64,000 bases of DNA from positions 2,800,001 to 2,864,000 of the forward strand of contig NZ_FSRS01000001.1 of assembly GCF_900142935.1 (NCBI RefSeq). The letters are read 5' to 3'. The translations under genes and the position numbers were made by a program. The notes beneath the pieces are model-generated. The model searched no databases and was not told the DNA's origin. It worked only from the letters and a program-made list of their open reading frames with translations. Of this stretch, positions 1 through 64,000 are shown one piece after another. The first letter of the stretch is position 1. Each line of letters opens with the position of its first letter. This DNA comes from Rhodovulum sp. ES.010. Its GTDB lineage: Bacteria; Pseudomonadota; Alphaproteobacteria; Rhodobacterales; Rhodobacteraceae.

Positions 1-1
1 A

Positions 2-1078
2 TGGTTCTTCAAGTGGAGTGAGGACAACCCCACCGATATCCGGGGTCCCGTGATCCTCGCGGGGACGGTGGGGTCGGCAGCGGCGGTCGTTGCGCTCATC
101 GTGGCCTTCGACAACCCCTACCGGACCACGGACCAGCAGACCGGGCCCCGCGGGATCGGCATGGACGTCTCCAAGTTCGCGAAGGACAACGCGCAATACG
201 ACCCCTACGAGGAGACCTATGTCGCCTTCGATCGGGTCGAGGCACCGGAAGGGACGCCGACGGCGGCCGAGGCCTATGGCGACAGCGTCATCGCGTTCGG
301 TGACATGGACCAGGCCAATTTCGACCGCCTGCAGGAGGCGATGAGCGCCTGGGTCGGCACCGACATCGTTCTCTACGACAACGGCGAGGTCGACGAGACC
401 ACGCTGGCGATCACCGAGAACTGCGTCGAGGCCACCCGCTATCTCAACGACGACTGGGACACGCACAACCTGGCGTCGGAAGGGATCGGCGTGAACTGCT
501 ATACCTGCCACCGGGGTCAGCCCACGCCTCCGGGCGCGTGGTTCGATCCGGGCGCGGTCAACTCCTCGGCCGAGGGCTGGGCGGCCGTCCAGAACCGGCT
601 GTTGACCTACGAGCGGGCCGGCGTCACCGAGTTCGTCCACAAGTACACGGCCAGCGAGTTCACCTCGCTGCCGGTGGACTACAACGAGACGTTCCTGCTG
701 GAGGGCGAGAGCATCAAGGTGCACGACCTCGAGTCCCGTGTCGACCAGCAGCCGGGCGATCCGACCTGGCAGAACGCCGAGCGGACCTATGCGCTGATGA
801 ACCACCAGTCGAACTCGCTCAACGTCAACTGCGTCTACTGCCACAACAGCCGGGCGTTCTACGACCCGACCCAGGTGACCCCGCAATGGTCGATCACCAC
901 GCTGGCGCAGACGATGCTGATCGACCTCAACCAGATCTTCTACGAGCCGCGCTCGGAGATCCTGGGCGAGGAATCCGGCAAGGTGAACTGCATGACCTGC
1001 CACATGGAGGTCATCCGTCCGCTCAACGGCCGCAACATGGTCGCCGAGTGGCCCGAACTCGCCACGGCCGGCGAGTGA
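2..1078 (+). CDS. pufC: Photosynthetic reaction-centre cytochrome c subunit, three-haem form (5' partial)
   Basis: PufC is the membrane-anchored periplasmic cytochrome that re-reduces the special pair of the type II reaction centre. The frame is open from base 2 and the start lies left of the window; the GTG at 50 is internal because the upstream residues ([17 protein letters not shown]) match the usual PufC N-terminus before its membrane segment. Three CXXCH sites are visible, at 497-511 (CYTCH), 830-844 (CVYCH) and 989-1003 (CMTCH). The first of the four sites of the usual tetrahaem protein is absent, and the nearby segment that normally carries a Met haem ligand reads [10 protein letters not shown], with a Cys (422-424) where Met is expected. 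This resembles the triheme subunit known from Rhodovulum sulfidophilum. It is presumably the last gene of the puf operon, since a strong terminator follows. Confidence 0.93.
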
Positions 1079-1193
1079 CCTGAATTCGGGCGCGGCGCCC
1101 CGGCGCCGTGCCCAACCCCATCGGGCCCTTGGCGGGGTCCGGTATTCGGGGCCTCCACACCCCGGTTCCCTTCCTGTCAGACACAGGACACTG

Positions 1194-1231
1194 GCGCCGT
1201 GTGGAGACGTGATCCACACGGCGCTTTTTTT
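1194..1231 (+). terminator. Rho-independent terminator after pufC
   Basis: A perfect 12-bp inverted repeat (1194-1205 with 1213-1224, 7-nt loop) is followed by seven T residues (1225-1231). It sits 115 bases after the pufC stop and just upstream of dxs, so it should end the puf transcript and make dxs depend on read-through or on its own promoter. Confidence 0.9.
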
Positions 1232-1256
1232 GAGAAACGCGCGCGGGAGAAAACCG

Positions 1257-3176
1257 ATGACCAAGCCCCTGACCCCGACACTGGACCGTGTCGCCGGCCC
1301 GGCCGACCTGAAGGGCATGAGCCAAGCCGAGCTGACCCAGCTGGCGCGGGACCTGCGAGAAGAGGTGATCTCGGTGGTGTCGCAAACCGGCGGGCACCTG
1401 GGCTCCTCGCTTGGCGTCGTCGAACTCACCGTGGCGCTCCACGCCGTCTTCAACACCCCCTTCGACAAGCTCGTCTGGGATGTCAGCCACCAATGCTACC
1501 CGCACAAGATCCTCACCGGCCGGCGCGACCGGATGCACACGCTGCGCCAGGGCGGCGGGCTGGCCGGGTTCTGCAAGCGTTCGGAAAGCGAGTATGACGC
1601 GTTCGGCGCGGGCCACTCGTCGACCTCGATCTCGGCCGCGCTCGGCTTTACCGTCGGCCGCGACATGGGCCAGCCCACCGGCGACGCCATCGCGGTGATC
1701 GGCGACGGGTCGATCTCGGCGGGCATGGCCTACGAGGCGCTGAACAATGCCGGGCACGAGAACCGGCGGATGTTCGTGATCCTGAACGACAACGAGATGT
1801 CCATCGCGCCCCCCGTGGGCGCGATGTCGAAATACCTCTCGGGGCTCTACAACGACACGCCCTTGGGCAAGCTCAAGGACATGGCCGAGGATTTCGAATC
1901 GGCGCTGCCGGGGCCCATTCGCGAAGGCGCGCGCCGCGCCCGCCAATTGGTCACCGGCTTCCCCGGCGGCGGCACCCTGTTCGAGGAGCTGGGCTTCGAC
2001 TATATCGGCCCGATCGACGGCCACGACATGAGCCAGTTGATGACCGTGCTGCGCGCCGCCCGCGCGCGGGCCTCGGGGCCGATGCTGATTCATGTCTGCA
2101 CGGTCAAGGGCAAGGGCTACAAGCCCGCCGAGGAAGCCCCCGATTGCGGGCATGGCGTGTCGAAATTCGATGTCGCCTCCGGCGCCCAGAAGAAGAGCCA
2201 GCCCAACGCGCCGTCCTATACCTCGGTCTTCGGCAAGACGCTGACGGCCGAGGCGGCGCGCGACCCCAAGGTCGTGGCGATCACCGCGGCGATGCCCTCG
2301 GGCACCGGGCTCAACATCATGCAGGACCGGTTCCCGCAGCGGGTGTTCGACGTGGGCATCGCGGAACAGCACGCCGTGACGTGCGCCGCGGGCATGGCCG
2401 CGTCGGGGCTCAAACCCTTCTGCGCGATCTACTCCACCTTCCTGCAGCGCGGCTACGACCAGGTCGTGCATGATGTCGCGATCCAGAAACTGCCGGTGCG
2501 ATTCTGCATCGACCGGGCCGGTCTTGTGGGCGCCGATGGCTCGACCCATGCCGGCGCGTTCGACGTGGCCTACCTGGGCAACCTGCCCGGCATGACGGTG
2601 ATGGCCGCCGCCGACGAGGCGGAACTGGTCCACATGGTCGCCACGGCTGCCGAATACGACGAAGGCCCCATCGCCTTCCGCTATCCGCGCGGCGAGGGGA
2701 TGGGTGTCGAGATGCCCGAGCGAGGCCGGTTCCTTGAAATCGGCAAGGGCCGGATCGTGAAGGAGGGCACCAAGCTGGCCTTCCTCTCGCTCGGTGCGCC
2801 GCTCGTCGATTGCCTGGCCGCCGCAGAGGAGTTGGAAGCGCGCGGCGTGTCGGTAACCGTCGCCGATGCCCGCTTCGCCAAGCCGTTCGACACCGACCTC
2901 GTCGCCCGGCTCGCGGCCGAGCACGAGGCGCTGGTGACCGTCGAGCACGGTGCCGAAGGCGGCTTCGGCGCACTGGTTCTGCACTGGCTGGCGCGCACGG
3001 GGCGGCTGGACCGCGGCCTTGCGATCCGCACGATGACCCTGCCCGACAAGTTCATCGAGCAGGGCAGCCCCGCGCAGATGTATGCCGAGGCCGGCCTGAC
3101 GGCACGCGATATCGCGACGACCGGGCTCGAGGCGCTGGGGATCGCGGCGGGACAGTTCGGCGCGGCCGCAGGTTAG
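1257..3176 (+). CDS. dxs: 1-deoxy-D-xylulose-5-phosphate synthase
   Basis: Condenses pyruvate and glyceraldehyde 3-phosphate with thiamine diphosphate, the first step of the MEP isoprenoid pathway that feeds carotenoid and bacteriochlorophyll phytol synthesis; cytoplasmic. The 639-residue product has the normal family length. The ThDP-binding GDGS begins at residue 149 with the matching NNAG some 14 residues later, and the GHSSTSIS loop lies at 118-125. I chose ATG 1257 because it follows GGGAGA at a normal spacing; the ATG at 1209 lies inside the terminator hairpin. Being next to the puf genes is typical of Rhodobacterales photosynthesis clusters. The stop lies 16 bases from the convergent leuB stop. 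Confidence 0.95.
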
Positions 3177-3192
3177 GGCGGCCGCCCGCCGC

Positions 3193-4296
3193 TCAGAGGC
3201 TCGCGTCCAGCGCCGCCAGGATCGCGTCGCCCATGCCCGTTGTGGTGGTGGGCGTCGCCCCTTCGCTCTGCATAAGGTCGGCGGTGCGCACGCCGTCGGC
3301 GAGGACCTTCTCGACGGCCTGCTCCAGCCGCCGCGCCTCCTCCCCCTGGTCGAAGGAATAGCGCAGCGCCATCGCGAAGCTCAGGATGCAGGCGCAGGGG
3401 TTGGCCTTGTTCCGACCGGCGATGTCGGGGGCCGAGCCGTGGACGGGTTCGTAAAGCGCCTTGGGCCGGCCGTTCGCCATCGGCGCGCCGAGGCTCGCGG
3501 AGGGCAGCATCCCAAGCGACCCGGTCAGCATCGCGGCCACGTCCGACAGCAGGTCGCCGAACAGGTTGTCGGTCACGATCACGTCGAACTGCTTGGGCCA
3601 GCGGCACAGCTGCATGCCGCCGGCATCGGCATACATGTGCGACAGGTCCACCTCGGGGTAGCTTTCGTCATGCACCCGTTGCACCACCTCGCGCCACAGG
3701 ATTCCCGATTCCATGACGTTGGCCTTCTCCATCGAGCAGACCTTGTTGCCGCGCCGCTTCGCCAGTTCGAAGGCCGACCGCGCGACCCGCTCGATCTCGG
3801 ACTCGGTGTAGCGCTGGGTGTTGATGCCGACCCGCTCGCCGCCTTCCTCGGAGATGCCGCGCGGCTCGCCGAAATAGACCCCGCTCGTCAGCTCGCGCAC
3901 GATCATGATGTCGAGCCCGGCCACCACGTCGCGCTTGAGCGACGAGAAATCGGCCAGCGCGTCGAAGCACTGCGCGGGGCGCAGGTTGGCGTAGAGGTCC
4001 ATCTCCTTGCGCAGGCGCAACAGGCCGCGCTCGGGCTTCACGCTGAAATCGAGATCGTCGTATTTCGGCCCGCCGACCGCGCCCAGCAGCACCGCGTCGA
4101 CCTCTTGCGCCCTGGCCATCGTGGCGTCCGCCAGCGGCACGCCGTGGGCGTCATAGGCCGCCCCCCCCACCAGATCCTCGGAGACATCGAAGCGCAGCCC
4201 CCGCCGATCCCCGAACCAGTCGATGATCCGGCGCACCTCCGCCATCACCTCGGGGCCGATGCCGTCGCCGGGCAGGATCAGAAGCGTGTTCGTCAT
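3193..4296 (-). CDS. leuB: 3-isopropylmalate dehydrogenase
   Basis: NAD-dependent oxidative decarboxylation of 3-isopropylmalate in leucine synthesis; cytoplasmic dimer. The 367-residue protein starts [17 protein letters not shown], the family N-terminus, and carries the [11 protein letters not shown] segment and the substrate/metal motif [12 protein letters not shown] followed by [12 protein letters not shown] near the C-terminus. The start is ATG 4296; the frame stays open far upstream but that part is not LeuB-like. It shares the minus strand with leuD and leuC but is separated from them by two unrelated genes (4356-6286). Confidence 0.96.
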
Positions 4297-4355
4297 GGGG
4301 GGCTGTCCTTGTCCTGAAAGGTCGGAAAGGGGCGTAGCCGTTGGCCCGGCGCGGG

Positions 4356-5423
4356 TCAAGGCAGGGCGACATCCACCCAGACGAGCCGGTGCCGCGAGGC
4401 CGCCGCGACGGTTTCGGCCATCTTCCCCTCGGCGGGCCAGAACACCCCCGCGCCGGTCACCTCGAACTCGGCCGAGGGCAGCACGTAGTCCACCCGCAGG
4501 TTGCCCGGATCGCCCTCGGCCCCGTCGTCCCAGTCGGCGGTGTCCAGCGCCGGGTCGCCGCGATGGGTGGCGTTCACGCCGCCCTGTTGCGCCGATGCCG
4601 CGACGCCGCCGTTGGAGCGCGGCGCCGGGTCCCGCAGGCGCGGATCGGCCAGGAAGCGCGCCATCGCCGCGCTGCGCCCGTCGCCGTCGACCGGGTCGAG
4701 ATTGGCGTCGCCCAGCACCACGAACGGGCCCTCGGGCGGCGAAAGCCCCGGCAACGCGCCGTCCAGGTAAAGCGTCCACAGCCGCAACTCGTCGCGGTTT
4801 CGCAGGCCGTTCCGGTCCTCGGGGCCGTCGAAGACCGGCGGCGTGGCGTGGAACGCAAGCAGGTGGATCGCCGTTTCGCCCACCCGCACCGGCACGTCCC
4901 AATGCGCCCTGGTCGACAGCCGCTGAACCGCCTGCGCCTCGGCCGAGGGGAACGGGCGCCCCTCGGCCCGGGGCAGGGTCGCCGTGGGCATGTCCTTCCA
5001 GAGCAGGGCCGAGAGATCGCGCAGCCCGTCGCGGTCGACCGGGAAGCGCGAAAGCAGCGCCATGCCGTCCTGGCCCGGGAAGTAGCCGAAGCCCTGGCTG
5101 TCGCGCGGGCCGTCCGACCGACCGTCGCCGTCCAGATCGACCCCGGTGCGCCGCCCGGTGTTGGGAGGGCCCGCAAAAAGATGCGGATAATCCAGACCGC
5201 GCGCCCGCAGCCGGTTTGCCAGCGCCTCGAGCGCCAGGGCGTTCAGGTCGTAATCGAGGCCCTGCAACAGCAGGATGTCTGGCCCGACCGCAACGATCAC
5301 TTCCACGACGGCGGCCACCTGGGGATCGTCGCCCGACAGGATATCGGCGAGCAGGAGCCCCGGTCCCTTGCGCGAAAGCTCGGTGTTGAAACTGGCGATG
5401 CGCAGGTCGGTCGCCGCGGCCAT
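4356..5423 (-). CDS. Endonuclease/exonuclease/phosphatase (EEP) family protein, probably exported
   Basis: EEP-fold hydrolase of unknown substrate. Fold motifs in order: RIASFNTE near the N-terminus, a diverged metal-ligand segment [12 protein letters not shown] (Gln where most members have Glu), [18 protein letters not shown] and a final [10 protein letters not shown] that replaces the usual SDH. The ATG at 5423 gives 355 residues starting [11 protein letters not shown]. Upstream in frame is a hydrophobic stretch [11 protein letters not shown] that looks like a signal peptide, and a CTG at 5456 overlaps the stop of the upstream gene, so translation may begin there by coupling. The altered acidic and SDH motifs leave catalytic competence uncertain. 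Confidence 0.8.
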
Positions 5424-5452
5424 GCCGGCGACCAGCCACAGGAGCGCACCGA

Positions 5453-6286
5453 TCAGACCGGCACGAGCGCGGGGTCGGAGTCGGGTGCGGCGCGGCGGCG
5501 CTGTTCGCGGATCATCGCGGCGATGCGGCCGATGGCGATGCCGCGCATGAACAGGCTGGCGGGAAGCAGGGCCCATGCGGAGACCGTCCAGATCAGGGTT
5601 TGCGGTTGCTCCAACGAGAACGGATCGAACGGCGTCGTGGACGCCCTCAGGATCACTGGTATCAGGAAAGGCAACACGAAGCCCAGCGCGACGTTGAACC
5701 GCGCGTCCCGCGACATCCGGTCGGCCACGTCGCCGCCTGTCGTGGGATCGAAGGTGGGCAGGTTGATCCAGACATTGAAGGCGCCCCGGCCCGACGGCCA
5801 GCGGGTGATCCGGGTGTAGATGGTGAAGACGGCCAGCGACAGCAGCGAGATCAGGTAGGCCATTCCCGCGGCGCTGAGCACCAGGTCGACCAGCCAGGGC
5901 GGTGCGTCCGCCGGCAGAAGCAGCGCGAAGAGCCGCACGGGGCTGTAGGGAAAGTCGATCGCCGCGGCGATCACCGACCCGACCGCATGCGCACCCGCCG
6001 TGACCGCGGAGGGGCGTATCTCGTCGAGGCAGATCACCGTCAGCACCAGGACGGTGACGAACATCGCGAGGAAGCGAATGCGGTTGAACGGGGGCGCGTC
6101 TCGAAACTCCACCAGGCCCGGATAGGTCGCCGCGTATTCGAAGACCGTCAGGCCGGCGGCGAAGATGCACAGCAGCACGACGATCTGCGAGACGTCACCG
6201 GGCACGTTCGGCAGCAGCAGGGACGGCGTCGAGATCATCAACACCACCAGACAGCCCCGCAGGATGGCGCCGAAAAGCCGCGTCAT
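5453..6286 (-). CDS. Conserved hypothetical multi-pass membrane protein
   Basis: I do not recognise a characterised family. The 277-residue product has about six hydrophobic segments: two near the N-terminus ([28 protein letters not shown]), then [35 protein letters not shown], a segment around [11 protein letters not shown] and a last one ending LLPASLFM, followed by a basic tail (IREQRRRAA). It lies directly upstream of the EEP protein and its stop (5453-5455) overlaps that gene's apparent extended N-terminus, so the two are probably co-expressed. Confidence 0.72.
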
Positions 6287-6569
6287 CCCGCGTCCCGCCC
6301 CTCGCCGAGGCCGGAGCCGGGCGCCATCCGCGCCGCCCGTCCGGTGACTTTCCGCTCATCCCAGCGGTGTGCCATGTCCTTGCCCCATTCGTGCCGTGAC
6401 GATTCCGGCCCCGCGTGCCGGGCTCAATCGTTGCGATTCGAATGGGGCGATTTCATGGTGAGACTGTCCCGAAATCGGGCAAATCCCTGTACGACGTCGG
6501 GCCGCCCGTCGGACGGCCCGCGCCTGTGCACCTCTGGTTGTCCCGCGCTCCAGGCGGGGCGGCGGGCGT

Positions 6570-7175
6570 TCAGACCCAAGGCCGCTCCTGCGCCATGCGC
6601 GACTCGAACCCGTTGATCGCGGGGGCCTTTTCAAGCGTCAGGCCGATATCGTCGAGACCGTTGAGAAGGCAGTGCTTGCGGAACGGGTCGACCTCGAAGG
6701 GGAATGCCTCGCCTTCCGCGGTCGTGATCACCTGCGCGTCGAGATCGACCGTCATCCGCGCGTTCGCGCCCTTCTCGGCCTCCCGCATCAGCGTGTCCAC
6801 CTGGTCCTGCGGCAGCACGATCGGAAGGATGCCGTTCTTGAAGCAGTTGTTGAAGAAGATGTCGGCGAAACCCGGCGCCACGATGCAGCGGATGCCGAAA
6901 TCGCGGATCGCCCAGGGCGCGTGTTCCCGCGACGACCCGCAGCCGAAATTGTCGCCCGCGACCAGGATTTCCGCCTCGCGATAGGCCGGCTTGTTCAGCA
7001 CGAAATCGGGGATCTCGTTGCCCTGGTCGTCATAGCGCATCTCGTCGAACAGGTTGACGCCCAGCCCGGTGCGCTTGATCGTTTTCAGGAACTGCTTGGG
7101 GATGATCATGTCGGTGTCGACATTGACCAGCGGCAGCGGCGCGGCGATGCCGGTGAATTTCTCGTACTTGTCCAT
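6570..7175 (-). CDS. leuD: 3-isopropylmalate dehydratase small subunit
   Basis: With LeuC it isomerises 2-isopropylmalate to 3-isopropylmalate in leucine synthesis. The 201-residue protein has the swivel-domain features of the family: [19 protein letters not shown] at the N-terminus and the substrate loop [17 protein letters not shown], then [17 protein letters not shown]. It lies 12 bases downstream of leuC on the same strand, an operon arrangement. Its stop is followed by about 280 bases without a gene. Confidence 0.97.
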
Positions 7176-7187
7176 CGTCCCGCCTCC

Positions 7188-8603
7188 TCAGACCGTTTCG
7201 CCCATGAATTCGCGCACATCCGTCAGGTGCCCGGTGACCGCTGCGGCGGCCGCCATCGCGGGGCTCATCAGGTGGGTGCGCCCGCCGCGGCCCATGCGTC
7301 CCTCGAAGTTGCGATTGGACGTCGCCGCGCAGCGCTCGCCCGGGGCCAGCTGGTCGGGATTCATGCCCAGGCACATCGAACAGCCCGCGAGCCGCCATTC
7401 GAAGCCCGCCTCGGTGAACACCTTGTCCAGCCCCTCTTCCTCGGCCTGCGCGCGCACCAGGCCCGAACCCGGCACCACCATGCCGCGCACGCCCTCGGCC
7501 AGCTTGCGGCCCCTGAGGATCTCGGCCGCGGCGCGCAAATCCTCGATCCGGCCGTTGGTGCAGGACCCGATGAAGACCGCGTCCACCTTGATCTCGTCGA
7601 GGGGCGTGCCCGGTTCCAGCCCCATGTAATCCAGCGACCGGCGCGCGGCCTCGACCTTGCCGCCGGCAAAGTCCTCGGGCGCGGGGACGACGCCGGTGAT
7701 CGGCAGCACGTCCTCGGGCGAGGTGCCCCAGGTGACGACGGGGGCGATCTCCTCGGCGCGGATCGTCACCACCTTGTCCCACTGCGCGTCCGGATCGGAT
7801 TTCAGCGTCTTCCACCAGGCCATCGCCGCTTCCCACTGGGCACCCTTCGGCGCGTGGGGCCGGCCCGCGATATAGGCGAAGGTCTTTTCGTCGGGGGCGA
7901 TCAGCCCGGCCCGCGCGCCCCCCTCGATCGCCATGTTGCAGACGGTCATCCGGCCTTCCATGGACAACTCGCGGATCGCGTCGCCGCAATACTCGATCAC
8001 ATAGCCGGTGCCGCCCGCGGTGCCGGTCCGCCCGATGATCGTCAGGGTGATGTCCTTGGCCGTGACCCCCGGCGGCAGGGTGCCGGTGATCTCGACCTTC
8101 ATGTTCTTGGACTTCTTCTGGATCAGGGTCTGGGTGGCGAGGACGTGTTCGACCTCGGACGTGCCGATCCCGTGCGCGAGCGCACCGAACGCGCCATGGG
8201 TCGCGGTGTGGCTGTCGCCGCAGACGATGGTCATGCCCGGCAGCGTCCAGCCCTGTTCCGGGCCGATGATGTGGACGATGCCCTGGCGGACATCGCTGAC
8301 GGGATAGTAGTGGATGCCGAATTCGCGCGCGTTGCGGTCCAGCGCCTCGACCTGGATGCGGCTCTCCTCGTTCTCGATGCCCTTCTCGCGGCCGAGCGTG
8401 GTCGGCACGTTGTGGTCGGGCACGGCGATGGTCTTTTCGGGCGCGCGCACGCTGCGCCCGGCCATCCGCAGCCCTTCGAAGGCCTGCGGGCTGGTGACCT
8501 CGTGCACGAGGTGGCGGTCGATATAGAGCAGGCTCGTGCCGTCCTCGGCCTCGTCAACCAGGTGGGCATCCCAGATCTTGTCGTAAAGCGTCTTGCCGGT
8601 CAT
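7188..8603 (-). CDS. leuC: 3-isopropylmalate dehydratase large subunit
   Basis: Catalytic [4Fe-4S] subunit of isopropylmalate isomerase. The 471-residue product shows the aconitase-family motifs: [16 protein letters not shown] at the N-terminus, [35 protein letters not shown], and the three cluster cysteines in [14 protein letters not shown] and [10 protein letters not shown]. An RBS-like GGAGAG precedes ATG 8603. First gene of a leuC-leuD pair, divergent from the MscS gene. I saw no Leu-rich leader peptide in the 230-base upstream region. Confidence 0.97.
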
Positions 8604-8835
8604 GGAACTCTCCGCGGCAGGTGTTCGGAAATTGCGAAACGGGCGGGACGCCGCCTCATGGGCGGGCGAGCACCGAGCGGGCCGCGCCGAAGAACCGCCA
8701 GGGCAGGCGCGCGCGGTCGTCCATGTCGAAGATGCGTTTCATGGCCGTCCAGATACGCCCTTGGCCGCCGCCGATCAAGGCTGCATGCTTGTCGCCCCGG
8801 TGTGCCCCGTGCCAGTCTGCGACCGAGGAGGGCGG

Positions 8836-10164
8836 ATGGAAGCCGACCCGATATCGCTCATGGATCAGGTGCAGGCGCTGGCCGATCAGGCCCTTGTCTT
8901 CCTTCAGGGGATGACGCGGCCGGGATGGCGCCTCTACCAGATCGGCATCGTGCTCGCGCTGGCGCTCTTGGCGGAGCTGGCCGCGTGGGGGCTTCGCGGC
9001 CGGTTCCACGACTGGCTGCGTACGCGTGAGGGGTGGCCGCGCTGGCGGCTGCGGGTGGCGCTGATCCTGTTGCGCCGGCTCCGGCTGATCCTCTTCGTGC
9101 TCGCGGCGTGGGCGGTGACCTTGGTGATGCGCGAGGTCACCTGGCCCTCGCGCAGCTACCTGATCGGCATCGCGGCGACGCTGGCCACCGCCTGGCTCGG
9201 GGTCGGGCTCGCCGCGCGGCTGGTCCGAAACGTCGTGCTGCGGCGGATGGTGTCCTGGGCGCTGTGGATCTACGTCACCTTCTACGTCCTCAACCTGACC
9301 GACGAGGCCGCGGCGCTTCTGGACGACCTCGCGATCTCCTTCGGCGAGATGCGCCTCTCGGCGCTCACGCTGCTGAAGGCGGCGGTCCTGACCGGCATCC
9401 TGTTTGCCGCCGCGCGGATCGTCGCCCGCAACTCCGCGGCCCGGATTCGCGCCGACGAGGACATCTCGCCCTCGATGCGGGTGCTGATGGTCAAGATCCT
9501 GCAGGTGTCTCTTTACGGGCTGGCGATCTTCATCGGGGTGCAGGCCGTGGGCTTCGACCTCACCGGCCTCGCCTTCCTGTCGGGGGCGATCGGCGTCGGG
9601 CTCGGCTTCGGGCTGCAGAAAGTCGTCTCGAACCTCGTGTCGGGCTTCATCATCCTGCTCGACAAGTCGATCAAGCCGGGCGACGTGATTTCGCTGGGCG
9701 AGACCTTCGGCTGGATCAACCAGCTGGGCGCGCGCTACGTCTCCGTGGTCACGCGCGACGGCAAGGAATACCTGATCCCGAACGAGGATCTGATCACCAG
9801 CCGGGTGGTTAACTGGTCCCATTCCAACGAGTTCGTCCGGCTCGACATCTATTTCGGCACCTCCTACGGCGACGATCCGCACAAGGTGCGCGAGATCGCG
9901 GTGGAGGCCGCCGCCACGGTGGACCGCGTGCTGGCCGCCCGCCCGCCGGTGTGCCACATCGTGGGCTTCGGCGACAGTTCGGTCGACTACATCCTGCGGT
10001 TCTGGATCGTCGACCCCACCCAGGGGCTCACCAATGTCCGCGGCAATGTCTATCTGGCGCTCTGGGACGCCTTCGAGGCCAACGGCGTGACGATTCCCTT
10101 CCCCCAGCGCGAGGTCAAGCTGCTCGAAGGCAGCCAGGTGCGCAGCGCGCCCGCGCCCGACTAG
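8836..10164 (+). CDS. MscS-family mechanosensitive ion channel
   Basis: Small-conductance mechanosensitive channel of the inner membrane, releasing solutes on osmotic downshock. The 442-residue product has about four N-terminal membrane segments before the conserved pore helix (LAFLSGAIGVGLGFGLQKVV), then the beta domain (IKPGDVI, VTRDGKEYLIPNEDLI, VVNWSHSN) and the C-terminal alpha/beta domain ending at TIPFPQREV. It is longer than E. coli MscS (286 aa) because of the extra N-terminal helices. ATG 8836 is preceded by GAGGAGGG at good spacing; the frame extends upstream but only into poor-quality sequence. Confidence 0.92.
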   Translation: MEADPISLMDQVQALADQALVFLQGMTRPGWRLYQIGIVLALALLAELAAWGLRGRFHDWLRTREGWPRWRLRVALILLRRLRLILFVLAAWAVTLVMREVTWPSRSYLIGIAATLATAWLGVGLAARLVRNVVLRRMVSWALWIYVTFYVLNLTDEAAALLDDLAISFGEMRLSALTLLKAAVLTGILFAAARIVARNSAARIRADEDISPSMRVLMVKILQVSLYGLAIFIGVQAVGFDLTGLAFLSGAIGVGLGFGLQKVVSNLVSGFIILLDKSIKPGDVISLGETFGWINQLGARYVSVVTRDGKEYLIPNEDLITSRVVNWSHSNEFVRLDIYFGTSYGDDPHKVREIAVEAAATVDRVLAARPPVCHIVGFGDSSVDYILRFWIVDPTQGLTNVRGNVYLALWDAFEANGVTIPFPQREVKLLEGSQVRSAPAPD

Positions 10165-10231
10165 GCCGCCAATGCCCGTTGGGGGCGGTGGATGCGGGCG
10201 CCGCGCCAGTCGGGGCGACCGCACGACGGCG

Positions 10232-10438
10232 TTACTGGTCCATGCTCTCGCTCCGGCGGTCGCACTCTTCGCAGATGCCCTCGATCCGTCTGCAGGAACG
10301 GCCGCACCGGCTGCATTCGCTCGAGGCCCTGGTCACGCACAGGGCGGCTGCAAGCAGCGCGGCCAGGGCCCCCAGCCCCGCAACGATGGCCAGCGTGGCC
10401 AAGGTTTTCAGCAAAACCGGAATCGAAACACCAACCAT
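10232..10438 (-). CDS. Small membrane protein with a C-terminal zinc-ribbon-like Cys cluster
   Basis: A 68-residue product I cannot assign. Residues about 7-34 form one hydrophobic helix (LLKTLATLAIVAGLGALAAL); the rest is polar with C42-X2-C45, C49 and C56-X2-C59, a four-cysteine metal-binding arrangement. AAGGGG lies 8 bases upstream of the ATG on the minus strand, a reasonable RBS. It is one of few minus-strand frames here with sensible composition. A perfect 16-bp inverted repeat lies immediately upstream of its RBS. Confidence 0.6.
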   Translation of the reverse strand: MVGVSIPVLLKTLATLAIVAGLGALAALLAAALCVTRASSECSRCGRSCRRIEGICEECDRRSESMDQ

Positions 10439-10450
10439 GGTCTACCCCTT

Positions 10451-10500
10451 ACGCATGTCCGGCCGGGGGGCCTTGGGCCGCCGGCCGGACATGCGTTTTT
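10451..10500 (+). terminator. Very long perfect stem-loop with T tract
   Basis: Positions 10451-10466 and 10481-10496 are perfect 16-bp inverted repeats (ACGCATGTCCGGCCGG and its complement) around a 14-base loop, ending in a run of five T. On the plus strand this is a textbook terminator, although the nearest plus-strand gene stop (MscS) is about 290 bases away. On the minus strand it lies just before the RBS of the small membrane protein and could act as an operator or 5' hairpin. Confidence 0.7.
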
Positions 10501-10843
10501 CAGCACCGCGCCGGGATTTTTGCAAGCGGCCCCCTTCGCCTCTGTGTTCGAGTATGACCTGCCCGGCACGTCAGTTCTTGTCGTGGACGTGCGCCGGATG
10601 CCTTGCCGGATGTCAGCGGTGTGCCGTTGCGCCCCGGTCGCATGACGGAGCGGCCCCGTTGCCTTGCGCGGCGGTCGGTCGCATACTTTACCCGGTCGCG
10701 CTTCGCCCTATTGCTCTTGAGGGTCGGGCGGGGGCGATGCCGTGCGGCAACGGTCGTGACGCAGGAGACACGGAGAGCAAGCGGCACCGGTCGGTGCAGG
10801 GCCTGCACGAGAATCACCAGGACATCCGGGGAGATCACACCCA
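10501..10843. other. Gene-free interval upstream of the solute-binding protein gene
   Basis: About 340 bases with no frame that looks coding. The right end holds GGGGAG about 12 bases before the ATG at 10844. No clear promoter boxes or repeats could be read. Confidence 0.4.
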
Positions 10844-12493
10844 ATGCAAGACTACGACGCCCGCCAGGCGCGGCCCCACCCGGCCGCTCGCCTTTTCGCG
10901 CGCGAGCACATGGCCGGAGCGATGAACCGGCGCGAGTTCCTGGGCCGGGCCACCGCTCTCGGCCTCTCGGCCGGCGCCGCCTACGGCTTGATCGGCCTGC
11001 CCGCCCCGGCCCGTGCGCAGGCAACCCCGCAGACGGGTGGCACGCTGCGCATCCAGACCAGCTGCCGCGAGTTGAAGGACCCGCGCACCTATGACTGGCC
11101 CGAGATGGCCAACCAGACGCGCGGCATCGTCGAGTATCTCGCCGAGGTTCTGCGCGACGGCACGCTGGCCCCGGTTCTGCTGGAAAGCTGGGAGGCCAAT
11201 GCCGACGCCACCGAATACACCTTGAACGTTCGCCAGGGCGTCAAGTGGAACAACGGCGACGACTTCACCGCCGAGGACGTCGCCGCCAACATCGTCGGCT
11301 GGTGCGATGGGTCGGTCGAGGGCAACTCGATGGCCACCCGCATGGCCGCCCTGGTCGCCGACGGCGCGGCCGCCGAGGGCGCGGTCGAGGTGGTGGACAG
11401 CCACACCGTCCGGCTTCGGCTGGCCTACCCGGACGGCACGCTGATGTTCGGTATGGCCGACTACCCCGCCGCGATCATGCACCGCGACAGGATCGGCACC
11501 TCGGTGCTCGATCACGGCATCGGCACCGGCGCCTACATGTTCGACGAGTTTCGCGTGGGCGAGCGGGTCGTGCTGGTGAAGAACCCGGACCACAGCTATT
11601 GGGGCGAGGCCTGGCTCGACCGGGTCGAGATGCTGGACTACGGCACCGACCCGGCCGCGTGGCTGGCCGGCGCGGACTCCGACGAGTTCGACATGGTCTA
11701 CGAAACCACGGCCGACTTTCTGGACATCTTCGATTCGCTCGGCTGGGTGCGGAGCGAGATCGGCACCGCCGCGACCGTGGTGATCCGCCCCAACCAGGAG
11801 GCCGAGATCGACGGCGCGCGGCCTTATGCCGATGTCCGCGTGCGCCGCGCCCTGCAATTGGCGGTCGACAACCGGGTGCCGCTGGAACTGGGCCTGTCGA
11901 ACCACGGCGCGCTGTCGAACAACAACTACCACGTGGCGCCGGGCGTCAACCCGGACCATGCGCAGATCCCGGGCCATGACCGCGATGTGGACGAGGCCCG
12001 CCGCCTGATGGAAGAGGCGGGCATGCTGGAGTTCGAGCACGAGCTGATCTCGATCGACGACGGGTTCATCAAGGCCACCACCGACGCGGTGGCCGCGCAG
12101 CTGCGCGATGCGGGCTTCAAGGTCAAGCGCACGGTCATGCCCGGCTCGACCTTCTGGAACGACTGGACGAAATATCCGTTCTCCTCGACCAACTGGGGCC
12201 ATCGCGAAACCGGCATCCAGTCGCTGAACCTCGCCTACCACTCGACCGCCACCTGGAACGAGGCGGGGTTCCGCTCCGAGGCGTTCGATGGGCTGCTGGC
12301 CCAGGCGACCGCGATCGCGGACAACACCGCGCGGCAAGAGGTCATGGCCGAGCTGGAGCAGATGATGGTGGACGAGGGCGTCGCGATCATCCCCTACTTC
12401 CGAACGATCTTCCGGCACTACACGGACGGCCTGATCGGGGCGGAGCAGCACCCGAAATACGAGATCAACATTCACCGGATCGGCTGGGCCTGA
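10844..12493 (+). CDS. Family 5 extracellular solute-binding protein, Tat-exported
   Basis: Periplasmic binding component of a peptide/nickel/opine-type ABC importer. The 549-residue protein has a twin-arginine signal (NRREFLGRATALGLSAGAA, cleavage after PARAQA), then the family 5 features GGTLRI, LAPVLLESWEANADATEYT and VKWNNGDDFTAEDV. The real start could be the in-frame ATG nearer the twin-arginine (MNRREFL, 10922); 10844 gives an extended N-region. No permease or ATPase gene lies next to it, so it is an orphan binding protein and its substrate is unknown. Confidence 0.9.
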   Translation: MQDYDARQARPHPAARLFAREHMAGAMNRREFLGRATALGLSAGAAYGLIGLPAPARAQATPQTGGTLRIQTSCRELKDPRTYDWPEMANQTRGIVEYLAEVLRDGTLAPVLLESWEANADATEYTLNVRQGVKWNNGDDFTAEDVAANIVGWCDGSVEGNSMATRMAALVADGAAAEGAVEVVDSHTVRLRLAYPDGTLMFGMADYPAAIMHRDRIGTSVLDHGIGTGAYMFDEFRVGERVVLVKNPDHSYWGEAWLDRVEMLDYGTDPAAWLAGADSDEFDMVYETTADFLDIFDSLGWVRSEIGTAATVVIRPNQEAEIDGARPYADVRVRRALQLAVDNRVPLELGLSNHGALSNNNYHVAPGVNPDHAQIPGHDRDVDEARRLMEEAGMLEFEHELISIDDGFIKATTDAVAAQLRDAGFKVKRTVMPGSTFWNDWTKYPFSSTNWGHRETGIQSLNLAYHSTATWNEAGFRSEAFDGLLAQATAIADNTARQEVMAELEQMMVDEGVAIIPYFRTIFRHYTDGLIGAEQHPKYEINIHRIGWA

Positions 12494-12858
12494 CCCGGTC
12501 ACCGGGCAGGGGGCGCGCAGGCGGCAGTCCGGTCGAGCGGACCGGGGCTGCCGCCGCCCGGCCCGGCGGGCCTGCCGGCCTCGGCGCGGTTCGCGCGCTG
12601 CACATGTAACCGGCTTTGCGTGGCCGGCGGGGTTGCGCGGTGGGCAGCGCGCATTTCCCGCGGGTCCGGCAGCGTTTGCGCCTCGGCTGGCGCGGTGGAG
12701 CTGTTGCAGGATCGACGGGAACGCCGCGGGGCCGAGACCGTTGCCCGTCGGCGGGATGTCGGAAAGCGGCGCGTCTGCGGCGCTGCGGCGACGGCACCGC
12801 GGGCTCTGCCGTGCCATGGCCGGGTCACGACCGGCGGACGGCAGCAGGGGAAGGATCG
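12494..12858. other. Gene-free interval with a GC-rich hairpin
   Basis: A hairpin at 12520-12555 pairs GGCGGCAG with CTGCCGCC and, inside it, CCGGTC with GACCGG; it has no T tract but is well placed to end the binding-protein transcript. The rest shows nothing recognisable until the GGGGAAGG RBS of the next gene at 12847-12854. Confidence 0.5.
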
Positions 12859-14151
12859 ATGATCCAGGTGTTATCCGGCGTTTGGGCGCTTCTCGTCGGG
12901 ATCGTGCTCATCATGCTCGGCAACGGCATGCATTTCACGCTGATCGGGTTGCGCGGCGGCATCGAGGGGTTCTCGGCCGCGGAACTGGCCGTCATCACGT
13001 CGGGCTATTTCGTGGGCTTCCTGTCGGGCGCGCGCCTGACGCCGCGCCTGATCCGGCGCGTCGGGCATGTGCGCGTCTTCGCGGCGCTGGGCAGCTTCAT
13101 GTCGGCGGGGCTGATCGCCTTCACGCTGCTGCCCGAGCCCTGGGCCTGGACGATCCTGCGCGTTCTTCTGGGCTTCTGCATGTCGGGCATCTACGTCGCG
13201 GCCGAAAGCTGGCTGAACAACGCCGCCACCAACGAGACGCGCGGCAAGGTGCTGTCGGCCTACATGATCGCGCAGACGCTGGGCATCATCGGGGCACAGG
13301 GCCTCCTGACGCTGGGCGACGCGGCGACCGCGGGGCTGTTCATCGGCGCCTCGATCCTGGTCTCGATCTCCTTTGCGCCGATCCTGCTGTCGGCCACCCC
13401 GGTCCCCGCGGTCGAGGTCGCGCGCCCGATGTCGTTGCGCGATCTGTTCGCGGGCTCGCCGCTGGGGACGGCGGGGATCTTCCTTCTCGGCAGCATCTAC
13501 GCAACGCAGGCGGGCATGGGCGCCGTCTTCGGCAGCCAGATCGGGATGACGGCCTCGCAGATCGCGCTCTTCGTGGCGATGCTGTTCGCGGGCGCGCTGG
13601 TCCTGCAATACCCCGTCGGCTGGCTCTCGGACCGGGTGGACCGGCGCAAGCTGATCTTCGGGGCGGCGCTGCTGGGCGCGACGTCCTGCGGGCTCGGCTG
13701 GCTGGCCGGCAGCGGCATGGCACCGGTGGGCGGCGGCGGGCTCTGGCCGCTGATGGCCGCGGCATTCCTTGCCGGGGGGGTCACGACGCCGCTTTACGCG
13801 CTGCTTCTGGCCTATACCAACGACTTCCTGTCGGCCGAGGAAATGCCGGCCGCCTCGGGCGGGCTGGTCTTCACCTTCGGGCTCGGCGCCATCTTCGGCC
13901 CGCTGGCGACGGGCTGGGCGATGAACGGCTTCGGGCCCTTCGCGTTCTGGCCGGTTCTCGGGGCGACATTCTTTGTCCTGGCGCTCTACGCGCTCTATCG
14001 CATGAGCCAGCGGGCGGCCGCCCCGGCCGAAGAGACCGAAAGTTATCTCGGCGTGCTTCCCACCGCTTCCGTCGTCGCGGTCGAAGCCGCCGGGGCCTGG
14101 GCCGCCGAGCAGGCCGAGGCCGAACGCCAGGCGCAGGACGACCCGGCCTGA
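12859..14151 (+). CDS. MFS transporter, YcaD-like
   Basis: Major facilitator superfamily secondary transporter with 12 predicted helices; substrate not deducible. The 430-residue product resembles the YcaD/UPF0226 group: GMHFTLIGLRG near the start, GYFVGFLSGARLTPRLIRRVGH (loop 2-3), a long helix segment with YVAAESWLNNAATNETRGK, and QYPVGWLSDRVDRRKLI for loop 8-9. It ends with an acidic/Gln-rich cytoplasmic tail. ATG 12859 follows GGGGAAGG; upstream in-frame sequence is not membrane-like. Confidence 0.88.
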   Translation: MIQVLSGVWALLVGIVLIMLGNGMHFTLIGLRGGIEGFSAAELAVITSGYFVGFLSGARLTPRLIRRVGHVRVFAALGSFMSAGLIAFTLLPEPWAWTILRVLLGFCMSGIYVAAESWLNNAATNETRGKVLSAYMIAQTLGIIGAQGLLTLGDAATAGLFIGASILVSISFAPILLSATPVPAVEVARPMSLRDLFAGSPLGTAGIFLLGSIYATQAGMGAVFGSQIGMTASQIALFVAMLFAGALVLQYPVGWLSDRVDRRKLIFGAALLGATSCGLGWLAGSGMAPVGGGGLWPLMAAAFLAGGVTTPLYALLLAYTNDFLSAEEMPAASGGLVFTFGLGAIFGPLATGWAMNGFGPFAFWPVLGATFFVLALYALYRMSQRAAAPAEETESYLGVLPTASVVAVEAAGAWAAEQAEAERQAQDDPA

Positions 14152-14281
14152 CCGCGCGACGGCGGGCTCCCGCGCCGAAGGACCCGCCGCCGCGGGTTGC
14201 CGCGGGCCCGCCGCGCGGGCATTCTCGCGGCGCACCCGGAACGTCCGGCCACCGCCGGGCGACGTGTCGGAGGCCCACGCA

Positions 14282-15052
14282 ATGCCCAAGGCGACTGGCG
14301 CCGCCGCCCGACACCGCAGACCGCATGCGGCGGCCATCGGCCGGTCGCTGGACATCTACTATCGGGACACGGATCGGACCGCGCGCATGGACCGGCTGCA
14401 TGCCGCCTTCGTCACGCCGGGCGCGCCGGTTTTCGATATCGGGGCGCATGTCGGCGACCGCACCGGCAGTTTCCTGCGGCACGGGGCGTCCGTCGTCGCG
14501 CTGGAGCCGCAGCCGCAGGTCTTTCGTGCCCTGCGCCTGATCCACGGGCGCCACCCCGCCGCGGTGTTGCTGCCTGCGGCCGCCGGTGCCGCGCCGGGCA
14601 CGCTCACGCTGCATCTCAACACGCGCAATCCCACCGTTTCCACCGTGGCGCCGGGCTTCCTGTCCGCGGCCGCCGATGCGCCGGGCTGGCGGGACGAGGT
14701 CTGGGACGGGACGGTCACCGTTCCGGTCGTCACGCTCGACCTGCTGATCGCACGCCACGGCCTGCCCGCCTTCGTCAAGATCGACGTGGAGGGCCATGAA
14801 CCGGCGGTGTTGCAGGGGCTGAGCGCCCCGTTGCCCGCCCTGTCCTTCGAGTTCACCACGATCCAGCGCCGCGCCGCCCATGCCTGCATCGCGCGGCTGG
14901 GCGCCCTGGGGCGCTACGCCTACAACCTCAGCCTGGGCGAAGAGCACCGGCTGCGCCATGACGTCTGGCTGACCGCGGCGGAGATGCAGGCCGAACTCGA
15001 CGCGCTGCCCGAGACCGCGAACTCGGGCGATGTCTACGCAAGGCGGGTCTGA
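14282..15052 (+). CDS. FkbM-family methyltransferase
   Basis: SAM-dependent methyltransferase of the FkbM type, usually acting on sugar or polyketide hydroxyls; substrate unknown. The 256-residue product has motif I FDIGAHVGDRTGSFLRHG, the acidic post-I VVALEPQPQVFRALR, and the FkbM signature VKIDVEGHEPAVLQGL about two thirds along. ATG 14282 has CGGAGG 8 bases upstream; a GTG at 14264 is less likely. No surrounding polysaccharide genes help to define the substrate. Confidence 0.88.
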   Translation: MPKATGAAARHRRPHAAAIGRSLDIYYRDTDRTARMDRLHAAFVTPGAPVFDIGAHVGDRTGSFLRHGASVVALEPQPQVFRALRLIHGRHPAAVLLPAAAGAAPGTLTLHLNTRNPTVSTVAPGFLSAAADAPGWRDEVWDGTVTVPVVTLDLLIARHGLPAFVKIDVEGHEPAVLQGLSAPLPALSFEFTTIQRRAAHACIARLGALGRYAYNLSLGEEHRLRHDVWLTAAEMQAELDALPETANSGDVYARRV

Positions 15053-15163
15053 AACGGCCGCGGATCGGGCGCCCTGGGGCCGTGTGCGGTCCCCGGTGCC
15101 GGGGCGGGTGCAATTGCGAGTCCGGCGGTATAGGCTGCCTCGCGAAAGGGAGGAGAACCATCC

Positions 15164-16591
15164 ATGCGTTTACCAGTTTTCGCCGGCCTCGCCGCGCTGG
15201 CGGCCCTGCACGTCGCCCCGGCCCATGCCGACACGGCGTGCACGGCCCTGACGGGCACCGTATTTCCCGCAGGCCATGTCACCAGCGCCCGGGTCATGCC
15301 GGAAGCCGACGGCCTGCCCGCCTATTGCGAGGTGCGGGCGACAGCGCTGCCCGCCATCTCGATCGAGGTGCGCCTGCCGATGGAGGGATGGAACGGCAAG
15401 TATTACCAGGCCGGCTGCGGCGGGTTCTGCGGCATCCTCGGCCGCGCCGATGCGGGCTCGGGCTGGATCAACGCGATGCGGCCCGGGCTGGAACGCGGCT
15501 ATGCCACCGCGACCTCAGACAGCGGGCATCACGGGCTGTCGGTCGTCGACGCAAGCTGGGCGGACCACAACCCGCAGGCCGAACGCGACTGGGGCTGGCG
15601 CTCGATCGGCGAGACGAACCGGGTGGCGGGCCACCTGATCGACGCGTTCTACGGCGAGCCGGCGGAACAGGCGATCTTCCAGGGCTGCTCCACCGGCGGG
15701 CGCATGGCGCACATGGCGGCGCTGCGCTACCCCGAGATGTTCGACGGCATCATCTCGGGCGCGCCGGCGATGGACTATACCGGGCTCGTGGCGACCGCGC
15801 TCAGCTGGTTCATGCAGGCCAATACCGACGCGGACGGCACCCCGATTCTCAAGCCCGGCAAGGAGGCGCTGGTGGGCGAGGCGGTGCTGGCGCAATGCGA
15901 CGGGGCCGACGGCGCCGAGGACGGGCTGATCGCCGACCCGCGCGCCTGCGATGTCGACCTGTCGGGTCTGGCCTGCACCGACGCGGCGGCCGAGGATTGC
16001 CTGACCGAGGCCGAGCTGGGGGTCATCGCCAAGTGGCGCGAGGGGCCGCGGAATGCGGCGGGCGACCAGCTCTACCCCGGTGGCATCCCCGAAGGATCGG
16101 AGCCGTTCTGGGGCCTGTGGCTGACCGGCCTTCCGGGCGGCGGGGGCAAGCTCAACCATGCCTTCGCGGCGAATTTCGGGGCCTACATGGCCTTCGCGGA
16201 CGATCCCGGCGCGGGCTGGGCGCCCACGGATTTCGATTTCGAGACCGACCCGGCGCGGCTTGCCGCGATGGCCTCGGTCTACAACGCCGACGACCCGGAT
16301 ATCTCGGCCTTTCGCGCGGCGGGCGGCAAGATGATCGTCTGGCACGGCTGGGCCGACGCGATCGTCACGCCCTACAAGACCGTGGACTGGTACGAGAAGG
16401 CCGCCGAGGTCGCGGGCGGGGAAGACGCGCTGAACGAAAACGTGGCGCTCTTCATGGTCCCGGGCCTCGACCATTGCGGGCTGCAGCCGGGGCCGACGGG
16501 GCTGAGCCAGGCCGATCTCGACCCGCTGACGCCGCTTGAGGCGTGGCTGGCCGACGGCACCGCGCCGCGCTCGATCATGGCGGCGGAGTAG
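15164..16591 (+). CDS. Tannase/feruloyl esterase family hydrolase, exported
   Basis: Periplasmic or secreted serine esterase. The 475-residue product begins with a signal peptide (MRLPVFAGLAALAALHVAPAHA-D). The nucleophile is in GCSTGGR; the acid is in WHGWADAIVTP and the histidine in GLDHCG. A cysteine sits directly beside the Ser (CS) and directly after the His (HC), the CS-D-HC arrangement typical of this family, in which the two Cys form a disulfide. Further Cys pairs support export. The TRAP transporter downstream could import the released acid, but that is an inference from position only. Confidence 0.9.
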   Translation: MRLPVFAGLAALAALHVAPAHADTACTALTGTVFPAGHVTSARVMPEADGLPAYCEVRATALPAISIEVRLPMEGWNGKYYQAGCGGFCGILGRADAGSGWINAMRPGLERGYATATSDSGHHGLSVVDASWADHNPQAERDWGWRSIGETNRVAGHLIDAFYGEPAEQAIFQGCSTGGRMAHMAALRYPEMFDGIISGAPAMDYTGLVATALSWFMQANTDADGTPILKPGKEALVGEAVLAQCDGADGAEDGLIADPRACDVDLSGLACTDAAAEDCLTEAELGVIAKWREGPRNAAGDQLYPGGIPEGSEPFWGLWLTGLPGGGGKLNHAFAANFGAYMAFADDPGAGWAPTDFDFETDPARLAAMASVYNADDPDISAFRAAGGKMIVWHGWADAIVTPYKTVDWYEKAAEVAGGEDALNENVALFMVPGLDHCGLQPGPTGLSQADLDPLTPLEAWLADGTAPRSIMAAE

Positions 16592-16915
16592 CGCGGCGCG
16601 GCCGGGCGGGGCGCCGGGCCTTTCACGCCGCTAAGCGCTGGACAGTCGCGGGCGGGACGTTAGGCTCCGTCCAACCGGTCGGGGGAGAGAGAATCGACGG
16701 GCCCTCGGACAGCTTCTGGCGGTCCGCGACGGGAGGAAGACCAGAGGTTCACGAACGCCCCGGACCGGGTGTCGCGGCGACGGCTGACCGCCCCGACATC
16801 CGGGGGCCGCCGCGCGGGGAACGCTCCGCGGCGCTTGCGAAACGAAAATCGGCCGCGCCCGGACAGAACAGGCTCCGGGACGCGCCAGGGAGGAAACGGG
16901 GGAGGGCAGTCGCAC
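16592..16915. other. Gene-free interval upstream of the TRAP operon
   Basis: About 320 GC-rich bases with no convincing frame. The last 15 bases hold the GGAGG RBS (16901-16905) of the TRAP small permease. A frame continuous with that gene runs back to 16769 but is Arg/Pro-rich and unlike DctQ proteins. I see nothing else in it. Confidence 0.4.
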
Positions 16916-17413
16916 GTGTTACGCGCGCTCGGATGGATCAACGAGGCGGTCGGACGGGTCATCGCGATCCTCGCGATCGTCTTCGCCGCGATCATCGTCT
17001 ACGACGTGATCCTGCGTTACGCGTTCAACGACCCCACGCGCTGGGCGTTCGACGTGACCAAGCAGATGTTCGGCTTCTACTTCATCTTGCTGGGGGGCTA
17101 CGCGCTGCGCCACCAGGCGCATGTGCGGGTCGACCTGTTGACCGAGACGCTGCGCCACGGCGCGCGCCGCTGGGTCGATGCGGCGGGCTACATCCTGTTC
17201 TTCTTCCCCTTCGCCTGGGTGTTCCTGACCCGCACCTACGATTTCGCGGCCACCTCCTGGGCGCAGGGCGAAACGACCTACGGCGCGGTGCAGATCCCCG
17301 TCTATCCGCTGAAGGCGGCGATGTGCGTCGCCGCGGCGCTCCTGCTGCTGCAGGGGATCATCGAATTCCTGAAACTCGTTCTCAACCGGCCGGGCGATCT
17401 CTATGGGTCCTGA
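16916..17413 (+). CDS. TRAP transporter small permease (DctQ)
   Basis: Four-helix inner-membrane subunit of a Na+-driven tripartite ATP-independent periplasmic transporter. From GTG 16916 the protein is 165 residues, normal for DctQ, beginning MLRALGWINEAVGRVIAI. Family features include YDVILRYAFNDPTRWAFDVT (helix 1 end and loop) and the GGYALRHQAHVRVDLL segment. GGAGG lies 10 bases upstream of the GTG. The stop overlaps the start of the large permease by 11 bases. Confidence 0.88.
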   Translation: MLRALGWINEAVGRVIAILAIVFAAIIVYDVILRYAFNDPTRWAFDVTKQMFGFYFILLGGYALRHQAHVRVDLLTETLRHGARRWVDAAGYILFFFPFAWVFLTRTYDFAATSWAQGETTYGAVQIPVYPLKAAMCVAAALLLLQGIIEFLKLVLNRPGDLYGS

Positions 17414-18731
17414 ATATATCGCGCTTTTCATGTTCGGGATGCTGCTCGTCGGCCTTCTGATGGGGCATCCGCTGGCCTTCGTCCTCGGCGGGACGGCCGT
17501 GGCCGGCGCGATCGTCGCCGGCAAGCCGATGGTGCTGGGCATCGTGGTCAACCGCGTCTTCGGCGACGTGCTCGACAATTACACCCTGATCGCGATTCCG
17601 CTGTTCGTGCTGATGGCCCGCTTCCTGTCGGACTCGGGCGTGACCGACAAGATGTTCGAGTCGTTGCGGCTTCTGACGGCGGGCGTGCATGGCGGGCTGG
17701 CCCTGGCGGTGGTGTTCATCTCGATCCTGCTGGCCGCGACCACCGGCATCATCGGCGCCTCGATCACCGTGATCGGCTTCATGGCGCTCAGGCCGATGCT
17801 GCAATACGGCTACAGCCCGACGCTGACGACCGGCGTGATCGCCGCCTCGGGCTGCCTCGGCATCCTGATCCCGCCCTCGATCATGCTGATCCTGATGGCG
17901 AGCTATTCGCCGCTCTCGGTGGGCGAGCTTTTCGCAGGCTCGATGGTGCCCGGCGTGCTGCTGGGACTCGTCTATGCCGGCTGGGTGGCGCTGGTCGCGG
18001 CCTTCCGCCACGACATGGCGCCGCCCGTGCCCGCCGACGACAAGATCAGCCGCCCGGCGCTCCTCCGCATGCTGATCCTCGAGGCGGTGCCGCCGCTGGT
18101 GCTGATCCTCGGCATCCTCGGCTCGCTGCTGGCGGGCATCGCCACCGCGACCGAGGCCTCGGCCATCGGTGTCTTTCTCGCGCTCGGCATCGTGATCCTG
18201 CGCGGGCGCTTCGAGCTGAAGACCTTCTACGGCGCGCTGATCGAGACGGCGCGCACTTCGGCGATGATCCTGTTCATCGTGGTCGGGGCCACGGCGTTTA
18301 CCGGCGTCTTCAACATCACCGGGGGCCTGCGCGCCACGCAGGAGATCATCCGCGGCCTGGAGATGGAGCCCTGGATGCTCATCACCATGATGATGTTCAT
18401 CGTGTTCATCCTCGGCGCCTTCCTCGACTGGACCGGGATCGTGCTGCTGTCCTTCCCGATCTTCCTGCCCATCGTGCAGGAGATGGACGTGAGCCTTCTG
18501 TGGTTCGTCGTTCTGATGGCGGTGGTGCTTCAGACCTCGTTCCTGACGCCGCCCTTCGGCTATGCGCTCTTCTATCTCAGGGCGATCGCACCGAAGGAGG
18601 TGAAGACCACGCATATCATCCAGGGGGTCCTGCCCTTCATCGGGCTGATCCTGGTGATGTGCCTGCTCGTGGCGTTCTTTCCGGGCCTCGTGACGTGGCT
18701 GCCCGAGGCGCTCTATGGCGAGGGCCGATGA
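17403..18731 (+). CDS. TRAP transporter large permease (DctM)
   Basis: Main transmembrane translocation subunit, about 12 helices, 442 residues. Family landmarks: FMFGMLLVGLLMGHPLAFVLGG at the N-terminus, YTLIAIPLFVLMARFLSDSGV, GIIGASITVIGFMALRPML, the GILIPPSIMLILMASYS re-entrant segment, and ILGAFLDWTGIVLLSFPIFLPI late in the protein. Translationally coupled to the small permease by an 11-base overlap and followed after 71 bases by the binding-protein gene. Confidence 0.93.
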   Translation: MGPEYIALFMFGMLLVGLLMGHPLAFVLGGTAVAGAIVAGKPMVLGIVVNRVFGDVLDNYTLIAIPLFVLMARFLSDSGVTDKMFESLRLLTAGVHGGLALAVVFISILLAATTGIIGASITVIGFMALRPMLQYGYSPTLTTGVIAASGCLGILIPPSIMLILMASYSPLSVGELFAGSMVPGVLLGLVYAGWVALVAAFRHDMAPPVPADDKISRPALLRMLILEAVPPLVLILGILGSLLAGIATATEASAIGVFLALGIVILRGRFELKTFYGALIETARTSAMILFIVVGATAFTGVFNITGGLRATQEIIRGLEMEPWMLITMMMFIVFILGAFLDWTGIVLLSFPIFLPIVQEMDVSLLWFVVLMAVVLQTSFLTPPFGYALFYLRAIAPKEVKTTHIIQGVLPFIGLILVMCLLVAFFPGLVTWLPEALYGEGR

Positions 18732-18802
18732 CGGCCCTGCCCGACAACAACCAGAAGAGGCCTCCAAGGCCCCACCCCCAGTAATTATCAGGAGGATTAC
18801 CG

Positions 18803-19882
18803 ATGCGATCCACACTCTTCGGAACGGCGGTGGCCGCGCTGGCCGCGCTGCCCGCAGTCGCCCAGGAGAACTGGACGATGACCACCACCTGGCCGTCGTC
18901 GCTCGAACTGATCGAAACCGACCGGCATTTCGTCGACCTCGCCAACAAGCTGACCGAGGGCGAGCTGACCATCGAGTTCTACGAGGGCGGCTCGCTCGTG
19001 CCGGCGGGCGAGGTGTTCGGCGCGGTGCAGTCGGGCACCGTGCAGGCCGGGGCCGACTGGCCGGGCTACTGGGCCGGGCGCGACGCGGCGTTCTCGCCGC
19101 TGGCCACCACGCCCAGCCTGTTCAACGCGGTCGACTACGTGAACTGGATCCAGCAATGGGGCGGCGCCGATCTCTACAACGAGATCTACGGCAATTTCGA
19201 CATGGTCTACCTGCCCTACGGCGTGACCAACAACGAATCCGGCTTCCGCACCAACGAGCCGATCGTCAGCCTCGACGACCTCCAGGGCAAGCGGCTGCGG
19301 GTCTCGGGCCTCGAACAGGGCAAGCTTCTGGAACGGCTCGGCGGCAGCCAGGTCTCGATGGCCGGCGGCGAGATCTACCAGGCGCTGGAACGCGGCGTGA
19401 TCGACGGCGGCGAATTCTCGACCCCCAATGTCGACTGGTCGGCGGGCTTCCAGCAGGTCACCGGCTACTGGGCGACGCCCGGCTGGCACCAGTCGGCCTC
19501 GGTCTTTGGCGTGATGATCAACAAGTCCGCCTGGGACGCGCTCGGCCCCGAGACCCGGGAAAAGCTGCAGATCGCCGCGGACGCGACGCTTCTGTGGTCG
19601 CTGGCCTTCACCGAGAAGCGCGCGACCGAGGCCTATGCCAAGTTCGAGGAGGCGGTCGAGATCAACCGCTATGACGACGCGATGCTGGAGCAGGTGCAGC
19701 AGATGGCCAACGAGGTGATCGTCGAGACGGCCTGCGAGAACCCGAACTCGGCCAAGGTCTATCTCAGCCAGCTCGAATACCTCGCGGACTACGCCCGCTG
19801 GCGCGACGCCTCGGCGCCGTTCAACCTCGGCCGCACGCCCGACGGCCCGGATATCGAGGCGGTGCGCGACTGCGTGCAGTAG
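18803..19882 (+). CDS. TRAP transporter substrate-binding protein (DctP/TakP-like)
   Basis: Periplasmic substrate-binding component. The 359-residue protein has a short signal peptide (MRSTLFGTAVAALAALPAVA-Q), then WTMTTTWPSSLELIE, VSLDDLQGKRLRVSG, the DctP signature GGEIYQALERGVIDGGE and PGWHQSASVFGVMINK. GGEIYQAL...G and PGWH segments are like TakP, the 2-keto-acid-binding protein of Rhodobacter sphaeroides, so a 2-oxo acid or related carboxylate is my best guess. AGGAGGATT precedes the ATG. Gene order Q-M-P differs from the more common P-Q-M. Confidence 0.9.
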   Translation: MRSTLFGTAVAALAALPAVAQENWTMTTTWPSSLELIETDRHFVDLANKLTEGELTIEFYEGGSLVPAGEVFGAVQSGTVQAGADWPGYWAGRDAAFSPLATTPSLFNAVDYVNWIQQWGGADLYNEIYGNFDMVYLPYGVTNNESGFRTNEPIVSLDDLQGKRLRVSGLEQGKLLERLGGSQVSMAGGEIYQALERGVIDGGEFSTPNVDWSAGFQQVTGYWATPGWHQSASVFGVMINKSAWDALGPETREKLQIAADATLLWSLAFTEKRATEAYAKFEEAVEINRYDDAMLEQVQQMANEVIVETACENPNSAKVYLSQLEYLADYARWRDASAPFNLGRTPDGPDIEAVRDCVQ

Positions 19883-19898
19883 GCCGCGCGCCCGCGCA

Positions 19899-19928
19899 GA
19901 CGGGGCCGGGCCCGCGCCCGGCCCCGTC
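19899..19928 (+). terminator. GC-rich hairpin ending the TRAP operon
   Basis: Perfect 12-bp inverted repeat (19899-19910 and 19917-19928) with a 6-base loop, 17 bases after the binding-protein stop. There is no T tract, so termination may need Rho or the hairpin may protect the mRNA 3' end. Confidence 0.6.
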
Positions 19929-20058
19929 GCACCGGCGGGTCCCGCGGCGCGCCCGAACGCTCGTGCGGCGCGCGGGACATTGAGATTTGCCGACCCCGAT
20001 GCTATCTTTCACCCATGCCCAGCGTCGGGGCGCAGACGGCGCGCAGCGTAGGAGGACA

Positions 20059-20118
20059 ATGTCCTGTCTCACCATGTTGAGGCGGCCCGCGAGGCGGCCG
20101 CACCGAATCCAGCCATGA
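20059..20118 (+). CDS. Possible 19-codon upstream ORF coupled to rsfS
   Basis: ATG 20059 directly follows AGGAGGACA, the best Shine-Dalgarno match in this area, and encodes MSCLTMLRRPARRPHRIQP; its TGA (20116-20118) overlaps the rsfS ATG (20115) as ATGA. The peptide is basic and matches nothing I know. It may be a leader whose translation delivers ribosomes to rsfS, which has no good RBS of its own. Chance cannot be excluded. Confidence 0.35.
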   Translation: MSCLTMLRRPARRPHRIQP

Positions 20119-20480
20119 CGGCGCGGATTCCCGACGCGTCGAGCGAAGACCTGCTTGACCATATCCTCGCATCCCTTTCCGACGACAAGGCCGAAGACGT
20201 GATCACCATCGACCTGCGGGGCAAGTCGAGCATGGCCGACTACATGGTCATCTGCTCGGGCCGCTCCACCCGCCAGGTGTCGGCGATCTCGGAAAAGCTG
20301 AAGGACCGGCTCAAGGCCGACCTCGGCCGGGCCTCCAAGCTCGAAGGCAAGGACCAGGGCGACTGGGTGCTGGTCGACGCGGGCGACGTCATCGTCCACG
20401 TGTTCCGCCCCGAGGTGCGTGAATTCTACCAGCTCGAGAAGATGTGGCTGCCCGCGGGCGCCGCGACCGCCCGCGCCTGA
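20115..20480 (+). CDS. rsfS: Ribosome silencing factor RsfS
   Basis: Binds uL14 of the 50S subunit and blocks subunit joining in nutrient limitation. The 121-residue product has the family motifs: LLDHILASLSDDKAEDVITI, then the core GKSSMADYMVICSGRSTRQV and GDWVLVDAGDVIVHVFRPEVREFYQLEKMW. It abuts rlmH with no gap, a conserved pairing in bacteria. Its ATG has no clear RBS but overlaps the stop of a short ORF with a strong one. Confidence 0.95.
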   Translation: MTARIPDASSEDLLDHILASLSDDKAEDVITIDLRGKSSMADYMVICSGRSTRQVSAISEKLKDRLKADLGRASKLEGKDQGDWVLVDAGDVIVHVFRPEVREFYQLEKMWLPAGAATARA

Positions 20481-20951
20481 ATGCGCGTCCATGTCTGCGC
20501 CGTGGGCCGGCTCCGCGCCGGTCCCGAGCGCGACCTCGTTTCCGACTATGCGGCCCGGTTCGACCGCACCGGGCGCGGCCTCGGGCTCGGCCCGCTCGCC
20601 TTCGCCGAGGTCGAGGACCGGAAGGGCGGGGGACCGTCCGCCGAGGCGCGGCTTCTCGACCGGGCGATCCCCGACGGCGCGGCGCTCTGCGCGCTCGACG
20701 AACGCGGCAGGACCCTCTCCTCCCCGGACTTCGCGGCGCTGCTGGCCCGCTGGCGCGACACCGGCCGCCCGGCCGCGGCCTTCCTCATCGGCGGCGCCGA
20801 CGGGCTCGACCCGGACCTGGCCGCGCGGGCCGATACCCGGCTCTCGCTCGGCCCGATGGTCTGGCCGCACATGCTGGCCCGCGTGATGCTGGCCGAACAG
20901 CTATATCGCGCCGCCTCGATCCTCGCCGGCGCGCCCTATCACCGCGCCTGA
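20481..20951 (+). CDS. rlmH: 23S rRNA (pseudouridine-1915-N3) methyltransferase
   Basis: SPOUT-class SAM enzyme that methylates pseudouridine 1915 of 23S rRNA. The 156-residue product has the knot motifs LIGGADGLDPDL and the C-terminal SLGPMVWPHMLARVMLAEQLYRA; the end is LAGAPYHRA where most members have NHPYHR, a small deviation. Starts immediately after the rsfS stop, so it is co-translated with it. Confidence 0.95.
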   Translation: MRVHVCAVGRLRAGPERDLVSDYAARFDRTGRGLGLGPLAFAEVEDRKGGGPSAEARLLDRAIPDGAALCALDERGRTLSSPDFAALLARWRDTGRPAAAFLIGGADGLDPDLAARADTRLSLGPMVWPHMLARVMLAEQLYRAASILAGAPYHRA

Positions 20952-20952
20952 G

Positions 20953-20983
20953 CTTCTTCTGGCCCCAAATATCCCCTGCGGAG
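20953..20983 (-). repeat. Dispersed intergenic repeat, copy A
   Basis: On the minus strand this reads CTCCGCAGGGGATATTTG then GGCCAGAAGAAG, the same core (GGGGATATTT plus CCAGAAGAAG) as copies C, D and E. It lies 2 bases after the rlmH stop, in inverted orientation to that gene. Confidence 0.65.
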
Positions 20984-21062
20984 CGCGCGCCCGGGACGGG
21001 CGCGGTTGTCCTGCGGCCGTGCCCTGCCTAGAAGGGGCGCAACCGCAGAAAGGCCCGCACCG

Positions 21063-22583
21063 ATGTCCACACCGAAACCCGTCGTGCTTTGCATCCTCGA
21101 CGGCTGGGGTCTCGGCCCCACCCATGACGACAACGCCCCCGACCTGGCCGACACGCCGACGTTCGACCGCCTCATGGCGACCTGCCCGCATGCGACGCTC
21201 ACCACCCACGGCCCCGACGCGGGCCTGCCCCGCGGGCAGATGGGCAATTCCGAGGTCGGTCACACCAATATCGGCGCGGGCCGCGTGGTGGCGATGGACT
21301 TGGGCCAGATCGACCTGGCGATCGAGGAGGGCAGCTTCTTCGAGAACGCCGCGCTCAAGGACTTCATCGCCAAGGTGAAGGCCGCCGGCGGCACCGCGCA
21401 CCTGATGGGGCTCGTCTCCGACGGCGGCGTGCACGGCCATACCCGGCACATCCTCGCCGCCGCGCGCACCATCGCCGCGGCCGGCGTGCCCGTGACCTTG
21501 CACGCGATCACCGACGGGCGCGACGTGCCGCCGAAATCCGCCGATCGCTTCGTCGCGGATCTCGCCGCGGGGCTGCCCGACGGCGCGACCGTCGCCAGCG
21601 TGGTCGGCCGCTACTACGCCATGGACCGGGACAACCGCTGGGAGCGGGTGCAACTGGCCTATCACGCCATGGCGAACGGCCTCGGCGAAGAGGTCGAAAC
21701 GCCCGTGGAGGCGGTCACGGCGGCCTATGCCCGGGGCGAAACCGACGAGTTCATCGAGCCCTCGGTCATCGGCGACCCGCCCGGCATGAAGGACGGGGAC
21801 GGTCTTTTCTGCCTGAACTTCCGCGCCGACCGCGCCCGCGAGATCCTGCGCGCCTTCGCCCAGCCCGATTTCGACGCGTTCGAGACCGGCAAGCGCCCCG
21901 ACTTCTCGGCGCTGCTCGGGATGGTGGAATACTCCAGCGACCATAACCGCTGGATGCAGACGGTCTTTCCCAAGCGCGAGATCGTCAACACCCTGGGCGA
22001 ATGGGTCGCGAAACAGGGGCTGCGCCAGTTCCGCCTGGCCGAGACCGAGAAATACCCCCACGTCACCTTCTTGCTGAACGGCGGCAAGGAAGAGCCCGAG
22101 CAGGGCGAGGACCGCTTCATGCCGCCTTCGCCCAAGGTCGCCACCTACGACCTGCAGCCCGAGATGAGCGCGCGCGAGGTCACCGACAGGCTGGTCGAGG
22201 CGATCGGGCAGGGCTACGACCTGATCGTGGTGAACTATGCCAATCCCGACATGGTCGGCCATACTGGCGTTCTGGAGGCCGCGATGAAGGCCTGCGAGGC
22301 CGTGGACCGGGGACTTGGCCGCGCGCTGGAGGCGCTGGACCGCGCGGGGGGCGCGATGATCGTCACCGCCGACCACGGCAATTGCGAAACGATGGTCGAC
22401 CCCGAGACCGGCGGGCCGCACACCGCGCATACGCTGAACCCGGTGCCGGTGATCCTGGTCGGCGGCCCCGCGGGGGCCCGCCTGCGCGGCGGCCGGCTCT
22501 GCGACCTCGCGCCCACCGTTCTGGAGTTGATGGACTTGCCGAAACCGCCCGAAATGACCGGCGAAAGCCTGATCGAGACGTGA
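21063..22583 (+). CDS. gpmI: 2,3-bisphosphoglycerate-independent phosphoglycerate mutase
   Basis: Mn-dependent glycolytic enzyme interconverting 3- and 2-phosphoglycerate. The 506-residue product has the alkaline-phosphatase-superfamily sites: VLCILDGWGLG (metal Asp13), the phosphoserine in GQMGNSEVGHTNIGAGR (Ser63), TDGRDVPP, and VTADHGNCE near the C-terminus. ATG 21063 chosen from the family N-terminus. The TGA overlaps the GTG of the next gene (GTGA), so the EnvC-like gene is translationally coupled. Confidence 0.96.
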   Translation: MSTPKPVVLCILDGWGLGPTHDDNAPDLADTPTFDRLMATCPHATLTTHGPDAGLPRGQMGNSEVGHTNIGAGRVVAMDLGQIDLAIEEGSFFENAALKDFIAKVKAAGGTAHLMGLVSDGGVHGHTRHILAAARTIAAAGVPVTLHAITDGRDVPPKSADRFVADLAAGLPDGATVASVVGRYYAMDRDNRWERVQLAYHAMANGLGEEVETPVEAVTAAYARGETDEFIEPSVIGDPPGMKDGDGLFCLNFRADRAREILRAFAQPDFDAFETGKRPDFSALLGMVEYSSDHNRWMQTVFPKREIVNTLGEWVAKQGLRQFRLAETEKYPHVTFLLNGGKEEPEQGEDRFMPPSPKVATYDLQPEMSAREVTDRLVEAIGQGYDLIVVNYANPDMVGHTGVLEAAMKACEAVDRGLGRALEALDRAGGAMIVTADHGNCETMVDPETGGPHTAHTLNPVPVILVGGPAGARLRGGRLCDLAPTVLELMDLPKPPEMTGESLIET

Positions 22584-23725
22584 CCCCCCTGCGCCCGCTC
22601 CTGATGTGTCTCGCGCTCGCGGCCCAGCCGGCGGGCGCCCGGGGCGATCCGGCGGAAACTGCGCGCGCCGCGGCCGAGGCGCTGCGCGAGGCCGGCCGGT
22701 CGCTCGAGGCGGTCGACAGCGCGGGCGACCGGGTCGCGGCGCTGACCCGCACGATCCGCGCCTACGAGGCGGGTCTCGCCGCCCTGCGCGAGGGCTTGCG
22801 GCGCGCGGCGCTGCGCGAACAGGTGGTCGCGGCGACCCTGGACGCGCGCGAGGCAGAGGTCTCGCGGCTCTTGGGGGCGCTGCTGGCCCTGCCGCACAGC
22901 CCCGACACGATGATGGTTCACCCGGCCGGGCCGCTGGGGACCGCCCGTGCGGGCATGCTCCTGGGCGAGGTCGCGCCGGTCCTGCAGGCCGAGGCCGATG
23001 TGCTGGCGGCCGAACTGCGCGAAGTGGCGCTGATGCGCGCGCTGCAGGAAAGCGCCGCCGACAGCCTGGCCGAAGGCCTCGCCGGCGTGCAGCGGGCGCG
23101 CACGGACCTTTCCCAGGCGATGTCCGAGCGGCGCGACCTGCCGCGCCGCCTGGCCGCCGATCCCGGCGCCCTGCGCAGATTGCTCGAAAGCAGCGACACG
23201 CTGGACGGGTTCGCCGCCGGGCTCGCCGAGATGCCGGGCAGCGCGCCCGAGGCGATCGCCTCGGCCGATTTCGGCGCGCTGCGGGGGCGGGTTCCGCTGC
23301 CCGTCGCCGGCAGCGCGCTGCGCGGCTTCGACGAGCCGGACGCGGCCGGCATCGCGCGGCCCGGCCTGGTGCTGGCCACCCGGCCGCTTGCGCTGGTCAC
23401 CACCCCGGTTCCCGCCACGATCCGCTATCGGGGGCCTTTGCTCGACTACGGAAATGTGATGATTCTGGAGCCCGCGGAGGACTACCTGCTGGTTCTGGCG
23501 GGCCTGTCGCAGGTCTATGGTGACGCCGGAGACGTCCTGACCGCGGGCAGTCCGGTCGGGCTGATGGGCGGCGCGGACCCGGAGGCGGCCGCGTTTCTCG
23601 ACGCCGCGTCAGATCGTGGTGGCGACGTGCGGACGGAAACGCTTTATATGGAACTGAGACAGGGCGGCAGCCCCGTGGACCCGACACCGTGGTTCGCGAC
23701 AGACCAAGGATTGAGGAAGCCATGA
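22580..23725 (+). CDS. EnvC-like murein hydrolase activator with degenerate LytM domain
   Basis: Predicted periplasmic protein of 381 residues: signal peptide (MTPLRPLLMCLALAAQPAGA), a long coiled-coil (about residues 25-220, Ala/Glu/Arg-rich heptads), then a LytM/M23-like domain ending TLYMELRQGGSPVDPTPWF. Active M23 peptidases carry HXXXD and HXH zinc ligands; here the positions equivalent to HLHFEVR read TLYMELR and the first His is also missing. As in E. coli EnvC the domain should therefore activate amidases rather than cut. Start is GTG 22580, overlapping the gpmI stop; the stop overlaps the ctpA ATG. Confidence 0.88.
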   Translation: MTPLRPLLMCLALAAQPAGARGDPAETARAAAEALREAGRSLEAVDSAGDRVAALTRTIRAYEAGLAALREGLRRAALREQVVAATLDAREAEVSRLLGALLALPHSPDTMMVHPAGPLGTARAGMLLGEVAPVLQAEADVLAAELREVALMRALQESAADSLAEGLAGVQRARTDLSQAMSERRDLPRRLAADPGALRRLLESSDTLDGFAAGLAEMPGSAPEAIASADFGALRGRVPLPVAGSALRGFDEPDAAGIARPGLVLATRPLALVTTPVPATIRYRGPLLDYGNVMILEPAEDYLLVLAGLSQVYGDAGDVLTAGSPVGLMGGADPEAAAFLDAASDRGGDVRTETLYMELRQGGSPVDPTPWFATDQGLRKP

Positions 23726-25056
23726 AGAGATTTGCGATGGCCGCGCTCGGCGGCACCCTGGCCGGAGCGCTGATGGCCACCCAGGTGGCCGGACCGCTCA
23801 TCGCACAGGAGGCGAACCGCAAGAACTCGGTTTACGAGCAGCTCGACCTCTTCGGCGACGTGTTCGAACGCATCCGCGCGCAATATGTCGAGGAGGTCGA
23901 CGAGTCCGAACTGATCGAGGCCGCGATCAACGGCATGCTGACCTCGCTCGACCCGCATTCGAGCTACCTGCCGCCGCGGGATTTCGACGACATGCAGGTG
24001 CAGACCCGCGGCGAATTCGGGGGCTTGGGCATCGAGGTCACGCAGGAAGAGGGCTTCGTCAAGGTCGTCTCGCCGATCGACGACACGCCGGCCGACGAGG
24101 CGGGCATCGAGGCGGGCGACTTCATCACCCATGTCGACGGCGAGAGCGTCCTGGGCCTGACGCTGGACGAGGCGGTGGACCTGATGCGCGGCCCGGTGGG
24201 CAGCGAGATCGTCATCACCGTGGTGCGCGAAGGCGTGGACGAGCCCTTCGACGTCAGCATCATCCGCGACACGATCAAGCTGACGGCGGTGCGCTCGCGC
24301 ATCCAGGGCGACACGGTCGTGCTGCGAATCACCACCTTCAACGACCAGACCTTCACGAACCTCGAGGAGGAATGGGAGAACTCCGTCGAGGAACTCGGCG
24401 GGATGGAGAACGTCAACGGCGTCGTGCTCGACCTGCGCAACAACCCCGGCGGCCTGCTGCCCCAGGCGATCAAGGTCTCCGACGCCTTCCTCGAGGCCGG
24501 CGAGATCGTCTCGACCCGCGGGCGCGACCCGCAGGACAGCGACCGCTACAACGCCAGCAAGGGCGACATCACCGACGGGAAACCCCTGGTGGTTCTGATC
24601 AACGGCGGCTCGGCCTCGGCCTCGGAAATCGTCGCCGGCGCGCTCAAGGATCACCGCCGCGCGATCGTGGTGGGGACCAAGAGCTTCGGCAAGGGCTCGG
24701 TGCAGACCGTCATGCCGCTGAAGGGCGACGGCGCGATGCGCCTGACCACGGCGCGCTACTACACGCCGTCCGGCCGCTCGATCCAGGCGCTGGGCGTGTC
24801 GCCCGACATCGTGGTGGCCCAGCCCCCGCGCCGGCCCGCCGAGGAAGAGGAAAACGGCCCGGCGCTGCCCAGCCGCTCCGAGGCCGATCTGCGCGGCGCG
24901 CTCGACAATGACAGCATGACCGAGGACGAGCAGAAACAGGCCGAGGAAGAACTGCGCAAGGCCGAGGAAGCGGCGCAACTGCGCGAGGAGGACTACCAGC
25001 TCGCCTACGCGATCGACATCCTCAAGGGCTTCTCCGCGCTGGGACCGCAGGACTGA
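23722..25056 (+). CDS. ctpA: C-terminal processing peptidase, S41 family
   Basis: Periplasmic tail-specific serine protease of 444 residues. A signal/anchor segment occupies residues 1-29; the PDZ domain is about 95-180 (GGLGIEVTQEEGFVKVVSPI); the S41 core holds the Ser cluster NGGSASASEI (295-302) and the catalytic Lys in SFGKGSVQT (Lys324). The tail after about 370 is Glu-rich and probably helical. ATG 23722 overlaps the upstream stop by four bases (ATGA), so the EnvC-like protein and CtpA are coupled; both act on the cell wall or its hydrolases. Confidence 0.95.
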   Translation: MKRFAMAALGGTLAGALMATQVAGPLIAQEANRKNSVYEQLDLFGDVFERIRAQYVEEVDESELIEAAINGMLTSLDPHSSYLPPRDFDDMQVQTRGEFGGLGIEVTQEEGFVKVVSPIDDTPADEAGIEAGDFITHVDGESVLGLTLDEAVDLMRGPVGSEIVITVVREGVDEPFDVSIIRDTIKLTAVRSRIQGDTVVLRITTFNDQTFTNLEEEWENSVEELGGMENVNGVVLDLRNNPGGLLPQAIKVSDAFLEAGEIVSTRGRDPQDSDRYNASKGDITDGKPLVVLINGGSASASEIVAGALKDHRRAIVVGTKSFGKGSVQTVMPLKGDGAMRLTTARYYTPSGRSIQALGVSPDIVVAQPPRRPAEEEENGPALPSRSEADLRGALDNDSMTEDEQKQAEEELRKAEEAAQLREEDYQLAYAIDILKGFSALGPQD

Positions 25057-25098
25057 GGGGGCGGGGCCGGTCCTGCGCCGGCCCCCGAACACGCGCCG

Positions 25099-25587
25099 AT
25101 GCTGTCACCCGAAGAGATCGAGAAACTGCCCTACCGCCCCTGTGTCGGCGTGATGCTGGTGAATGCCGCGGGGCGCGTCTTCGTCGGCCAGCGCAAGGAC
25201 TGGCACGAACCGGCCTGGCAGATGCCGCAGGGCGGGATCGACGCGGGCGAAACCCCCGAAGAGGCCGCGCTGCGCGAGCTGTGGGAAGAGACCGGCGTGA
25301 CCGCCGATCTCGTCGAGGTGGTCGGCCGCACCGCGGACTGGGTCCATTACGACCTGCCGCCCGAGCTCATGGGCAAGATCTGGAAGGGCCGGTATCGCGG
25401 CCAGAAGCAGCTGTGGTTCCTGATGCGCTTTCTGGGCCGCGACGACCAGATCGAGATCGAGACCGCGCATCCCGAGTTCTCGGAATGGGCCTGGCTGGAG
25501 CCCGGCTACCTCGTCGAGAGCATCGTGCCCTTCAAGCGCGCGGTCTACGAGCGGGTGGTGGACGAGTTGTCGGGGTATCTGCGCTGA
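25099..25587 (+). CDS. rppH: RNA pyrophosphohydrolase (Nudix)
   Basis: Removes pyrophosphate from 5' ends of mRNA to start decay. The 162-residue product has [11 protein letters not shown] and [12 protein letters not shown] typical of RppH and a complete Nudix box at residues 45-67 (GG at 45, REL, EETGV). RWEX-type C-terminal features include [12 protein letters not shown] and [13 protein letters not shown]. It follows ctpA by 42 bases on the same strand. Confidence 0.95.
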
Positions 25588-25654
25588 CCGCGGGCGCTTG
25601 CCCCCGCGCCGGAAATCGCGCATTGAGCCGGGCACGCGTCTTCTGGAACGGACC

Positions 25655-26509
25655 ATGGCCGAGAAACTCGACACCCGCGCGGTGGGCCTCGATGCGGGGC
25701 TGTCCTTCATCCGCTGGCTGACCGGGGCGGAGAACCTGCATTACGGGCTCTGGACCGGCCTGGAGGTGACCGCGCAGAACCTGGGCCGGGCGCAGGCGGC
25801 CTATACCGACAAGCTGTTCTCCTACCTGCCCGAGGGGCGCCTGCGCATCCTCGACATCGGCGGCGGCGCGGGCGAAACGGCGGCCAAGCTGATCGCGCTG
25901 GGCCATGAGGTCGACATCGTGGTGCCGAGCGCCCTGCTGGCGGAGCGGTGCCGCGCGAACGCGCCCGCGGCGCGGGTGCATGAGATGCCGTTCGAGGATT
26001 TCGCCGCCGGGTCCCGGTTCGATCTTTGCCTGTTTTCCGAGAGTTTCCAGTATATCCCGCTGGCGGTCGCGCTCGACAAGGCCGCGGCCTTGCTGGCGCC
26101 CGGGGGGGAAATCCTGATCGCCGACTGCTTCCGCTCGGACGCCTACCGGAAGCGGCAGAAAATCCGTGCCGCCGGCGGCGGGCACCGGCTTTCGGCGATG
26201 CGCGCGGCCCTGGCCGAGCGACCGGTCGGGATCGTGGCCGAGGAGGACATCACCGGCGCGGTCGCCCCCTCGATCGATCTGGAGCAGGCGCTTTTCAACG
26301 TGGTCGGCCAGGCGATCGGTCGCGTCGATGCGGAACTCGCCGCGAAACGCCCGCGTGGGCGGTGGCTGCTGCGCCGCGCGCTGGGGGCGGTGCTGGGCGC
26401 GCGCCGGCGCGCGCGGCTGGCCGCGCGGCTGATGGGGCGGGAACGCACGGCGGAGGCGTTTTGCCGCGACAACCGCTACATGATCTTTCGCCTGCGCGCG
26501 CGTCCTTAG
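25655..26509 (+). CDS. Class I SAM-dependent methyltransferase
   Basis: Small-molecule methyltransferase of unknown substrate, 284 residues. Motif I is ILDIGGGAGETAAKLIALGH; the acidic post-I is VDIVVPS; motif II is FDLCLFSESFQYIPL and motif III LLAPGGEILIADCF. The N-terminal GAENLHYGLWTGLE segment (HYGLW) is the kind found in coclaurine/sterol-type methyltransferases. ATG 25655 chosen because it starts the conserved part. It stands alone between rppH and dnaE2. Confidence 0.85.
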   Translation: MAEKLDTRAVGLDAGLSFIRWLTGAENLHYGLWTGLEVTAQNLGRAQAAYTDKLFSYLPEGRLRILDIGGGAGETAAKLIALGHEVDIVVPSALLAERCRANAPAARVHEMPFEDFAAGSRFDLCLFSESFQYIPLAVALDKAAALLAPGGEILIADCFRSDAYRKRQKIRAAGGGHRLSAMRAALAERPVGIVAEEDITGAVAPSIDLEQALFNVVGQAIGRVDAELAAKRPRGRWLLRRALGAVLGARRRARLAARLMGRERTAEAFCRDNRYMIFRLRARP

Positions 26510-26573
26510 GCGGCGGTCCGGCCGCCATGCGGGGCGTGTCGGGTTTCGGCCTGGCTGGCGCCAGGCCGACCCG

Positions 26574-26623
26574 CCGGGGGGCGCTGCCCCCCGGACCCCC
26601 CGGAGTGTTTGAACCAAGAAGAA
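26574..26623 (+). repeat. Dispersed intergenic repeat, copy B, with hairpin
   Basis: A perfect 9-bp hairpin (26574-26582 with 26586-26594, loop GCT) is followed by ACCCCCCGGAGTGTTTGAA and CCAAGAAGAAG. The C-rich spacer, GTTT and AAGAAGAAG tail match the general plan of the other copies, with a diverged core. It follows the methyltransferase stop and may act as its terminator. Confidence 0.55.
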
Positions 26624-26675
26624 GACGGCAGGGGCGCGTGACGCGGCCAGGGGAGGCAGATCGGACTCCACGTGA

Positions 26676-26690
26676 GAACAAAACATGAAT
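26676..26690 (+). promoter_or_regulatory. LexA-like box in the dnaE2 promoter
   Basis: GAAC-N7-GAAT at 26676-26690, one base off the alphaproteobacterial SOS box GAAC-N7-GAAC. A TATACT at 26689-26694 could be the -10 element, so LexA bound here would block RNA polymerase. The start codon of dnaE2 lies 16 bases downstream. Confidence 0.55.
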
Positions 26691-26706
26691 ATACTGCCGA
26701 CTCGTC

Positions 26707-29616
26707 ATGTTCGCCGAACTCAGCGCCACGTCCAATTTCAGTTTCCTGACCGGGGCCTCGCATCCCGAGGAGTACATGCGCCGCGCGGCGCTTCTGGGGA
26801 TCGGCGCGCTGGCCGTGGCCGACGAGAACTCGGTGGCGGGGCTGGTGCGCGCCCATGCGGCGGCGCGCGAGATCGCGCGCGAAGTGCGGCTGCGGCGCGC
26901 CGCCGATGCCGATCCGGTCGGCCCGCCGCGGCCTGCGCATCTGCCGCAACCGCCCTCGGCGCCGATCTACACGGTGCCGCGGCTGATCCCGGCCGCGCGG
27001 CTCGTTCTGGAGGGTGGCTTTGCCGTGACCGCGTTGCCGCGCGACCGCGCGGCCTGGGGGCGGCTGTGCCGGATGCTGTCGGCGGGCAAGCTGAAGGCCG
27101 AGAAGGGCGCGTGTCGGCTCACGCTCGACGATCTGCTGGCGCGGGGCCACGGGCTCGAACTGCTGCTCCACCCGCCGGCGGACGCGGCCGACTGGCGGCG
27201 ACAGGCCGCCCGGCTTGCGCGCCGCTTCCCCGGGCATGTGGCGCTGATGATGGCGCCGGCCTATGATGGTGGGGACACCGCGCGTTTCGACCGCCTCGCC
27301 GCGCTGGCCCGCGATCTGGGTATGCCCACCGTCGCCTCGGCCGCCCCCCGCATGCATACCGGCCGCCGACGCCGCCTCGCCGATGTTCTGACCGCGATCC
27401 GCACGGGCCGGCGCGTGGACGCGCTCGGCCGCGATGCCTTGGCCAATGCCGAGCAGCGCCTGCGCGCGGAGGCGGAGATGCTGCGGCTCTTCGCGGGCCA
27501 CGAGGCAGCCGTCCGGCGCAGCGCCGGGATCGCCGCACGCTGCACCTTCAGCCTGGACGAATTGCGTTACGAGTATCCCTCGGAACTCCGGGGGGGCGAG
27601 AGCGCGGCGCAAAGGCTGGCGCGGCTCGCCCATGAGGGGCTGGCCCGGCGCTATCCGCAGGGCGCCCCCGACCGCGTGCGCGGCCTGCTGGAGCACGAAC
27701 TCGCCCTTATCGCGAAACTGGCCTACGAGCCCTATTTCCTGACCGTCCACGACATCGTCGCCTTCGCCCGTTCCCGCGGCATCCTCTGCCAGGGCCGCGG
27801 CTCGGCGGCCAATTCCGTGGTCTGCTACTGCCTCGGGATCACCTCGGTCAGCCCCGAGATCGGCACCATGGTCTTCGAACGCTTCGTGTCCGAGGCCCGG
27901 GGCGAGCCCCCCGATATCGACGTCGATTTCGAACACGAGCGGCGCGAGGAGGTGATCCAGCACATCTACGAAAGATACGGCCGCCACCGGGCGGGGCTGT
28001 GCGCCACCGTCATTCACTACCGCGGCAAGCGCGCGGTGCGCGAGGTGGGCCGCGCGATGGGCCTGTCCGAAGACACGGTGGCCGCGCTGTCGAGCCAGAT
28101 CTGGGGCTGGGGCAACGGCAGCATCGCCGAGACCCGCCTCCGCGAGATCGGGCTCGACCCGGCCGACCCGCGGCTCCGGCGCACGATGGCGCTGATCGAG
28201 GAGATCCAGGGCTTTCCCCGCCACCTGTCCCAGCATGTCGGCGGCTTCGTCATCACCGAGGGGCGGCTCGACGAACTGGTGCCCGTCGAGAACGCCACGA
28301 TGGAGGACCGCACCGTCATCTGCTGGGACAAGGACGATATCGACGCGCTGGGCATCCTCAAGGTCGATGTGCTCGCGCTGGGGATGCTCACCTGCCTGCG
28401 CAAGGCGTTCGAGCTGATCGAGCGCCATCACGGGACGCGGCTGGACCTCGCCACCCTGCCGCCCGAGGATCCGGCGGTCTACGACATGCTCTGCCGGGCG
28501 GATTCGCTCGGCGTCTTCCAGGTGGAAAGCCGGGCGCAGATGAATTTCCTGCCCCGGATGCGGCCGCGCAGCTTCTACGACCTGGTGATCCAGGTCGCGA
28601 TCATCCGCCCCGGGCCGATCCAGGGCGACATGGTCCACCCCTATCTCAGGCGCCGCAACGGCGAGGAGGCGGTGCGCTTCCCCTCGGACGCGCTGGGTGC
28701 GGTGCTGGGCAAGACGCTGGGTGTGCCGCTGTTCCAGGAACAGGCGATGCAGATCGCGATCACCGGGGCAGGCTTCACGGCCGAAGAGGCCGACCGCCTG
28801 CGCCGCTCGCTCGCCACCTTCAAGAAGCACGGCAATGTCAGCGAGTTCCGGGGCCGGTTCCTGCGCGGGATGGCCGCCAACGGCTATGAGGCCGATTTCG
28901 CCGAACGCTGCTTTTCCCAGATCGAGGGCTTCGGCTCCTACGGCTTCCCCGAAAGCCACGCGGCGAGCTTCGCGCTGCTGGTCTACGCCTCGGCCTGGGT
29001 GAAACGCCACCACCCCGCGATCTTCGCCTGCGCGCTGCTGAACGCGCAGCCCATGGGGTTCTACGCCCCCGCGCAGATCGTGCGCGACGCGCGCGAGCAC
29101 GGGGTCGAGGTGCGGCCGGTCTGCGTGAACCGCAGTCACTGGGACAACATGGTGGAGCCCGACGACGAGGGCGGGCTCGCGCTGCGGCTCGGCTTTCGCC
29201 AGATCGCCGGCCTGCCCGAGGAAGAGGGGGCCTGGATCGTGGCGGCCCGCGGCAACGGCTATGGATGCGTCGAGGATGTCTGGCGCCGGGCGGGGCTGGC
29301 GCCGGCCCTGATCGAGAAGCTGGCCGAGGCGGACGCCTTCGCCGCGCTGGGTCTTTCGCGGCGCGCGGCGCTCTGGGCGGCCCGCGCGCTGACCGCGCCG
29401 GCTCCCCTGCCGCTCTTCGCCGGCGATCTCGACGGCGAAGGCCTCCTCGAGCCCCGGGTCACGCTTCCTGCGTCTTCCGAGGGCGAAGAGGTGGTCGACG
29501 ACTATCTCGCGCTGCGCCTCACGCTGCGCCGTCATCCCGTGGCCCTGATCCGGCACCGGCTTACACCGGGTTGTCCGCCTTTGGCGGCTCCCAGGCGCGT
29601 CGCGGCCGCGCCCTGA
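26707..29616 (+). CDS. dnaE2: Error-prone DNA polymerase III alpha subunit DnaE2, C-terminally short
   Basis: SOS mutasome polymerase for translesion synthesis. The product begins MFAELSATSNFSFLTGASHPEE (PHP domain), and contains the palm acidic motif PPDIDVDFEHERREEVIQ, the RHLSQHVGGFVIT segment and YGFPESHAASFALLVYASAW. It is 969 residues, roughly 100 short of typical DnaE2: it ends soon after LTLRRHPVALIRHRL and lacks the OB-fold region that normally follows (VRQRPG...EDETG). No such sequence is visible in other frames downstream; an intergenic repeat begins 9 bases after the stop. imuA and imuB are not adjacent. The catalytic core looks intact. Confidence 0.9.
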   Translation: MFAELSATSNFSFLTGASHPEEYMRRAALLGIGALAVADENSVAGLVRAHAAAREIAREVRLRRAADADPVGPPRPAHLPQPPSAPIYTVPRLIPAARLVLEGGFAVTALPRDRAAWGRLCRMLSAGKLKAEKGACRLTLDDLLARGHGLELLLHPPADAADWRRQAARLARRFPGHVALMMAPAYDGGDTARFDRLAALARDLGMPTVASAAPRMHTGRRRRLADVLTAIRTGRRVDALGRDALANAEQRLRAEAEMLRLFAGHEAAVRRSAGIAARCTFSLDELRYEYPSELRGGESAAQRLARLAHEGLARRYPQGAPDRVRGLLEHELALIAKLAYEPYFLTVHDIVAFARSRGILCQGRGSAANSVVCYCLGITSVSPEIGTMVFERFVSEARGEPPDIDVDFEHERREEVIQHIYERYGRHRAGLCATVIHYRGKRAVREVGRAMGLSEDTVAALSSQIWGWGNGSIAETRLREIGLDPADPRLRRTMALIEEIQGFPRHLSQHVGGFVITEGRLDELVPVENATMEDRTVICWDKDDIDALGILKVDVLALGMLTCLRKAFELIERHHGTRLDLATLPPEDPAVYDMLCRADSLGVFQVESRAQMNFLPRMRPRSFYDLVIQVAIIRPGPIQGDMVHPYLRRRNGEEAVRFPSDALGAVLGKTLGVPLFQEQAMQIAITGAGFTAEEADRLRRSLATFKKHGNVSEFRGRFLRGMAANGYEADFAERCFSQIEGFGSYGFPESHAASFALLVYASAWVKRHHPAIFACALLNAQPMGFYAPAQIVRDAREHGVEVRPVCVNRSHWDNMVEPDDEGGLALRLGFRQIAGLPEEEGAWIVAARGNGYGCVEDVWRRAGLAPALIEKLAEADAFAALGLSRRAALWAARALTAPAPLPLFAGDLDGEGLLEPRVTLPASSEGEEVVDDYLALRLTLRRHPVALIRHRLTPGCPPLAAPRRVAAAP

Positions 29617-29625
29617 CGAGACCTT

Positions 29626-29658
29626 GCCTCCGGCGGGGATATTTCCAGCCAGAAGAAG
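29626..29658 (+). repeat. Dispersed intergenic repeat, copy C
   Basis: GCCTCCGGCGGGGATATTT followed by CCAGCCAGAAGAAG. It begins 9 bases after the dnaE2 stop and forms an inverted pair with copy D about 130 bases away, matching at about 30 of 33 positions. Confidence 0.75.
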
Positions 29659-29736
29659 CAAGAGAACATTAACCTTAATGCGCCATATCGGAGGGGCGGT
29701 ACAGGCGGGGACGCCGATGACCGCGCCAGGAGAAGG

Positions 29737-29773
29737 CCCCCTGTCCCCCCTTCACGAAGGCCCGGACAGGGGG
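29737..29773. terminator. Hairpin between dnaE2 and the transglycosylase gene
   Basis: Perfect 10-bp inverted repeat (CCCCCTGTCC at 29737-29746, complement at 29764-29773) between two convergent genes. No T run follows on either strand. It lies inside the interval bounded by inverted repeat copies C and D. Confidence 0.5.
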
Positions 29774-29786
29774 TCGATTTCCGTCT

Positions 29787-29819
29787 CTTCTTCTGGCGGC
29801 AAATATCCCCGCCGGAGGC
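29787..29819 (-). repeat. Dispersed intergenic repeat, copy D
   Basis: Minus-strand reading GCCTCCGGCGGGGATATTT then GCCGCCAGAAGAAG, nearly identical to copy C and inverted to it. Located just downstream of the transglycosylase stop in that gene's own orientation. Confidence 0.75.
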
Positions 29820-29848
29820 AGCCGACGCAGTCGGCTTTCCCGACGTGC

Positions 29849-31174
29849 TCAACGCAGGCGCTTGAGGATCTCCAGGCTCGCATAACCGTCCGGGATCATC
29901 CCGATCGAACGCTGGAAGGCGCGGACCGCGGCGATGGTGTTCGGGCCGATCTTGCCGTCGATGCCCTTGGTGTCGAACCCGGCCCGCGTCAGCCGCTCCT
30001 GCAACTCCTTGCGCTCGGCGAACAGCAGCGCCCGGTCGCCGCGGGGCCAGTCGGCGCGGATCGGCGGCCCGCCCTTCAGACGGTCCGACAGGTGCCCAAC
30101 CCCGATCACGTAGGCATCCGCCGTGTTGTAGCGTTCGATCACCCCGAAATTGTCGAAGACCATGAAAGCCGCCCCCCGCGCGCCCGCCGGCAGCAGGATC
30201 GAGGCGCGCCCGTAATCGGGCACCGGCCGGCCATTCATGTCGCGCACGCCCATCGCCGCCCATTGCGAGGGGCTGCGTTTCACGTCGCGATCGGCCAGGC
30301 GATGGTCGAAGCTCGGTGGCAGCCGCACCTCCACGCCCCAGGGTTGGCCTTTCGTCCAGCCGAACCGCGCCAGGTAGGCCGCGGTCGAGGCGAGCGCGTC
30401 GGCGGGGTTGTCGCTCCAGATGTCGCGCCGCCCGTCGCCGGTGAAATCCACCGCATAGGCCAGGTAGGAGGTCGGGATGAACTGGGTATGTCCCATCGCC
30501 CCCGCCCAGGAGCCGGTCATGCGCCGCGCGTCGGTGTCGCCGGCCTGAACGATCTTGAGCGCCGCGATCAGCTGCTGTTCGAAGAACCGCCCGCGCCGCC
30601 CGTCATAGGCCAGCGTCGCAAGCGCCCCGATGATCGGCGTCGAGCCGCGATATTCGCCATAGGCGCTTTCCAGCCCCCAGACCGCGACCACGACCTCCTT
30701 GTCGACGCCGTAGCGCGCCTCGATCATCTCCAGCAGCCGGCCATGCTCGCGCAGGGCGTCCCGGCCGTTCCGGACCCGCGTGTCCGAGACCGCGCTGTCG
30801 AGATAGTCCCAGATCGCCTTGGTGAACTCGGCCTGGTTGCGGTCGCGCTCGATCACGTCGGCATTGTAGCGCACGCCGCGGAAGGCGGCGTCGAAGGTGC
30901 GCGCCGAGATGCCCTGCGACAGCGCGCGGCCGCGGAACCCGTCGATCCAGCGCTGGAATCCCCGGTTCGCGGTCGATACCTGCACGGGTTTCAAGGGCGT
31001 CTCCGTTTGGCGCGCCGGCCGCGGGGCGGGCCGCGGGCTTTGGGCGGCCGCCGCGTCCGCGTCGGGGCGCGGCGCGGGCCGGGGGGAGCCGTCGAGCGCG
31101 GCCGCAGGGCCGGGCGCGGTCAGAACGGCAAGGGTCACCGCAAGGACCCTGGCATGCGCCATCATGGAAAACAT
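29849..31174 (-). CDS. Lytic murein transglycosylase (MltB type) with peptidoglycan-binding domain
   Basis: Cleaves peptidoglycan glycan strands in the periplasm. From ATG 31174 the protein has 441 residues: signal peptide (MFSMMAHARVLAVTLAVLTA), a Pro/Arg-rich linker, the SLT domain with WGLESAYGEYRG (catalytic Glu) and GSWAGAMGHTQFIPTSY, and a C-terminal PG_binding_1 domain (GFDTKGIDGKIGPNTIAAVRAF). AAAGG lies about 10 bases upstream. An upstream in-frame extension to 31249 lacks a signal-like N-terminus. Confidence 0.93.
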   Translation of the reverse strand: MFSMMAHARVLAVTLAVLTAPGPAAALDGSPRPAPRPDADAAAAQSPRPAPRPARQTETPLKPVQVSTANRGFQRWIDGFRGRALSQGISARTFDAAFRGVRYNADVIERDRNQAEFTKAIWDYLDSAVSDTRVRNGRDALREHGRLLEMIEARYGVDKEVVVAVWGLESAYGEYRGSTPIIGALATLAYDGRRGRFFEQQLIAALKIVQAGDTDARRMTGSWAGAMGHTQFIPTSYLAYAVDFTGDGRRDIWSDNPADALASTAAYLARFGWTKGQPWGVEVRLPPSFDHRLADRDVKRSPSQWAAMGVRDMNGRPVPDYGRASILLPAGARGAAFMVFDNFGVIERYNTADAYVIGVGHLSDRLKGGPPIRADWPRGDRALLFAERKELQERLTRAGFDTKGIDGKIGPNTIAAVRAFQRSIGMIPDGYASLEILKRLR

Positions 31175-31271
31175 CTGCTCGGACCTTTCCGGTTTTGACC
31201 GATTGTAGCCCCAGCGCGGCGACTCGCAAAGCGGGCAATCGCCCGTCATGCGCGATCTCGCCGGATTTCGC

Positions 31272-33527
31272 CTAGCGGCTCTTGCGCTGCACCTTGCGGC
31301 GCGCCTTGTCGGTGCGGGCCTTGGCGCGGGCGGGCTTGCGGCGGACGGGCTTGCCGGGCTTGCGGCGGGGCCGCGCGCCCATCGGCTGGTCCTCGACGCT
31401 CAGCAGCTCGAAGGTCAGCCCGCCGGTCACCGGCACCGCCTCGGCGAGCCGCACGGTCACCCGCTGGCCGATGCCGATCTCGCGCCCGGTATCGGCGCCC
31501 ATCAGGGTCTGCGCCTCGCGGTCGTGGTGGAAATACTCGTTGCCCAGTTCGCGGATCGGCACGAGGCCGTCGGCGCCGGTCTCGTCCAGCGTCACGAACA
31601 CGCCGAACCGTGCGATCCCCGAGATGCGGCCGGTGAACTCGTTGCCGACCCGTTCCGACAGATAGGCCGCGAGGTAGCGGTCGGTGGTGTCGCGTTCGGC
31701 CGCCATCGAGCGGCGCTCGGTCTCGCTGATATGCTGGGCGGTGGCCTCCAGCGTGTCGATATCCTCGGAGCTGAGCCCGTCCTTGCCCCAGCCATGCGCG
31801 GTGATCAGCGCCCGGTGCACGATCAGGTCGGCATAGCGCCGGATGGGCGAGGTGAAATGCGCATAGGACCGCAGCGCCAGCCCGAAATGGCCGAAATGTT
31901 CCGGCGTGTAATAGGCCTGGGTCATCGAGCGCAGCGTGGACAGGTTGATGAGTTCGGAAAACTCGGTGCCCATCGCCTGGTCCAGCAGGTCGTTCAGGTG
32001 GCGGGTCTGCAACACCTGCCCCTTGGCCAGCGTGAAGCCCGAGGCCGCGGCCACCTCGCGCAGCGCGTCAAGCTTTTCGGGCGGCGGCTCCTCGTGGACG
32101 CGGAAGATCAGCGGGCGGCGCAGCCGGGTCAGTTCCTCGGCGGCGGCGACATTGGCCAGCACCATGAACTCCTCGATCAGCCGGTGCGCGTCCAGCCGGT
32201 CGCGGAACTTGACCGAGGCCACATGCCCGTCCTCGCCGAGCTCGATCCGCCGCTCGGGCAGGTCGAGGTCCAGCGGCTGGCGGGACTCGCGCGCCCGGGT
32301 CAGCGCCCCGTAGGCGGCATAGAGCGGCCGGATCACGTCCTCCAGAAGCGGCTCGGCCTTCTCGCCGGGCTTGCCGTCCTGTGCCGCCTGCACCTCTTCG
32401 TAGGCAAGCGCCCCGGCCGAGGCCATCAGCCCGCGGGTGAAGCGGTGCGACAGCTTGTGGCCATGGGCGTCGATTTTCATCCGCACCGCGATGCAGGCCC
32501 TGGGCACGCCCTCGTGCAGGCTGCAAAGATCGCCCGACAGCCGGTCGGGCAGCATCGGCACCACCCGGTCGGGGAAATAGCTGGAGTTGCCGCGCTTGCG
32601 CGCCTCGCGGTCCAGCGCCGAGCCGGGCGTCACGTAATGGGCGACGTCCGCGATGGCGACCCACAGGATATGCCCGCCCTCGTTCTTGGGGTCGTCGTCG
32701 GGCATCGCCAGCACCGCGTCGTCGCGGTCCCGCGCATCGGCCGGGTCGATGGTGATCAGCGGCAACTCGCGCAGATCCTCGCGCGCGCCCAGCCCCGCGG
32801 GTTTCGCGCGGTCGGCCTCGGCGATCACGTCGTCGGGAAATTCGTCGGGGATGCCGTGCTGGTGGATCGCGATCAGACTCACCGCCCTGGGCGCCGTGGG
32901 GTCGCCCAGCCGCTCGACCACGCGGGCCTTGGGCAGGCCCATCCGGCCCCGCGGGCCCGCCTGCTCGGCCTCGACCAGCTCGCCGTCCTTCGCGCCGTGG
33001 GCCGCGTCGCGGCCGACCACCCATTCCTTGTCGGCGCCCTTGTCGATGGGCACGATCCGCCCGCCCTCGGCGCCCTTGCGGAAGACGCCGAGGATGCGTT
33101 TCGGGTTCGCGCCGATCTTGCGGATCAGCCGCGCCTCGTACTGGTGTTCCTCGCCGCGCACTTCCTGCAGGCGGGCGAGGATGCGGTCGCCCTCGCCCAG
33201 CGCGGGTTCCGCCTTGCGCGCGACGAACAGCACCCGCGGCTCCGGCCCCTCGCCGTGCCATTCCAGCGGCTTGGCATAGAGATCGCCGTTCGCGTCGGGG
33301 GCCAGCACCTGCAGCACGGTCACCGGCGGCAGCTTCTCGGGGTCGCGATAGGTCTTGCGCCGCTTCTCCAGATGCCCCTCGTCCTCAAGCTGCTTGAGCA
33401 CGCGCTTGAGGTCGATCCGGTCGGCCCCCTTGATGCCGAACGCCTTGGCGATGTCGCGCTTCGACGTCTGGCCGGGGTTCTCGGCGATCCAGTCGAGGAT
33501 CTCGGTTTTCGAGGGGATGCGGGTCAT
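31272..33527 (-). CDS. rnr: Ribonuclease R
   Basis: Processive 3'-5' exoribonuclease acting on structured RNA. The 751-residue product has an N-terminal winged-helix part (TSKRDIAKAFGIKGADRIDLKRVL), cold-shock-like OB domains, the RNB catalytic domain (ITIDPADARDRDDAV with four acidic residues; AHYVTPGSALDREARKRGNSSYFPDRV; SYAHFTSPIRRYADLIVHRAL), an S1 domain (FTGRISGIARFGVFVTL) and a Lys/Arg-rich tail. ATG 33527 has no Shine-Dalgarno; a GTG at 33548 is an alternative. Confidence 0.96.
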   Translation of the reverse strand: MTRIPSKTEILDWIAENPGQTSKRDIAKAFGIKGADRIDLKRVLKQLEDEGHLEKRRKTYRDPEKLPPVTVLQVLAPDANGDLYAKPLEWHGEGPEPRVLFVARKAEPALGEGDRILARLQEVRGEEHQYEARLIRKIGANPKRILGVFRKGAEGGRIVPIDKGADKEWVVGRDAAHGAKDGELVEAEQAGPRGRMGLPKARVVERLGDPTAPRAVSLIAIHQHGIPDEFPDDVIAEADRAKPAGLGAREDLRELPLITIDPADARDRDDAVLAMPDDDPKNEGGHILWVAIADVAHYVTPGSALDREARKRGNSSYFPDRVVPMLPDRLSGDLCSLHEGVPRACIAVRMKIDAHGHKLSHRFTRGLMASAGALAYEEVQAAQDGKPGEKAEPLLEDVIRPLYAAYGALTRARESRQPLDLDLPERRIELGEDGHVASVKFRDRLDAHRLIEEFMVLANVAAAEELTRLRRPLIFRVHEEPPPEKLDALREVAAASGFTLAKGQVLQTRHLNDLLDQAMGTEFSELINLSTLRSMTQAYYTPEHFGHFGLALRSYAHFTSPIRRYADLIVHRALITAHGWGKDGLSSEDIDTLEATAQHISETERRSMAAERDTTDRYLAAYLSERVGNEFTGRISGIARFGVFVTLDETGADGLVPIRELGNEYFHHDREAQTLMGADTGREIGIGQRVTVRLAEAVPVTGGLTFELLSVEDQPMGARPRRKPGKPVRRKPARAKARTDKARRKVQRKSR

Positions 33528-33580
33528 GGGACAGGAGGTAACATGCACACCCCGCCCCGTCAGCCGGAAAGCGGGGCGGT

Positions 33581-34720
33581 TCAGGCGAAATAGTCGGCGA
33601 GGATGCGCGCGTAGACGCGCGCCAGCGACTCGACCTGGTCCACCGCCACGCGTTCGTCCACCTCGTGCATGGTCTTGCCGACCAGCCCGAACTCGACCAC
33701 CGGGCAGACATCCTTGACGAAGCGCGCGTCCGACGTGCCGCCCGAGGTGGAGAGCTGAGGGCGCCGGCCGGTTTCCGCCTCGACCGCCCCGGCCACGAGT
33801 TCCGAAAGCGCGCCGGGCGGGGTCAGGAAGCTCTCGCCCGAGACCTTGAACTCCATGTCGAAGCGGATCCCGGTCTCGTCGGTGACCTTGTCGGCCTCGG
33901 CGCGCAGCCATTCGGTCAGGCTGTCCGAGGAATGCGCCTCGTTGAAGCGGATGTTGACGGTGGCGCGGCAGAGGCCGGGAATCACGTTGGTCGCCGGGTT
34001 GCCGGTGTCGAAGGTGGTCACCGCCAGCGTCGAGGGGTCGAAATGGCGGGTGCCCTCGTCGAGCGGATAGACCGACAGCCGTTCGACGAGCCGCGCCATC
34101 GCCGGGATCGGGTTCTGTGCGCGATGCGGATAGGCGGAATGGCCCTGCACCCCATGCGCGGTGAACCAGGCGGTCATCGACCCGCGGCGGCCGATCTTCA
34201 TCATGTCGCCGAGGGTGTCGCGGCTGGTGGGTTCGCCCACCAGACAGGCCGCCATGTGTTCGCCCTCGGTCGCCATCCAGTCGAGCAGCGCGGCGGTGCC
34301 GTCGATCGCGTCGCCCTCCTCGTCGCCGGTGATGGTCAGCACGACCGCGCCGTCGGGCGGCGTGTCGGTGACGAAGTCGATGGCGGCGGCGACGAAGGCG
34401 GCGACGCCCGATTTCATGTCGGTTGCGCCCCGGCCCCAGAGCAGGCCGTCGCGCCGCTCGGCCCCGAACGGGTCATGCGTCCAGGCGGCGGTGTCGCCGG
34501 CGGGCACCACGTCGGTATGGCCGTTGAAGCCGAGGGTTTTGGGGTGGCCCTTGGCCCCCCAGCGGGCGAAGAGGTTGGCCACGCCGCCCCGGTCGACCCG
34601 GTGACAGTCGAACCCCGCCGCGGCCAGCCGGGTTTCCAGAAGCCGGAGCGCGCCGCCTTCGCTGGGCGTGACCGAGGGGCAGCGGATCAGCTCGGCGGTC
34701 AGGGCGACGGGGTCGGTCAT
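33581..34720 (-). CDS. dapE: Succinyl-diaminopimelate desuccinylase
   Basis: Zn-dependent M20 hydrolase of the succinylase branch of lysine/diaminopimelate synthesis. The 379-residue product starts [23 protein letters not shown] and shows [13 protein letters not shown] (metal His and Asp), [15 protein letters not shown], the catalytic/metal [11 protein letters not shown] and the C-terminal ELVGK-like [13 protein letters not shown]. dapD, the preceding enzyme of the branch apart from DapC, lies just upstream on the same strand. Confidence 0.97.
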
Positions 34721-34847
34721 GGGCGGGCTCCTTTGCGGGTCGGGCTCAGCGATAGCCCGCGCCGGGCAGGGCCGCAATGGGGGAGGGGTTTCGCCCCGGC
34801 CTTGCCGGGGCGACCGGCCGGGGGCTCCGCCCCGTCGCCAATGGCGA

Positions 34848-34876
34848 CCCCCCGGGATATTTCCGGCCAGAAGAAG
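34848..34876 (+). repeat. Dispersed intergenic repeat, copy E
   Basis: CCCCCGGGATATTTCCGG followed by CCAGAAGAAG. Just upstream are two small hairpins, GGGGCTCCGCCCC (from about 34811) and GTCGCC-AAT-GGCGAC (34834-34848), so this copy has the hairpin-plus-tail plan of copy B. Confidence 0.7.
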
Positions 34877-34892
34877 ACGGGGGGCCGCGTTT

Positions 34893-34947
34893 GTCCGATG
34901 AAAGTCCGATGAAAGTCCGATGGAATTCCGATGGAATTCCGATGGCG
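34893..34947 (+). repeat. Tandem repeat, five 11-bp units
   Basis: Units are GTCCGATGAAA, GTCCGATGAAA, GTCCGATGGAA, TTCCGATGGAA and TTCCGATGGCG. The array lies 15 bases beyond the stop of the minus-strand hypothetical gene and directly after repeat copy E. A related pair of 11-mers occurs at 36196-36217. Confidence 0.9.
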
Positions 34948-34961
34948 GTTTCGGGGCTGTT

Positions 34962-35300
34962 TCAGCCGTCGTCGCGATCGAAGAACGGCTCCATCTGCGC
35001 CACGATCACCGCGTTCTCGGCCAGCGCGCGGGCCATCAGCGCGGCTTCCTCGTCGGGGATGTCATGGCCCTGCGCCCGGCGTTCCTCGGCGGTGCCGTAG
35101 CCGGTCACGTCGAGCGGTGCGAGCCCGGCCTGCTTCAGCACCGCCACCGTCTCGCGCACCGCCTCGGCCTCGTCCACGCCCGAGGCGTAGCACATCAGCC
35201 CCGCCCCGGTCGCCCCCTCGGGAAGGCCGTCATCGGGCTTGCGGCCGACTTCGATGAGAAGGGTGTAAACCTCTTGTTTCGGCTTGGCTTTTTCAGTCAC
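34962..35300 (-). CDS. Conserved hypothetical protein overlapping dapD
   Basis: A 112-residue cytoplasmic protein of unknown function. It starts with GTG at 35300, overlapping the dapD stop by 8 bases, so it is translationally coupled to dapD. Features seen: a basic start ([21 protein letters not shown]), a central [24 protein letters not shown] and an acidic end. The fold looks alpha/beta, with no catalytic motif I recognise. Position suggests a link to lysine/cell-wall precursor synthesis, but nothing in the sequence proves it. Confidence 0.75.
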
Positions 35301-36120
35301 GCAACAGCTCGTTGATGCCGACCTTGGAGCGGGTCTTCTCGTCCACCCGCTTGACGATCACCGCGCAGTAGAGGTTCACGCCGCCCTTGGAGGGCAGCGA
35401 GCCCGAGACCACGACCGAGTAGGGCGGCACCTCGCCGTAGATCACCTCGCCGGTCTCGCGATCGACGATCTTGGTCGATTTGCCGATGAAGACGCCCATT
35501 CCGAGGACCGCGCCCTCGCGCACGATGCAGCCCTCGACCACCTCGGAGCGGGCGCCGATGAAGCAGTTGTCCTCGATGATCGTGGGACCGGCCTGCATCG
35601 GTTCCAGCACGCCGCCGATGCCCACGCCGCCCGAGAGATGCACGTTCTTGCCGATCTGGGCGCAGGACCCGACGGTGGCCCAGGTGTCGACCATCGTGCC
35701 CGCGTCCACATAGGCGCCGAGATTGACGAAGGAGGGCATCAGCACGACGCCCGGCGCGATATAGGCGGATTTGCGGACGATGCAGTTGGGCACCGCGCGG
35801 AAGCCCGCGGCCTTCCACTCGTTGTCGCCCCAGCCCTTGAACTTCGAGTCGACCTTGTCCCACCAGTGGCCGCCTTGGGGGCCGCCGTCCTGCTGTTCCA
35901 TGTCTTTCAGCCGAAAGCCCAGAAGCACCGCCTTCTTGGCCCACTGGTTCACGTGCCAGTCGCCGTTTTCCTGCCGTTCGGCCACGCGCAGTTCGCCGCT
36001 GTCGAGCGCGTTCAGCGTGTTCTCGATCGCCTCGCGCGTCTCGCCGCCCGTGGAGGGCGTGATCGTGTCGCGCGCCTCCCAGGCGGCTTCGATGGCGGCT
36101 TCGAGCTGGGCGTGGGACAT
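35293..36120 (-). CDS. dapD: 2,3,4,5-tetrahydropyridine-2,6-dicarboxylate N-succinyltransferase
   Basis: Succinylates tetrahydrodipicolinate from succinyl-CoA, the first step of the succinylase branch to meso-diaminopimelate and lysine. The 275-residue product has the family length, an N-terminal helical part ([20 protein letters not shown]) and a left-handed beta-helix of hexapeptide repeats ([40 protein letters not shown]). ATG 36120 has GGAGGAAG at good spacing. Divergent from the LOG-family gene with 70 bases between starts. Confidence 0.97.
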
Positions 36121-36190
36121 CGCTTCCTCCGCGGAAAGGTGGCTTTCATGATTGGCCGTCAGCCTATAGACGCAAGGAACCCTAGGCGCA

Positions 36191-37051
36191 ATGCAGCCCG
36201 ATGAGAGCCCGATGACCGACGACGCCTGCCGCCCGTTCCGAGATGCCCAGAAGGATGTCGAGACCGTTCGCGAGATCCCGGACACGCCGCAGACGCGGGC
36301 GCCGGCCTACCGGCTCGCCTTTGCCGACCCCGAGTTCCTCTGGCGCGACGAGTTGCGCCCGGTGCGGCTGCAGCTCGAACTCCTGAAGCCCGAACTCCTG
36401 ATGAGAGAGTTCGGCATCGAGAGCACGATCGTGCTGTTCGGTTCGGCGCGCATCCCCGAAGAGGCCAGGCGCGTCGAGGCGGCGACCGAAACCCTGGGGC
36501 GATATGCCAGGTATTACGAGGAGGCGCGCCGTTTCGCGCGTCTCATGACCGAAAAGAGCCAGACCAACGGCCGCCACCATGTCATCGTCACGGGCGGCGG
36601 CCCAGGCATCATGGAGGCGGGCAACCGCGGCGCGGCCGAGGCCGGCGGCGTGTCGATCGGGCTGAACATCGTGTTGCCGCACGAGCAGGCGCCGAACGAG
36701 TACGTCACGCCGGATTTGTGCTTCAACTTCCACTATTTCGGCATCCGCAAGATGCATTTCCTGCTGCGCGCCTCGGCCATCGCGATCTTTCCCGGCGGCT
36801 TCGGCACGCTGGACGAGATGTTCGAGGCGCTGACCCTGATTCAGACCGACCGGATGGACCCGGTGCCCTTCCTGCTGTTCGGGCGGGAGTTCTGGGAGCG
36901 GATCATCAACTGGGAGGCGCTGGCCGAGGTCGGCACGATTTCTCGCGAGGATCTGGACCTGTTCACCTATGTCGAGACGGCGGAGGAGGCCGTGGCGGCG
37001 ATCGAGAACTGGCAACCTCCGCGCAAGACCGACGAGGCCTACGGGACCTGA
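36191..37051 (+). CDS. LOG-family (TIGR00730-type) Rossmann-fold protein
   Basis: Nucleotide-binding family that includes cytokinin-activating phosphoribohydrolases; the in vivo substrate is unknown. The 286-residue product has [33 protein letters not shown] and the signature [19 protein letters not shown]. The ATG at 36191 has no clear RBS; the ATG at 36212 (MTDDACRPF), inside a duplicated 11-mer, is an equally plausible start. Large-family members such as this one carry an extra N-terminal helix region (residues about 30-75). Confidence 0.85.
36196..36217 (+). repeat. Duplicated 11-mer at a start codon
   Basis: GCCCGATGAGA followed by GCCCGATGACC. The unit shares CCGATGA with the five-unit array at 34893-34947 and here supplies an in-frame ATG of the LOG-family gene. 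Confidence 0.6.
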
Positions 37052-37054
37052 GCC

Positions 37055-38296
37055 TCAGTGCACGTCCGGCGCATTGGGGCGGCGGACGACGCGTTCTGGC
37101 TGGGGCAGGCCCGCCTCTGCGGCGATCTCGAAACGCGACTTGCGGGCGCGTTCGGTGGCCGATTTCAATTGGCCGCACGCGGCCATGATGTCCTCGCCGC
37201 GGGGCGTACGGATCGGGCTGGCGTATCCGGCCTTGTACAGGATGTCGGCAAAGCCCTCGATTCGCTCCCAGTCGGAGCGTTCATACGGGGAACCGGGCCA
37301 CTCGTTGAACGGGATCAGGTTGATCTTGGCGGGGATGCCGGCGATCAGCTTGACCAGCCGGCGCGCATCGGCGTCGCTGTCGTTGACGTCCTTCAGCATC
37401 ACGTATTCGAAGGTGATGCGTTCGGAATTCGACAGCTTGGGGTAGGCGCGGAGCGCGTCGAACAACTGCGCCAGCGGGTACTTCCGGTTGATCGGTACCA
37501 GCGTGTTGCGCAGCTCGTCGGTGGTGGCGTGCAGGGATACCGCCAGCATGCAGCCGATCTCGGTCGCGGTGCGACCGATCTCGGGCACGATGCCCGAGGT
37601 GGAGAGCGTGATGCGGCGGCGCGAAAGCGAAATGCCCTCGCCATCCATCGCGATCTGCATCGCGTCGCGCACCGACTCGAAATTGTAGAGCGGTTCGCCC
37701 ATGCCCATCAGCACGATGTTGGAAATCAGCCGCGTCTCGTCCTTGGGCTGGCCGGGCTCGGGCCATTCGCCCAGGTCGTCGCGGGCCAGCATGATCTGGC
37801 CGACGATCTCGCCCGCGGTCAGGTTGCGCACCAGCCGCTGGGTGCCGGTATGGCAGAAGGTGCAGGTCAGCGTGCAGCCCACCTGGCTGGAAATGCACAG
37901 CGTGCCGCGCCCGTCCTCGGGGATGTAAACCACCTCCACCTCGTGGCCGCCGGCGATCCGCACCAGGTACTTGCGCGTGCCGTCGGCCGAGACGTTGCGC
38001 GAGACGACCTCGGGTACCTCGATGACGAAATGGTCTTTCAGCCGGGCACGGTAGTCCCTGGCGAGGTTGGTCATCGCGTCGAAGGCGCGCACGCCCTTCT
38101 GGTAGACCCACTGCCAGACCTGCGCCTCGCGCATCTTCGCCTGTTTCTCGGGGGTGCCGGCCTCGATCAGCGCGGCGCGCAACTGCGGCCGCGTCAGGCC
38201 CACGAGATTGCGGCGCCCGGCCTCGGGGGTCTTGCGGGGAATCGGCATCGCCTCGGGCGTGATCGGCGGGCTCGCGGTCATCTGGCGCGTCTCCAT
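37055..38296 (-). CDS. rlmN: 23S rRNA (adenine-2503-C2) methyltransferase
   Basis: Radical-SAM dual-specificity enzyme that makes 2-methyladenosine in 23S rRNA and some tRNAs. The 413-residue product holds the radical-SAM motif [13 protein letters not shown] (CX3CX2C), [19 protein letters not shown], the [21 protein letters not shown] segment and the C-terminal methyl-carrying Cys in [12 protein letters not shown] 38296 or the in-frame ATG five codons later may be used. It converges on the LOG gene with 3 bases between stops. Confidence 0.97.
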
Positions 38297-38398
38297 CGGG
38301 TAAGGCCGCTGATATATGGGATTCGGCCGCGAAAATAAACATCCCGCAGGCGGGCGGGCCGCCCGCGGGGCGCGCCGGTCCCGGACGCTATCCCGCGC

Positions 38399-38956
38399 TC
38401 AGTTGCCGCCGCAGCGCTGCTCGGCCTCGTCCATCGCGGCGGTGAAGCCCATCAGCGAGAAGGTGTCCTTGGTCGTCGTCCCGCGTGACGAGACACCGGT
38501 CACGACCGCTTCGGCGCCGCGCTTCATCGCGGCGAGAAGCCGGGCGTCGTCTTCCTTGGAGGCCGGCCAGGCATAGCCCGTCATCTCGCCGCTCTCCTCG
38601 ACGTTCTGCGTGAAGAGCTCGAACGCGCTGTCGCCGATCTCCACCTTCACGGTGGACCCGTCGGCGAAGGGATAGCCGCCCCGGAAGGACACTTCACCCG
38701 CGACACCCGATCCCGGGCGGAAGCTCACGAAAAGCAGGATCTCGCCGCGGCGAACCTCCACCACGCGGCCGTCGCGGCTGTTGACGGTTTCCTTGGGCGG
38801 CGACACGCCCCAGCATTCGGTCGGGTCGCTCTCGACGAAGACGTTCCAGTCGGTCTTGACCGCGACGTTGTTGGTCGATTCCTCCTGCGCCTGGGCCCCC
38901 CAGCCCGCAAGCGCCATCACCCCGCCCAGAAGGGCCGTTCGTATCGGGGATGTCAT
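38399..38956 (-). CDS. Invasion-associated locus B (IalB)-family protein, exported
   Basis: Periplasmic protein of 185 residues with a signal peptide (MTSPIRTALLGGVMALAGWGAQA-Q). The rest matches the IalB plan: WNVFVESDPTECWGVSPPKE after the N-terminus, a beta-rich middle (SFRGGYPFADGSTVKVEIG), YAWPASKEDDARLLAAMKRGAE and the closing TKDTFSLMGFTAAMDEAEQRC. The Cys near each end may pair. IalB helps erythrocyte invasion in Bartonella, but homologues are general in Alphaproteobacteria and their role is unclear. Confidence 0.85.
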   Translation of the reverse strand: MTSPIRTALLGGVMALAGWGAQAQEESTNNVAVKTDWNVFVESDPTECWGVSPPKETVNSRDGRVVEVRRGEILLFVSFRPGSGVAGEVSFRGGYPFADGSTVKVEIGDSAFELFTQNVEESGEMTGYAWPASKEDDARLLAAMKRGAEAVVTGVSSRGTTTKDTFSLMGFTAAMDEAEQRCGGN

Positions 38957-39130
38957 CGTGATACAGCCTCCAGCCGTGCTTGCCTCTGTGCCCGCCCGAT
39001 CGGCCCTGGTCCGACGGTTTTTCGTGTGGCGGGGCGGTTTGCAACTCGATATGCCCAGCCTAGCCTAGGGTCGCGCGGAAGTGAAATCCCTCTTGGCACA
39101 AAATCGCGTGGGCTTGAAGGGGAGGTGTGC

Positions 39131-40129
39131 ATGGCCGGTGCGGTCGAGATGGTGGAGGTCTGGCGCGGCGACATGGCCGAGTCGCGCCATCGCGGGCATG
39201 CGGTGGTCTGTGACACCGACGGCGAGATCGTCGCGGCCTGGGGCGACCCGCAGGCGGTGATCTACCCGCGTTCCTCGGTCAAGATGATCCAGGCCCTGCC
39301 GCTGATCGAGAGCGGCGCGGCCGATGCCGCCGGGCTGGACGACGGGGAACTCGCGCTGGCCTGCGCCTCGCACGAGGGCGCGCCGCTGCACGTGGGCCGC
39401 GTGGCGGCCTGGCTCGGCCGCCTGGGTTTTGCCGAGGCCGATCTGCGCTGCGGCGCGCAGCCCAGCCGCGACCGCGCCGAGCGCAAGCGCATGTTGATCG
39501 CCGGTGAGGCGCCCAGCCAGTTGCACAACAACTGTTCGGGCAAGCATGCGGGCTTTCTCACGCTCTCGCGGCATCTGGGCGGAGGGTCGGACTACAACGA
39601 CCCCGACCACCCGGTGCAGCGCGCCGTTCGGGCGGCCTTCGAGGAGGTGACCGGTCTGGAGAGCCCGTGCCACGCCGTCGATGGCTGTTCCGCCCCGAAT
39701 TATGCCACGACGATGCACGGGCTGGCCCGCGCGATGGGCTTTTTCGCCGGCGCGCGCGCCGACGCGGCCGACAGCCGCGCGCGGGCCGCCGGGCGGCTGG
39801 TCGATGCGATGCGGGCCCATCCCGACCTTGTCGCGGGCGAGGGCCGCGCCTGCACGGAGATGATGCGCGCCATGGCGGGTCGCGCCGCCGTCAAGACCGG
39901 GGCGGAGGGGGTTTTCGTGGCGATCCTGCCGGACCGGTGTCTGGGCGTGGCGCTCAAGATCGAAGATGGCGCGACGCGGGCCTCGGAGGCCGCCATTGCC
40001 GGGCTTCTGGCCCATCTCGGCGCGCTCGACCGCGATCATCCCGCGGTGCGCAAGCGGCTTGGCGCGCCTATCGTCAACTGGCGCGGGGTCGCGACGGGGG
40101 AGGTCCGGCTCGCGTTCGGCTTCGCCTGA
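39131..40129 (+). CDS. L-asparaginase II family (Rhizobium type) protein
   Basis: Predicted asparaginase of the group typified by the inducible Rhizobium etli enzyme, unrelated to E. coli AnsA/B; cytoplasmic. The 332-residue product has VWRGDMAESRHRGHAVV, the YPRSSVKMIQALPLIESGAAD segment with a Ser-Val-Lys, LACASHEGAP, LHNNCSGKHAGFL and a conserved VDGCSAPNYA. GGAGGTGTGC directly precedes ATG 39131. It lies 63 bases before the phospho-lyase-like gene on the same strand, so a shared transcript is possible. Confidence 0.88.
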   Translation: MAGAVEMVEVWRGDMAESRHRGHAVVCDTDGEIVAAWGDPQAVIYPRSSVKMIQALPLIESGAADAAGLDDGELALACASHEGAPLHVGRVAAWLGRLGFAEADLRCGAQPSRDRAERKRMLIAGEAPSQLHNNCSGKHAGFLTLSRHLGGGSDYNDPDHPVQRAVRAAFEEVTGLESPCHAVDGCSAPNYATTMHGLARAMGFFAGARADAADSRARAAGRLVDAMRAHPDLVAGEGRACTEMMRAMAGRAAVKTGAEGVFVAILPDRCLGVALKIEDGATRASEAAIAGLLAHLGALDRDHPAVRKRLGAPIVNWRGVATGEVRLAFGFA

Positions 40130-40192
40130 GGTAGCGCTTGCCATCCGCCGTTGCGCGACGTCAGATTGGGGCGAAATCCGGGTGAGGACCAC

Positions 40193-41467
40193 ATGAGCGA
40201 AACCCTACTCGAACGCCGCGCCCGGCTGATGGGCCCGAACGTGCCGACCTTCTATGCCGAGCCGCTGCACCTGGTGCGCGGCGAGGGCGTGTGGCTCTGG
40301 GATGCGGACGGGCGCCGGTATCTGGATTGCTACAACAACGTGCCCCATGTCGGCCACTGCCACCCCAGGGTGGTCGAGGCGATCGCCCGGCAGGCGGCGA
40401 CGCTGAACACGCACACCCGCTACCTGCACGAGGGCATCCTCGACTATATCGCGCGGCTGACGGCCACGATGGGCCAGGAGCTGACCCAGGCGATCATGGT
40501 CTGCACCGGGTCCGAGGCGAACGACGTGGCGATCCGCATGGCGCAGGCCGCGACCGGGGCCACGGGGCTGATCGCGACCGACAACACATATCATGGAAAC
40601 ACGGCTGCGGTGAGCCACCTGTCGACGCGCCGCCCGCCGATCGGCGGCTATCCCGCGCATGTCCGGCTGGTGCCCGCGCCCGAAAGCCTGGCGCCGCTGG
40701 GCGGAAGCCGGGAGGGTCAGGCGCGGGCCTTCGCCGAAAACGTCGCGCGGGCCATAGCGGACCTCGAGGAGGCCGGTCACGGCTTTGCCGGGTTCATGCT
40801 GTGCCCGTTCTTCGCCAACGAGGGCTTTCCGATGCTCGACAAGGGGTTCCTCGATCCCACCGTGGCGGTGATCCGGCGTGCCGGCGGGCTTGTGGTTGCC
40901 GACGAGGTGCAGCCCGGCTTCGGGCGGTTGGGCGATGCGTTCTGGGGGCACGCGGCGCTGGGCTTCGCGCCGGATGTGGTGACGCTGGGCAAGCCCATGG
41001 CGAATGGCCATCCCGTGGGCGCGGTCGTGACCCGGCCCGACATCATGGAGGCGTTCCGGAGCGCGTTCGGCTATTTCAATACCTTCGGCGGCAATCCTGT
41101 CTCGGCGGCGGCGGCGATGGCCACGCTCGAGGTGATCGAGCAAGAGAGGCTTATGGACAACGCGCGTGCCGTGGGGGACCACGCGCTGGAGCGTCTGCGC
41201 GACTTGCGCCACCCGATGCTGGCCGAGGTTCGGGGAAAGGGACTTTTCCTCGGGGCGGAGTTCGTCCACGAGGACGGAACCCCCGCCTCCGGTTTCGTCG
41301 AGTCGCTGGTCGAGCGGATGCGGGCGCGCGGCATCCTGCTGAACCGGATCGGGCGTGCGATGAACACGCTCAAGATCCGCCCGCCCCTGCCGTTCTCGCG
41401 CGAGAACGCAGACCTCATGGTCGACACGCTGGCCGAGGTGCTGGCCGAAACGGAGGTGCCCGCGTGA
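40193..41467 (+). CDS. Class III aminotransferase-fold enzyme, AGXT2L/phospho-lyase-like
   Basis: PLP enzyme of 424 residues. The N-terminal YLDCYNNVPHVGHCHPRVVE and LNTHTRYLHEGILDYIARL are strikingly like the animal AGXT2L1/AGXT2L2 proteins, which are phospho-lyases (ethanolamine-phosphate, 5-phosphohydroxylysine) rather than transaminases. The PLP Lys is in VTLGKPMANGHPVGA; VVADEVQPGFGRLG carries the cofactor Asp. Its stop overlaps the GTG of the next gene, a predicted kinase. I infer that the kinase makes an O-phosphorylated amine and this enzyme eliminates phosphate from it. A plain omega-transaminase remains possible. Confidence 0.85.
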   Translation: MSETLLERRARLMGPNVPTFYAEPLHLVRGEGVWLWDADGRRYLDCYNNVPHVGHCHPRVVEAIARQAATLNTHTRYLHEGILDYIARLTATMGQELTQAIMVCTGSEANDVAIRMAQAATGATGLIATDNTYHGNTAAVSHLSTRRPPIGGYPAHVRLVPAPESLAPLGGSREGQARAFAENVARAIADLEEAGHGFAGFMLCPFFANEGFPMLDKGFLDPTVAVIRRAGGLVVADEVQPGFGRLGDAFWGHAALGFAPDVVTLGKPMANGHPVGAVVTRPDIMEAFRSAFGYFNTFGGNPVSAAAAMATLEVIEQERLMDNARAVGDHALERLRDLRHPMLAEVRGKGLFLGAEFVHEDGTPASGFVESLVERMRARGILLNRIGRAMNTLKIRPPLPFSRENADLMVDTLAEVLAETEVPA

Positions 41468-42450
41468 CCGAAGAGGAAGCGTTGGAACTGGCCCAGGAGG
41501 CCGTCACGCATTGGGCGGGGTGCGAAGGCCCGCGCCTGATCTCCCACCGGGAGAACGCGGTCTTCGCGATGGTCCTTCCCCGGGCAGAGCGCGGCGTTCT
41601 GCGTCTTCACCGCCGGGGCTATCAGTCCGAAGAGGCGATCCGGTCCGAACTGTGGTGGATGGAGGCGCTGGCCGCGGCGGGCCTGTCCGTTCCGCGACCC
41701 CAGCGCACCGACGACGGGGCGTTGCTGGCCCAGCTTGCCGACGGGCGTATCTCGTCCGTCCTGGGCTGGGTGGCGGGCGATCCGCTGGGCGAGGGCGGCG
41801 AACCCCTGGCCGGCAGTCCCGACGACCAGATGCGCCGCTATGCCAGCGCCGGGCGTGCCATCGCCCAGCTGCATGTGGCGACCGACAGGCTGCACCTTCC
41901 CCCGAGCTTCACCCGCCCGCATTGGGATATCGAGGGTCTGCTCGGTCCCGCGCCCTTCTGGGGCCGGTTCTGGGACCATCCCTCTGCCAGCGAGCAAGAG
42001 GCGATCCTTTTGCAGGAGGCGCGCCGTTTCGCGCGGGAACGGCTGTCCGACTACGCCGCGCAGGGCGCGGACCAGGGGCTGATTCATGCCGACCTCTTGC
42101 GCGAGAACATCCTGTTCGACGGCCACCAGGCGCATCTGATCGATTTCGACGATTGCGGCTTCGGTTTCCGGCTCTACGATCTTGGCACCGCGCTGTCCCA
42201 GAACCTGGAGGAACCCGCGCTCGACCGGATCGCGACGGGGCTGGTCGAGGGTTATGGAACACTGCGCCCGCTCACCGACGATGATGTGGCCATGCTGCCG
42301 GTTTTCGTCATGCTTCGGACTCTGGCCTCGGTCGGATGGACGATGCCGCGGCTTGCGCCGGGCGACCCGCGCATCCGCGGCTATCTCAACCGCGCAGTCC
42401 GAACCGCCCACGCGGTTCTGGAGGGGCAGCGGCTGTTTCGGGTGCATTGA
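41464..42450 (+). CDS. Aminoglycoside-phosphotransferase-family kinase (hydroxylysine/homoserine-kinase-like)
   Basis: Small-molecule kinase of 328 residues, starting at a GTG that overlaps the upstream stop (GTGA). Kinase features: LISHRENAVFAMVL (nucleotide loop with an N), VLRLHRRGYQS, catalytic loop GLIHADLLRENILF (HXDXXXXN) and metal motif LIDFDDCGFGFRLYDLG. The overall layout resembles homoserine kinase type II and the animal hydroxylysine kinase AGPHD1, the partner of the phospho-lyase that its neighbour resembles. Substrate not established. Confidence 0.87.
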   Translation: MTEEEALELAQEAVTHWAGCEGPRLISHRENAVFAMVLPRAERGVLRLHRRGYQSEEAIRSELWWMEALAAAGLSVPRPQRTDDGALLAQLADGRISSVLGWVAGDPLGEGGEPLAGSPDDQMRRYASAGRAIAQLHVATDRLHLPPSFTRPHWDIEGLLGPAPFWGRFWDHPSASEQEAILLQEARRFARERLSDYAAQGADQGLIHADLLRENILFDGHQAHLIDFDDCGFGFRLYDLGTALSQNLEEPALDRIATGLVEGYGTLRPLTDDDVAMLPVFVMLRTLASVGWTMPRLAPGDPRIRGYLNRAVRTAHAVLEGQRLFRVH

Positions 42451-42539
42451 CGTGCGAGGCGCCGCGCCGCTGGTCAATTCGCGGATTGGTAATAGTTTCG
42501 TCTCAGACTGTCGCGCCGAACCACCTGACGGAAACCGCA

Positions 42540-42806
42540 ATGCCCAGAACGCTTTTCACTCTCAGCATTCCCGAGCGGCTCAACACGCTTCCGGTGTTCC
42601 TGGCTCTTCGCCTGTCCGACGACTGGACGGAGCCGCGCCCCTGGACCATCGGCAACCAGGCCATGCCCTATGTCGGGTGGCACGTCACGCGGCGCGAGAA
42701 CGGCCGTCTTCTGACGGTGATGCTGGGTCCGCTTGCGGTTCTGGCGGCGGTGCCCCCGGCGCCGGAGCATACCAACGGCCCCGGCTCGGTCGACCGCACG
42801 GGGTGA
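42540..42806 (+). CDS. Small hypothetical protein
   Basis: An 88-residue frame (MPRTLFTLSIPERLNTLPVF) with no family I recognise and no membrane segment. It lies 89 bases after the kinase gene and converges on pncB with 19 bases between stops. Only a weak RBS (GGAAA) precedes it. Composition looks coding and it contains no rare-looking stretches, but it could be spurious. Confidence 0.5.
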   Translation: MPRTLFTLSIPERLNTLPVFLALRLSDDWTEPRPWTIGNQAMPYVGWHVTRRENGRLLTVMLGPLAVLAAVPPAPEHTNGPGSVDRTG

Positions 42807-42825
42807 GCCGGGACCGCGCGCGGCC

Positions 42826-44124
42826 TCAGACGACGACCTCCATCGCCTTCTGCGCGCCCACGTGGAAAACACGTTTGTAGCGTTCGATTTCGTCGGCGGG
42901 CCCCATCGCCTTGTTGGGGTTGTCTGACAGCTTGACCGTGGGTCGCCCATTGGCGCTCACGGCCTTGCAGACCAGCGAGAACGGCGCCAACCCGTCATCG
43001 GGCACGAGCCCGCGGAAATCGTTGGTCAGCAGCGTTCCCCAACCGAAACTGATCTTGGCCCTGCCGACGAAGCGTTCGTAGAGATCGATGATGACATCCG
43101 CATCCAGCCCGTCGGAGAATATGATGAGCTTTTGCGTCGGGTCCTCGCCGCGCGATTTCCACCAGGCAATGGCGGTCTCGGCGCCCTCGACCGGGTCGCC
43201 CGAATCGATTCGGATCCCGGTCCAGCCCGCCAGCCAGTCGGGCGCGTTTTCCAGAAACCCCTTTGTGCCGTAGGTGTCGGGCAGGATGACCCGCAGGTTG
43301 CCGTCGTGTTCCTCATGCCAGTCGGCGAGCACGCGATAGGGCGCTTGCCGCAACTCCTCGTCCGTCTCGGCCAGCGCGGCATAGACCATCGGCAGCTCGT
43401 GCGCGTTGGTCCCGATCGCCTCGATGTCGCGGCGCATCGCGATCAGGCAGTTCGAGGTGCCGACGAACTTGTCGCCCAACCCCTCCATCATCGCCTGCAC
43501 GCACCAGTCCTGCCACAGGAAGGAATGCCGGCGCCGCGTGCCGAAATCGGCCACCTTCAGCTTCTCCAGCGGGCGCAGGCGCTGGATCTTCTCCCACAGC
43601 TTGGTCATGGCGCGGGCATAGAGCACCTGCAGCTCGAACTTGCCCATATGCGCCAGAACCGCGCGGCCGCGCAGCTCCATCAGCACGGCGAGCGCGGGGA
43701 TTTCCCACATCATCACCTCGGGCCAGCGCCCCTCGAAGGTCAGCTCGTACTGGCCGTCGCGCTTTTCCAGGGTGTAGGGCGGCAGTTGCAGGTTCTCGTA
43801 CCACTCCATGAAATCGGGGCGGAACATCTGCCGCTTGCCGTAGAAGGTGTTGCCCCGGAGCCATGTGCTTTCTCCGCGGGTCAGGCGCAGGGTGCGTATA
43901 TGGTCGAGCTGTTCGCGAAGTTCGCCCTCGTCGATCAACTCGGCCAGCCGGATTTCGGTCGTGCGGTTGATCAGGGAAAAGCTGACATGCGTGTCGCGCC
44001 GGTTGCGGAACACCGACTGGCACATCAACAGCTTGTAGAAATCGGTATCGAGAAGGGATCGGACGATCGGGTCGATCTTCCACTTGTGGTTATAGACCCG
44101 GGTGGCGATATCCACGTTCGTCAC
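42826..44124 (-). CDS. pncB: Nicotinate phosphoribosyltransferase
   Basis: Converts nicotinate, PRPP and ATP to nicotinate mononucleotide in NAD salvage. The 432-residue protein has [16 protein letters not shown] at the start, the phosphoacceptor-loop [16 protein letters not shown] (His that is autophosphorylated), [28 protein letters not shown] and [13 protein letters not shown]. Its start overlaps the stop of pncA by four bases, so the two salvage steps are made together. Confidence 0.96.
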
Positions 44125-44729
44125 GGTTCCAGCACCACGTTCGCGTCCAGCATGGATTGGCGGGCATCCTCCAGCGAGCCGTTGAGGTCGATGCCGCGCG
44201 TCGCGCCTTCCAGCACGGTGACCGCATAGCCCAGCCGGACCGCGTCGAGGGCCGAGTAGAGCACGCAGAAATCCGTCGCGAGCCCGACCAGCGTCAGGTG
44301 ATCGACGCCCTTGTCGGACAGGTAGTCGTCGAGGCCGGTCGGGGTTTCGTGGTCGTTCTCGAAGAAGGCGGAATAGCTGTCGATTTCGGGGCGGAACCCC
44401 TTGCGCACGATGTGATCGGCCTTGGACACGTCGAGATCGGGGTGGAATTCGGCGCCCTCCGAGTCCTGTACGCAGTGTACGGGCCAGAGGATTTGCGAGC
44501 CATAGGGCATGTCGACCACGTCATAGGGCTTCTTGCCCGCGTGGTTCTCGGCGAACGAACTGTGGTCGGCGGGGTGCCAATCCTGGGTCAGCACGCGAGT
44601 CTGGAACTCGTCCATCAGGGCATTGACGCGCGGAACGATCTTCTCGCCGCCGGGCACTTCGAGGGCGCCGCCCGTGCAGAAATCGTTCTGCACGTCGATC
44701 ACGATCAGGGCTTCGTTGGCGGGTCGCAT
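44121..44729 (-). CDS. pncA: Nicotinamidase
   Basis: Hydrolyses nicotinamide to nicotinate, the substrate of the overlapping pncB. The 202-residue product has the catalytic Asp12 in [12 protein letters not shown], metal ligands in [12 protein letters not shown], the catalytic Lys in HIVRKGF and the nucleophilic Cys in [15 protein letters not shown]. Normal length. Divergent from trhO with about 105 bases between starts. Confidence 0.96.
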
Positions 44730-44835
44730 GGGCCATCCTCCGGTCGCTACAGCCTTTGGGGTTAAGGGGGGGACCCCCTCAGGTCAATGCCCCGCTCTTG
44801 CCGCACCCGGGCCGCCTGGCGTATCCCTTTGCCCC

Positions 44836-45762
44836 ATGTTTACCGTGGCCGCGCTCTATCGCTTCACCCGGTTCGAGAACCCCGAAATCTTGCGCGCCCC
44901 TTTGCTGGAGGCCTGCACGGCCGCCGGGGTATGCGGCACACTCCTGCTTGCCCGGGAAGGGATCAACGGCACGATAGCAGGCCCGCGTGCGGGCGTCGAC
45001 GCGGTGCTTGGGCATATCCGGTGCCTGCCGGGCTGCGCCGATCTCCGCTGGACAGAGAGCGTTGCGCGGGAACGGCCCTTCGGCCGGATGAAGGTGCGCC
45101 TGAAGCGCGAGATCGTGACGATGGGGCAACCGCATGTCGGCCCGGGGGCGTCCGTTGGCCGCTATGTCGAACCGCGCGACTGGAATGCCCTGGTCCGGGC
45201 GCCCGACATCGCGCTGATCGATACGCGCAATGCCTACGAGGTCGCGATCGGCACGTTCGAGGGCGCCATCGACCCCGGCACGCAGAGCTTCCGGGATTTT
45301 CCGGCCTGGTGGGCGGCGAACCGCGAGCGCTTCCACAACCGGCGGATCGCGATGTTCTGCACCGGCGGCATACGCTGCGAGAAATCGACCAGCTTTCTGC
45401 GCGGGCAGGGCGTGGAAGAGGTCTTTCACCTCAAGGGCGGTATCCTCGGCTACCTCGACCAGGTGCCCGAGGCCGAGAGCCTGTGGCGCGGCGCCTGCTT
45501 CGTGTTCGACGGCCGGGTCTCTGTCGAACATGGGCTGCGCGAGGGGCCGCATGTCCTCTGCCATGCCTGCCGGCGTCCGCTGGCGCCTGGGGACCTGGCG
45601 CGGCCGGACTATGAGGAAGGCGTTCGGTGCCACAAATGCGCCGGGGAGTATTCGCCGCCCCGTCGCGCACGATTCCGCGAGCGGCACCGCCAGGTCCGCC
45701 TGGCCAAGGCGCGGGGCGCACGCCACCTCGGCCGGTCTGGACGGCCCGGGAAGACAGGCTAG
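44836..45762 (+). CDS. trhO: tRNA uridine-34 hydroxylase / rhodanese-domain protein (UPF0176)
   Basis: TrhO (YceA) hydroxylates U34 of some tRNAs on the way to carboxymethoxyuridine. The 308-residue product has an N-terminal FTVAALYRFTRFENPEILRA with GTLLLAREGINGTIAG, a rhodanese domain with LIDTRNAYEVAIGTFEGAI and the active Cys in MFCTGGIRCEKST, and a C-terminal cysteine pair region (CHACRRPL and CHKCAGEYSP) that probably binds zinc. ATG 44836 fixed by the family N-terminus. Confidence 0.93.
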   Translation: MFTVAALYRFTRFENPEILRAPLLEACTAAGVCGTLLLAREGINGTIAGPRAGVDAVLGHIRCLPGCADLRWTESVARERPFGRMKVRLKREIVTMGQPHVGPGASVGRYVEPRDWNALVRAPDIALIDTRNAYEVAIGTFEGAIDPGTQSFRDFPAWWAANRERFHNRRIAMFCTGGIRCEKSTSFLRGQGVEEVFHLKGGILGYLDQVPEAESLWRGACFVFDGRVSVEHGLREGPHVLCHACRRPLAPGDLARPDYEEGVRCHKCAGEYSPPRRARFRERHRQVRLAKARGARHLGRSGRPGKTG

Positions 45763-45797
45763 AGTTACTCCACCTACAGGTTGCAGAGGCTCTGCCC

Positions 45798-46484
45798 ATG
45801 CTCCACGTCGTGACACCGTCGACCGTGTCCAACCGGTCGGCCCTCAAGATCCGCAAGGTGCCGCGCAAGCTCAGCGCTTACGGCTTCGGGGTCCTGCCGC
45901 CGGGATCGTTCGGCAGCAGTATTTACTGGCGGATGGTGATGGAGGTGTCGTTCCTGCGCTACCTGCTTGCGTTGAGCCCCTTCCCGGTATTGATCCTGAT
46001 GTTCCCCGATCTCGCGCTGCCGATCGGCCAGGCGCCGGCGCTGATGTTCCTCATGGTCTATCTGGTGGAGTCGCGGGTGCTGTCGGTGGACAACCCCGAG
46101 CGGCGGAGGCGGCTGATGCCCGAGGAAGAGGCCGAACAGGGCGCCGACATCGCCAAGGTGCGGGGGCGTGACATCCTCACGCGGATCGCTGCGAAGCGGG
46201 GGCTGAAGGCGGGCGAACTGCACATGGTTATCGAGCAGTCCGCGCTGGCGCGGATCGCGCCTCTGACCATCGTCTCGGTGCAGTCCGACATGCCGGAACC
46301 GCATGTCCTCGACCTCGACGCGGAAGAGCAGCAGCTGATCCGCGACACGCTCTTCGATGCGGAGTTCACCGAACAGCGGATGCATATTTCCAGCCTCGCT
46401 CTGGGCCGGTTCATGCACGACGTCACGTTGGAGGCCAGGAGCGTGTCGGCCCATGCCCGCCTGGAGGCGCTGGCCACGGCCTGA
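45798..46484 (+). CDS. Hypothetical membrane protein
   Basis: A 228-residue product of no family I recognise. Residues about 55-95 form two hydrophobic segments (YLLALSPFPVLILMF and APALMFLMVYLVE); the remainder is cytoplasm-like, with an acidic/basic stretch NPERRRRLMPEEEAEQGAD and a C-terminal alpha/beta-looking region (PLTIVSVQSDMPEPHVLDLD). It lies 35 bases after trhO and about 110 bases before the CHAD gene, all on the plus strand. Confidence 0.7.
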   Translation: MLHVVTPSTVSNRSALKIRKVPRKLSAYGFGVLPPGSFGSSIYWRMVMEVSFLRYLLALSPFPVLILMFPDLALPIGQAPALMFLMVYLVESRVLSVDNPERRRRLMPEEEAEQGADIAKVRGRDILTRIAAKRGLKAGELHMVIEQSALARIAPLTIVSVQSDMPEPHVLDLDAEEQQLIRDTLFDAEFTEQRMHISSLALGRFMHDVTLEARSVSAHARLEALATA

Positions 46485-46593
46485 GCCCGCGGGGTGCAAC
46501 GTGCCGCCCGGTGCCGGCGTTGACTCCCCGAGCCGGTGGCGGGCGTCCAGGCGTGCCCGCATGGCCCGAGACGGAAGGGAGCAGCCGCAGCGC

Positions 46594-47526
46594 ATGGCCT
46601 ATCGCATCAAGGACAGCGACGACAGCCTGCAGGACGCCGTGCGCAGGATCGCTGACGAACAGATCGCGCGGGCGCTGGGCGAGATCGACGACCCCGACCT
46701 GGCGTTCAATGCGCGGGTGCATCAGGTGCGCAAAAGGTGCAAGAAGCTGCGCGGGCTGGTGCGGCTGGTCCGCCCTGCCTTCGACGGTTACGCCGATGAG
46801 AACACCGCCTTCCGCGACGCGTCGCGGCGCATCTCGGCCGTCCGCGACGCGGATACCCTGATCGAGACCTATGACGCCGTGACCGCGCATTTCGAGGACC
46901 AGATCGATCGCCGGTCCTTCGCTTCGATCCGCGCCCGGCTGACCTGCGACGCGACCGCGCTGCGCGCGGATCCCGAAACCGCCCGGCGCCTCAAGACCGT
47001 GCGCGACGGGATGGAGGACGCGCGCGGGCGCGTCGCGGACTGGTCGCTCGACGCCGACGGATTCGACGCCATCGCGGGCGGCTTGGGCAAGACCTACAGG
47101 CAGGCCCGCAAGCGGATGGAAGAGGCGTGGCAGAGCCCGACCGGCGAGGCGCTGCACGAATGGCGCAAGCGGGTCAAATACCACTGGTACCACGCGCGGC
47201 TGCTGGGCGGGGTGGCGCCGCAGATGATGGCGCCGCACGCGGATGCGGCCGACGAGATGTCGGACCTTCTCGGCGACCACCACGACCTTGTGGTTCTGGA
47301 CGCACCGCTTCGCGGCGCGCCGGGCGATTTCGGCGAAAAGACCGATCTCGACGCTTTCCGAGGCCTGATGACGCGCCGCCGCGAGGCGTTGGCGCGCAGG
47401 GCGTTCCACCTCGGCCGTCTCCTGCTGGCCGAGCGGCAAAAGGCGCTGGTCAAGCGCTGGGGCGGCTACTGGACGGCATGGTGCAACGACGAGATGGCGC
47501 CGGAGCGGCTTCGCGTGAAGGCATGA
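46594..47526 (+). CDS. CHAD-domain protein
   Basis: CHAD (conserved histidine alpha-helical) proteins bind inorganic polyphosphate. The 310-residue helical product begins MAYRIKDSDDSLQDAVRRIA and carries the conserved basic/His pattern: NARVHQVRKRCKKLRGLVRL, a central ALHEWRKRVKYHWYHARLL and SDLLGDHHDLVVL. No CYTH domain is attached and no ppk gene is adjacent. ATG 46594 matches the family start; an upstream ATG at 46561 is possible. Confidence 0.88.
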   Translation: MAYRIKDSDDSLQDAVRRIADEQIARALGEIDDPDLAFNARVHQVRKRCKKLRGLVRLVRPAFDGYADENTAFRDASRRISAVRDADTLIETYDAVTAHFEDQIDRRSFASIRARLTCDATALRADPETARRLKTVRDGMEDARGRVADWSLDADGFDAIAGGLGKTYRQARKRMEEAWQSPTGEALHEWRKRVKYHWYHARLLGGVAPQMMAPHADAADEMSDLLGDHHDLVVLDAPLRGAPGDFGEKTDLDAFRGLMTRRREALARRAFHLGRLLLAERQKALVKRWGGYWTAWCNDEMAPERLRVKA

Positions 47527-47569
47527 GCGCCGCGCCCGGTTGCGGCACCCGGGCGCGGCGTCACCGCTC

Positions 47570-48241
47570 TCAGTCCGTCGGCATGATGTGGATCTCGCGC
47601 AGTTCGGCGCGGTGGTTCTGGCTGAGCGCGTACACCACCGCGTCGGCCACGTCCTCTGGCTTGAGCTTGTCGGGTTTGGGTTCGTCGAAGAAGGGCGTGT
47701 CGACCATGCCGGGTGAAATCAGCGTGCAGCGCCCGCCCCATTCGCGCATCTCTTCCGACATGTTGCCGGCATAGCCGTGCACGAACCACTTGGTCGCGCC
47801 GTAGATCGAGCCCTTGATGTGCCGCCGCCCGGCGGCCGAGCCGGTCAGCACCAGGTGCCCGCGCGTCTTGCGCAGTTCCGGCAGCGCGGCCCGGGCGGTG
47901 TAAAGCACGCCCATGACGTTGAGGTCGACCAAGGCGCGCCATTCGTCGGGGTCGCCGGTCTCGGTGCCCGGCGTGTCGAGGCCGCGCCCGGCATTGGCGA
48001 AGGCGGCGTCCAGCGCCCCGAACCTGTCGACCGTGCGGGCCACCGCCGCTTCCTGGGCCGAAAGGTCGGTGGCATCGCCCTGGATCGTGAGCGCGGCGGC
48101 GCCCAGCTCCTTTTCCAGCGCTTCCAGCTTGTCGGCGGATCGTGCCATCAGCGCGACGTTCCAGCCGCTCGCGACCGCCGCGCGCGCCGTGGCCGCCCCG
48201 ATGCCGCTGGATGCGCCCGTGATCAAAAGCGTTTTCGCCAT
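47570..48241 (-). CDS. Short-chain dehydrogenase/reductase
   Basis: Classical SDR oxidoreductase of 223 residues, NAD(P)-dependent, substrate unknown. Cofactor motif TGASSGIGAATARAA at the N-terminus, NAGRG, catalytic LTGSAAG Ser and YGATK (Tyr and Lys), then ISPGMVDTPF. MARSADKLEALE after beta 2 has an Arg two residues after the strand, which favours NADP. Convergent with the CHAD gene. Confidence 0.93.
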   Translation of the reverse strand: MAKTLLITGASSGIGAATARAAVASGWNVALMARSADKLEALEKELGAAALTIQGDATDLSAQEAAVARTVDRFGALDAAFANAGRGLDTPGTETGDPDEWRALVDLNVMGVLYTARAALPELRKTRGHLVLTGSAAGRRHIKGSIYGATKWFVHGYAGNMSEEMREWGGRCTLISPGMVDTPFFDEPKPDKLKPEDVADAVVYALSQNHRAELREIHIMPTD

Positions 48242-48323
48242 TCCTGCCTCCTGTTGCTTCGTTCCGGTTATCTGCCTGTGTCTCCGAACGTTCGGGGCTC
48301 GGGTGCGTTGCGTCCCTGCCTAC

Positions 48324-49685
48324 CTACCGCGCGAGGCTAAGCACCCGCCCGAAGGGCGCGCCATGGGCGGGCGGGTCGCCGGGCACGGCCCAGATCACGG
48401 GCAGGCCCGGCGGTGGCGGCGGGCCGAACGGGCCTTCGAGATCGGTCAGGAGCACGACCGCAGAGGGGTCGAGTGCCAGCGCCGCCCCCATCACCTCGAT
48501 GAAGGAGGTGCCCCCCTCGCGGCTGAACAGGATGTCGCTGATTCGCTTCTCCCAGGACGCGCCGCCCATCACGGCATGACTGCGCACCGCCTGGTCGAAG
48601 ACCAGCACATGGGTTTCGGCGCCGGTGCGCTTGGCAATGGCGGCCAGTTCGGCTGCGAACTTTGCCAGAAGCGGCCCGTCGACGGAGGCCGAGCTGTCAA
48701 CGCACACCGCGATCCGGGGGATCTCGCGGTCGCGCAGCATGCCGGGCTCGAAGGCGGGGGCCGGCGCGTTGCGCTGGCGCGCATCGGCATCGCGGGCGAG
48801 CCAGCGCCGCGCGGGCCGCGTGCCCAGCGGCCGAGGGTCCAGCATCACCGCGCGGGTCACCAACCCGCGCAGCACCAGTTCCCAGGGCGTATGTACCTCC
48901 GGCAGGTCGGCCAGCCGGTGCCCGAGCGTCCCGATGCCGTAGCCCGCAAGCCGGCCGGCCTCCATCGCGCGGGCGACGCGCTGGCGCCACTCGGCATCCT
49001 CTTCGCGTCCGGCACCGTCGTCGGTCTCGTCGCGGCCGGTTTCCAGGTCGGGCGCGAAACCCTGCTGCTCGGCATAGGCGCGGGCGGCCTCGGCCAGCGC
49101 CCCGCCGGGCCGGGGCCTGTCGCCACCCTCGCTGCCCTTTCCCTCACCCTCGCCCTTGCCGCCGCCGCCGGCCGCCCCCTTGTCGCCGGGACGGCCCTTG
49201 CGCGGGGGGGCGTCCTGCAACAGCTGGATATAGAGCCGCTCGGCATCGTAGGTTGTTACCGCCTCTTCGCCGCCCATCTGCTCGCGCGTGGTCGCCTTGA
49301 GCAGGCCGGTCAGCCGCACCGCAGGCCGGGGCAGGATGAAGCCGGTGAGCATCAGCGTCTCGTTCACGATGGCGTCGGTGGCGAGGTTGAACAGATCCTC
49401 GTCGTAGCGGTCGCCGAAGCGGACATACATCGCGTGCGAGCGCGGCGCGTGGCGGAAGGCGATATGCAGGATATGATGCGCTGCCAGCCCGATCTGCTCG
49501 GGCAGGCTCAGCCCCTCGAAGCCGGGCCCGTAATAGATCGCCTGCCCGTCGGTCCAGGCGGCGTCGTCGCGCCGGTCGCTGTCGGCATGGCTGCACCACA
49601 GCGCCAGCGCGGCGAAGGCGGGGTCCTGTTCGGCCAGCTTTTGCAATGCCCGTGTCGCGCGGGCCGAATGGCGCTGCGGGATCAC
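48324..49685 (-). CDS. DUF2201-type putative metallopeptidase/VWA-like protein
   Basis: A 453-residue partner of the upstream MoxR ATPase. The N-terminal part has AAHHILHIAFRHAPRS, a metallopeptidase-like His cluster typical of DUF2201 proteins; a low-complexity Gly/Lys/Glu linker follows (about 185-215); the C-terminal third is a VWA-like domain with VCVDSSASVDGPLL (MIDAS-type DXSXS) and VLLTDLEGPFG. The start overlaps the moxR stop by four bases. Such MoxR-VWA pairs usually act as a chaperone or metal-insertion/complex-assembly couple. Confidence 0.85.
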   Translation of the reverse strand: MIPQRHSARATRALQKLAEQDPAFAALALWCSHADSDRRDDAAWTDGQAIYYGPGFEGLSLPEQIGLAAHHILHIAFRHAPRSHAMYVRFGDRYDEDLFNLATDAIVNETLMLTGFILPRPAVRLTGLLKATTREQMGGEEAVTTYDAERLYIQLLQDAPPRKGRPGDKGAAGGGGKGEGEGKGSEGGDRPRPGGALAEAARAYAEQQGFAPDLETGRDETDDGAGREEDAEWRQRVARAMEAGRLAGYGIGTLGHRLADLPEVHTPWELVLRGLVTRAVMLDPRPLGTRPARRWLARDADARQRNAPAPAFEPGMLRDREIPRIAVCVDSSASVDGPLLAKFAAELAAIAKRTGAETHVLVFDQAVRSHAVMGGASWEKRISDILFSREGGTSFIEVMGAALALDPSAVVLLTDLEGPFGPPPPPGLPVIWAVPGDPPAHGAPFGRVLSLAR

Positions 49686-50800
49686 GCGAGCCCCGCTTCC
49701 TTCCGCTCTTCGCGATAGGCGCGGTAGGCGTCATGACCGAGGAAGCGTTCGCCGAGCCCGAGGTCCAGACCCTTCCGGATCAGCCCCTCGAACCCGTAGG
49801 TCGTGAGTTCGCCCAGCGGCATGCGCTTGAACTCGTCCTCCTCGCGCAGCCGCGCAAGCTGGCGGATATCGGCCATGGTGTCGATCACGGCGGTCACGTT
49901 GCGCGACTCCAGCACCCCGATGAGGCCGTAGATCAAGGCGTTCAACCCGTGCATCGAGGCGGGATAGAGAGCGATCCGCTGTTTCCGGTCGGCCTCCAGC
50001 ATGTCCTGAACCTGCACCGTCGCGGCGATGTCGTCGGCGATCATCGCGAACTCGGCGGCGACCGCCTCGCCCACGGTGCCCGCGACCAGCACGTTGCGCG
50101 TGCGCCGCTCGGGCACGGCCTTAAGGATATCGCTGACGCGTTCCCAACTGCGCGGCGTGGTGGCGATCAACTGGCCCTCGGCCACGGTGCGTTCGGTCGT
50201 GTCGAGCAGGTCGGGGCGGGTCTTGATGAAGGCGACAACGGTAGCATGCAGCCCCTTCGGCACCGCGTAATTGTCCAGCCAGTCGGCGGCCGCGGCCTGC
50301 ACGTGCAGGTGGATCAGCCGGTCGGACAGCGCGGTGTTCATCTGATAGGCGATGGCGCCGTCCTCCACCGTGTTGCCCGCGGCGATCACGAAGACATTGT
50401 CGGGCAGCCGGTGCCGGCCCACGCGGCGTTCCTGCAACAGGCCATAGACCGTGGGCTGCAGCATCGGCGAGGCGGCGGTCAGCTCGTCGAGGAACAGGAT
50501 CGAAGGGTGGGCGGGGTCGTCCGGCAGGTCCTCGGGCCGGTACCACTTGGTCTTCTGGGTCTCGTGATCGTAGTAGGGCAGGCCGCGCAGGTCCTGCGGC
50601 TCGATCGTGGTCAGGCGAAGGTCGAACAGCCGCGCGCCGATCTCGTCGGCCAGTTGCTCGACCACCTGGGTCTTACCCACGCCCGGCCGCCCGTGCATCA
50701 TGTAGGAGGCGAGCATGTGCCCGCCCCTCTGCGCCTCCCAGCCGGCGCGCAGCACGTCCAGCGCCTCGCCCGCCGACACGATCATCGCGTTCACGCTCAT
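49682..50800 (-). CDS. MoxR-family AAA+ ATPase
   Basis: ATPase of 372 residues. Walker A is HGRPGVGKTQVVEQL, Walker B ILFLDELTAASPMLQ, sensor 1 FVIAAGNTVEDGA, and an arginine-finger region TALSDRLIHL. The start is ATG 50800, with GGAGG 6-8 bases upstream; an in-frame extension to 50860 is less likely. It is the first gene of a two-gene operon with the VWA-like protein and is divergent from the ABC1 kinase. Confidence 0.9.
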   Translation of the reverse strand: MSVNAMIVSAGEALDVLRAGWEAQRGGHMLASYMMHGRPGVGKTQVVEQLADEIGARLFDLRLTTIEPQDLRGLPYYDHETQKTKWYRPEDLPDDPAHPSILFLDELTAASPMLQPTVYGLLQERRVGRHRLPDNVFVIAAGNTVEDGAIAYQMNTALSDRLIHLHVQAAAADWLDNYAVPKGLHATVVAFIKTRPDLLDTTERTVAEGQLIATTPRSWERVSDILKAVPERRTRNVLVAGTVGEAVAAEFAMIADDIAATVQVQDMLEADRKQRIALYPASMHGLNALIYGLIGVLESRNVTAVIDTMADIRQLARLREEDEFKRMPLGELTTYGFEGLIRKGLDLGLGERFLGHDAYRAYREERKEAGLA

Positions 50801-50971
50801 CCCGCCTCCATCGTTTCGCGACCTTTCCCCGCCACTTAGTGCGCGTTGCGGCCGGATCACATGGGCAATTCAAGGCATGGTCGTTGCGGCGACCGCTTCT
50901 GTGCCTATGTCACAGCGCAAGCCCGCTTGGCGCGCTAGGGTCGCGCCGAAGACTCCCCCGAAGGATATAAG

Positions 50972-52294
50972 ATGCCCGAGCAGAAACCCGATTCCCGTGC
51001 CCTTGCCGTTCCCAGCGGCCGGTTCAGCCGCATGGCCCGCTTCGGCGCGCTGACCTCCAACATCGCGGGCAACATGGCGCTGCACGGCGCCCGACAGGTG
51101 GCGCAGGGCAAGCGGCCGCAGGCCCGCGACCTGCTGCTGACGCCCGCCAATGCGCGTAAGGTGGCCGATCAGCTTGCGCATATGCGCGGCGCGGCGATGA
51201 AGGTCGGCCAACTCGTCTCGATGGACGCGGGCGATATGCTGCCGCCGGAACTGGCCGATATCATGGCGCGGCTCCGGGCGGATGCGCATTACATGCCGGG
51301 CGGCCAGTTGAAACAGGTGCTGAATGCTAACTGGGGCGAGGGCTGGCAGAAGCGCTTCGCGCGGTTCATCGTCCGTCCCATCGCCGCCGCTTCGATCGGG
51401 CAGGTCCACCGCGCGCAGGCCAAGGACGGCCGCGACCTGGCGATCAAAGTGCAGTATCCCGGCGTGCGCCGTTCCATCGACAGCGACGTGGACAACGTGG
51501 CCTCGCTGATGCGCTTTTCCGGCTTGATGCCAAAGGAACTGGACATCGCGCCGATGCTCGACGAAGCCAAGCGCCAGCTTCACGAGGAGGCCGATTACGA
51601 GCGCGAAGGCCGATACATGCGTCGCTTCGCAGACCTGCTTGCGGAAGCGCCGGATTTCGTGGTGCCCGAGTTGCAGGTCGACCTGACCACGCGCGACGTT
51701 CTGGCCATGACCTATCTCGATGGCCAGCCCATCGAGAGCCTCGGGGATGCGCCGCAGGAAGAGCGCGACCGGGTGATGGAACTTCTGATCGGCCTGTTGT
51801 TCCGCGAGCTTTTCGAGTTCCGGCTGATGCAGACCGATCCGAACTTTGCCAACTACCGCTACCAGCCCGAGACCGGTCGCGTGATCCTGCTCGATTTTGG
51901 CGCCTCCCGCGAGTTCGATCCGGAGATGGCCGACCAGTTTCGTGCGCTGATGCGGGCCGGGCTGTCGGGCGACCGCGACGCGGTGCGCCGGGCGATTCTC
52001 GATATCGGCTTCTTCGCCGAGGACACGGCCGCGCATCATCAGCAGACGATGCTCGACATGTTCGAGATGTCGATGGAGCCGCTGCGTCGGCCGGGTGCCT
52101 TCGACTTCGCCGAGAACGACCTTGCGATTCGGATGCGCGATGCCGGCATGGAGCTCGGGGCCGACCGCGATTTCTGGCACATCCCGCCGATGGACACGCT
52201 GTTCATGCAGCGCAAGTTCGGCGGCGTTTACCTTCTGGCAAGCCGGCTCAAGGCACGGGTGGACCTGCGCGCGATCATCGAGCGCTACCTTTGA
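50972..52294 (+). CDS. ABC1/ADCK/UbiB-family atypical kinase
   Basis: Predicted protein-kinase-like ATPase of 440 residues, of the group that supports ubiquinone and lipid metabolism. Features: MKVGQLVSMD (KXGQ motif), the Ala-rich loop AAASIGQVHRAQ, LAIKVQYPGVRRSID (Lys), HEEADYEREGRYM (Glu), the catalytic MQTDPNFANYRYQ (where UbiB has HXDXHPGN) and metal ILLDFGASRE. No transmembrane tail follows, unlike UbiB itself, so it is more like the soluble ADCK-type members. Confidence 0.9.
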   Translation: MPEQKPDSRALAVPSGRFSRMARFGALTSNIAGNMALHGARQVAQGKRPQARDLLLTPANARKVADQLAHMRGAAMKVGQLVSMDAGDMLPPELADIMARLRADAHYMPGGQLKQVLNANWGEGWQKRFARFIVRPIAAASIGQVHRAQAKDGRDLAIKVQYPGVRRSIDSDVDNVASLMRFSGLMPKELDIAPMLDEAKRQLHEEADYEREGRYMRRFADLLAEAPDFVVPELQVDLTTRDVLAMTYLDGQPIESLGDAPQEERDRVMELLIGLLFRELFEFRLMQTDPNFANYRYQPETGRVILLDFGASREFDPEMADQFRALMRAGLSGDRDAVRRAILDIGFFAEDTAAHHQQTMLDMFEMSMEPLRRPGAFDFAENDLAIRMRDAGMELGADRDFWHIPPMDTLFMQRKFGGVYLLASRLKARVDLRAIIERYL

Positions 52295-52338
52295 GGCCGG
52301 TCCGCCGGGGCATGCCGGATTGACCCTTGCCAAAGCGC

Positions 52339-52362
52339 GCCGCGCGGGGTAATCCGCGCGGC
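52339..52362. terminator. Hairpin immediately upstream of tRNA-Pro
   Basis: Perfect 9-bp stem (GCCGCGCGG at 52339-52347, complement 52354-52362) with loop GGTAAT, 6 bases before the tRNA. It could end the ABC1 transcript or influence 5' processing of the tRNA. No T tract follows. Confidence 0.5.
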
Positions 52363-52367
52363 ACGGT

Positions 52368-52444
52368 CGGAGTGTAGCTCAGCCTGGTAGAGCACTGTCT
52401 TCGGGAGGCAGGGGCCGGAGGTTCGAATCCTCTCACTCCGACCA
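52368..52444 (+). tRNA. tRNA-Pro (anticodon CGG)
   Basis: A 77-base cloverleaf with acceptor CGGAGTG pairing CACTCCG, D-arm GCTC...GAGC, anticodon stem CTGTC/GGCAG around the loop TTCGGGA (anticodon CGG, reading CCG), T-loop GGTTCGAATCC and an encoded CCA (52442-52444). The C1-G72 pair is typical of tRNA-Pro. It marks the left side of the lower-GC, IS-rich region. Confidence 0.95.
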
Positions 52445-52649
52445 ATAGAATAAAGGCTTCCAACCTTCGTTCGCGGTTTTCGATGCCCTGCGTTTCTGGG
52501 GCAGTCCCCGGATATGACATTTACTCAATCGAAACTGGGACGATTGGTCGGTCCTTATGGGATGCGCAGAATCGGCGGCTAAGGATATCGAGTCGCCGCG
52601 CCCGTCGGGGCGACGTCTGCGGGCCGGGGCATTGCCCCCCATGTTCGCA

Positions 52650-53015
52650 GTTCCTGATCATCCCGCCATGCCCAGTCCCTCGAGCCGTCTGGCGGGATCG
52701 AGCACGCGCATCGGGGTGTCATCGGAATACCCCAGATCGTCCTGTGCGGAATGTCGGCATGTTTGTTCGCCCTGACGTAGGCGATGCATCGGTCCTCGAG
52801 CCAACCATTCATCTCGGCAAACGATTTGAGCTTCGGGCGGGGCACGAAGAACCGGCGCCGGAGAACCCCCACCTGGTTCTCGACCTGCCCCTTTTCCCAG
52901 CCCGACGCCGGTGTGCAGGCGACTGGTCCACCAGATAGTGCCCGCACATCTGTTCGAGCCGGCGATTGTAGGCGCGATCCTTGCCGACAAAGATCGTGTC
53001 CACCCGCAGGGGCGC
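52650..53015 (-). pseudogene. IS21-family transposase (IstA) remnant
   Basis: The minus strand encodes pieces of the IstA catalytic region in different frames: VDTIFVGKDRAYNRRLEQMCGHYLVD, then after a one-base loss near 52930, VACTPASGWEKGQVENQVG and FVPRPKLKSFAEMNGWLEDR up to PHRTIWG, after which similarity fades. Start and C-terminus are missing and no IstB follows. It is a decayed insertion sequence. The bases between the tRNA and this remnant (52445-52650) show nothing recognisable. Confidence 0.8.
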
Positions 53016-53092
53016 ACTCCAGAAGAGACTTAACTTCTGAACGAGGACAATCCGGGGAGCAGGCCAATCAGGGGAAGTGGGTCTGTGACGAG

Positions 53093-53671
53093 TTAAAGAT
53101 AAGGAGGCGTGCAGGCGGAGACCACTATGGCAACTCGATCCGAAATATTGCGAAAGCGGTGCGGCTCGTGAGAATGAAACAAATAAGCATCCCCAGCCTT
53201 CAAGACCTTTGTGTGGTTCCCGACTGTTACCTCTAGTTCTCCAGACACAACGACACCGCCTTCGCTGGCCGGATGGGAAAGCATATCAGCGCCGGTATCC
53301 GCCCCCGGCTCGTAGGTCTCGTGCAATATCTGCAAACCAAAGTCCCTCGCATTGCCTACCTGTCTGAGAGTCAATCGTCCGATCGTGTCGACCCTGTCCG
53401 AGTAGATCCGTGACGTCAGGTCCTTAAGCTGGTCCGGCGTAAAGAACACATCGTCAGCCAGATTCGCCTCTGGCTCAAAAAACTCTGACATCCCGATGCC
53501 TAATCCGCCCAAGATTCTGCGCAGAGTGGCCACTGACGGGCTACTCTTATTCGTCTCGACCATCGATATCTGACCGTGAGGAACCCCGGCAGCCTCCGCA
53601 AGCTGTCTTTGGGATAATCCCTGTTTTGCTCGAAGTTCTCGCAGCCTTGCGCCCACGTCAAAATCGTTCAT
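53093..53671 (-). CDS. XRE-family regulator with cupin sensor domain
   Basis: DNA-binding regulator of 192 residues: helix-turn-helix at about 5-62 (LRELRAKQGLSQRQLAEAAG, VPHGQISMVETNKSSPSVAT) and a C-terminal cupin_2 domain (GGVVVSGELEVTVGNHTKVL, GDAYLFHSHEPHRFRN). PuuR-type members with this architecture control amine and amino-acid catabolism. ATG 53671 has GGAAGG upstream. It is divergent from the catabolic operon starting at 53792, which it probably controls. Base composition is lower in GC than the left part of the window. Confidence 0.9.
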   Translation of the reverse strand: MNDFDVGARLRELRAKQGLSQRQLAEAAGVPHGQISMVETNKSSPSVATLRRILGGLGIGMSEFFEPEANLADDVFFTPDQLKDLTSRIYSDRVDTIGRLTLRQVGNARDFGLQILHETYEPGADTGADMLSHPASEGGVVVSGELEVTVGNHTKVLKAGDAYLFHSHEPHRFRNISDRVAIVVSACTPPYL

Positions 53672-53738
53672 CGCTCTGCCTTCCACTACATCGGGCTATC
53701 GAATTTAGACCGAGCCGTCCTGGAAAAAAAGATTTGCG

Positions 53739-53758
53739 TAGCTCAAGATACAGAGCTA
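53739..53758. promoter_or_regulatory. Candidate operator between the XRE-cupin gene and the catabolic operon
   Basis: Inverted repeat TAGCTC (53739-53744) and GAGCTA (53753-53758) with an 8-base spacer, in the AT-richer 120-base divergent intergenic region. Its position, 34 bases before the operon's first ATG, suits repression by the divergent regulator. This is inferred from symmetry and position only. Confidence 0.45.
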
Positions 53759-53791
53759 AAGTGCTTGAAATATTGCGCACCAGAGGACACC

Positions 53792-55093
53792 ATGTCTCAC
53801 ACAGAGGAACTTAAGAACCGCCGCGACACTGCCGTCGCAAATGGGGTGTCCACGCGCGGCATCTATGCCGCCAAGGCAATGAACGCAGAGCTTTGGGATG
53901 TTGATGGCAAGCGGTTCATCGATTTCGCCGCCGGTATCGCCGTGAACAACACCGGCCACCGTCATCCTAAACTGATGGCCGCCGTGGCCGCCCAAGCCGA
54001 GCTTTTTGCCCACACGTGCTTTCACGTTGCGCCGTACGAGGGCTATGTGAAGCTGGCCGAGCGGTTGAACTCCTCGACGCCCGGCGCGTTCGAGAAGAAA
54101 ACGATGCTGGTGACAACCGGGGCCGAAGCCGTAGAGAACGCGGCCAAGATGGCGCGTGCTTATACCGGCCGGTCCGGTGTCATCGCGTTTTCCGGCGCGT
54201 TTCATGGCCGAACGCTGATGGGCATGGCGCTTTGCGGCAAGGTTACGCCCTACAAAAAAGCCTTTGGTACCATGCCTTCGGAGGTCTACCACGCAGCCTT
54301 CCCGAATACTTATCACGGTGTCACATCCGATATAAGCCTTGCCTGCCTTGATGAGTTGTTCCGCTCAACAATCGACCCTCAGCGAGTGGCCGCGATTATC
54401 ATCGAGCCGGTACAGGGCGAAGGCGGGTTCAATACCGCACCTGCAGAGTTTCTGCGCGGTCTGCGCGCGATCTGCGATACGTATGGCATCGTTCTGATCG
54501 CGGACGAGGTTCAGGCAGGTATGGCGCGTACCGGCAAGTTGTTTGCGATGGAGCACGCGGGCGTTGCCGCAGATTTGGTAACGATGGCCAAGGGTTTGGC
54601 CGGAGGCTTCCCCCTGTCCGCCGTGACAGGCCGGGCCGAGATCGTCGACGCCGCTCCGGCCGGTGGGATCGGGGGCACATATGCAGGCAACCCGCTGGCC
54701 GTTGCCGCCGCGAATGCCGTGCTAGATGTCATCGAGGAAGAGAAGCTGTGCGCCCGGGCCGAAGAGATCGGTGCCCGCATCTCCCAGCGCCTGAAAACCC
54801 TGTCAGAGCGGCAAGGCATGGAGTCCATCGGCGATGTCCGGGGCCTGGGGGCGATGATCGCGTTCGAGCTTGTAAGCGACCGCTCGTCGCGGACCCCGGA
54901 CGCGACTCTGACGCAGGCGATCGTGACAGAAGCCGAAGGGCGCGGGCTTATCATCCTGCCATGCGGCACCTACGGCAACGTTGTGCGCCTGCTGCCCCCA
55001 CTGACAACACCCATGGAACAGGTGGATGAGGCGCTCGACATTATCGAAGCGTCCATCGAGGCAGCCATCAACAAGATGGCTCAGGCCGCCTGA
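53792..55093 (+). CDS. Class III aminotransferase, 4-aminobutyrate/5-aminovalerate type (GabT-like)
   Basis: PLP-dependent omega-aminotransferase of 433 residues. Features: RGIYAAKAMNAELWDVDGKR, IDFAAGIAVNNTGHRHPKL, TGAEAVENAAKMARAYTGR, IIEPVQGEGGFNTAP, LIADEVQAGMARTG and the PLP Lys in VTMAKGLAGGFPLSAV. The pattern is that of GabT/DavT enzymes, which act on 4-aminobutyrate or 5-aminovalerate. First gene of the operon, followed after 15 bases by the acyl-CoA dehydrogenase. The glutaryl-CoA dehydrogenase neighbour favours the C5 substrate. Confidence 0.9.
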   Translation: MSHTEELKNRRDTAVANGVSTRGIYAAKAMNAELWDVDGKRFIDFAAGIAVNNTGHRHPKLMAAVAAQAELFAHTCFHVAPYEGYVKLAERLNSSTPGAFEKKTMLVTTGAEAVENAAKMARAYTGRSGVIAFSGAFHGRTLMGMALCGKVTPYKKAFGTMPSEVYHAAFPNTYHGVTSDISLACLDELFRSTIDPQRVAAIIIEPVQGEGGFNTAPAEFLRGLRAICDTYGIVLIADEVQAGMARTGKLFAMEHAGVAADLVTMAKGLAGGFPLSAVTGRAEIVDAAPAGGIGGTYAGNPLAVAAANAVLDVIEEEKLCARAEEIGARISQRLKTLSERQGMESIGDVRGLGAMIAFELVSDRSSRTPDATLTQAIVTEAEGRGLIILPCGTYGNVVRLLPPLTTPMEQVDEALDIIEASIEAAINKMAQAA

Positions 55094-55108
55094 GGAAGAG
55101 GACAGGAC

Positions 55109-56323
55109 ATGCCCACACACCTCTCACCGCAAAGCCGGCCGGAACTCGGTCATTTCGCCTGGGATGATGCGTTCCGTCTGGACGAGCAATTGACCGCAGA
55201 CGAACGCATGATCCGCGACGCAGCCCGTGCCTATGCGCAGGAAAAGCTTCAGTCGCGCGCGCTTGCGGCCTTTGAAGCGGAAGAGACCGATCCCGAGATT
55301 TTCCGCGAGATGGGCGAGATGGGGCTGATCGGCGTCACCACCCCGGAAAAGTATGGCGGCGTCGGTGCCGGTTATGTCAGCTACGGACTTGTCTCCCGCG
55401 AGATCGAGCGCGTCGACAGCGGGTACCGTTCGATGATGTCGGTGCAATCTTCCTTGGTGATGTACCCGATCTATGCTTACGGCTCTAACGCGCAACGTCA
55501 GAAGTACCTGCCGAAGCTGGCGAGTGGTCAATGGATAGGCTGCTTCGGATTGACCGAGCCGGATGCGGGCAGCGATCCGGGTGGGATGACGACCGTCGCG
55601 AAGAAAACCGCTGACGGATACGTCCTGTCCGGCACGAAAATGTGGATATCCAATGCGCCGATCGCCGACGTCTTCGTGGTTTGGGCCAAATCCGAGGCGC
55701 ATGGGGGCAAGATTCGGGGGTTTGTCCTTGAAAAGGGCATGAAGGGTCTTTCGGCACCCAAGATCGGCGCCAAACTTTCGCTGCGCGCTTCGATCACTGG
55801 CGAGATTGTCATGGACCGCGTTGAAGTGGGCGAAGATGCGCTTTTGCCGAATGTCGAGGGGCTGAAAGGGCCATTCGGCTGCCTGAACCGCGCCCGCTAC
55901 GGGATTTCCTGGGGCGCCCTCGGAGCGGCGGAATTCTGTTGGCACGCTGCGCGGCAATACGGGATGGACCGCAAACAGTTTGGTAAGCCGCTAGCGCAAA
56001 CGCAATTGTTCCAGAAGAAACTCGCCGACATGCAGACCGAGATCGCTTTAGGCCTGCAAGGCGCATTGCGTGTTGGCCGGTTGATGGAGGAAGGCAACGC
56101 TGCCCCAGAGATGGTTTCCATCGTCAAGCGAAACAATTGTGGGAAGGCCTTGGATATCGCGCGCATGTCTCGCGACATGCATGGCGGTAACGGCATTTCC
56201 AGTGAATTTCATGTAATCCGGCATATGGTCAATCTTGAAACTGTGAACACCTATGAAGGCACGCACGATATTCATGCGCTGATCCTGGGCCGTGCCCAGA
56301 CAGGTCTTCAAGCGTTCTTTTGA
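55109..56323 (+). CDS. gcdH: Glutaryl-CoA dehydrogenase
   Basis: FAD enzyme that oxidises and decarboxylates glutaryl-CoA to crotonyl-CoA. The 404-residue product shows features specific for GcdH among acyl-CoA dehydrogenases: [16 protein letters not shown] with the substrate-binding Arg, [25 protein letters not shown] segment ([17 protein letters not shown]), and the catalytic Glu in [17 protein letters not shown]. Second gene of the operon. Typical GcdH genes sit beside a CaiB-like CoA-transferase; here none is present. Confidence 0.93.
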
Positions 56324-56372
56324 CCATCGCGACCGAGGACGGTGAGTCGCGCGAAAATTCGGAGTGACTGTG

Positions 56373-57803
56373 ATGAAAAAGAACCTCGTTGCCGGGGAAT
56401 GGATCAGTGCGGCCGATTTCTCGGAAAATCTGAACCCGTCGGACATCTCGGATATCATCGGTCAGTACGCGCGCGGATCGGCAAACGACGTCGATACCGC
56501 GGCCCGCGCGGCCCGCGCGGCGCTACCGGCGTGGATCGCCAAAGGGCCACAAGCCCGGTCCGATCTGCTTGAGGCCGTTGCGAAGACGCTGATGGCCCGC
56601 GCGGACGAGATCGGCACATTGCTGGCGCGCGAAGAAGGGAAAACTCTGGCCGAAGCAAAAGGTGAGACGCTCCGCGCCGCACAGATCTTCCGGTTCTTCG
56701 CTGGAGAGGCTGTGCGAGTCGGCGGCGACGCGCTGCTTTCGGTCCGCCCGGGCGTGTCGGTTGAAGTCATCCGCGAACCGGTGGGCGTGGTCGGAATCAT
56801 CACGCCCTGGAATTTTCCGATCGCAATCCCGGCGTGGAAAATTGCGCCGGCTCTGGCCTACGGCAACACGGTTGTCATGAAGCCGGCCGACCTCGTTCCA
56901 GGCTGCGCACATGTTTTGGCCGAAATCTTGCATGCTTCCGGGTTGCCGCCGGGTGTCTTCAACCTTGTGATGGGGCGCGGATCGGTGGTTGGCGACGCGA
57001 TCGTCACGCATCCCGAGATTGACGCGATCAGTTTCACGGGCTCCGTCCCGGTCGGACGCGCGCTGGCCGTGTCTGCCGCGCAAGGCATGAAGAAAATCCA
57101 GCTGGAGATGGGCGGAAAGAACCCGATGGTGGTTCTGAACGATGCCGATCTGGGCTGTGCGGTTGATGCCTGCATCAACGGTGCGTTCTTCTCGACTGGC
57201 CAGCGCTGCACCGCGTCGTCCCGGCTGATCGTCGAGGATGGCATTCACGATGCTTTCGTGGAACAGCTGGTCGCCCGAATGCAGGCGCTGCGGGTCGGCA
57301 ATCCGCTAGATGCCGCGACGCAAATCGGCCCGGTGGTTTCGGCCTCGCAGTTGCAGGGGAACTTGGCCTATACGAAACTGGCTCGCGATGAAGGCGCGGA
57401 AGTTGTCGGCGGCGAACGGCTGAATGGTGAAACCGAGGGGTATTTCCAGCGCCCGGCAGTCTTCTTGAATGCGACGAATGAAATGCGGTCCAGCCGGGAA
57501 GAGATTTTCGGGCCATGCGCAAGTGTCATTCGCGCCGCGGATTTCGACGAAGCCTTGGCCTTGGCCAATGATACGGAGTTCGGTCTGAGTGCCGGGATTT
57601 GCACCGCAAGCCTGAAGAGCGCGCGGGCCTTTCGCCGACATGCGGCTGCCGGAATGGTCATGGTCAACCTGCCCACCGCCGGAGTCGACTACCACGTGCC
57701 ATTTGGTGGGCGCAAAGGCTCGTCCTATGGGTCTCGTGAACAGGGACGCTACGCCGCCGAGTTCTATACGACCGTCAAAACGGCCTACGAATTCGCGGGG
57801 TGA
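56373..57803 (+). CDS. NAD(P)-dependent semialdehyde dehydrogenase
   Basis: Aldehyde dehydrogenase of 476 residues. Catalytic features: TPWNFPIAIPAWK (Asn and Lys), FTGSVPVGRA, LEMGGKNP with Glu, STGQRCTASS with the catalytic Cys, and EEIFGP. The C-terminal GVDYHVPFGGRKGSSYGSRE segment is like 2-oxoglutarate-semialdehyde dehydrogenases. In context the likely substrate is the semialdehyde made by the upstream aminotransferase (glutarate or succinate semialdehyde). ATG 56373 follows GGAG at 8 bases; GTG 56364 is an alternative. Confidence 0.9.
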   Translation: MKKNLVAGEWISAADFSENLNPSDISDIIGQYARGSANDVDTAARAARAALPAWIAKGPQARSDLLEAVAKTLMARADEIGTLLAREEGKTLAEAKGETLRAAQIFRFFAGEAVRVGGDALLSVRPGVSVEVIREPVGVVGIITPWNFPIAIPAWKIAPALAYGNTVVMKPADLVPGCAHVLAEILHASGLPPGVFNLVMGRGSVVGDAIVTHPEIDAISFTGSVPVGRALAVSAAQGMKKIQLEMGGKNPMVVLNDADLGCAVDACINGAFFSTGQRCTASSRLIVEDGIHDAFVEQLVARMQALRVGNPLDAATQIGPVVSASQLQGNLAYTKLARDEGAEVVGGERLNGETEGYFQRPAVFLNATNEMRSSREEIFGPCASVIRAADFDEALALANDTEFGLSAGICTASLKSARAFRRHAAAGMVMVNLPTAGVDYHVPFGGRKGSSYGSREQGRYAAEFYTTVKTAYEFAG

Positions 57804-57807
57804 CGAG

Positions 57808-58911
57808 ATGACAGATGCCGCCATCTTGTCGATCAATCCCGGAACCACTACGACCCGCTGCGCTCTCTACGGGTGGTTGGGAACCGCGCTGAAGACCATC
57901 GCCGAAGAAGCGCTCGACCATGACGAAACGGTCATGGCGGGCTTTTCCACTATCGCCTCGCAGCTTGAGTTTCGGCGCCAGCACATCGAGACCTTTCTGA
58001 ACGAGCAGCTTGGCAGACATCGCCTTGTCGCCTGCGCCGGGCGGGGTGGGATGCTGACACCTGTGCCGTCGGGTGTGATTTCCGTCGACGAGGCGCTTGT
58101 CGAGTTTGCGCTGCACACGCCCGTCTATCACCACGCGAGCAACTTGGGCGCGCCTCTGGCTCATGGGATTGCCGCCCGTTATGGCGTCGGGGCCTTTGTG
58201 GTCGATCCGGTCAGCGTCGATGAGCTTGCGCCGGTTGCCCGTGTTTCGGGCTTTGCCGATATTCCTCGGTTCTCTTTTGTGCACGCACTCAACATCCGGG
58301 CCTGCGGACGCCGTCTGGCCCGCGAGATGGACAAGCCCTTCGATCGGTTGCGCGCGGTCGTGGCGCATCTTGGGGCCGGTTTTTCGATTGCCGCCTTGGT
58401 CGATGGGCGGCTTGTGGACAGCTCGAACCGCATGGAGATGTCGCCGTTTACACCCGAACGCGCAGGCGGTCTGCCGCCCTTGCCATTGATCGAGTTGTGT
58501 TATTCGGGGACGTATACGCGTGAAGAGTTGCTGTCCAAGCTGTATGGCAAAGGCGGTGTGTTCGGCCTGTTGGGCACGAAGGACATTCGACGTGTCGAGG
58601 CAATGATAGAGGACGGCGATAGAAAAGCTGCGCTGGTGTATGAGGCGATGCTGTATCAGATCGCCAAAGCCATTGGTGCAATGGCTTCCGTTGCCGATTT
58701 TGACTTGGACGGGGTCATCCTGACGGGCGGTCTTTCCAACAGCGCTCGTGCCACCGCCTATCTGAGGCACAAACTATCCCGCCTAGCGCCGGTGCATGTC
58801 TATCCCGGAAGCGATGAATGCCGGGCACTGGCCGAGGGGGTTGCTCGCGTGCTGGCGGGCACAGAAGCACCTTTGTCCTGGCCAGTCTCCAGCTCGAGGC
58901 AGGTTGCGTGA
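57808..58911 (+). CDS. Butyrate-kinase-like acyl kinase
   Basis: ASKHA-fold carboxylate kinase of 367 residues. Motifs: ILSINPGTTTTRCALY (phosphate 1), CAGRGGMLTPVPSGVISVDE, RFSFVHALNIRACGRRLA, HLGAGFSIAALVDGRLVDSS (phosphate 2) and VILTGGLSNS (adenosine). It departs from typical Buk at HLGAGFS (usually GGGIS) and at SNRMEMSPFTPERAGG, where Buk has an NALDGEGP-type segment, so the acyl specificity may differ. It starts 4 bases after the dehydrogenase stop and its TGA overlaps the next ATG. It could make ATP from an acyl phosphate or use ATP to activate an acid. Confidence 0.88.
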   Translation: MTDAAILSINPGTTTTRCALYGWLGTALKTIAEEALDHDETVMAGFSTIASQLEFRRQHIETFLNEQLGRHRLVACAGRGGMLTPVPSGVISVDEALVEFALHTPVYHHASNLGAPLAHGIAARYGVGAFVVDPVSVDELAPVARVSGFADIPRFSFVHALNIRACGRRLAREMDKPFDRLRAVVAHLGAGFSIAALVDGRLVDSSNRMEMSPFTPERAGGLPPLPLIELCYSGTYTREELLSKLYGKGGVFGLLGTKDIRRVEAMIEDGDRKAALVYEAMLYQIAKAIGAMASVADFDLDGVILTGGLSNSARATAYLRHKLSRLAPVHVYPGSDECRALAEGVARVLAGTEAPLSWPVSSSRQVA

Positions 58912-59825
58912 TGGGGGTCAGAAGCTTCGACGAACTGCGCGAACGGGCGCTGACCCGTGCACCACTTCGGCTTGTCGTGGCCGGTGGCGAGGGCCCCGAG
59001 ATTGCCGCCGCAGTCATTGCCGCGCTTGAGAACGGGCTTGCCGATCGCGTTCTGGTGGCTGGCGATCCCTCAAAGATGACGCCATTGTATCCCGATCCAT
59101 TGACATCCGCAGTTACCTTTCTGTCCGCGCTGGATGCCGCTGATTGCGCAAGCCATGCTATCGCTGCCATTCATGAGAATCTTGGCGACGTCCTGATGAA
59201 GGGTCATGTCGACAGCACGTCGTATCTTCGGGCGATCATGAACCGCGATCACGGGCTCAGAAGCGGCAGTACATTGTCCAATGTGACGGTTGCCGAAATG
59301 CCGTCGTTGAACCGGCTGATCGCGGCAACGGACAACGGTATCGTCCCGTCCCCGGACCTGGCGCAGAAACGCCGGATCATCCTCAACACCCTGCCGCTGT
59401 TTCGCGGTTTGGGCATTGCCCCGGTTCAGGTGGCCGCGGTCTGTGCGACCGAGAAGGTATCGGATGCGCTGCCTGCGACCCGGGACGCTGAAGCGCTGGC
59501 CCGCGAAAGCAACGATGGCGGCCTGCCCGGCTTCGAGGTCGGCGGCCCAATGGGCTATGACGTCGCCGTCAGCGCACAAGCCGCGCGGATCAAGGAGCTT
59601 GGCGGGGTTCCCGCTGCGGGGCGGGCCGACCTGCTTTTGTTTCCCACGATCGACGCCGCCAACAGCGTGGCAAAGGCATGGAAGTTCCAGGGACAGGCCC
59701 GGACAGGTTCGATTGTCCTAGGCGCGAAGGTTCCGGTTTTGCTGAACTCGCGGTCGGACTCGGTAGAGCGCCGCATCGACGCGCTTCTGCTTGCGGCGGC
59801 GGTGTTGGACGGAGGCCAAGCATGA
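58911..59825 (+). CDS. Phosphate butyryltransferase-like acyl phosphotransferase
   Basis: PTA/PTB-family enzyme of 304 residues exchanging acyl-CoA and acyl phosphate. Features: RLVVAGGEGPEIAAAVIAAL, LMKGHVDSTSYLRAIMNRDH, LRSGSTLSNVTV, GGLPGFEVGGPMGYDVAVS, LLFPTIDAANSVAKAWKF and the closing LLNSRSDSVERRIDAL. The ATG overlaps the kinase stop (TGATG) and the TGA overlaps the next ATG, so the three genes are tightly coupled. With the kinase it forms a complete acid-acyl phosphate-acyl-CoA module. Confidence 0.9.
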   Translation: MGVRSFDELRERALTRAPLRLVVAGGEGPEIAAAVIAALENGLADRVLVAGDPSKMTPLYPDPLTSAVTFLSALDAADCASHAIAAIHENLGDVLMKGHVDSTSYLRAIMNRDHGLRSGSTLSNVTVAEMPSLNRLIAATDNGIVPSPDLAQKRRIILNTLPLFRGLGIAPVQVAAVCATEKVSDALPATRDAEALARESNDGGLPGFEVGGPMGYDVAVSAQAARIKELGGVPAAGRADLLLFPTIDAANSVAKAWKFQGQARTGSIVLGAKVPVLLNSRSDSVERRIDALLLAAAVLDGGQA

Positions 59826-60040
59826 ACGTTCAAACAGTCGGCGTCGTCGGGGCTGGCCAGATGGGCAATGGCATCTCGCATGTCTTTGCCCCTTCGGGTT
59901 TCGATGTGATCCTGAGCGACATCTCCGAAGACGCCTTGGCCCGCGCGCGCAAAGATCGAGGCAAACACGGCGCGGCAGGTCGCAAAAGGGCAGATCACCG
60001 AGGACAACCGCGATGATGCCCTGAAACGGTTGGCGCGGTT
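59822..60040 (+). pseudogene. 3-hydroxyacyl-CoA dehydrogenase, frameshifted and truncated by IS debris
   Basis: The N-terminal NAD-binding region is clear: MNVQTVGVVGAGQMGNGISH and FDVILSDISEDALARA. At the CG-repeat 59941-59950 the frame breaks; one base further on it resumes as AKIEANTARQVAKGQITEDN and DALKRLARF, consistent with loss of one CG unit. Near 60035 the similarity ends at an IS66 fragment on the other strand. Only about 70 of the usual 290 residues remain, so the gene is dead. It was the sixth gene of the operon and overlaps the upstream stop by four bases. Confidence 0.88.
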
Positions 60041-60224
60041 CGCCGCTGGCATCGGCTCCGGCGAAGAGCCAGTTTTTCCGACCGATCACCACGGGCTTGA
60101 CCTCGTGGCGCTGAGCGACCTGGGCGACCATCGCGCGGTCCACACCGACAGAGGCCACGATTGACAGCTTCTGATCATCACTCCAGCGCCGACGCCGGTC
60201 GACGCCAAGGATCTCGCCTCTCAT
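60033..60224 (-). mobile_element. IS66-family remnant (fused TnpA and TnpC fragments)
   Basis: Minus strand: MRGEILGVDRRRRWSDDQK up to AQVAQRHEV is the helix-turn-helix N-terminus of the small IS66 protein TnpA (60224-60099). It runs directly in frame into VVIGRKNWLFAGADASGE, a piece from the catalytic region of the large transposase TnpC. The sequence between, including TnpB, has been deleted. The inner end abuts the broken 3-hydroxyacyl-CoA dehydrogenase. Confidence 0.75.
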
Positions 60225-60263
60225 GCAGCATCCGCTAAGACACGTCGCTAGAGCGCGTCGCAT

Positions 60264-61010
60264 TTAATCGGCCTCATAGCCGGCCGCCTTGAAGTAGTTG
60301 TAGCATTCTTGGTCTGAGACGAGGTCGCAGACATGGCCGACGGCCGCCCAAAGTTGATCGTAGGTTCGCGCGGCTGCCTTCCTTATGAGCGACTTCAGCT
60401 TTGAGAACGCCATTTCGATGGGGTTCAGGTCCGGGCTGTAAGGCGGCAAGAACAGGAACCAGGTGCCAATCGCACGCAGGGACGCCGCTGCGGCCGGGGC
60501 CTTATGGCTCGACAGGTTGTCGAGAATGACAACGTCGCCTTTGCGCAGCGTCGGCCCCAGCTGGGTTTCGATGTAGAGGGCGAACATCTCGGCGTTCATC
60601 GCCCCGTCGATGATCCATGGTGCGTCGAGCCGGTCGTGGCGCAGGGCCGCGACGAAGGTCTGGGTGCGCCAATGTCCGAACGGCGCGTGATCGACGAGGC
60701 GCTGCCCGAACGGGGCCCAGCCGGTCGTCTTGGCCATGTTGGTTTTGACCGAGGTCTCGTCCACAAAGGCCAGCCGGTCCAGATGGTTGGCCATGAAGGG
60801 CTGGCGTTTCGCGATCCAGATGCGCCGCAGATCGGCGACATCCTTGCGCTTCTGCTCAAGCGCCTGCAGGTCTTTTTTCGTGCGTCAGACCAAGCCCGCG
60901 CAGCACCCGCCAGATCGTGCCGCGATGGACCTCGATGCCATGGGTTTCGGCCAGCTCAACGGCCAATTCATCGAGCGTGATCTCGCCCTTGGCGGCGACG
61001 CGGGCTTCGA
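60264..61010 (-). mobile_element. IS630-family transposase, frameshifted and 5' truncated
   Basis: The C-terminal catalytic part (60264 to about 60878) carries the DDE motifs: LAFVDETSVKTNMAKTTGW, VVILDNLSSHKAPA and LPPYSPDLNPIEMAFSKLK, ending YFKAAGYEAD. Upstream in another frame is the preceding part, ITLDELAVELAETHGIEVHR and RVLRGLGLTHEK. The frames switch at an A6 run (T6 at 60873-60878 on the plus strand), as in two-frame IS630 elements or by mutation. The N-terminal DNA-binding part expected further upstream is missing, replaced by IS3-like sequence. Confidence 0.82.
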
Positions 61011-61029
61011 TCCAGCCGGTCACGCCCGC

Positions 61030-61125
61030 AAGCTTGCCGTGCCCGAGGAGATCGTTCTCGACAACGGGCCCGAAGGCGCCAAGCAAGGCGCTGTTGGACT
61101 GCTGCAACCATACCGGCTCTCGGGC
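61030..61125 (+). mobile_element. IS3-family transposase fragment
   Basis: Plus-strand LAVPEEIVLDNGPE followed one frame over by SKALLDCCNHTGSR matches the second catalytic Asp region of IS3-type OrfB proteins (DNGPEFTSKAL...). Only about 30 residues survive with an internal frameshift. From here to about 61254 I see nothing recognisable. Confidence 0.55.
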
Positions 61126-61254
61126 ACCGGCGTAAGCCGGGTCGTGCGCCAACGCCGTTTCTTCTTTGTGCGACCACATGCCTGGGCTAAGCTGATGCGA
61201 TATTGGTAGGCGTATTGAGTTTCGCATTTTTCCAAGCTTTGTCGCTGTCTGGAT

Positions 61255-63492
61255 TTGGCGTTCTCCGTGCCCCAAGCGTTCTCCGAAGGATTGATAACAG
61301 GGACGGGTGTCCGTCGTGACTGGGTCGACCTGCGGGACCAGCGCTATCTTCCCAATTTGTCCGTGCTCCGCCACAGGGTTTGGCTCGATCCGCGGCTTGT
61401 GAGCGTCGATGCCGGGACGGGGCTGGAGATACCGGTATTCGGCGTGCGGAACCAGGGAGAGAGCGGGCGTTGCGTGGGGTTTGCGCTCGCCAACCTGATC
61501 GACATCCAGCGCCATCTGCAACGCTTCCGGCGGCCCGATGCACCGGCCGGCGGGCAGGGCGGCGAGGCCGCGCCCGACCGGGACGTCGTGAGCGCCGACA
61601 TGCTTTACCGGATGGCGTATTTTCACGATCGATACCCGGACGCCGAGGAGCAGCTTGCCCCGAGCGGGGAAGGCGTGCGAACCCTGCGCTCGGCCATCAA
61701 GGGCTTCTACCATCACGGCGCCTGCCTCGACTGGCCCGATCCGTCCCCGCGGGGGGAACCGGCACGCTGGCAAAGCACATGTTTCAGTGCCGACAGCCCG
61801 GACCGGGACCGGCTTTTCCCGTCGGTCGAACAGGCGAAGAAGGCGCGCGAGATCGTGCTCGGGGCGTATTTCCGGCTGGCGTCCATTCTGAACCACTTTC
61901 ATGCCGCGCTGAACGAAGCCGAAGCGATCCTCGTGACCGCGAACATCCACGACGGATGGCTCGGCGCCACGCCGGCGACCGGCGGACGGATCGCCTGGCC
62001 GCCGCGCCTCGGGAAGACGGGGACCCATGCGTTCGTGCTGGCGGGCTATGACGAACACGGGTTTCACGTTCTCAACTCCTGGGGGCCTGAATGGGGCGGC
62101 TATCAAGGCCGGGCCGGTCTGGCATTGTGGAGCTACGACGACTGGGCCCGCAACGTGATCGACGGCTGGGTCCTCCGGCTGGGTGTGCGGGCGCCGGCGG
62201 CCTTCGGGGCCACGATCGGCGAAAAGGGCACCAAGGGTCTGGTGGGCGCGATCCAGACGGGGTCGACGCCGTGTCTGGACCTGGTCGGCCATTACATGCA
62301 CCTCGACGACGGGTTCCATATGGCAACCGGGTCGTACCCGTCCTTCCCCGAAAGCTGGGATCGCACGCGCGGCTATCTTGCCGACAAGTTGGATCCGAAA
62401 GCCGACCCCACCGAGGCCGAGCAGAACACGTACCGCGGCCTGCTGCTTTGGATTCCGGGCAGTCTGGAGGGGATCGAGCCGGCCTTCCGGGCCGCGGTGC
62501 AGCGCAAGGCGCCGATCAAGGCGCTGGGCCTCTATCCCTATTCGATCTTCTGGTGCAACAACTTCGTCGAGAAGTCTCTCGAGGTGCTGGAGATCATCTT
62601 TGAAAGCTGCAAGGCCCAGGTCGGGGAAAACGCCGCGCATCTGGACAGCCTGATCGAACAGCGCGTGCAGGGGGTCGGCCGCGCCTTCTGGCGCGACATC
62701 GAGATGAGCGCGCGGCGGGCGGTCAGGGGCACCGGCGAACTGCCTTACGAACCCGACGAGACCGATGCGCCCCGGCGACTCGAGCGCGGCTACCTGGCCG
62801 ACCTTCTGGCCGACATGATGAAACTCAAGGCCGAGACCGGCTGTGAACTGCACCTTGTGGCCGAGGGTGCGGGCGCGCTCGTCTTGCACGAGATGCTGTC
62901 GGTCATCGACGAAGACGCCGGGCTGACGCCCAAGAGCCGCCGGTCTTTCTGCGGCCACGACACACGGGAATTGTTCGACTCGCTTCACCTCGTGCATCCC
63001 GCCATCGGGATGCCCCGCGCGCAGAAGCTGCTGGTACCGTTGATCGCGGACATGAACGGAAAGATCGCGGGCAAGCGCAGGCGGGCGAGCAGGGCGCGGA
63101 GCCCGAACGTCCAGCCGCTTCTCAAGACGAAGATGCGACCGCCGGCCCGGGTCTACATGCCCACGCCGGATCTCGAGGAAGCGGTTCACTTCGGCATTTA
63201 CGGCAAGTCGATTCTGCACCTGGTGGCGCGGTCATTCGAGGATCGCTACCCGGTCCCGGGCGCCGCCGAGAACGCCGACCCGGTCCATCTCCGTGCGCCG
63301 CGGCCGTTTCTCGGCATGGCCGAGATCGCCGAGGACGAAGAGTTCCAGGCGCCCGGCGCGATCTACCGGCTAAACCGCGTCGTGACCCAGACGCATGCGA
63401 ACGATCGCGTCTCGCAGACCGAGCTTAACCGGGACGCGACGATCACGAACAGCATATTCGAGTCGATCAAGGCGATGCGCCGCACGGACTGA
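61255..63492 (+). CDS. Papain-like (C1) peptidase fused to an alpha/beta-hydrolase-like region
   Basis: A 745-residue cytoplasmic protein of no characterised family. N-terminal papain fold: VRNQGESGRCVGFALAN gives Gln67 and Cys73; GTHAFVLAGYDEHGFHVLNS gives His258 and Asn274, then WGPEWG, so the catalytic tetrad is complete. The C-terminal half resembles an alpha/beta hydrolase: LLLWIPGSLEGIE, a strand-helix core and LHLVAEGAGALVLHEML, where the nucleophile elbow has Gly in place of Ser. No signal peptide is seen. TTG 61255 is the longest start; GTG 61267 is another. The next gene, an SGNH hydrolase, begins 23 bases after its stop. Confidence 0.8.
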   Translation: MAFSVPQAFSEGLITGTGVRRDWVDLRDQRYLPNLSVLRHRVWLDPRLVSVDAGTGLEIPVFGVRNQGESGRCVGFALANLIDIQRHLQRFRRPDAPAGGQGGEAAPDRDVVSADMLYRMAYFHDRYPDAEEQLAPSGEGVRTLRSAIKGFYHHGACLDWPDPSPRGEPARWQSTCFSADSPDRDRLFPSVEQAKKAREIVLGAYFRLASILNHFHAALNEAEAILVTANIHDGWLGATPATGGRIAWPPRLGKTGTHAFVLAGYDEHGFHVLNSWGPEWGGYQGRAGLALWSYDDWARNVIDGWVLRLGVRAPAAFGATIGEKGTKGLVGAIQTGSTPCLDLVGHYMHLDDGFHMATGSYPSFPESWDRTRGYLADKLDPKADPTEAEQNTYRGLLLWIPGSLEGIEPAFRAAVQRKAPIKALGLYPYSIFWCNNFVEKSLEVLEIIFESCKAQVGENAAHLDSLIEQRVQGVGRAFWRDIEMSARRAVRGTGELPYEPDETDAPRRLERGYLADLLADMMKLKAETGCELHLVAEGAGALVLHEMLSVIDEDAGLTPKSRRSFCGHDTRELFDSLHLVHPAIGMPRAQKLLVPLIADMNGKIAGKRRRASRARSPNVQPLLKTKMRPPARVYMPTPDLEEAVHFGIYGKSILHLVARSFEDRYPVPGAAENADPVHLRAPRPFLGMAEIAEDEEFQAPGAIYRLNRVVTQTHANDRVSQTELNRDATITNSIFESIKAMRRTD

Positions 63493-63515
63493 TTGCAGAG
63501 GGGAGGACTACAACC

Positions 63516-64000
63516 ATGGCGAAGATCACGGTCGAACAGCTGATGTCGAAGATGGCCAATCTCGGCATCGATGAGGCCGAACTGGCCGAGTATTTCATCG
63601 TCGACGAAGGCGAGTCGGGCGCGTTCGCCCCGCGGCTCAAACTCAACCCGTCGACGGTGCAGATCCCGCGGGGCGCGGAGGCCGAACAACGGACGGCCGC
63701 GCTCATGAACTCGGCCAACTGGTTCGCCCGGATGCATCGCAAGGGACGGTTCCGTGACATTCTTGCGAGAGGATATGATGGCCCCATCATCGTGTCCGAG
63801 GGCGACAGCTGGTTCCAGTATCCGATCCTCCTGAAGGATACGATCGATCACCTGATGGACAGCTATGCCGTCTACTCCCTGGGCGCGGCGGGCGATCTGC
63901 TCAAGCGCATGGCAGACAAGAAGGAGTACCTGCCCGCGCTGCAGGAAACCGGCGCCGAAATCCTCCTGATGTCGGGCGGCGGCAACGACCTGGTGGCCGG
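63516..64000 (+). CDS. SGNH/GDSL-family hydrolase (3' partial)
   Basis: The frame from ATG 63516, preceded by GGGAGGA at 8 bases, stays open to the window end (161 codons). Residues 1-85 are an N-terminal region with no clear relative (MAKITVEQLMSKMANLGIDE, AELAEYFIVDEGESG). From about 90 on it has SGNH blocks: IIVSEGDSWFQYP (block I Ser), SLGAAGDLLKRM (block II Gly) and ILLMSGGGNDLV (block III Asn). The block V Asp/His lie beyond the window. GDSW in place of GDSL is a feature of a poorly studied subgroup. It is in an operon with the papain-like gene. Confidence 0.85.
   Translation, partial: MAKITVEQLMSKMANLGIDEAELAEYFIVDEGESGAFAPRLKLNPSTVQIPRGAEAEQRTAALMNSANWFARMHRKGRFRDILARGYDGPIIVSEGDSWFQYPILLKDTIDHLMDSYAVYSLGAAGDLLKRMADKKEYLPALQETGAEILLMSGGGNDLVA

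Follow-up and report, generated by a model that had tools for sequence, protein, structure and literature searches.

Does a butyrate-family kinase that stands, with its phosphotransacylase, among genes for glutarate metabolism serve to activate glutarate itself? The question is raised by one operon in the window, the stretch of 64,000 nucleotides of Rhodovulum sp. ES.010 DNA that was analysed. A preliminary description had reported six overlapping or closely spaced genes there, the last of them broken, and all six were found again on the + strand in the order it gave: aminotransferase (AT), glutaryl-CoA dehydrogenase (GcdH), aldehyde dehydrogenase (ALDH), kinase (Buk), phosphate acyltransferase (Ptb) and a broken 3-hydroxybutyryl-CoA dehydrogenase (HBD) (Table 1). 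The first five are full-length open frames of 433, 404, 479, 367 and 305 aa respectively. Four bases separate ALDH from Buk, Ptb shares 4 bases with Buk if it begins at its GTG or 1 base if at the next ATG, and Ptb overlaps HBD by 4 bases. The operon stretch is low in GC and ends in transposase pieces; a scan for promoters and terminators gave no signal above chance.

Table 1. Features of the operon and its flanks, in window coordinates
Feature	Coordinates	Strand	Basis or remark
XRE-cupin transcription regulator, PuuR-like	53093..53686	-	divergent from operon; NCBIfam PuuR, Pfam HTH_3 + Cupin_2
Class III omega-aminotransferase (AT), GabT/DavT-like	53792..55093	+	TIGR00700; PuuE/GabT structures
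Glutaryl-CoA dehydrogenase (GcdH)	55109..56323	+	solved-structure matches; two motifs
Aldehyde dehydrogenase (ALDH), putative glutarate-semialdehyde dehydrogenase	56364..57803	+	NCBIfam; conserved in Buk loci
Butyrate-kinase-family acyl kinase (Buk), putative glutarate kinase	57808..58911	+	TIGR02707; 1x9j; tree
Phosphate acyltransferase (Ptb), putatively converting glutaryl phosphate into glutaryl-CoA	58908..59825	+	PF01515; TIGR02706; 7vg9
3-Hydroxybutyryl-CoA dehydrogenase (HBD) remnant	59822..60032	+	tblastn with intact L010 HBD; PF02737
Transposase HTH piece	60090..60197	-	inside ORF 59718-60263; PF01527 26.1 bits, cut-off 24.1
IS630-family transposase, partial	60264..60794	-	adjoins broken HBD; NF033545, PF13358

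The AT belongs to the GABA-aminotransferase family TIGR00700 (555 bits, above the curated cut-off of 507), and its nearest solved structures are PuuE/GabT. GcdH is closer to solved glutaryl-CoA dehydrogenases than to other acyl-CoA dehydrogenases: its best solved match, at 685 bits, is 4w9u, which bears the name acyl-CoA dehydrogenase; entries called glutaryl-CoA dehydrogenase follow at 633-551 and then 399-337 bits, and the first entry of another kind scores 223 bits. 3mpi, named glutaryl-CoA dehydrogenase, gives just 187 bits, and the NCBIfam equivalog NF045552 (glutaryl-CoA dehydrogenase Acd) 224 bits, below its cut-off of 470. Two motifs, SGYRS and NTYEGTHD, are present, with R107 of the former presumably the Arg for the substrate carboxylate and E383 of the latter presumably the catalytic Glu. 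The best NCBIfam match of ALDH is 2-oxoglutarate-semialdehyde dehydrogenase, at 524 bits below the cut-off of 770; the regulator scores 129 bits for PuuR, below the cut-off of 211, and exceeds the cut-offs of both Pfam families.

Buk is a member of the butyrate kinase family TIGR02707 (369 bits, curated cut-off 289) and matches the butyrate kinase 1x9j at 270 bits. Its partner is filed just as a PTA/PTB-family phosphate acyltransferase, since it passes PF01515 (111 bits, cut-off 24) and misses its best family, phosphate butyryltransferase TIGR02706 (212 bits, cut-off 410.5); its best solved match is 7vg9, at 155 bits. Relatives of Buk are called ‘butyrate kinase’ wherever a source names them. 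The preliminary description had the kinase differing from typical Buk in segments whose divergence would fit a new substrate, and seven columns (13, 17, 40, 43, 101, 166 and 212) do part the close clade from the others; comparison with acetate kinase would place R17 in a phosphate motif and S212 close to the acyl pocket. None of the seven reveals a dicarboxylate site, so a new substrate is unproven by them, and as proof of specificity they were dropped.

Most probably the cassette forms a complete route of its own for 5-aminovalerate, with Buk and Ptb activating glutarate for GcdH. In many relatives delta-valerolactam would feed 5-aminovalerate into it. The proposed reaction of AT, judged by sequence, is 5-aminovalerate to glutarate semialdehyde, which ALDH would oxidize to glutarate; Buk would then make glutaryl phosphate from glutarate and ATP, and Ptb would replace the phosphate with CoA. 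With electron-transfer flavoprotein as acceptor, GcdH would decarboxylate glutaryl-CoA to crotonyl-CoA, for onward conversion by way of 3-hydroxybutyryl-CoA to acetoacetyl-CoA; with the HBD of the operon broken, that final step would have to be supplied from elsewhere in the genome. The route has a single gap, from acid to CoA ester between ALDH and GcdH, and Buk and Ptb are the only enzymes of the operon with no other place in it; they would fill that gap and take over from a CaiB-type glutarate CoA-transferase for roughly the same outlay of energy. Gene identities, gene order, recurrence and exchange with the transferase are observed; all substrates and directions, and in particular glutarate as the substrate of Buk and Ptb, we infer.

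The strongest evidence for the activation role is an observed natural swap of Buk-Ptb with a CaiB CoA-transferase. Locus L108 reads CaiB, regulator / AT-GcdH-ALDH-HBD without Buk or Ptb, with CaiB adjoining the regulator and ALDH and HBD just a few bases apart, and in a quick tree its ALDH nests within the Buk-linked ALDHs, beside those of L026-L028. Among 244 genomes of the order the regulator has 14 orthologues (at least 64% identity, the window's included), of which nine have CaiB beside them, three the Buk cluster, two neither and none both. The exchange recurs in a second setting, LysR / GcdH-CaiB at L095, L114, L115 and L116 being matched by LysR / GcdH-Buk-Ptb at L019, L031, L034 and L035, while L044 reads LysR / GcdH-Buk to the contig end. 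GcoT of Pseudomonas putida we take to be CaiB-type. The published P. putida layout is gcdR-gcdH-gcoT, the same as LysR / GcdH-CaiB (PMC6667623).

Buk-Ptb is not always the sole replacement, since by coordinates CaiB also stands beside a gcdH in 4/36 Buk genomes (G251, G255, G268, G270), and in 5/36 a CaiB shares 73% identity or more with the one of L097. Whether gcdH, CaiB and Buk occur together in a genome was dropped as a test: with GcdH in 239 and this CaiB family in 241 of the 244 genomes, it proves nothing alone. From the genome-wide searches adjacency was judged among the best matches listed, and only where coordinates were given. At the E-value used gcdH was missed in 3/36 Buk genomes; their loci L020, L022 and L028 show only a contig-cut gcdH end.

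Could glutarate be activated by some other means in this genome? The preliminary description held that neither known route was present, which is right for the operon, where no glutarate CoA-transferase adjoins gcdH, and genome-wide for hydroxylation, CsiD (PF08943)/GlaH having no match in the whole genome and only E. coli being positive among 14 control genomes. It fails for CaiB: three CaiB-family places lie outside the operon. The genome also has a second gcdH. One of the three CaiBs is related to succinate-hydroxymethylglutarate CoA-transferase and is 63-70% identical to the CaiBs of the compared clusters, so that a CaiB elsewhere might activate glutarate and leave Buk and Ptb to a co-regulated monocarboxylate (butyrate, propionate or valerate). 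Buk does exceed the butyrate-kinase cut-off, and Geobacter metallireducens has been proposed to grow on butyrate via Buk/Ptb (PMC2700814). We nevertheless consider this division of labour unlikely, for by coordinates all three CaiB places are distant from both gcdH genes, and it leaves unexplained why in relatives Buk-Ptb alternates with the transferase within the same gene sets.

For the recurrence of the cassette, the best 80 of 147 Buk loci were compared: 37 close, 42 more distant and L032, which (60% identity, different context) was kept out of the close group before counting and whose Buk later fell with the distant clade on the tree. Every one of the 37 close loci has GcdH, AT or ALDH. 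By identity thresholds ALDH is found at 30/37 (relatives at 60% identity or more), AT at 24/37, GcdH at 16/37 (16/38 with L032), HBD at 12/37 and EtfB at 9/37; at the distant loci GcdH, AT and ALDH are each 0/42, HBD 3/42 and EtfB 1/42, and as the loci are related by descent Fisher's p on these counts is a guide only. CaiB is absent from the flanking sequence fetched for all 37 close loci. Local GcdH is missing from the other 21/37 (17/26 where at least 5 kb to the left and 3 kb to the right of Buk are available), which rules out a Buk confined to GcdH loci and means that the CoA ester might differ at some of them. On a quick Buk tree, with many weak forks as in that of ALDH, 8 changes account for local GcdH and 3 for the LysR-GcdH context; the tree holds the window, 36/37 close loci, L032, 41/42 distant loci and T. 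maritima, and leaves out L069 (Buk in two frames), with L024 and L041 also left out of the 8-change count.

What enters the route may be read from the neighbours. Of the close loci among the best 80, HyuA is found at 18/37, HyuB at 10/37 and one or both at 19/37, and the two lactamase genes of L037 score 848 and 943 bits against caprolactamase 6YRA. Caprolactamase-like genes at 19/37 loci point to valerolactam or 5-aminovalerate. They could also be taken for signs of a C6 substrate (caprolactam, 6-aminocaproate or adipate), with Buk/Ptb making adipyl-CoA and HBD a 3-hydroxyadipyl-CoA dehydrogenase: the match is to caprolactamase CapAB, and local GcdH is absent from most close loci. This is quite improbable, as the GcdH of the window and of 16/37 loci would be useless for adipyl-CoA, the related P. 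putida lactamase OplAB prefers the six-membered delta-valerolactam over caprolactam (PMC11033972), and the HBD fragment matches 3-hydroxybutyryl-CoA dehydrogenase best. That Buk and Ptb run in reverse and gain ATP from butyryl-CoA derived from crotonyl-CoA, as is their usual role in clostridia, had been offered earlier as an alternative and is hardly credible, finding no support in an operon without butyryl-CoA dehydrogenase, in the HBD and ETF beside some relatives, which suit crotonyl-CoA oxidation, or in the named relatives themselves, mainly Rhodobacteraceae-type bacteria, which are mostly aerobic.

The reading of 5-aminovalerate to glutarate, with Buk and Ptb activating the acid for GcdH, was also the main proposal of the preliminary description, and it is the best-supported one, on firmer grounds than that description had, CaiB replacing Buk-Ptb in the same regulator and gene set and local GcdH recurring on the Buk tree. 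A natural dicarboxylate kinase with a glutaryl phosphotransacylase would be a new way from glutarate to glutaryl-CoA, and such a pair is probably what we have here, in a lactam/5-aminovalerate set where it is exchanged with CaiB in at least two contexts (XRE-cupin and LysR); searches of an open-access library gave no report of glutarate activation by kinase and phosphotransacylase. The clostridial ptb-buk, which takes butyryl-CoA to butyrate (C. acetobutylicum PTB), has both families paired in one operon; the window differs from it in the proposed dicarboxylate substrate and activating direction, in a catabolic operon with GcdH and in a Ptb below the family cut-off. With gcdR-gcdH-gcoT of P. 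putida KT2440 (PMC6667623) it has GcdH and the downstream fate in common, as well as LysR beside gcdH in the LysR-type relatives, but Buk and Ptb stand for GcoT, the regulator is XRE-cupin, and AT and ALDH share the operon. The lactam catabolism of OplAB/CapAB in P. putida and P. jessenii (PMC11033972 and PMC8453981) is alike in that homologues of one or both lactamase subunits adjoin 19/37 cassettes; in the window no lactamase adjoins the cassette, and P. putida uses GcoT or hydroxylation for glutarate (PMC6667623). Hydroxylation by CsiD/GlaH and LhgO shares with the proposed route the entry compound glutarate.

If these Buk relatives act on glutarate, the name butyrate kinase is wrong for them, as are metabolic models that rely on it. 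There would then also be a natural enzyme pair for making or degrading glutaryl-CoA, of use for nylon-5 monomers and lactam waste. The loci offer, too, a natural experiment in non-orthologous replacement, one gene set served by either of two unrelated activation systems.

The window's own copy may be unused, because it adjoins transposase pieces and one gene is already broken. With the intact HBD of L010, from Ruegeria sediminis, as query, tblastn picks up residues 1-43 and then, in a different frame, residues 42-71 out of 291, after which homology ends: a frame break, then truncation at about residue 71, before the transposase pieces. The IS630 transposase matches NF033545 at 125 bits (cut-off 100) over profile positions 144-297 of 299. 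Inverted repeats were rejected as marks of clear element ends, the first-listed pair near the transposase (59981-59998 / 60977-60994, 78%) lying partly within the HBD homology. An intact HBD homologue, 69% identical to that of L010, is encoded elsewhere in the genome (L093:3000-3863).

The reading that we favour is that a butyrate-kinase-family kinase (Buk) and a phosphate acyltransferase (Ptb) would activate glutarate to glutaryl-CoA in place of a CoA-transferase of the CaiB type; all enzyme substrates named here are those we infer. The six genes that the preliminary description had assigned to one operon, the last broken, were all found on the plus strand, overlapping or sitting 4 bases apart from ALDH onward. 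As to the break, the HBD homologue of a relative (L010) aligns residues 1-43 in one frame, 42-71 in another and then nothing, with transposase pieces beyond the homology.

Operon genes and bounding feature, window coordinates
Feature	Position	Strand	Remark
tRNA-Pro	52368-52444		bounds low-GC stretch (~52400-61000); transposase pieces at other side
XRE-cupin regulator	53093-53686		upstream of AT, divergent
Class III aminotransferase (AT)	53792-55093	+	
Glutaryl-CoA dehydrogenase (GcdH)	55109-56323	+	
Aldehyde dehydrogenase (ALDH)	56364-57803	+	
Buk	57808-58911	+	
Ptb	58908-59825	+	
3-hydroxybutyryl-CoA dehydrogenase (HBD)		+	start portion only, 3' of Ptb

Buk is above the butyrate-kinase family cut-off, Ptb below that for phosphate butyryltransferase, and ALDH is closest to the 2-oxoglutarate-semialdehyde type, under that family's cut-off. 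Among solved structures GcdH matches 4w9u best, at 685 bits, an entry that bears the name acyl-CoA dehydrogenase. Entries called glutaryl-CoA dehydrogenase follow at 633-551 bits, with more of that name at 399-337, as against 223 bits for the first entry of another kind and just 187 for 3mpi, also named glutaryl-CoA dehydrogenase.

Of the 244 genomes, 14 have an orthologue of the regulator with 64% identity or more, and two further matches are at 49-52%. CaiB adjoins nine of the 14 (L097, L098, L107-L113), eight of them with GcdH too, and Buk clusters with three (the window, L119, L120); L106 meets a contig edge past the aminotransferase, and L105 has lactamase and aminotransferase only. The latter (L105:5071-11057; HyuB-HyuA, then regulator-aminotransferase), where no Buk-Ptb and no CaiB turned up across the 19 kb fetched, is a lactam module that lacks activation genes nearby. 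At L108, aminotransferase-GcdH-ALDH-HBD lacks Buk-Ptb, a few bases separate ALDH from HBD, CaiB adjoins the regulator, and the ALDH falls inside the Buk-linked ALDHs on the ALDH tree. Buk versus CaiB labels need two changes on the regulator tree, two for AT, six for GcdH and one for ALDH, where one CaiB row was included. A second pair of layouts, in a LysR context, tells the same story: LysR beside GcdH-CaiB (L095, L114, L115, L116) or beside GcdH-Buk-Ptb (L019, L031, L034, L035, and L044 as far as its contig reaches). A second ALDH, 37-39% identical to that of the window, lies past LysR in L031, L034 and L035. At the other gcdH places fetched, GcdH-CaiB is without either regulator (L096, L103), CaiB is ~2.5 kb from gcdH (L104, L121), LysR adjoins GcdH without CaiB or Buk in two Buk genomes (L099, L100), or GcdH is solitary (L101, L102). 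The GcoT of P. putida we take to be CaiB-type. Its gene, encoding glutarate-CoA transferase, is described as directly following gcdH (PMC6667623).

Kinase relatives from a genome-contig scan (best 80 of 147 retained) were compared at fixed identity thresholds as 37 close, proteobacterial loci versus 42 distant ones. The close loci have Ptb (36), ALDH (30), AT (24), regulator (23), GcdH (16) and HBD (12), with HyuA (18), HyuB (10), EtfB (9), LivK (9), EtfA (7) and LysR (5) as other neighbours; where the sequence reaches 5 kb or more to the left of Buk and 3 kb or more to its right (n=26), AT and ALDH each number 20 and GcdH 9. The distant loci have Ptb (40), HBD (3), and EtfB, EtfA and ETF-QO (1 each), with GcdH, AT, ALDH and regulator in none of the 42 at the thresholds used. 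No CaiB was found in the fetched flanks of either set. At 21 of the 37 close loci GcdH is not local. A quick kinase tree requires 8 changes for local GcdH, a count made without L024 and L041, and 3 for the LysR-GcdH context, so the association of the close kinase with local GcdH is recurrent. The close clade is rare in the sampled order, exceeding 600 bits in 6 of 244 genomes, with the other matches listed below 70. On a more distant branch, Amphritea balenae (L058:9001-14764) has Buk-Ptb-EtfB-EtfA-ETF-QO and no GcdH match. Two gammaproteobacterial Buk-Ptb loci (L049, L054) have, by eye, ring-hydroxylation- and hydrolase-like genes upstream of Buk, possibly another non-butyrate use of the family.

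Against simple replacement, the 36 close-kinase genomes include 33 with gcdH and 35 with a CaiB of this family. Five have a CaiB at least 73% identical to the L097 one and, by coordinates, four (G251, G255, G268, G270) have a CaiB beside a gcdH, so both systems can coexist in one genome. The genome under study has a second gcdH (L090:6813-8012; genome C1:269812-271011), 77% identical to that of the operon, with no match to CaiB, Buk or LysR within the 16 kb fetched around it. The earlier claim that neither known glutarate route is present stands as regards CsiD, unmatched in a whole-genome search, and not as regards CaiB, matched at three places, none by coordinates close to a gcdH; one, related to succinate-hydroxymethylglutarate CoA-transferase, has 63-70% identity to 17 CaiBs from relatives' clusters.

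What feeds the cassette? In L037, HyuA and HyuB together match 6YRA, described as the caprolactamase of P. jessenii (PMC8453981), and the related OplAB of P. putida is reported to have strong activity with delta-valerolactam, little with caprolactam and a trace with gamma-butyrolactam (PMC11033972). These point to 5-aminovalerate as the likely input, in relatives possibly from valerolactam. The window has no local lactamase, and the sole hydantoinase-B match in the genome is inside a 1367-residue frame, parts of which share 33% and 27% identity with the lactamase subunits of L037.

In the open-access literature, outside which most subscription journals fall, neither 'glutaryl phosphate' nor 'glutarate kinase' gave a match, and the same was true of 'glutaryl-CoA' when combined with phosphotransacylase, kinase and glutarate. 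Such a kinase route is absent from the titles and abstract starts among the open-access matches listed, and an excerpt of a 2026 review of glutarate production (PMC12861294) names no such kinase.

The G+C content is 60.4% in 53093-60016 versus 68.8% in the remaining window, with third-position values of 0.59-0.73 in the genes there. Since this low-G+C region lies between tRNA-Pro and transposase pieces, it is probably an acquired island whose 3' end is decaying. Beside the tRNA an ORF (52579-53067), without a Pfam match, resembles by eye the end of an IS21-type transposase.
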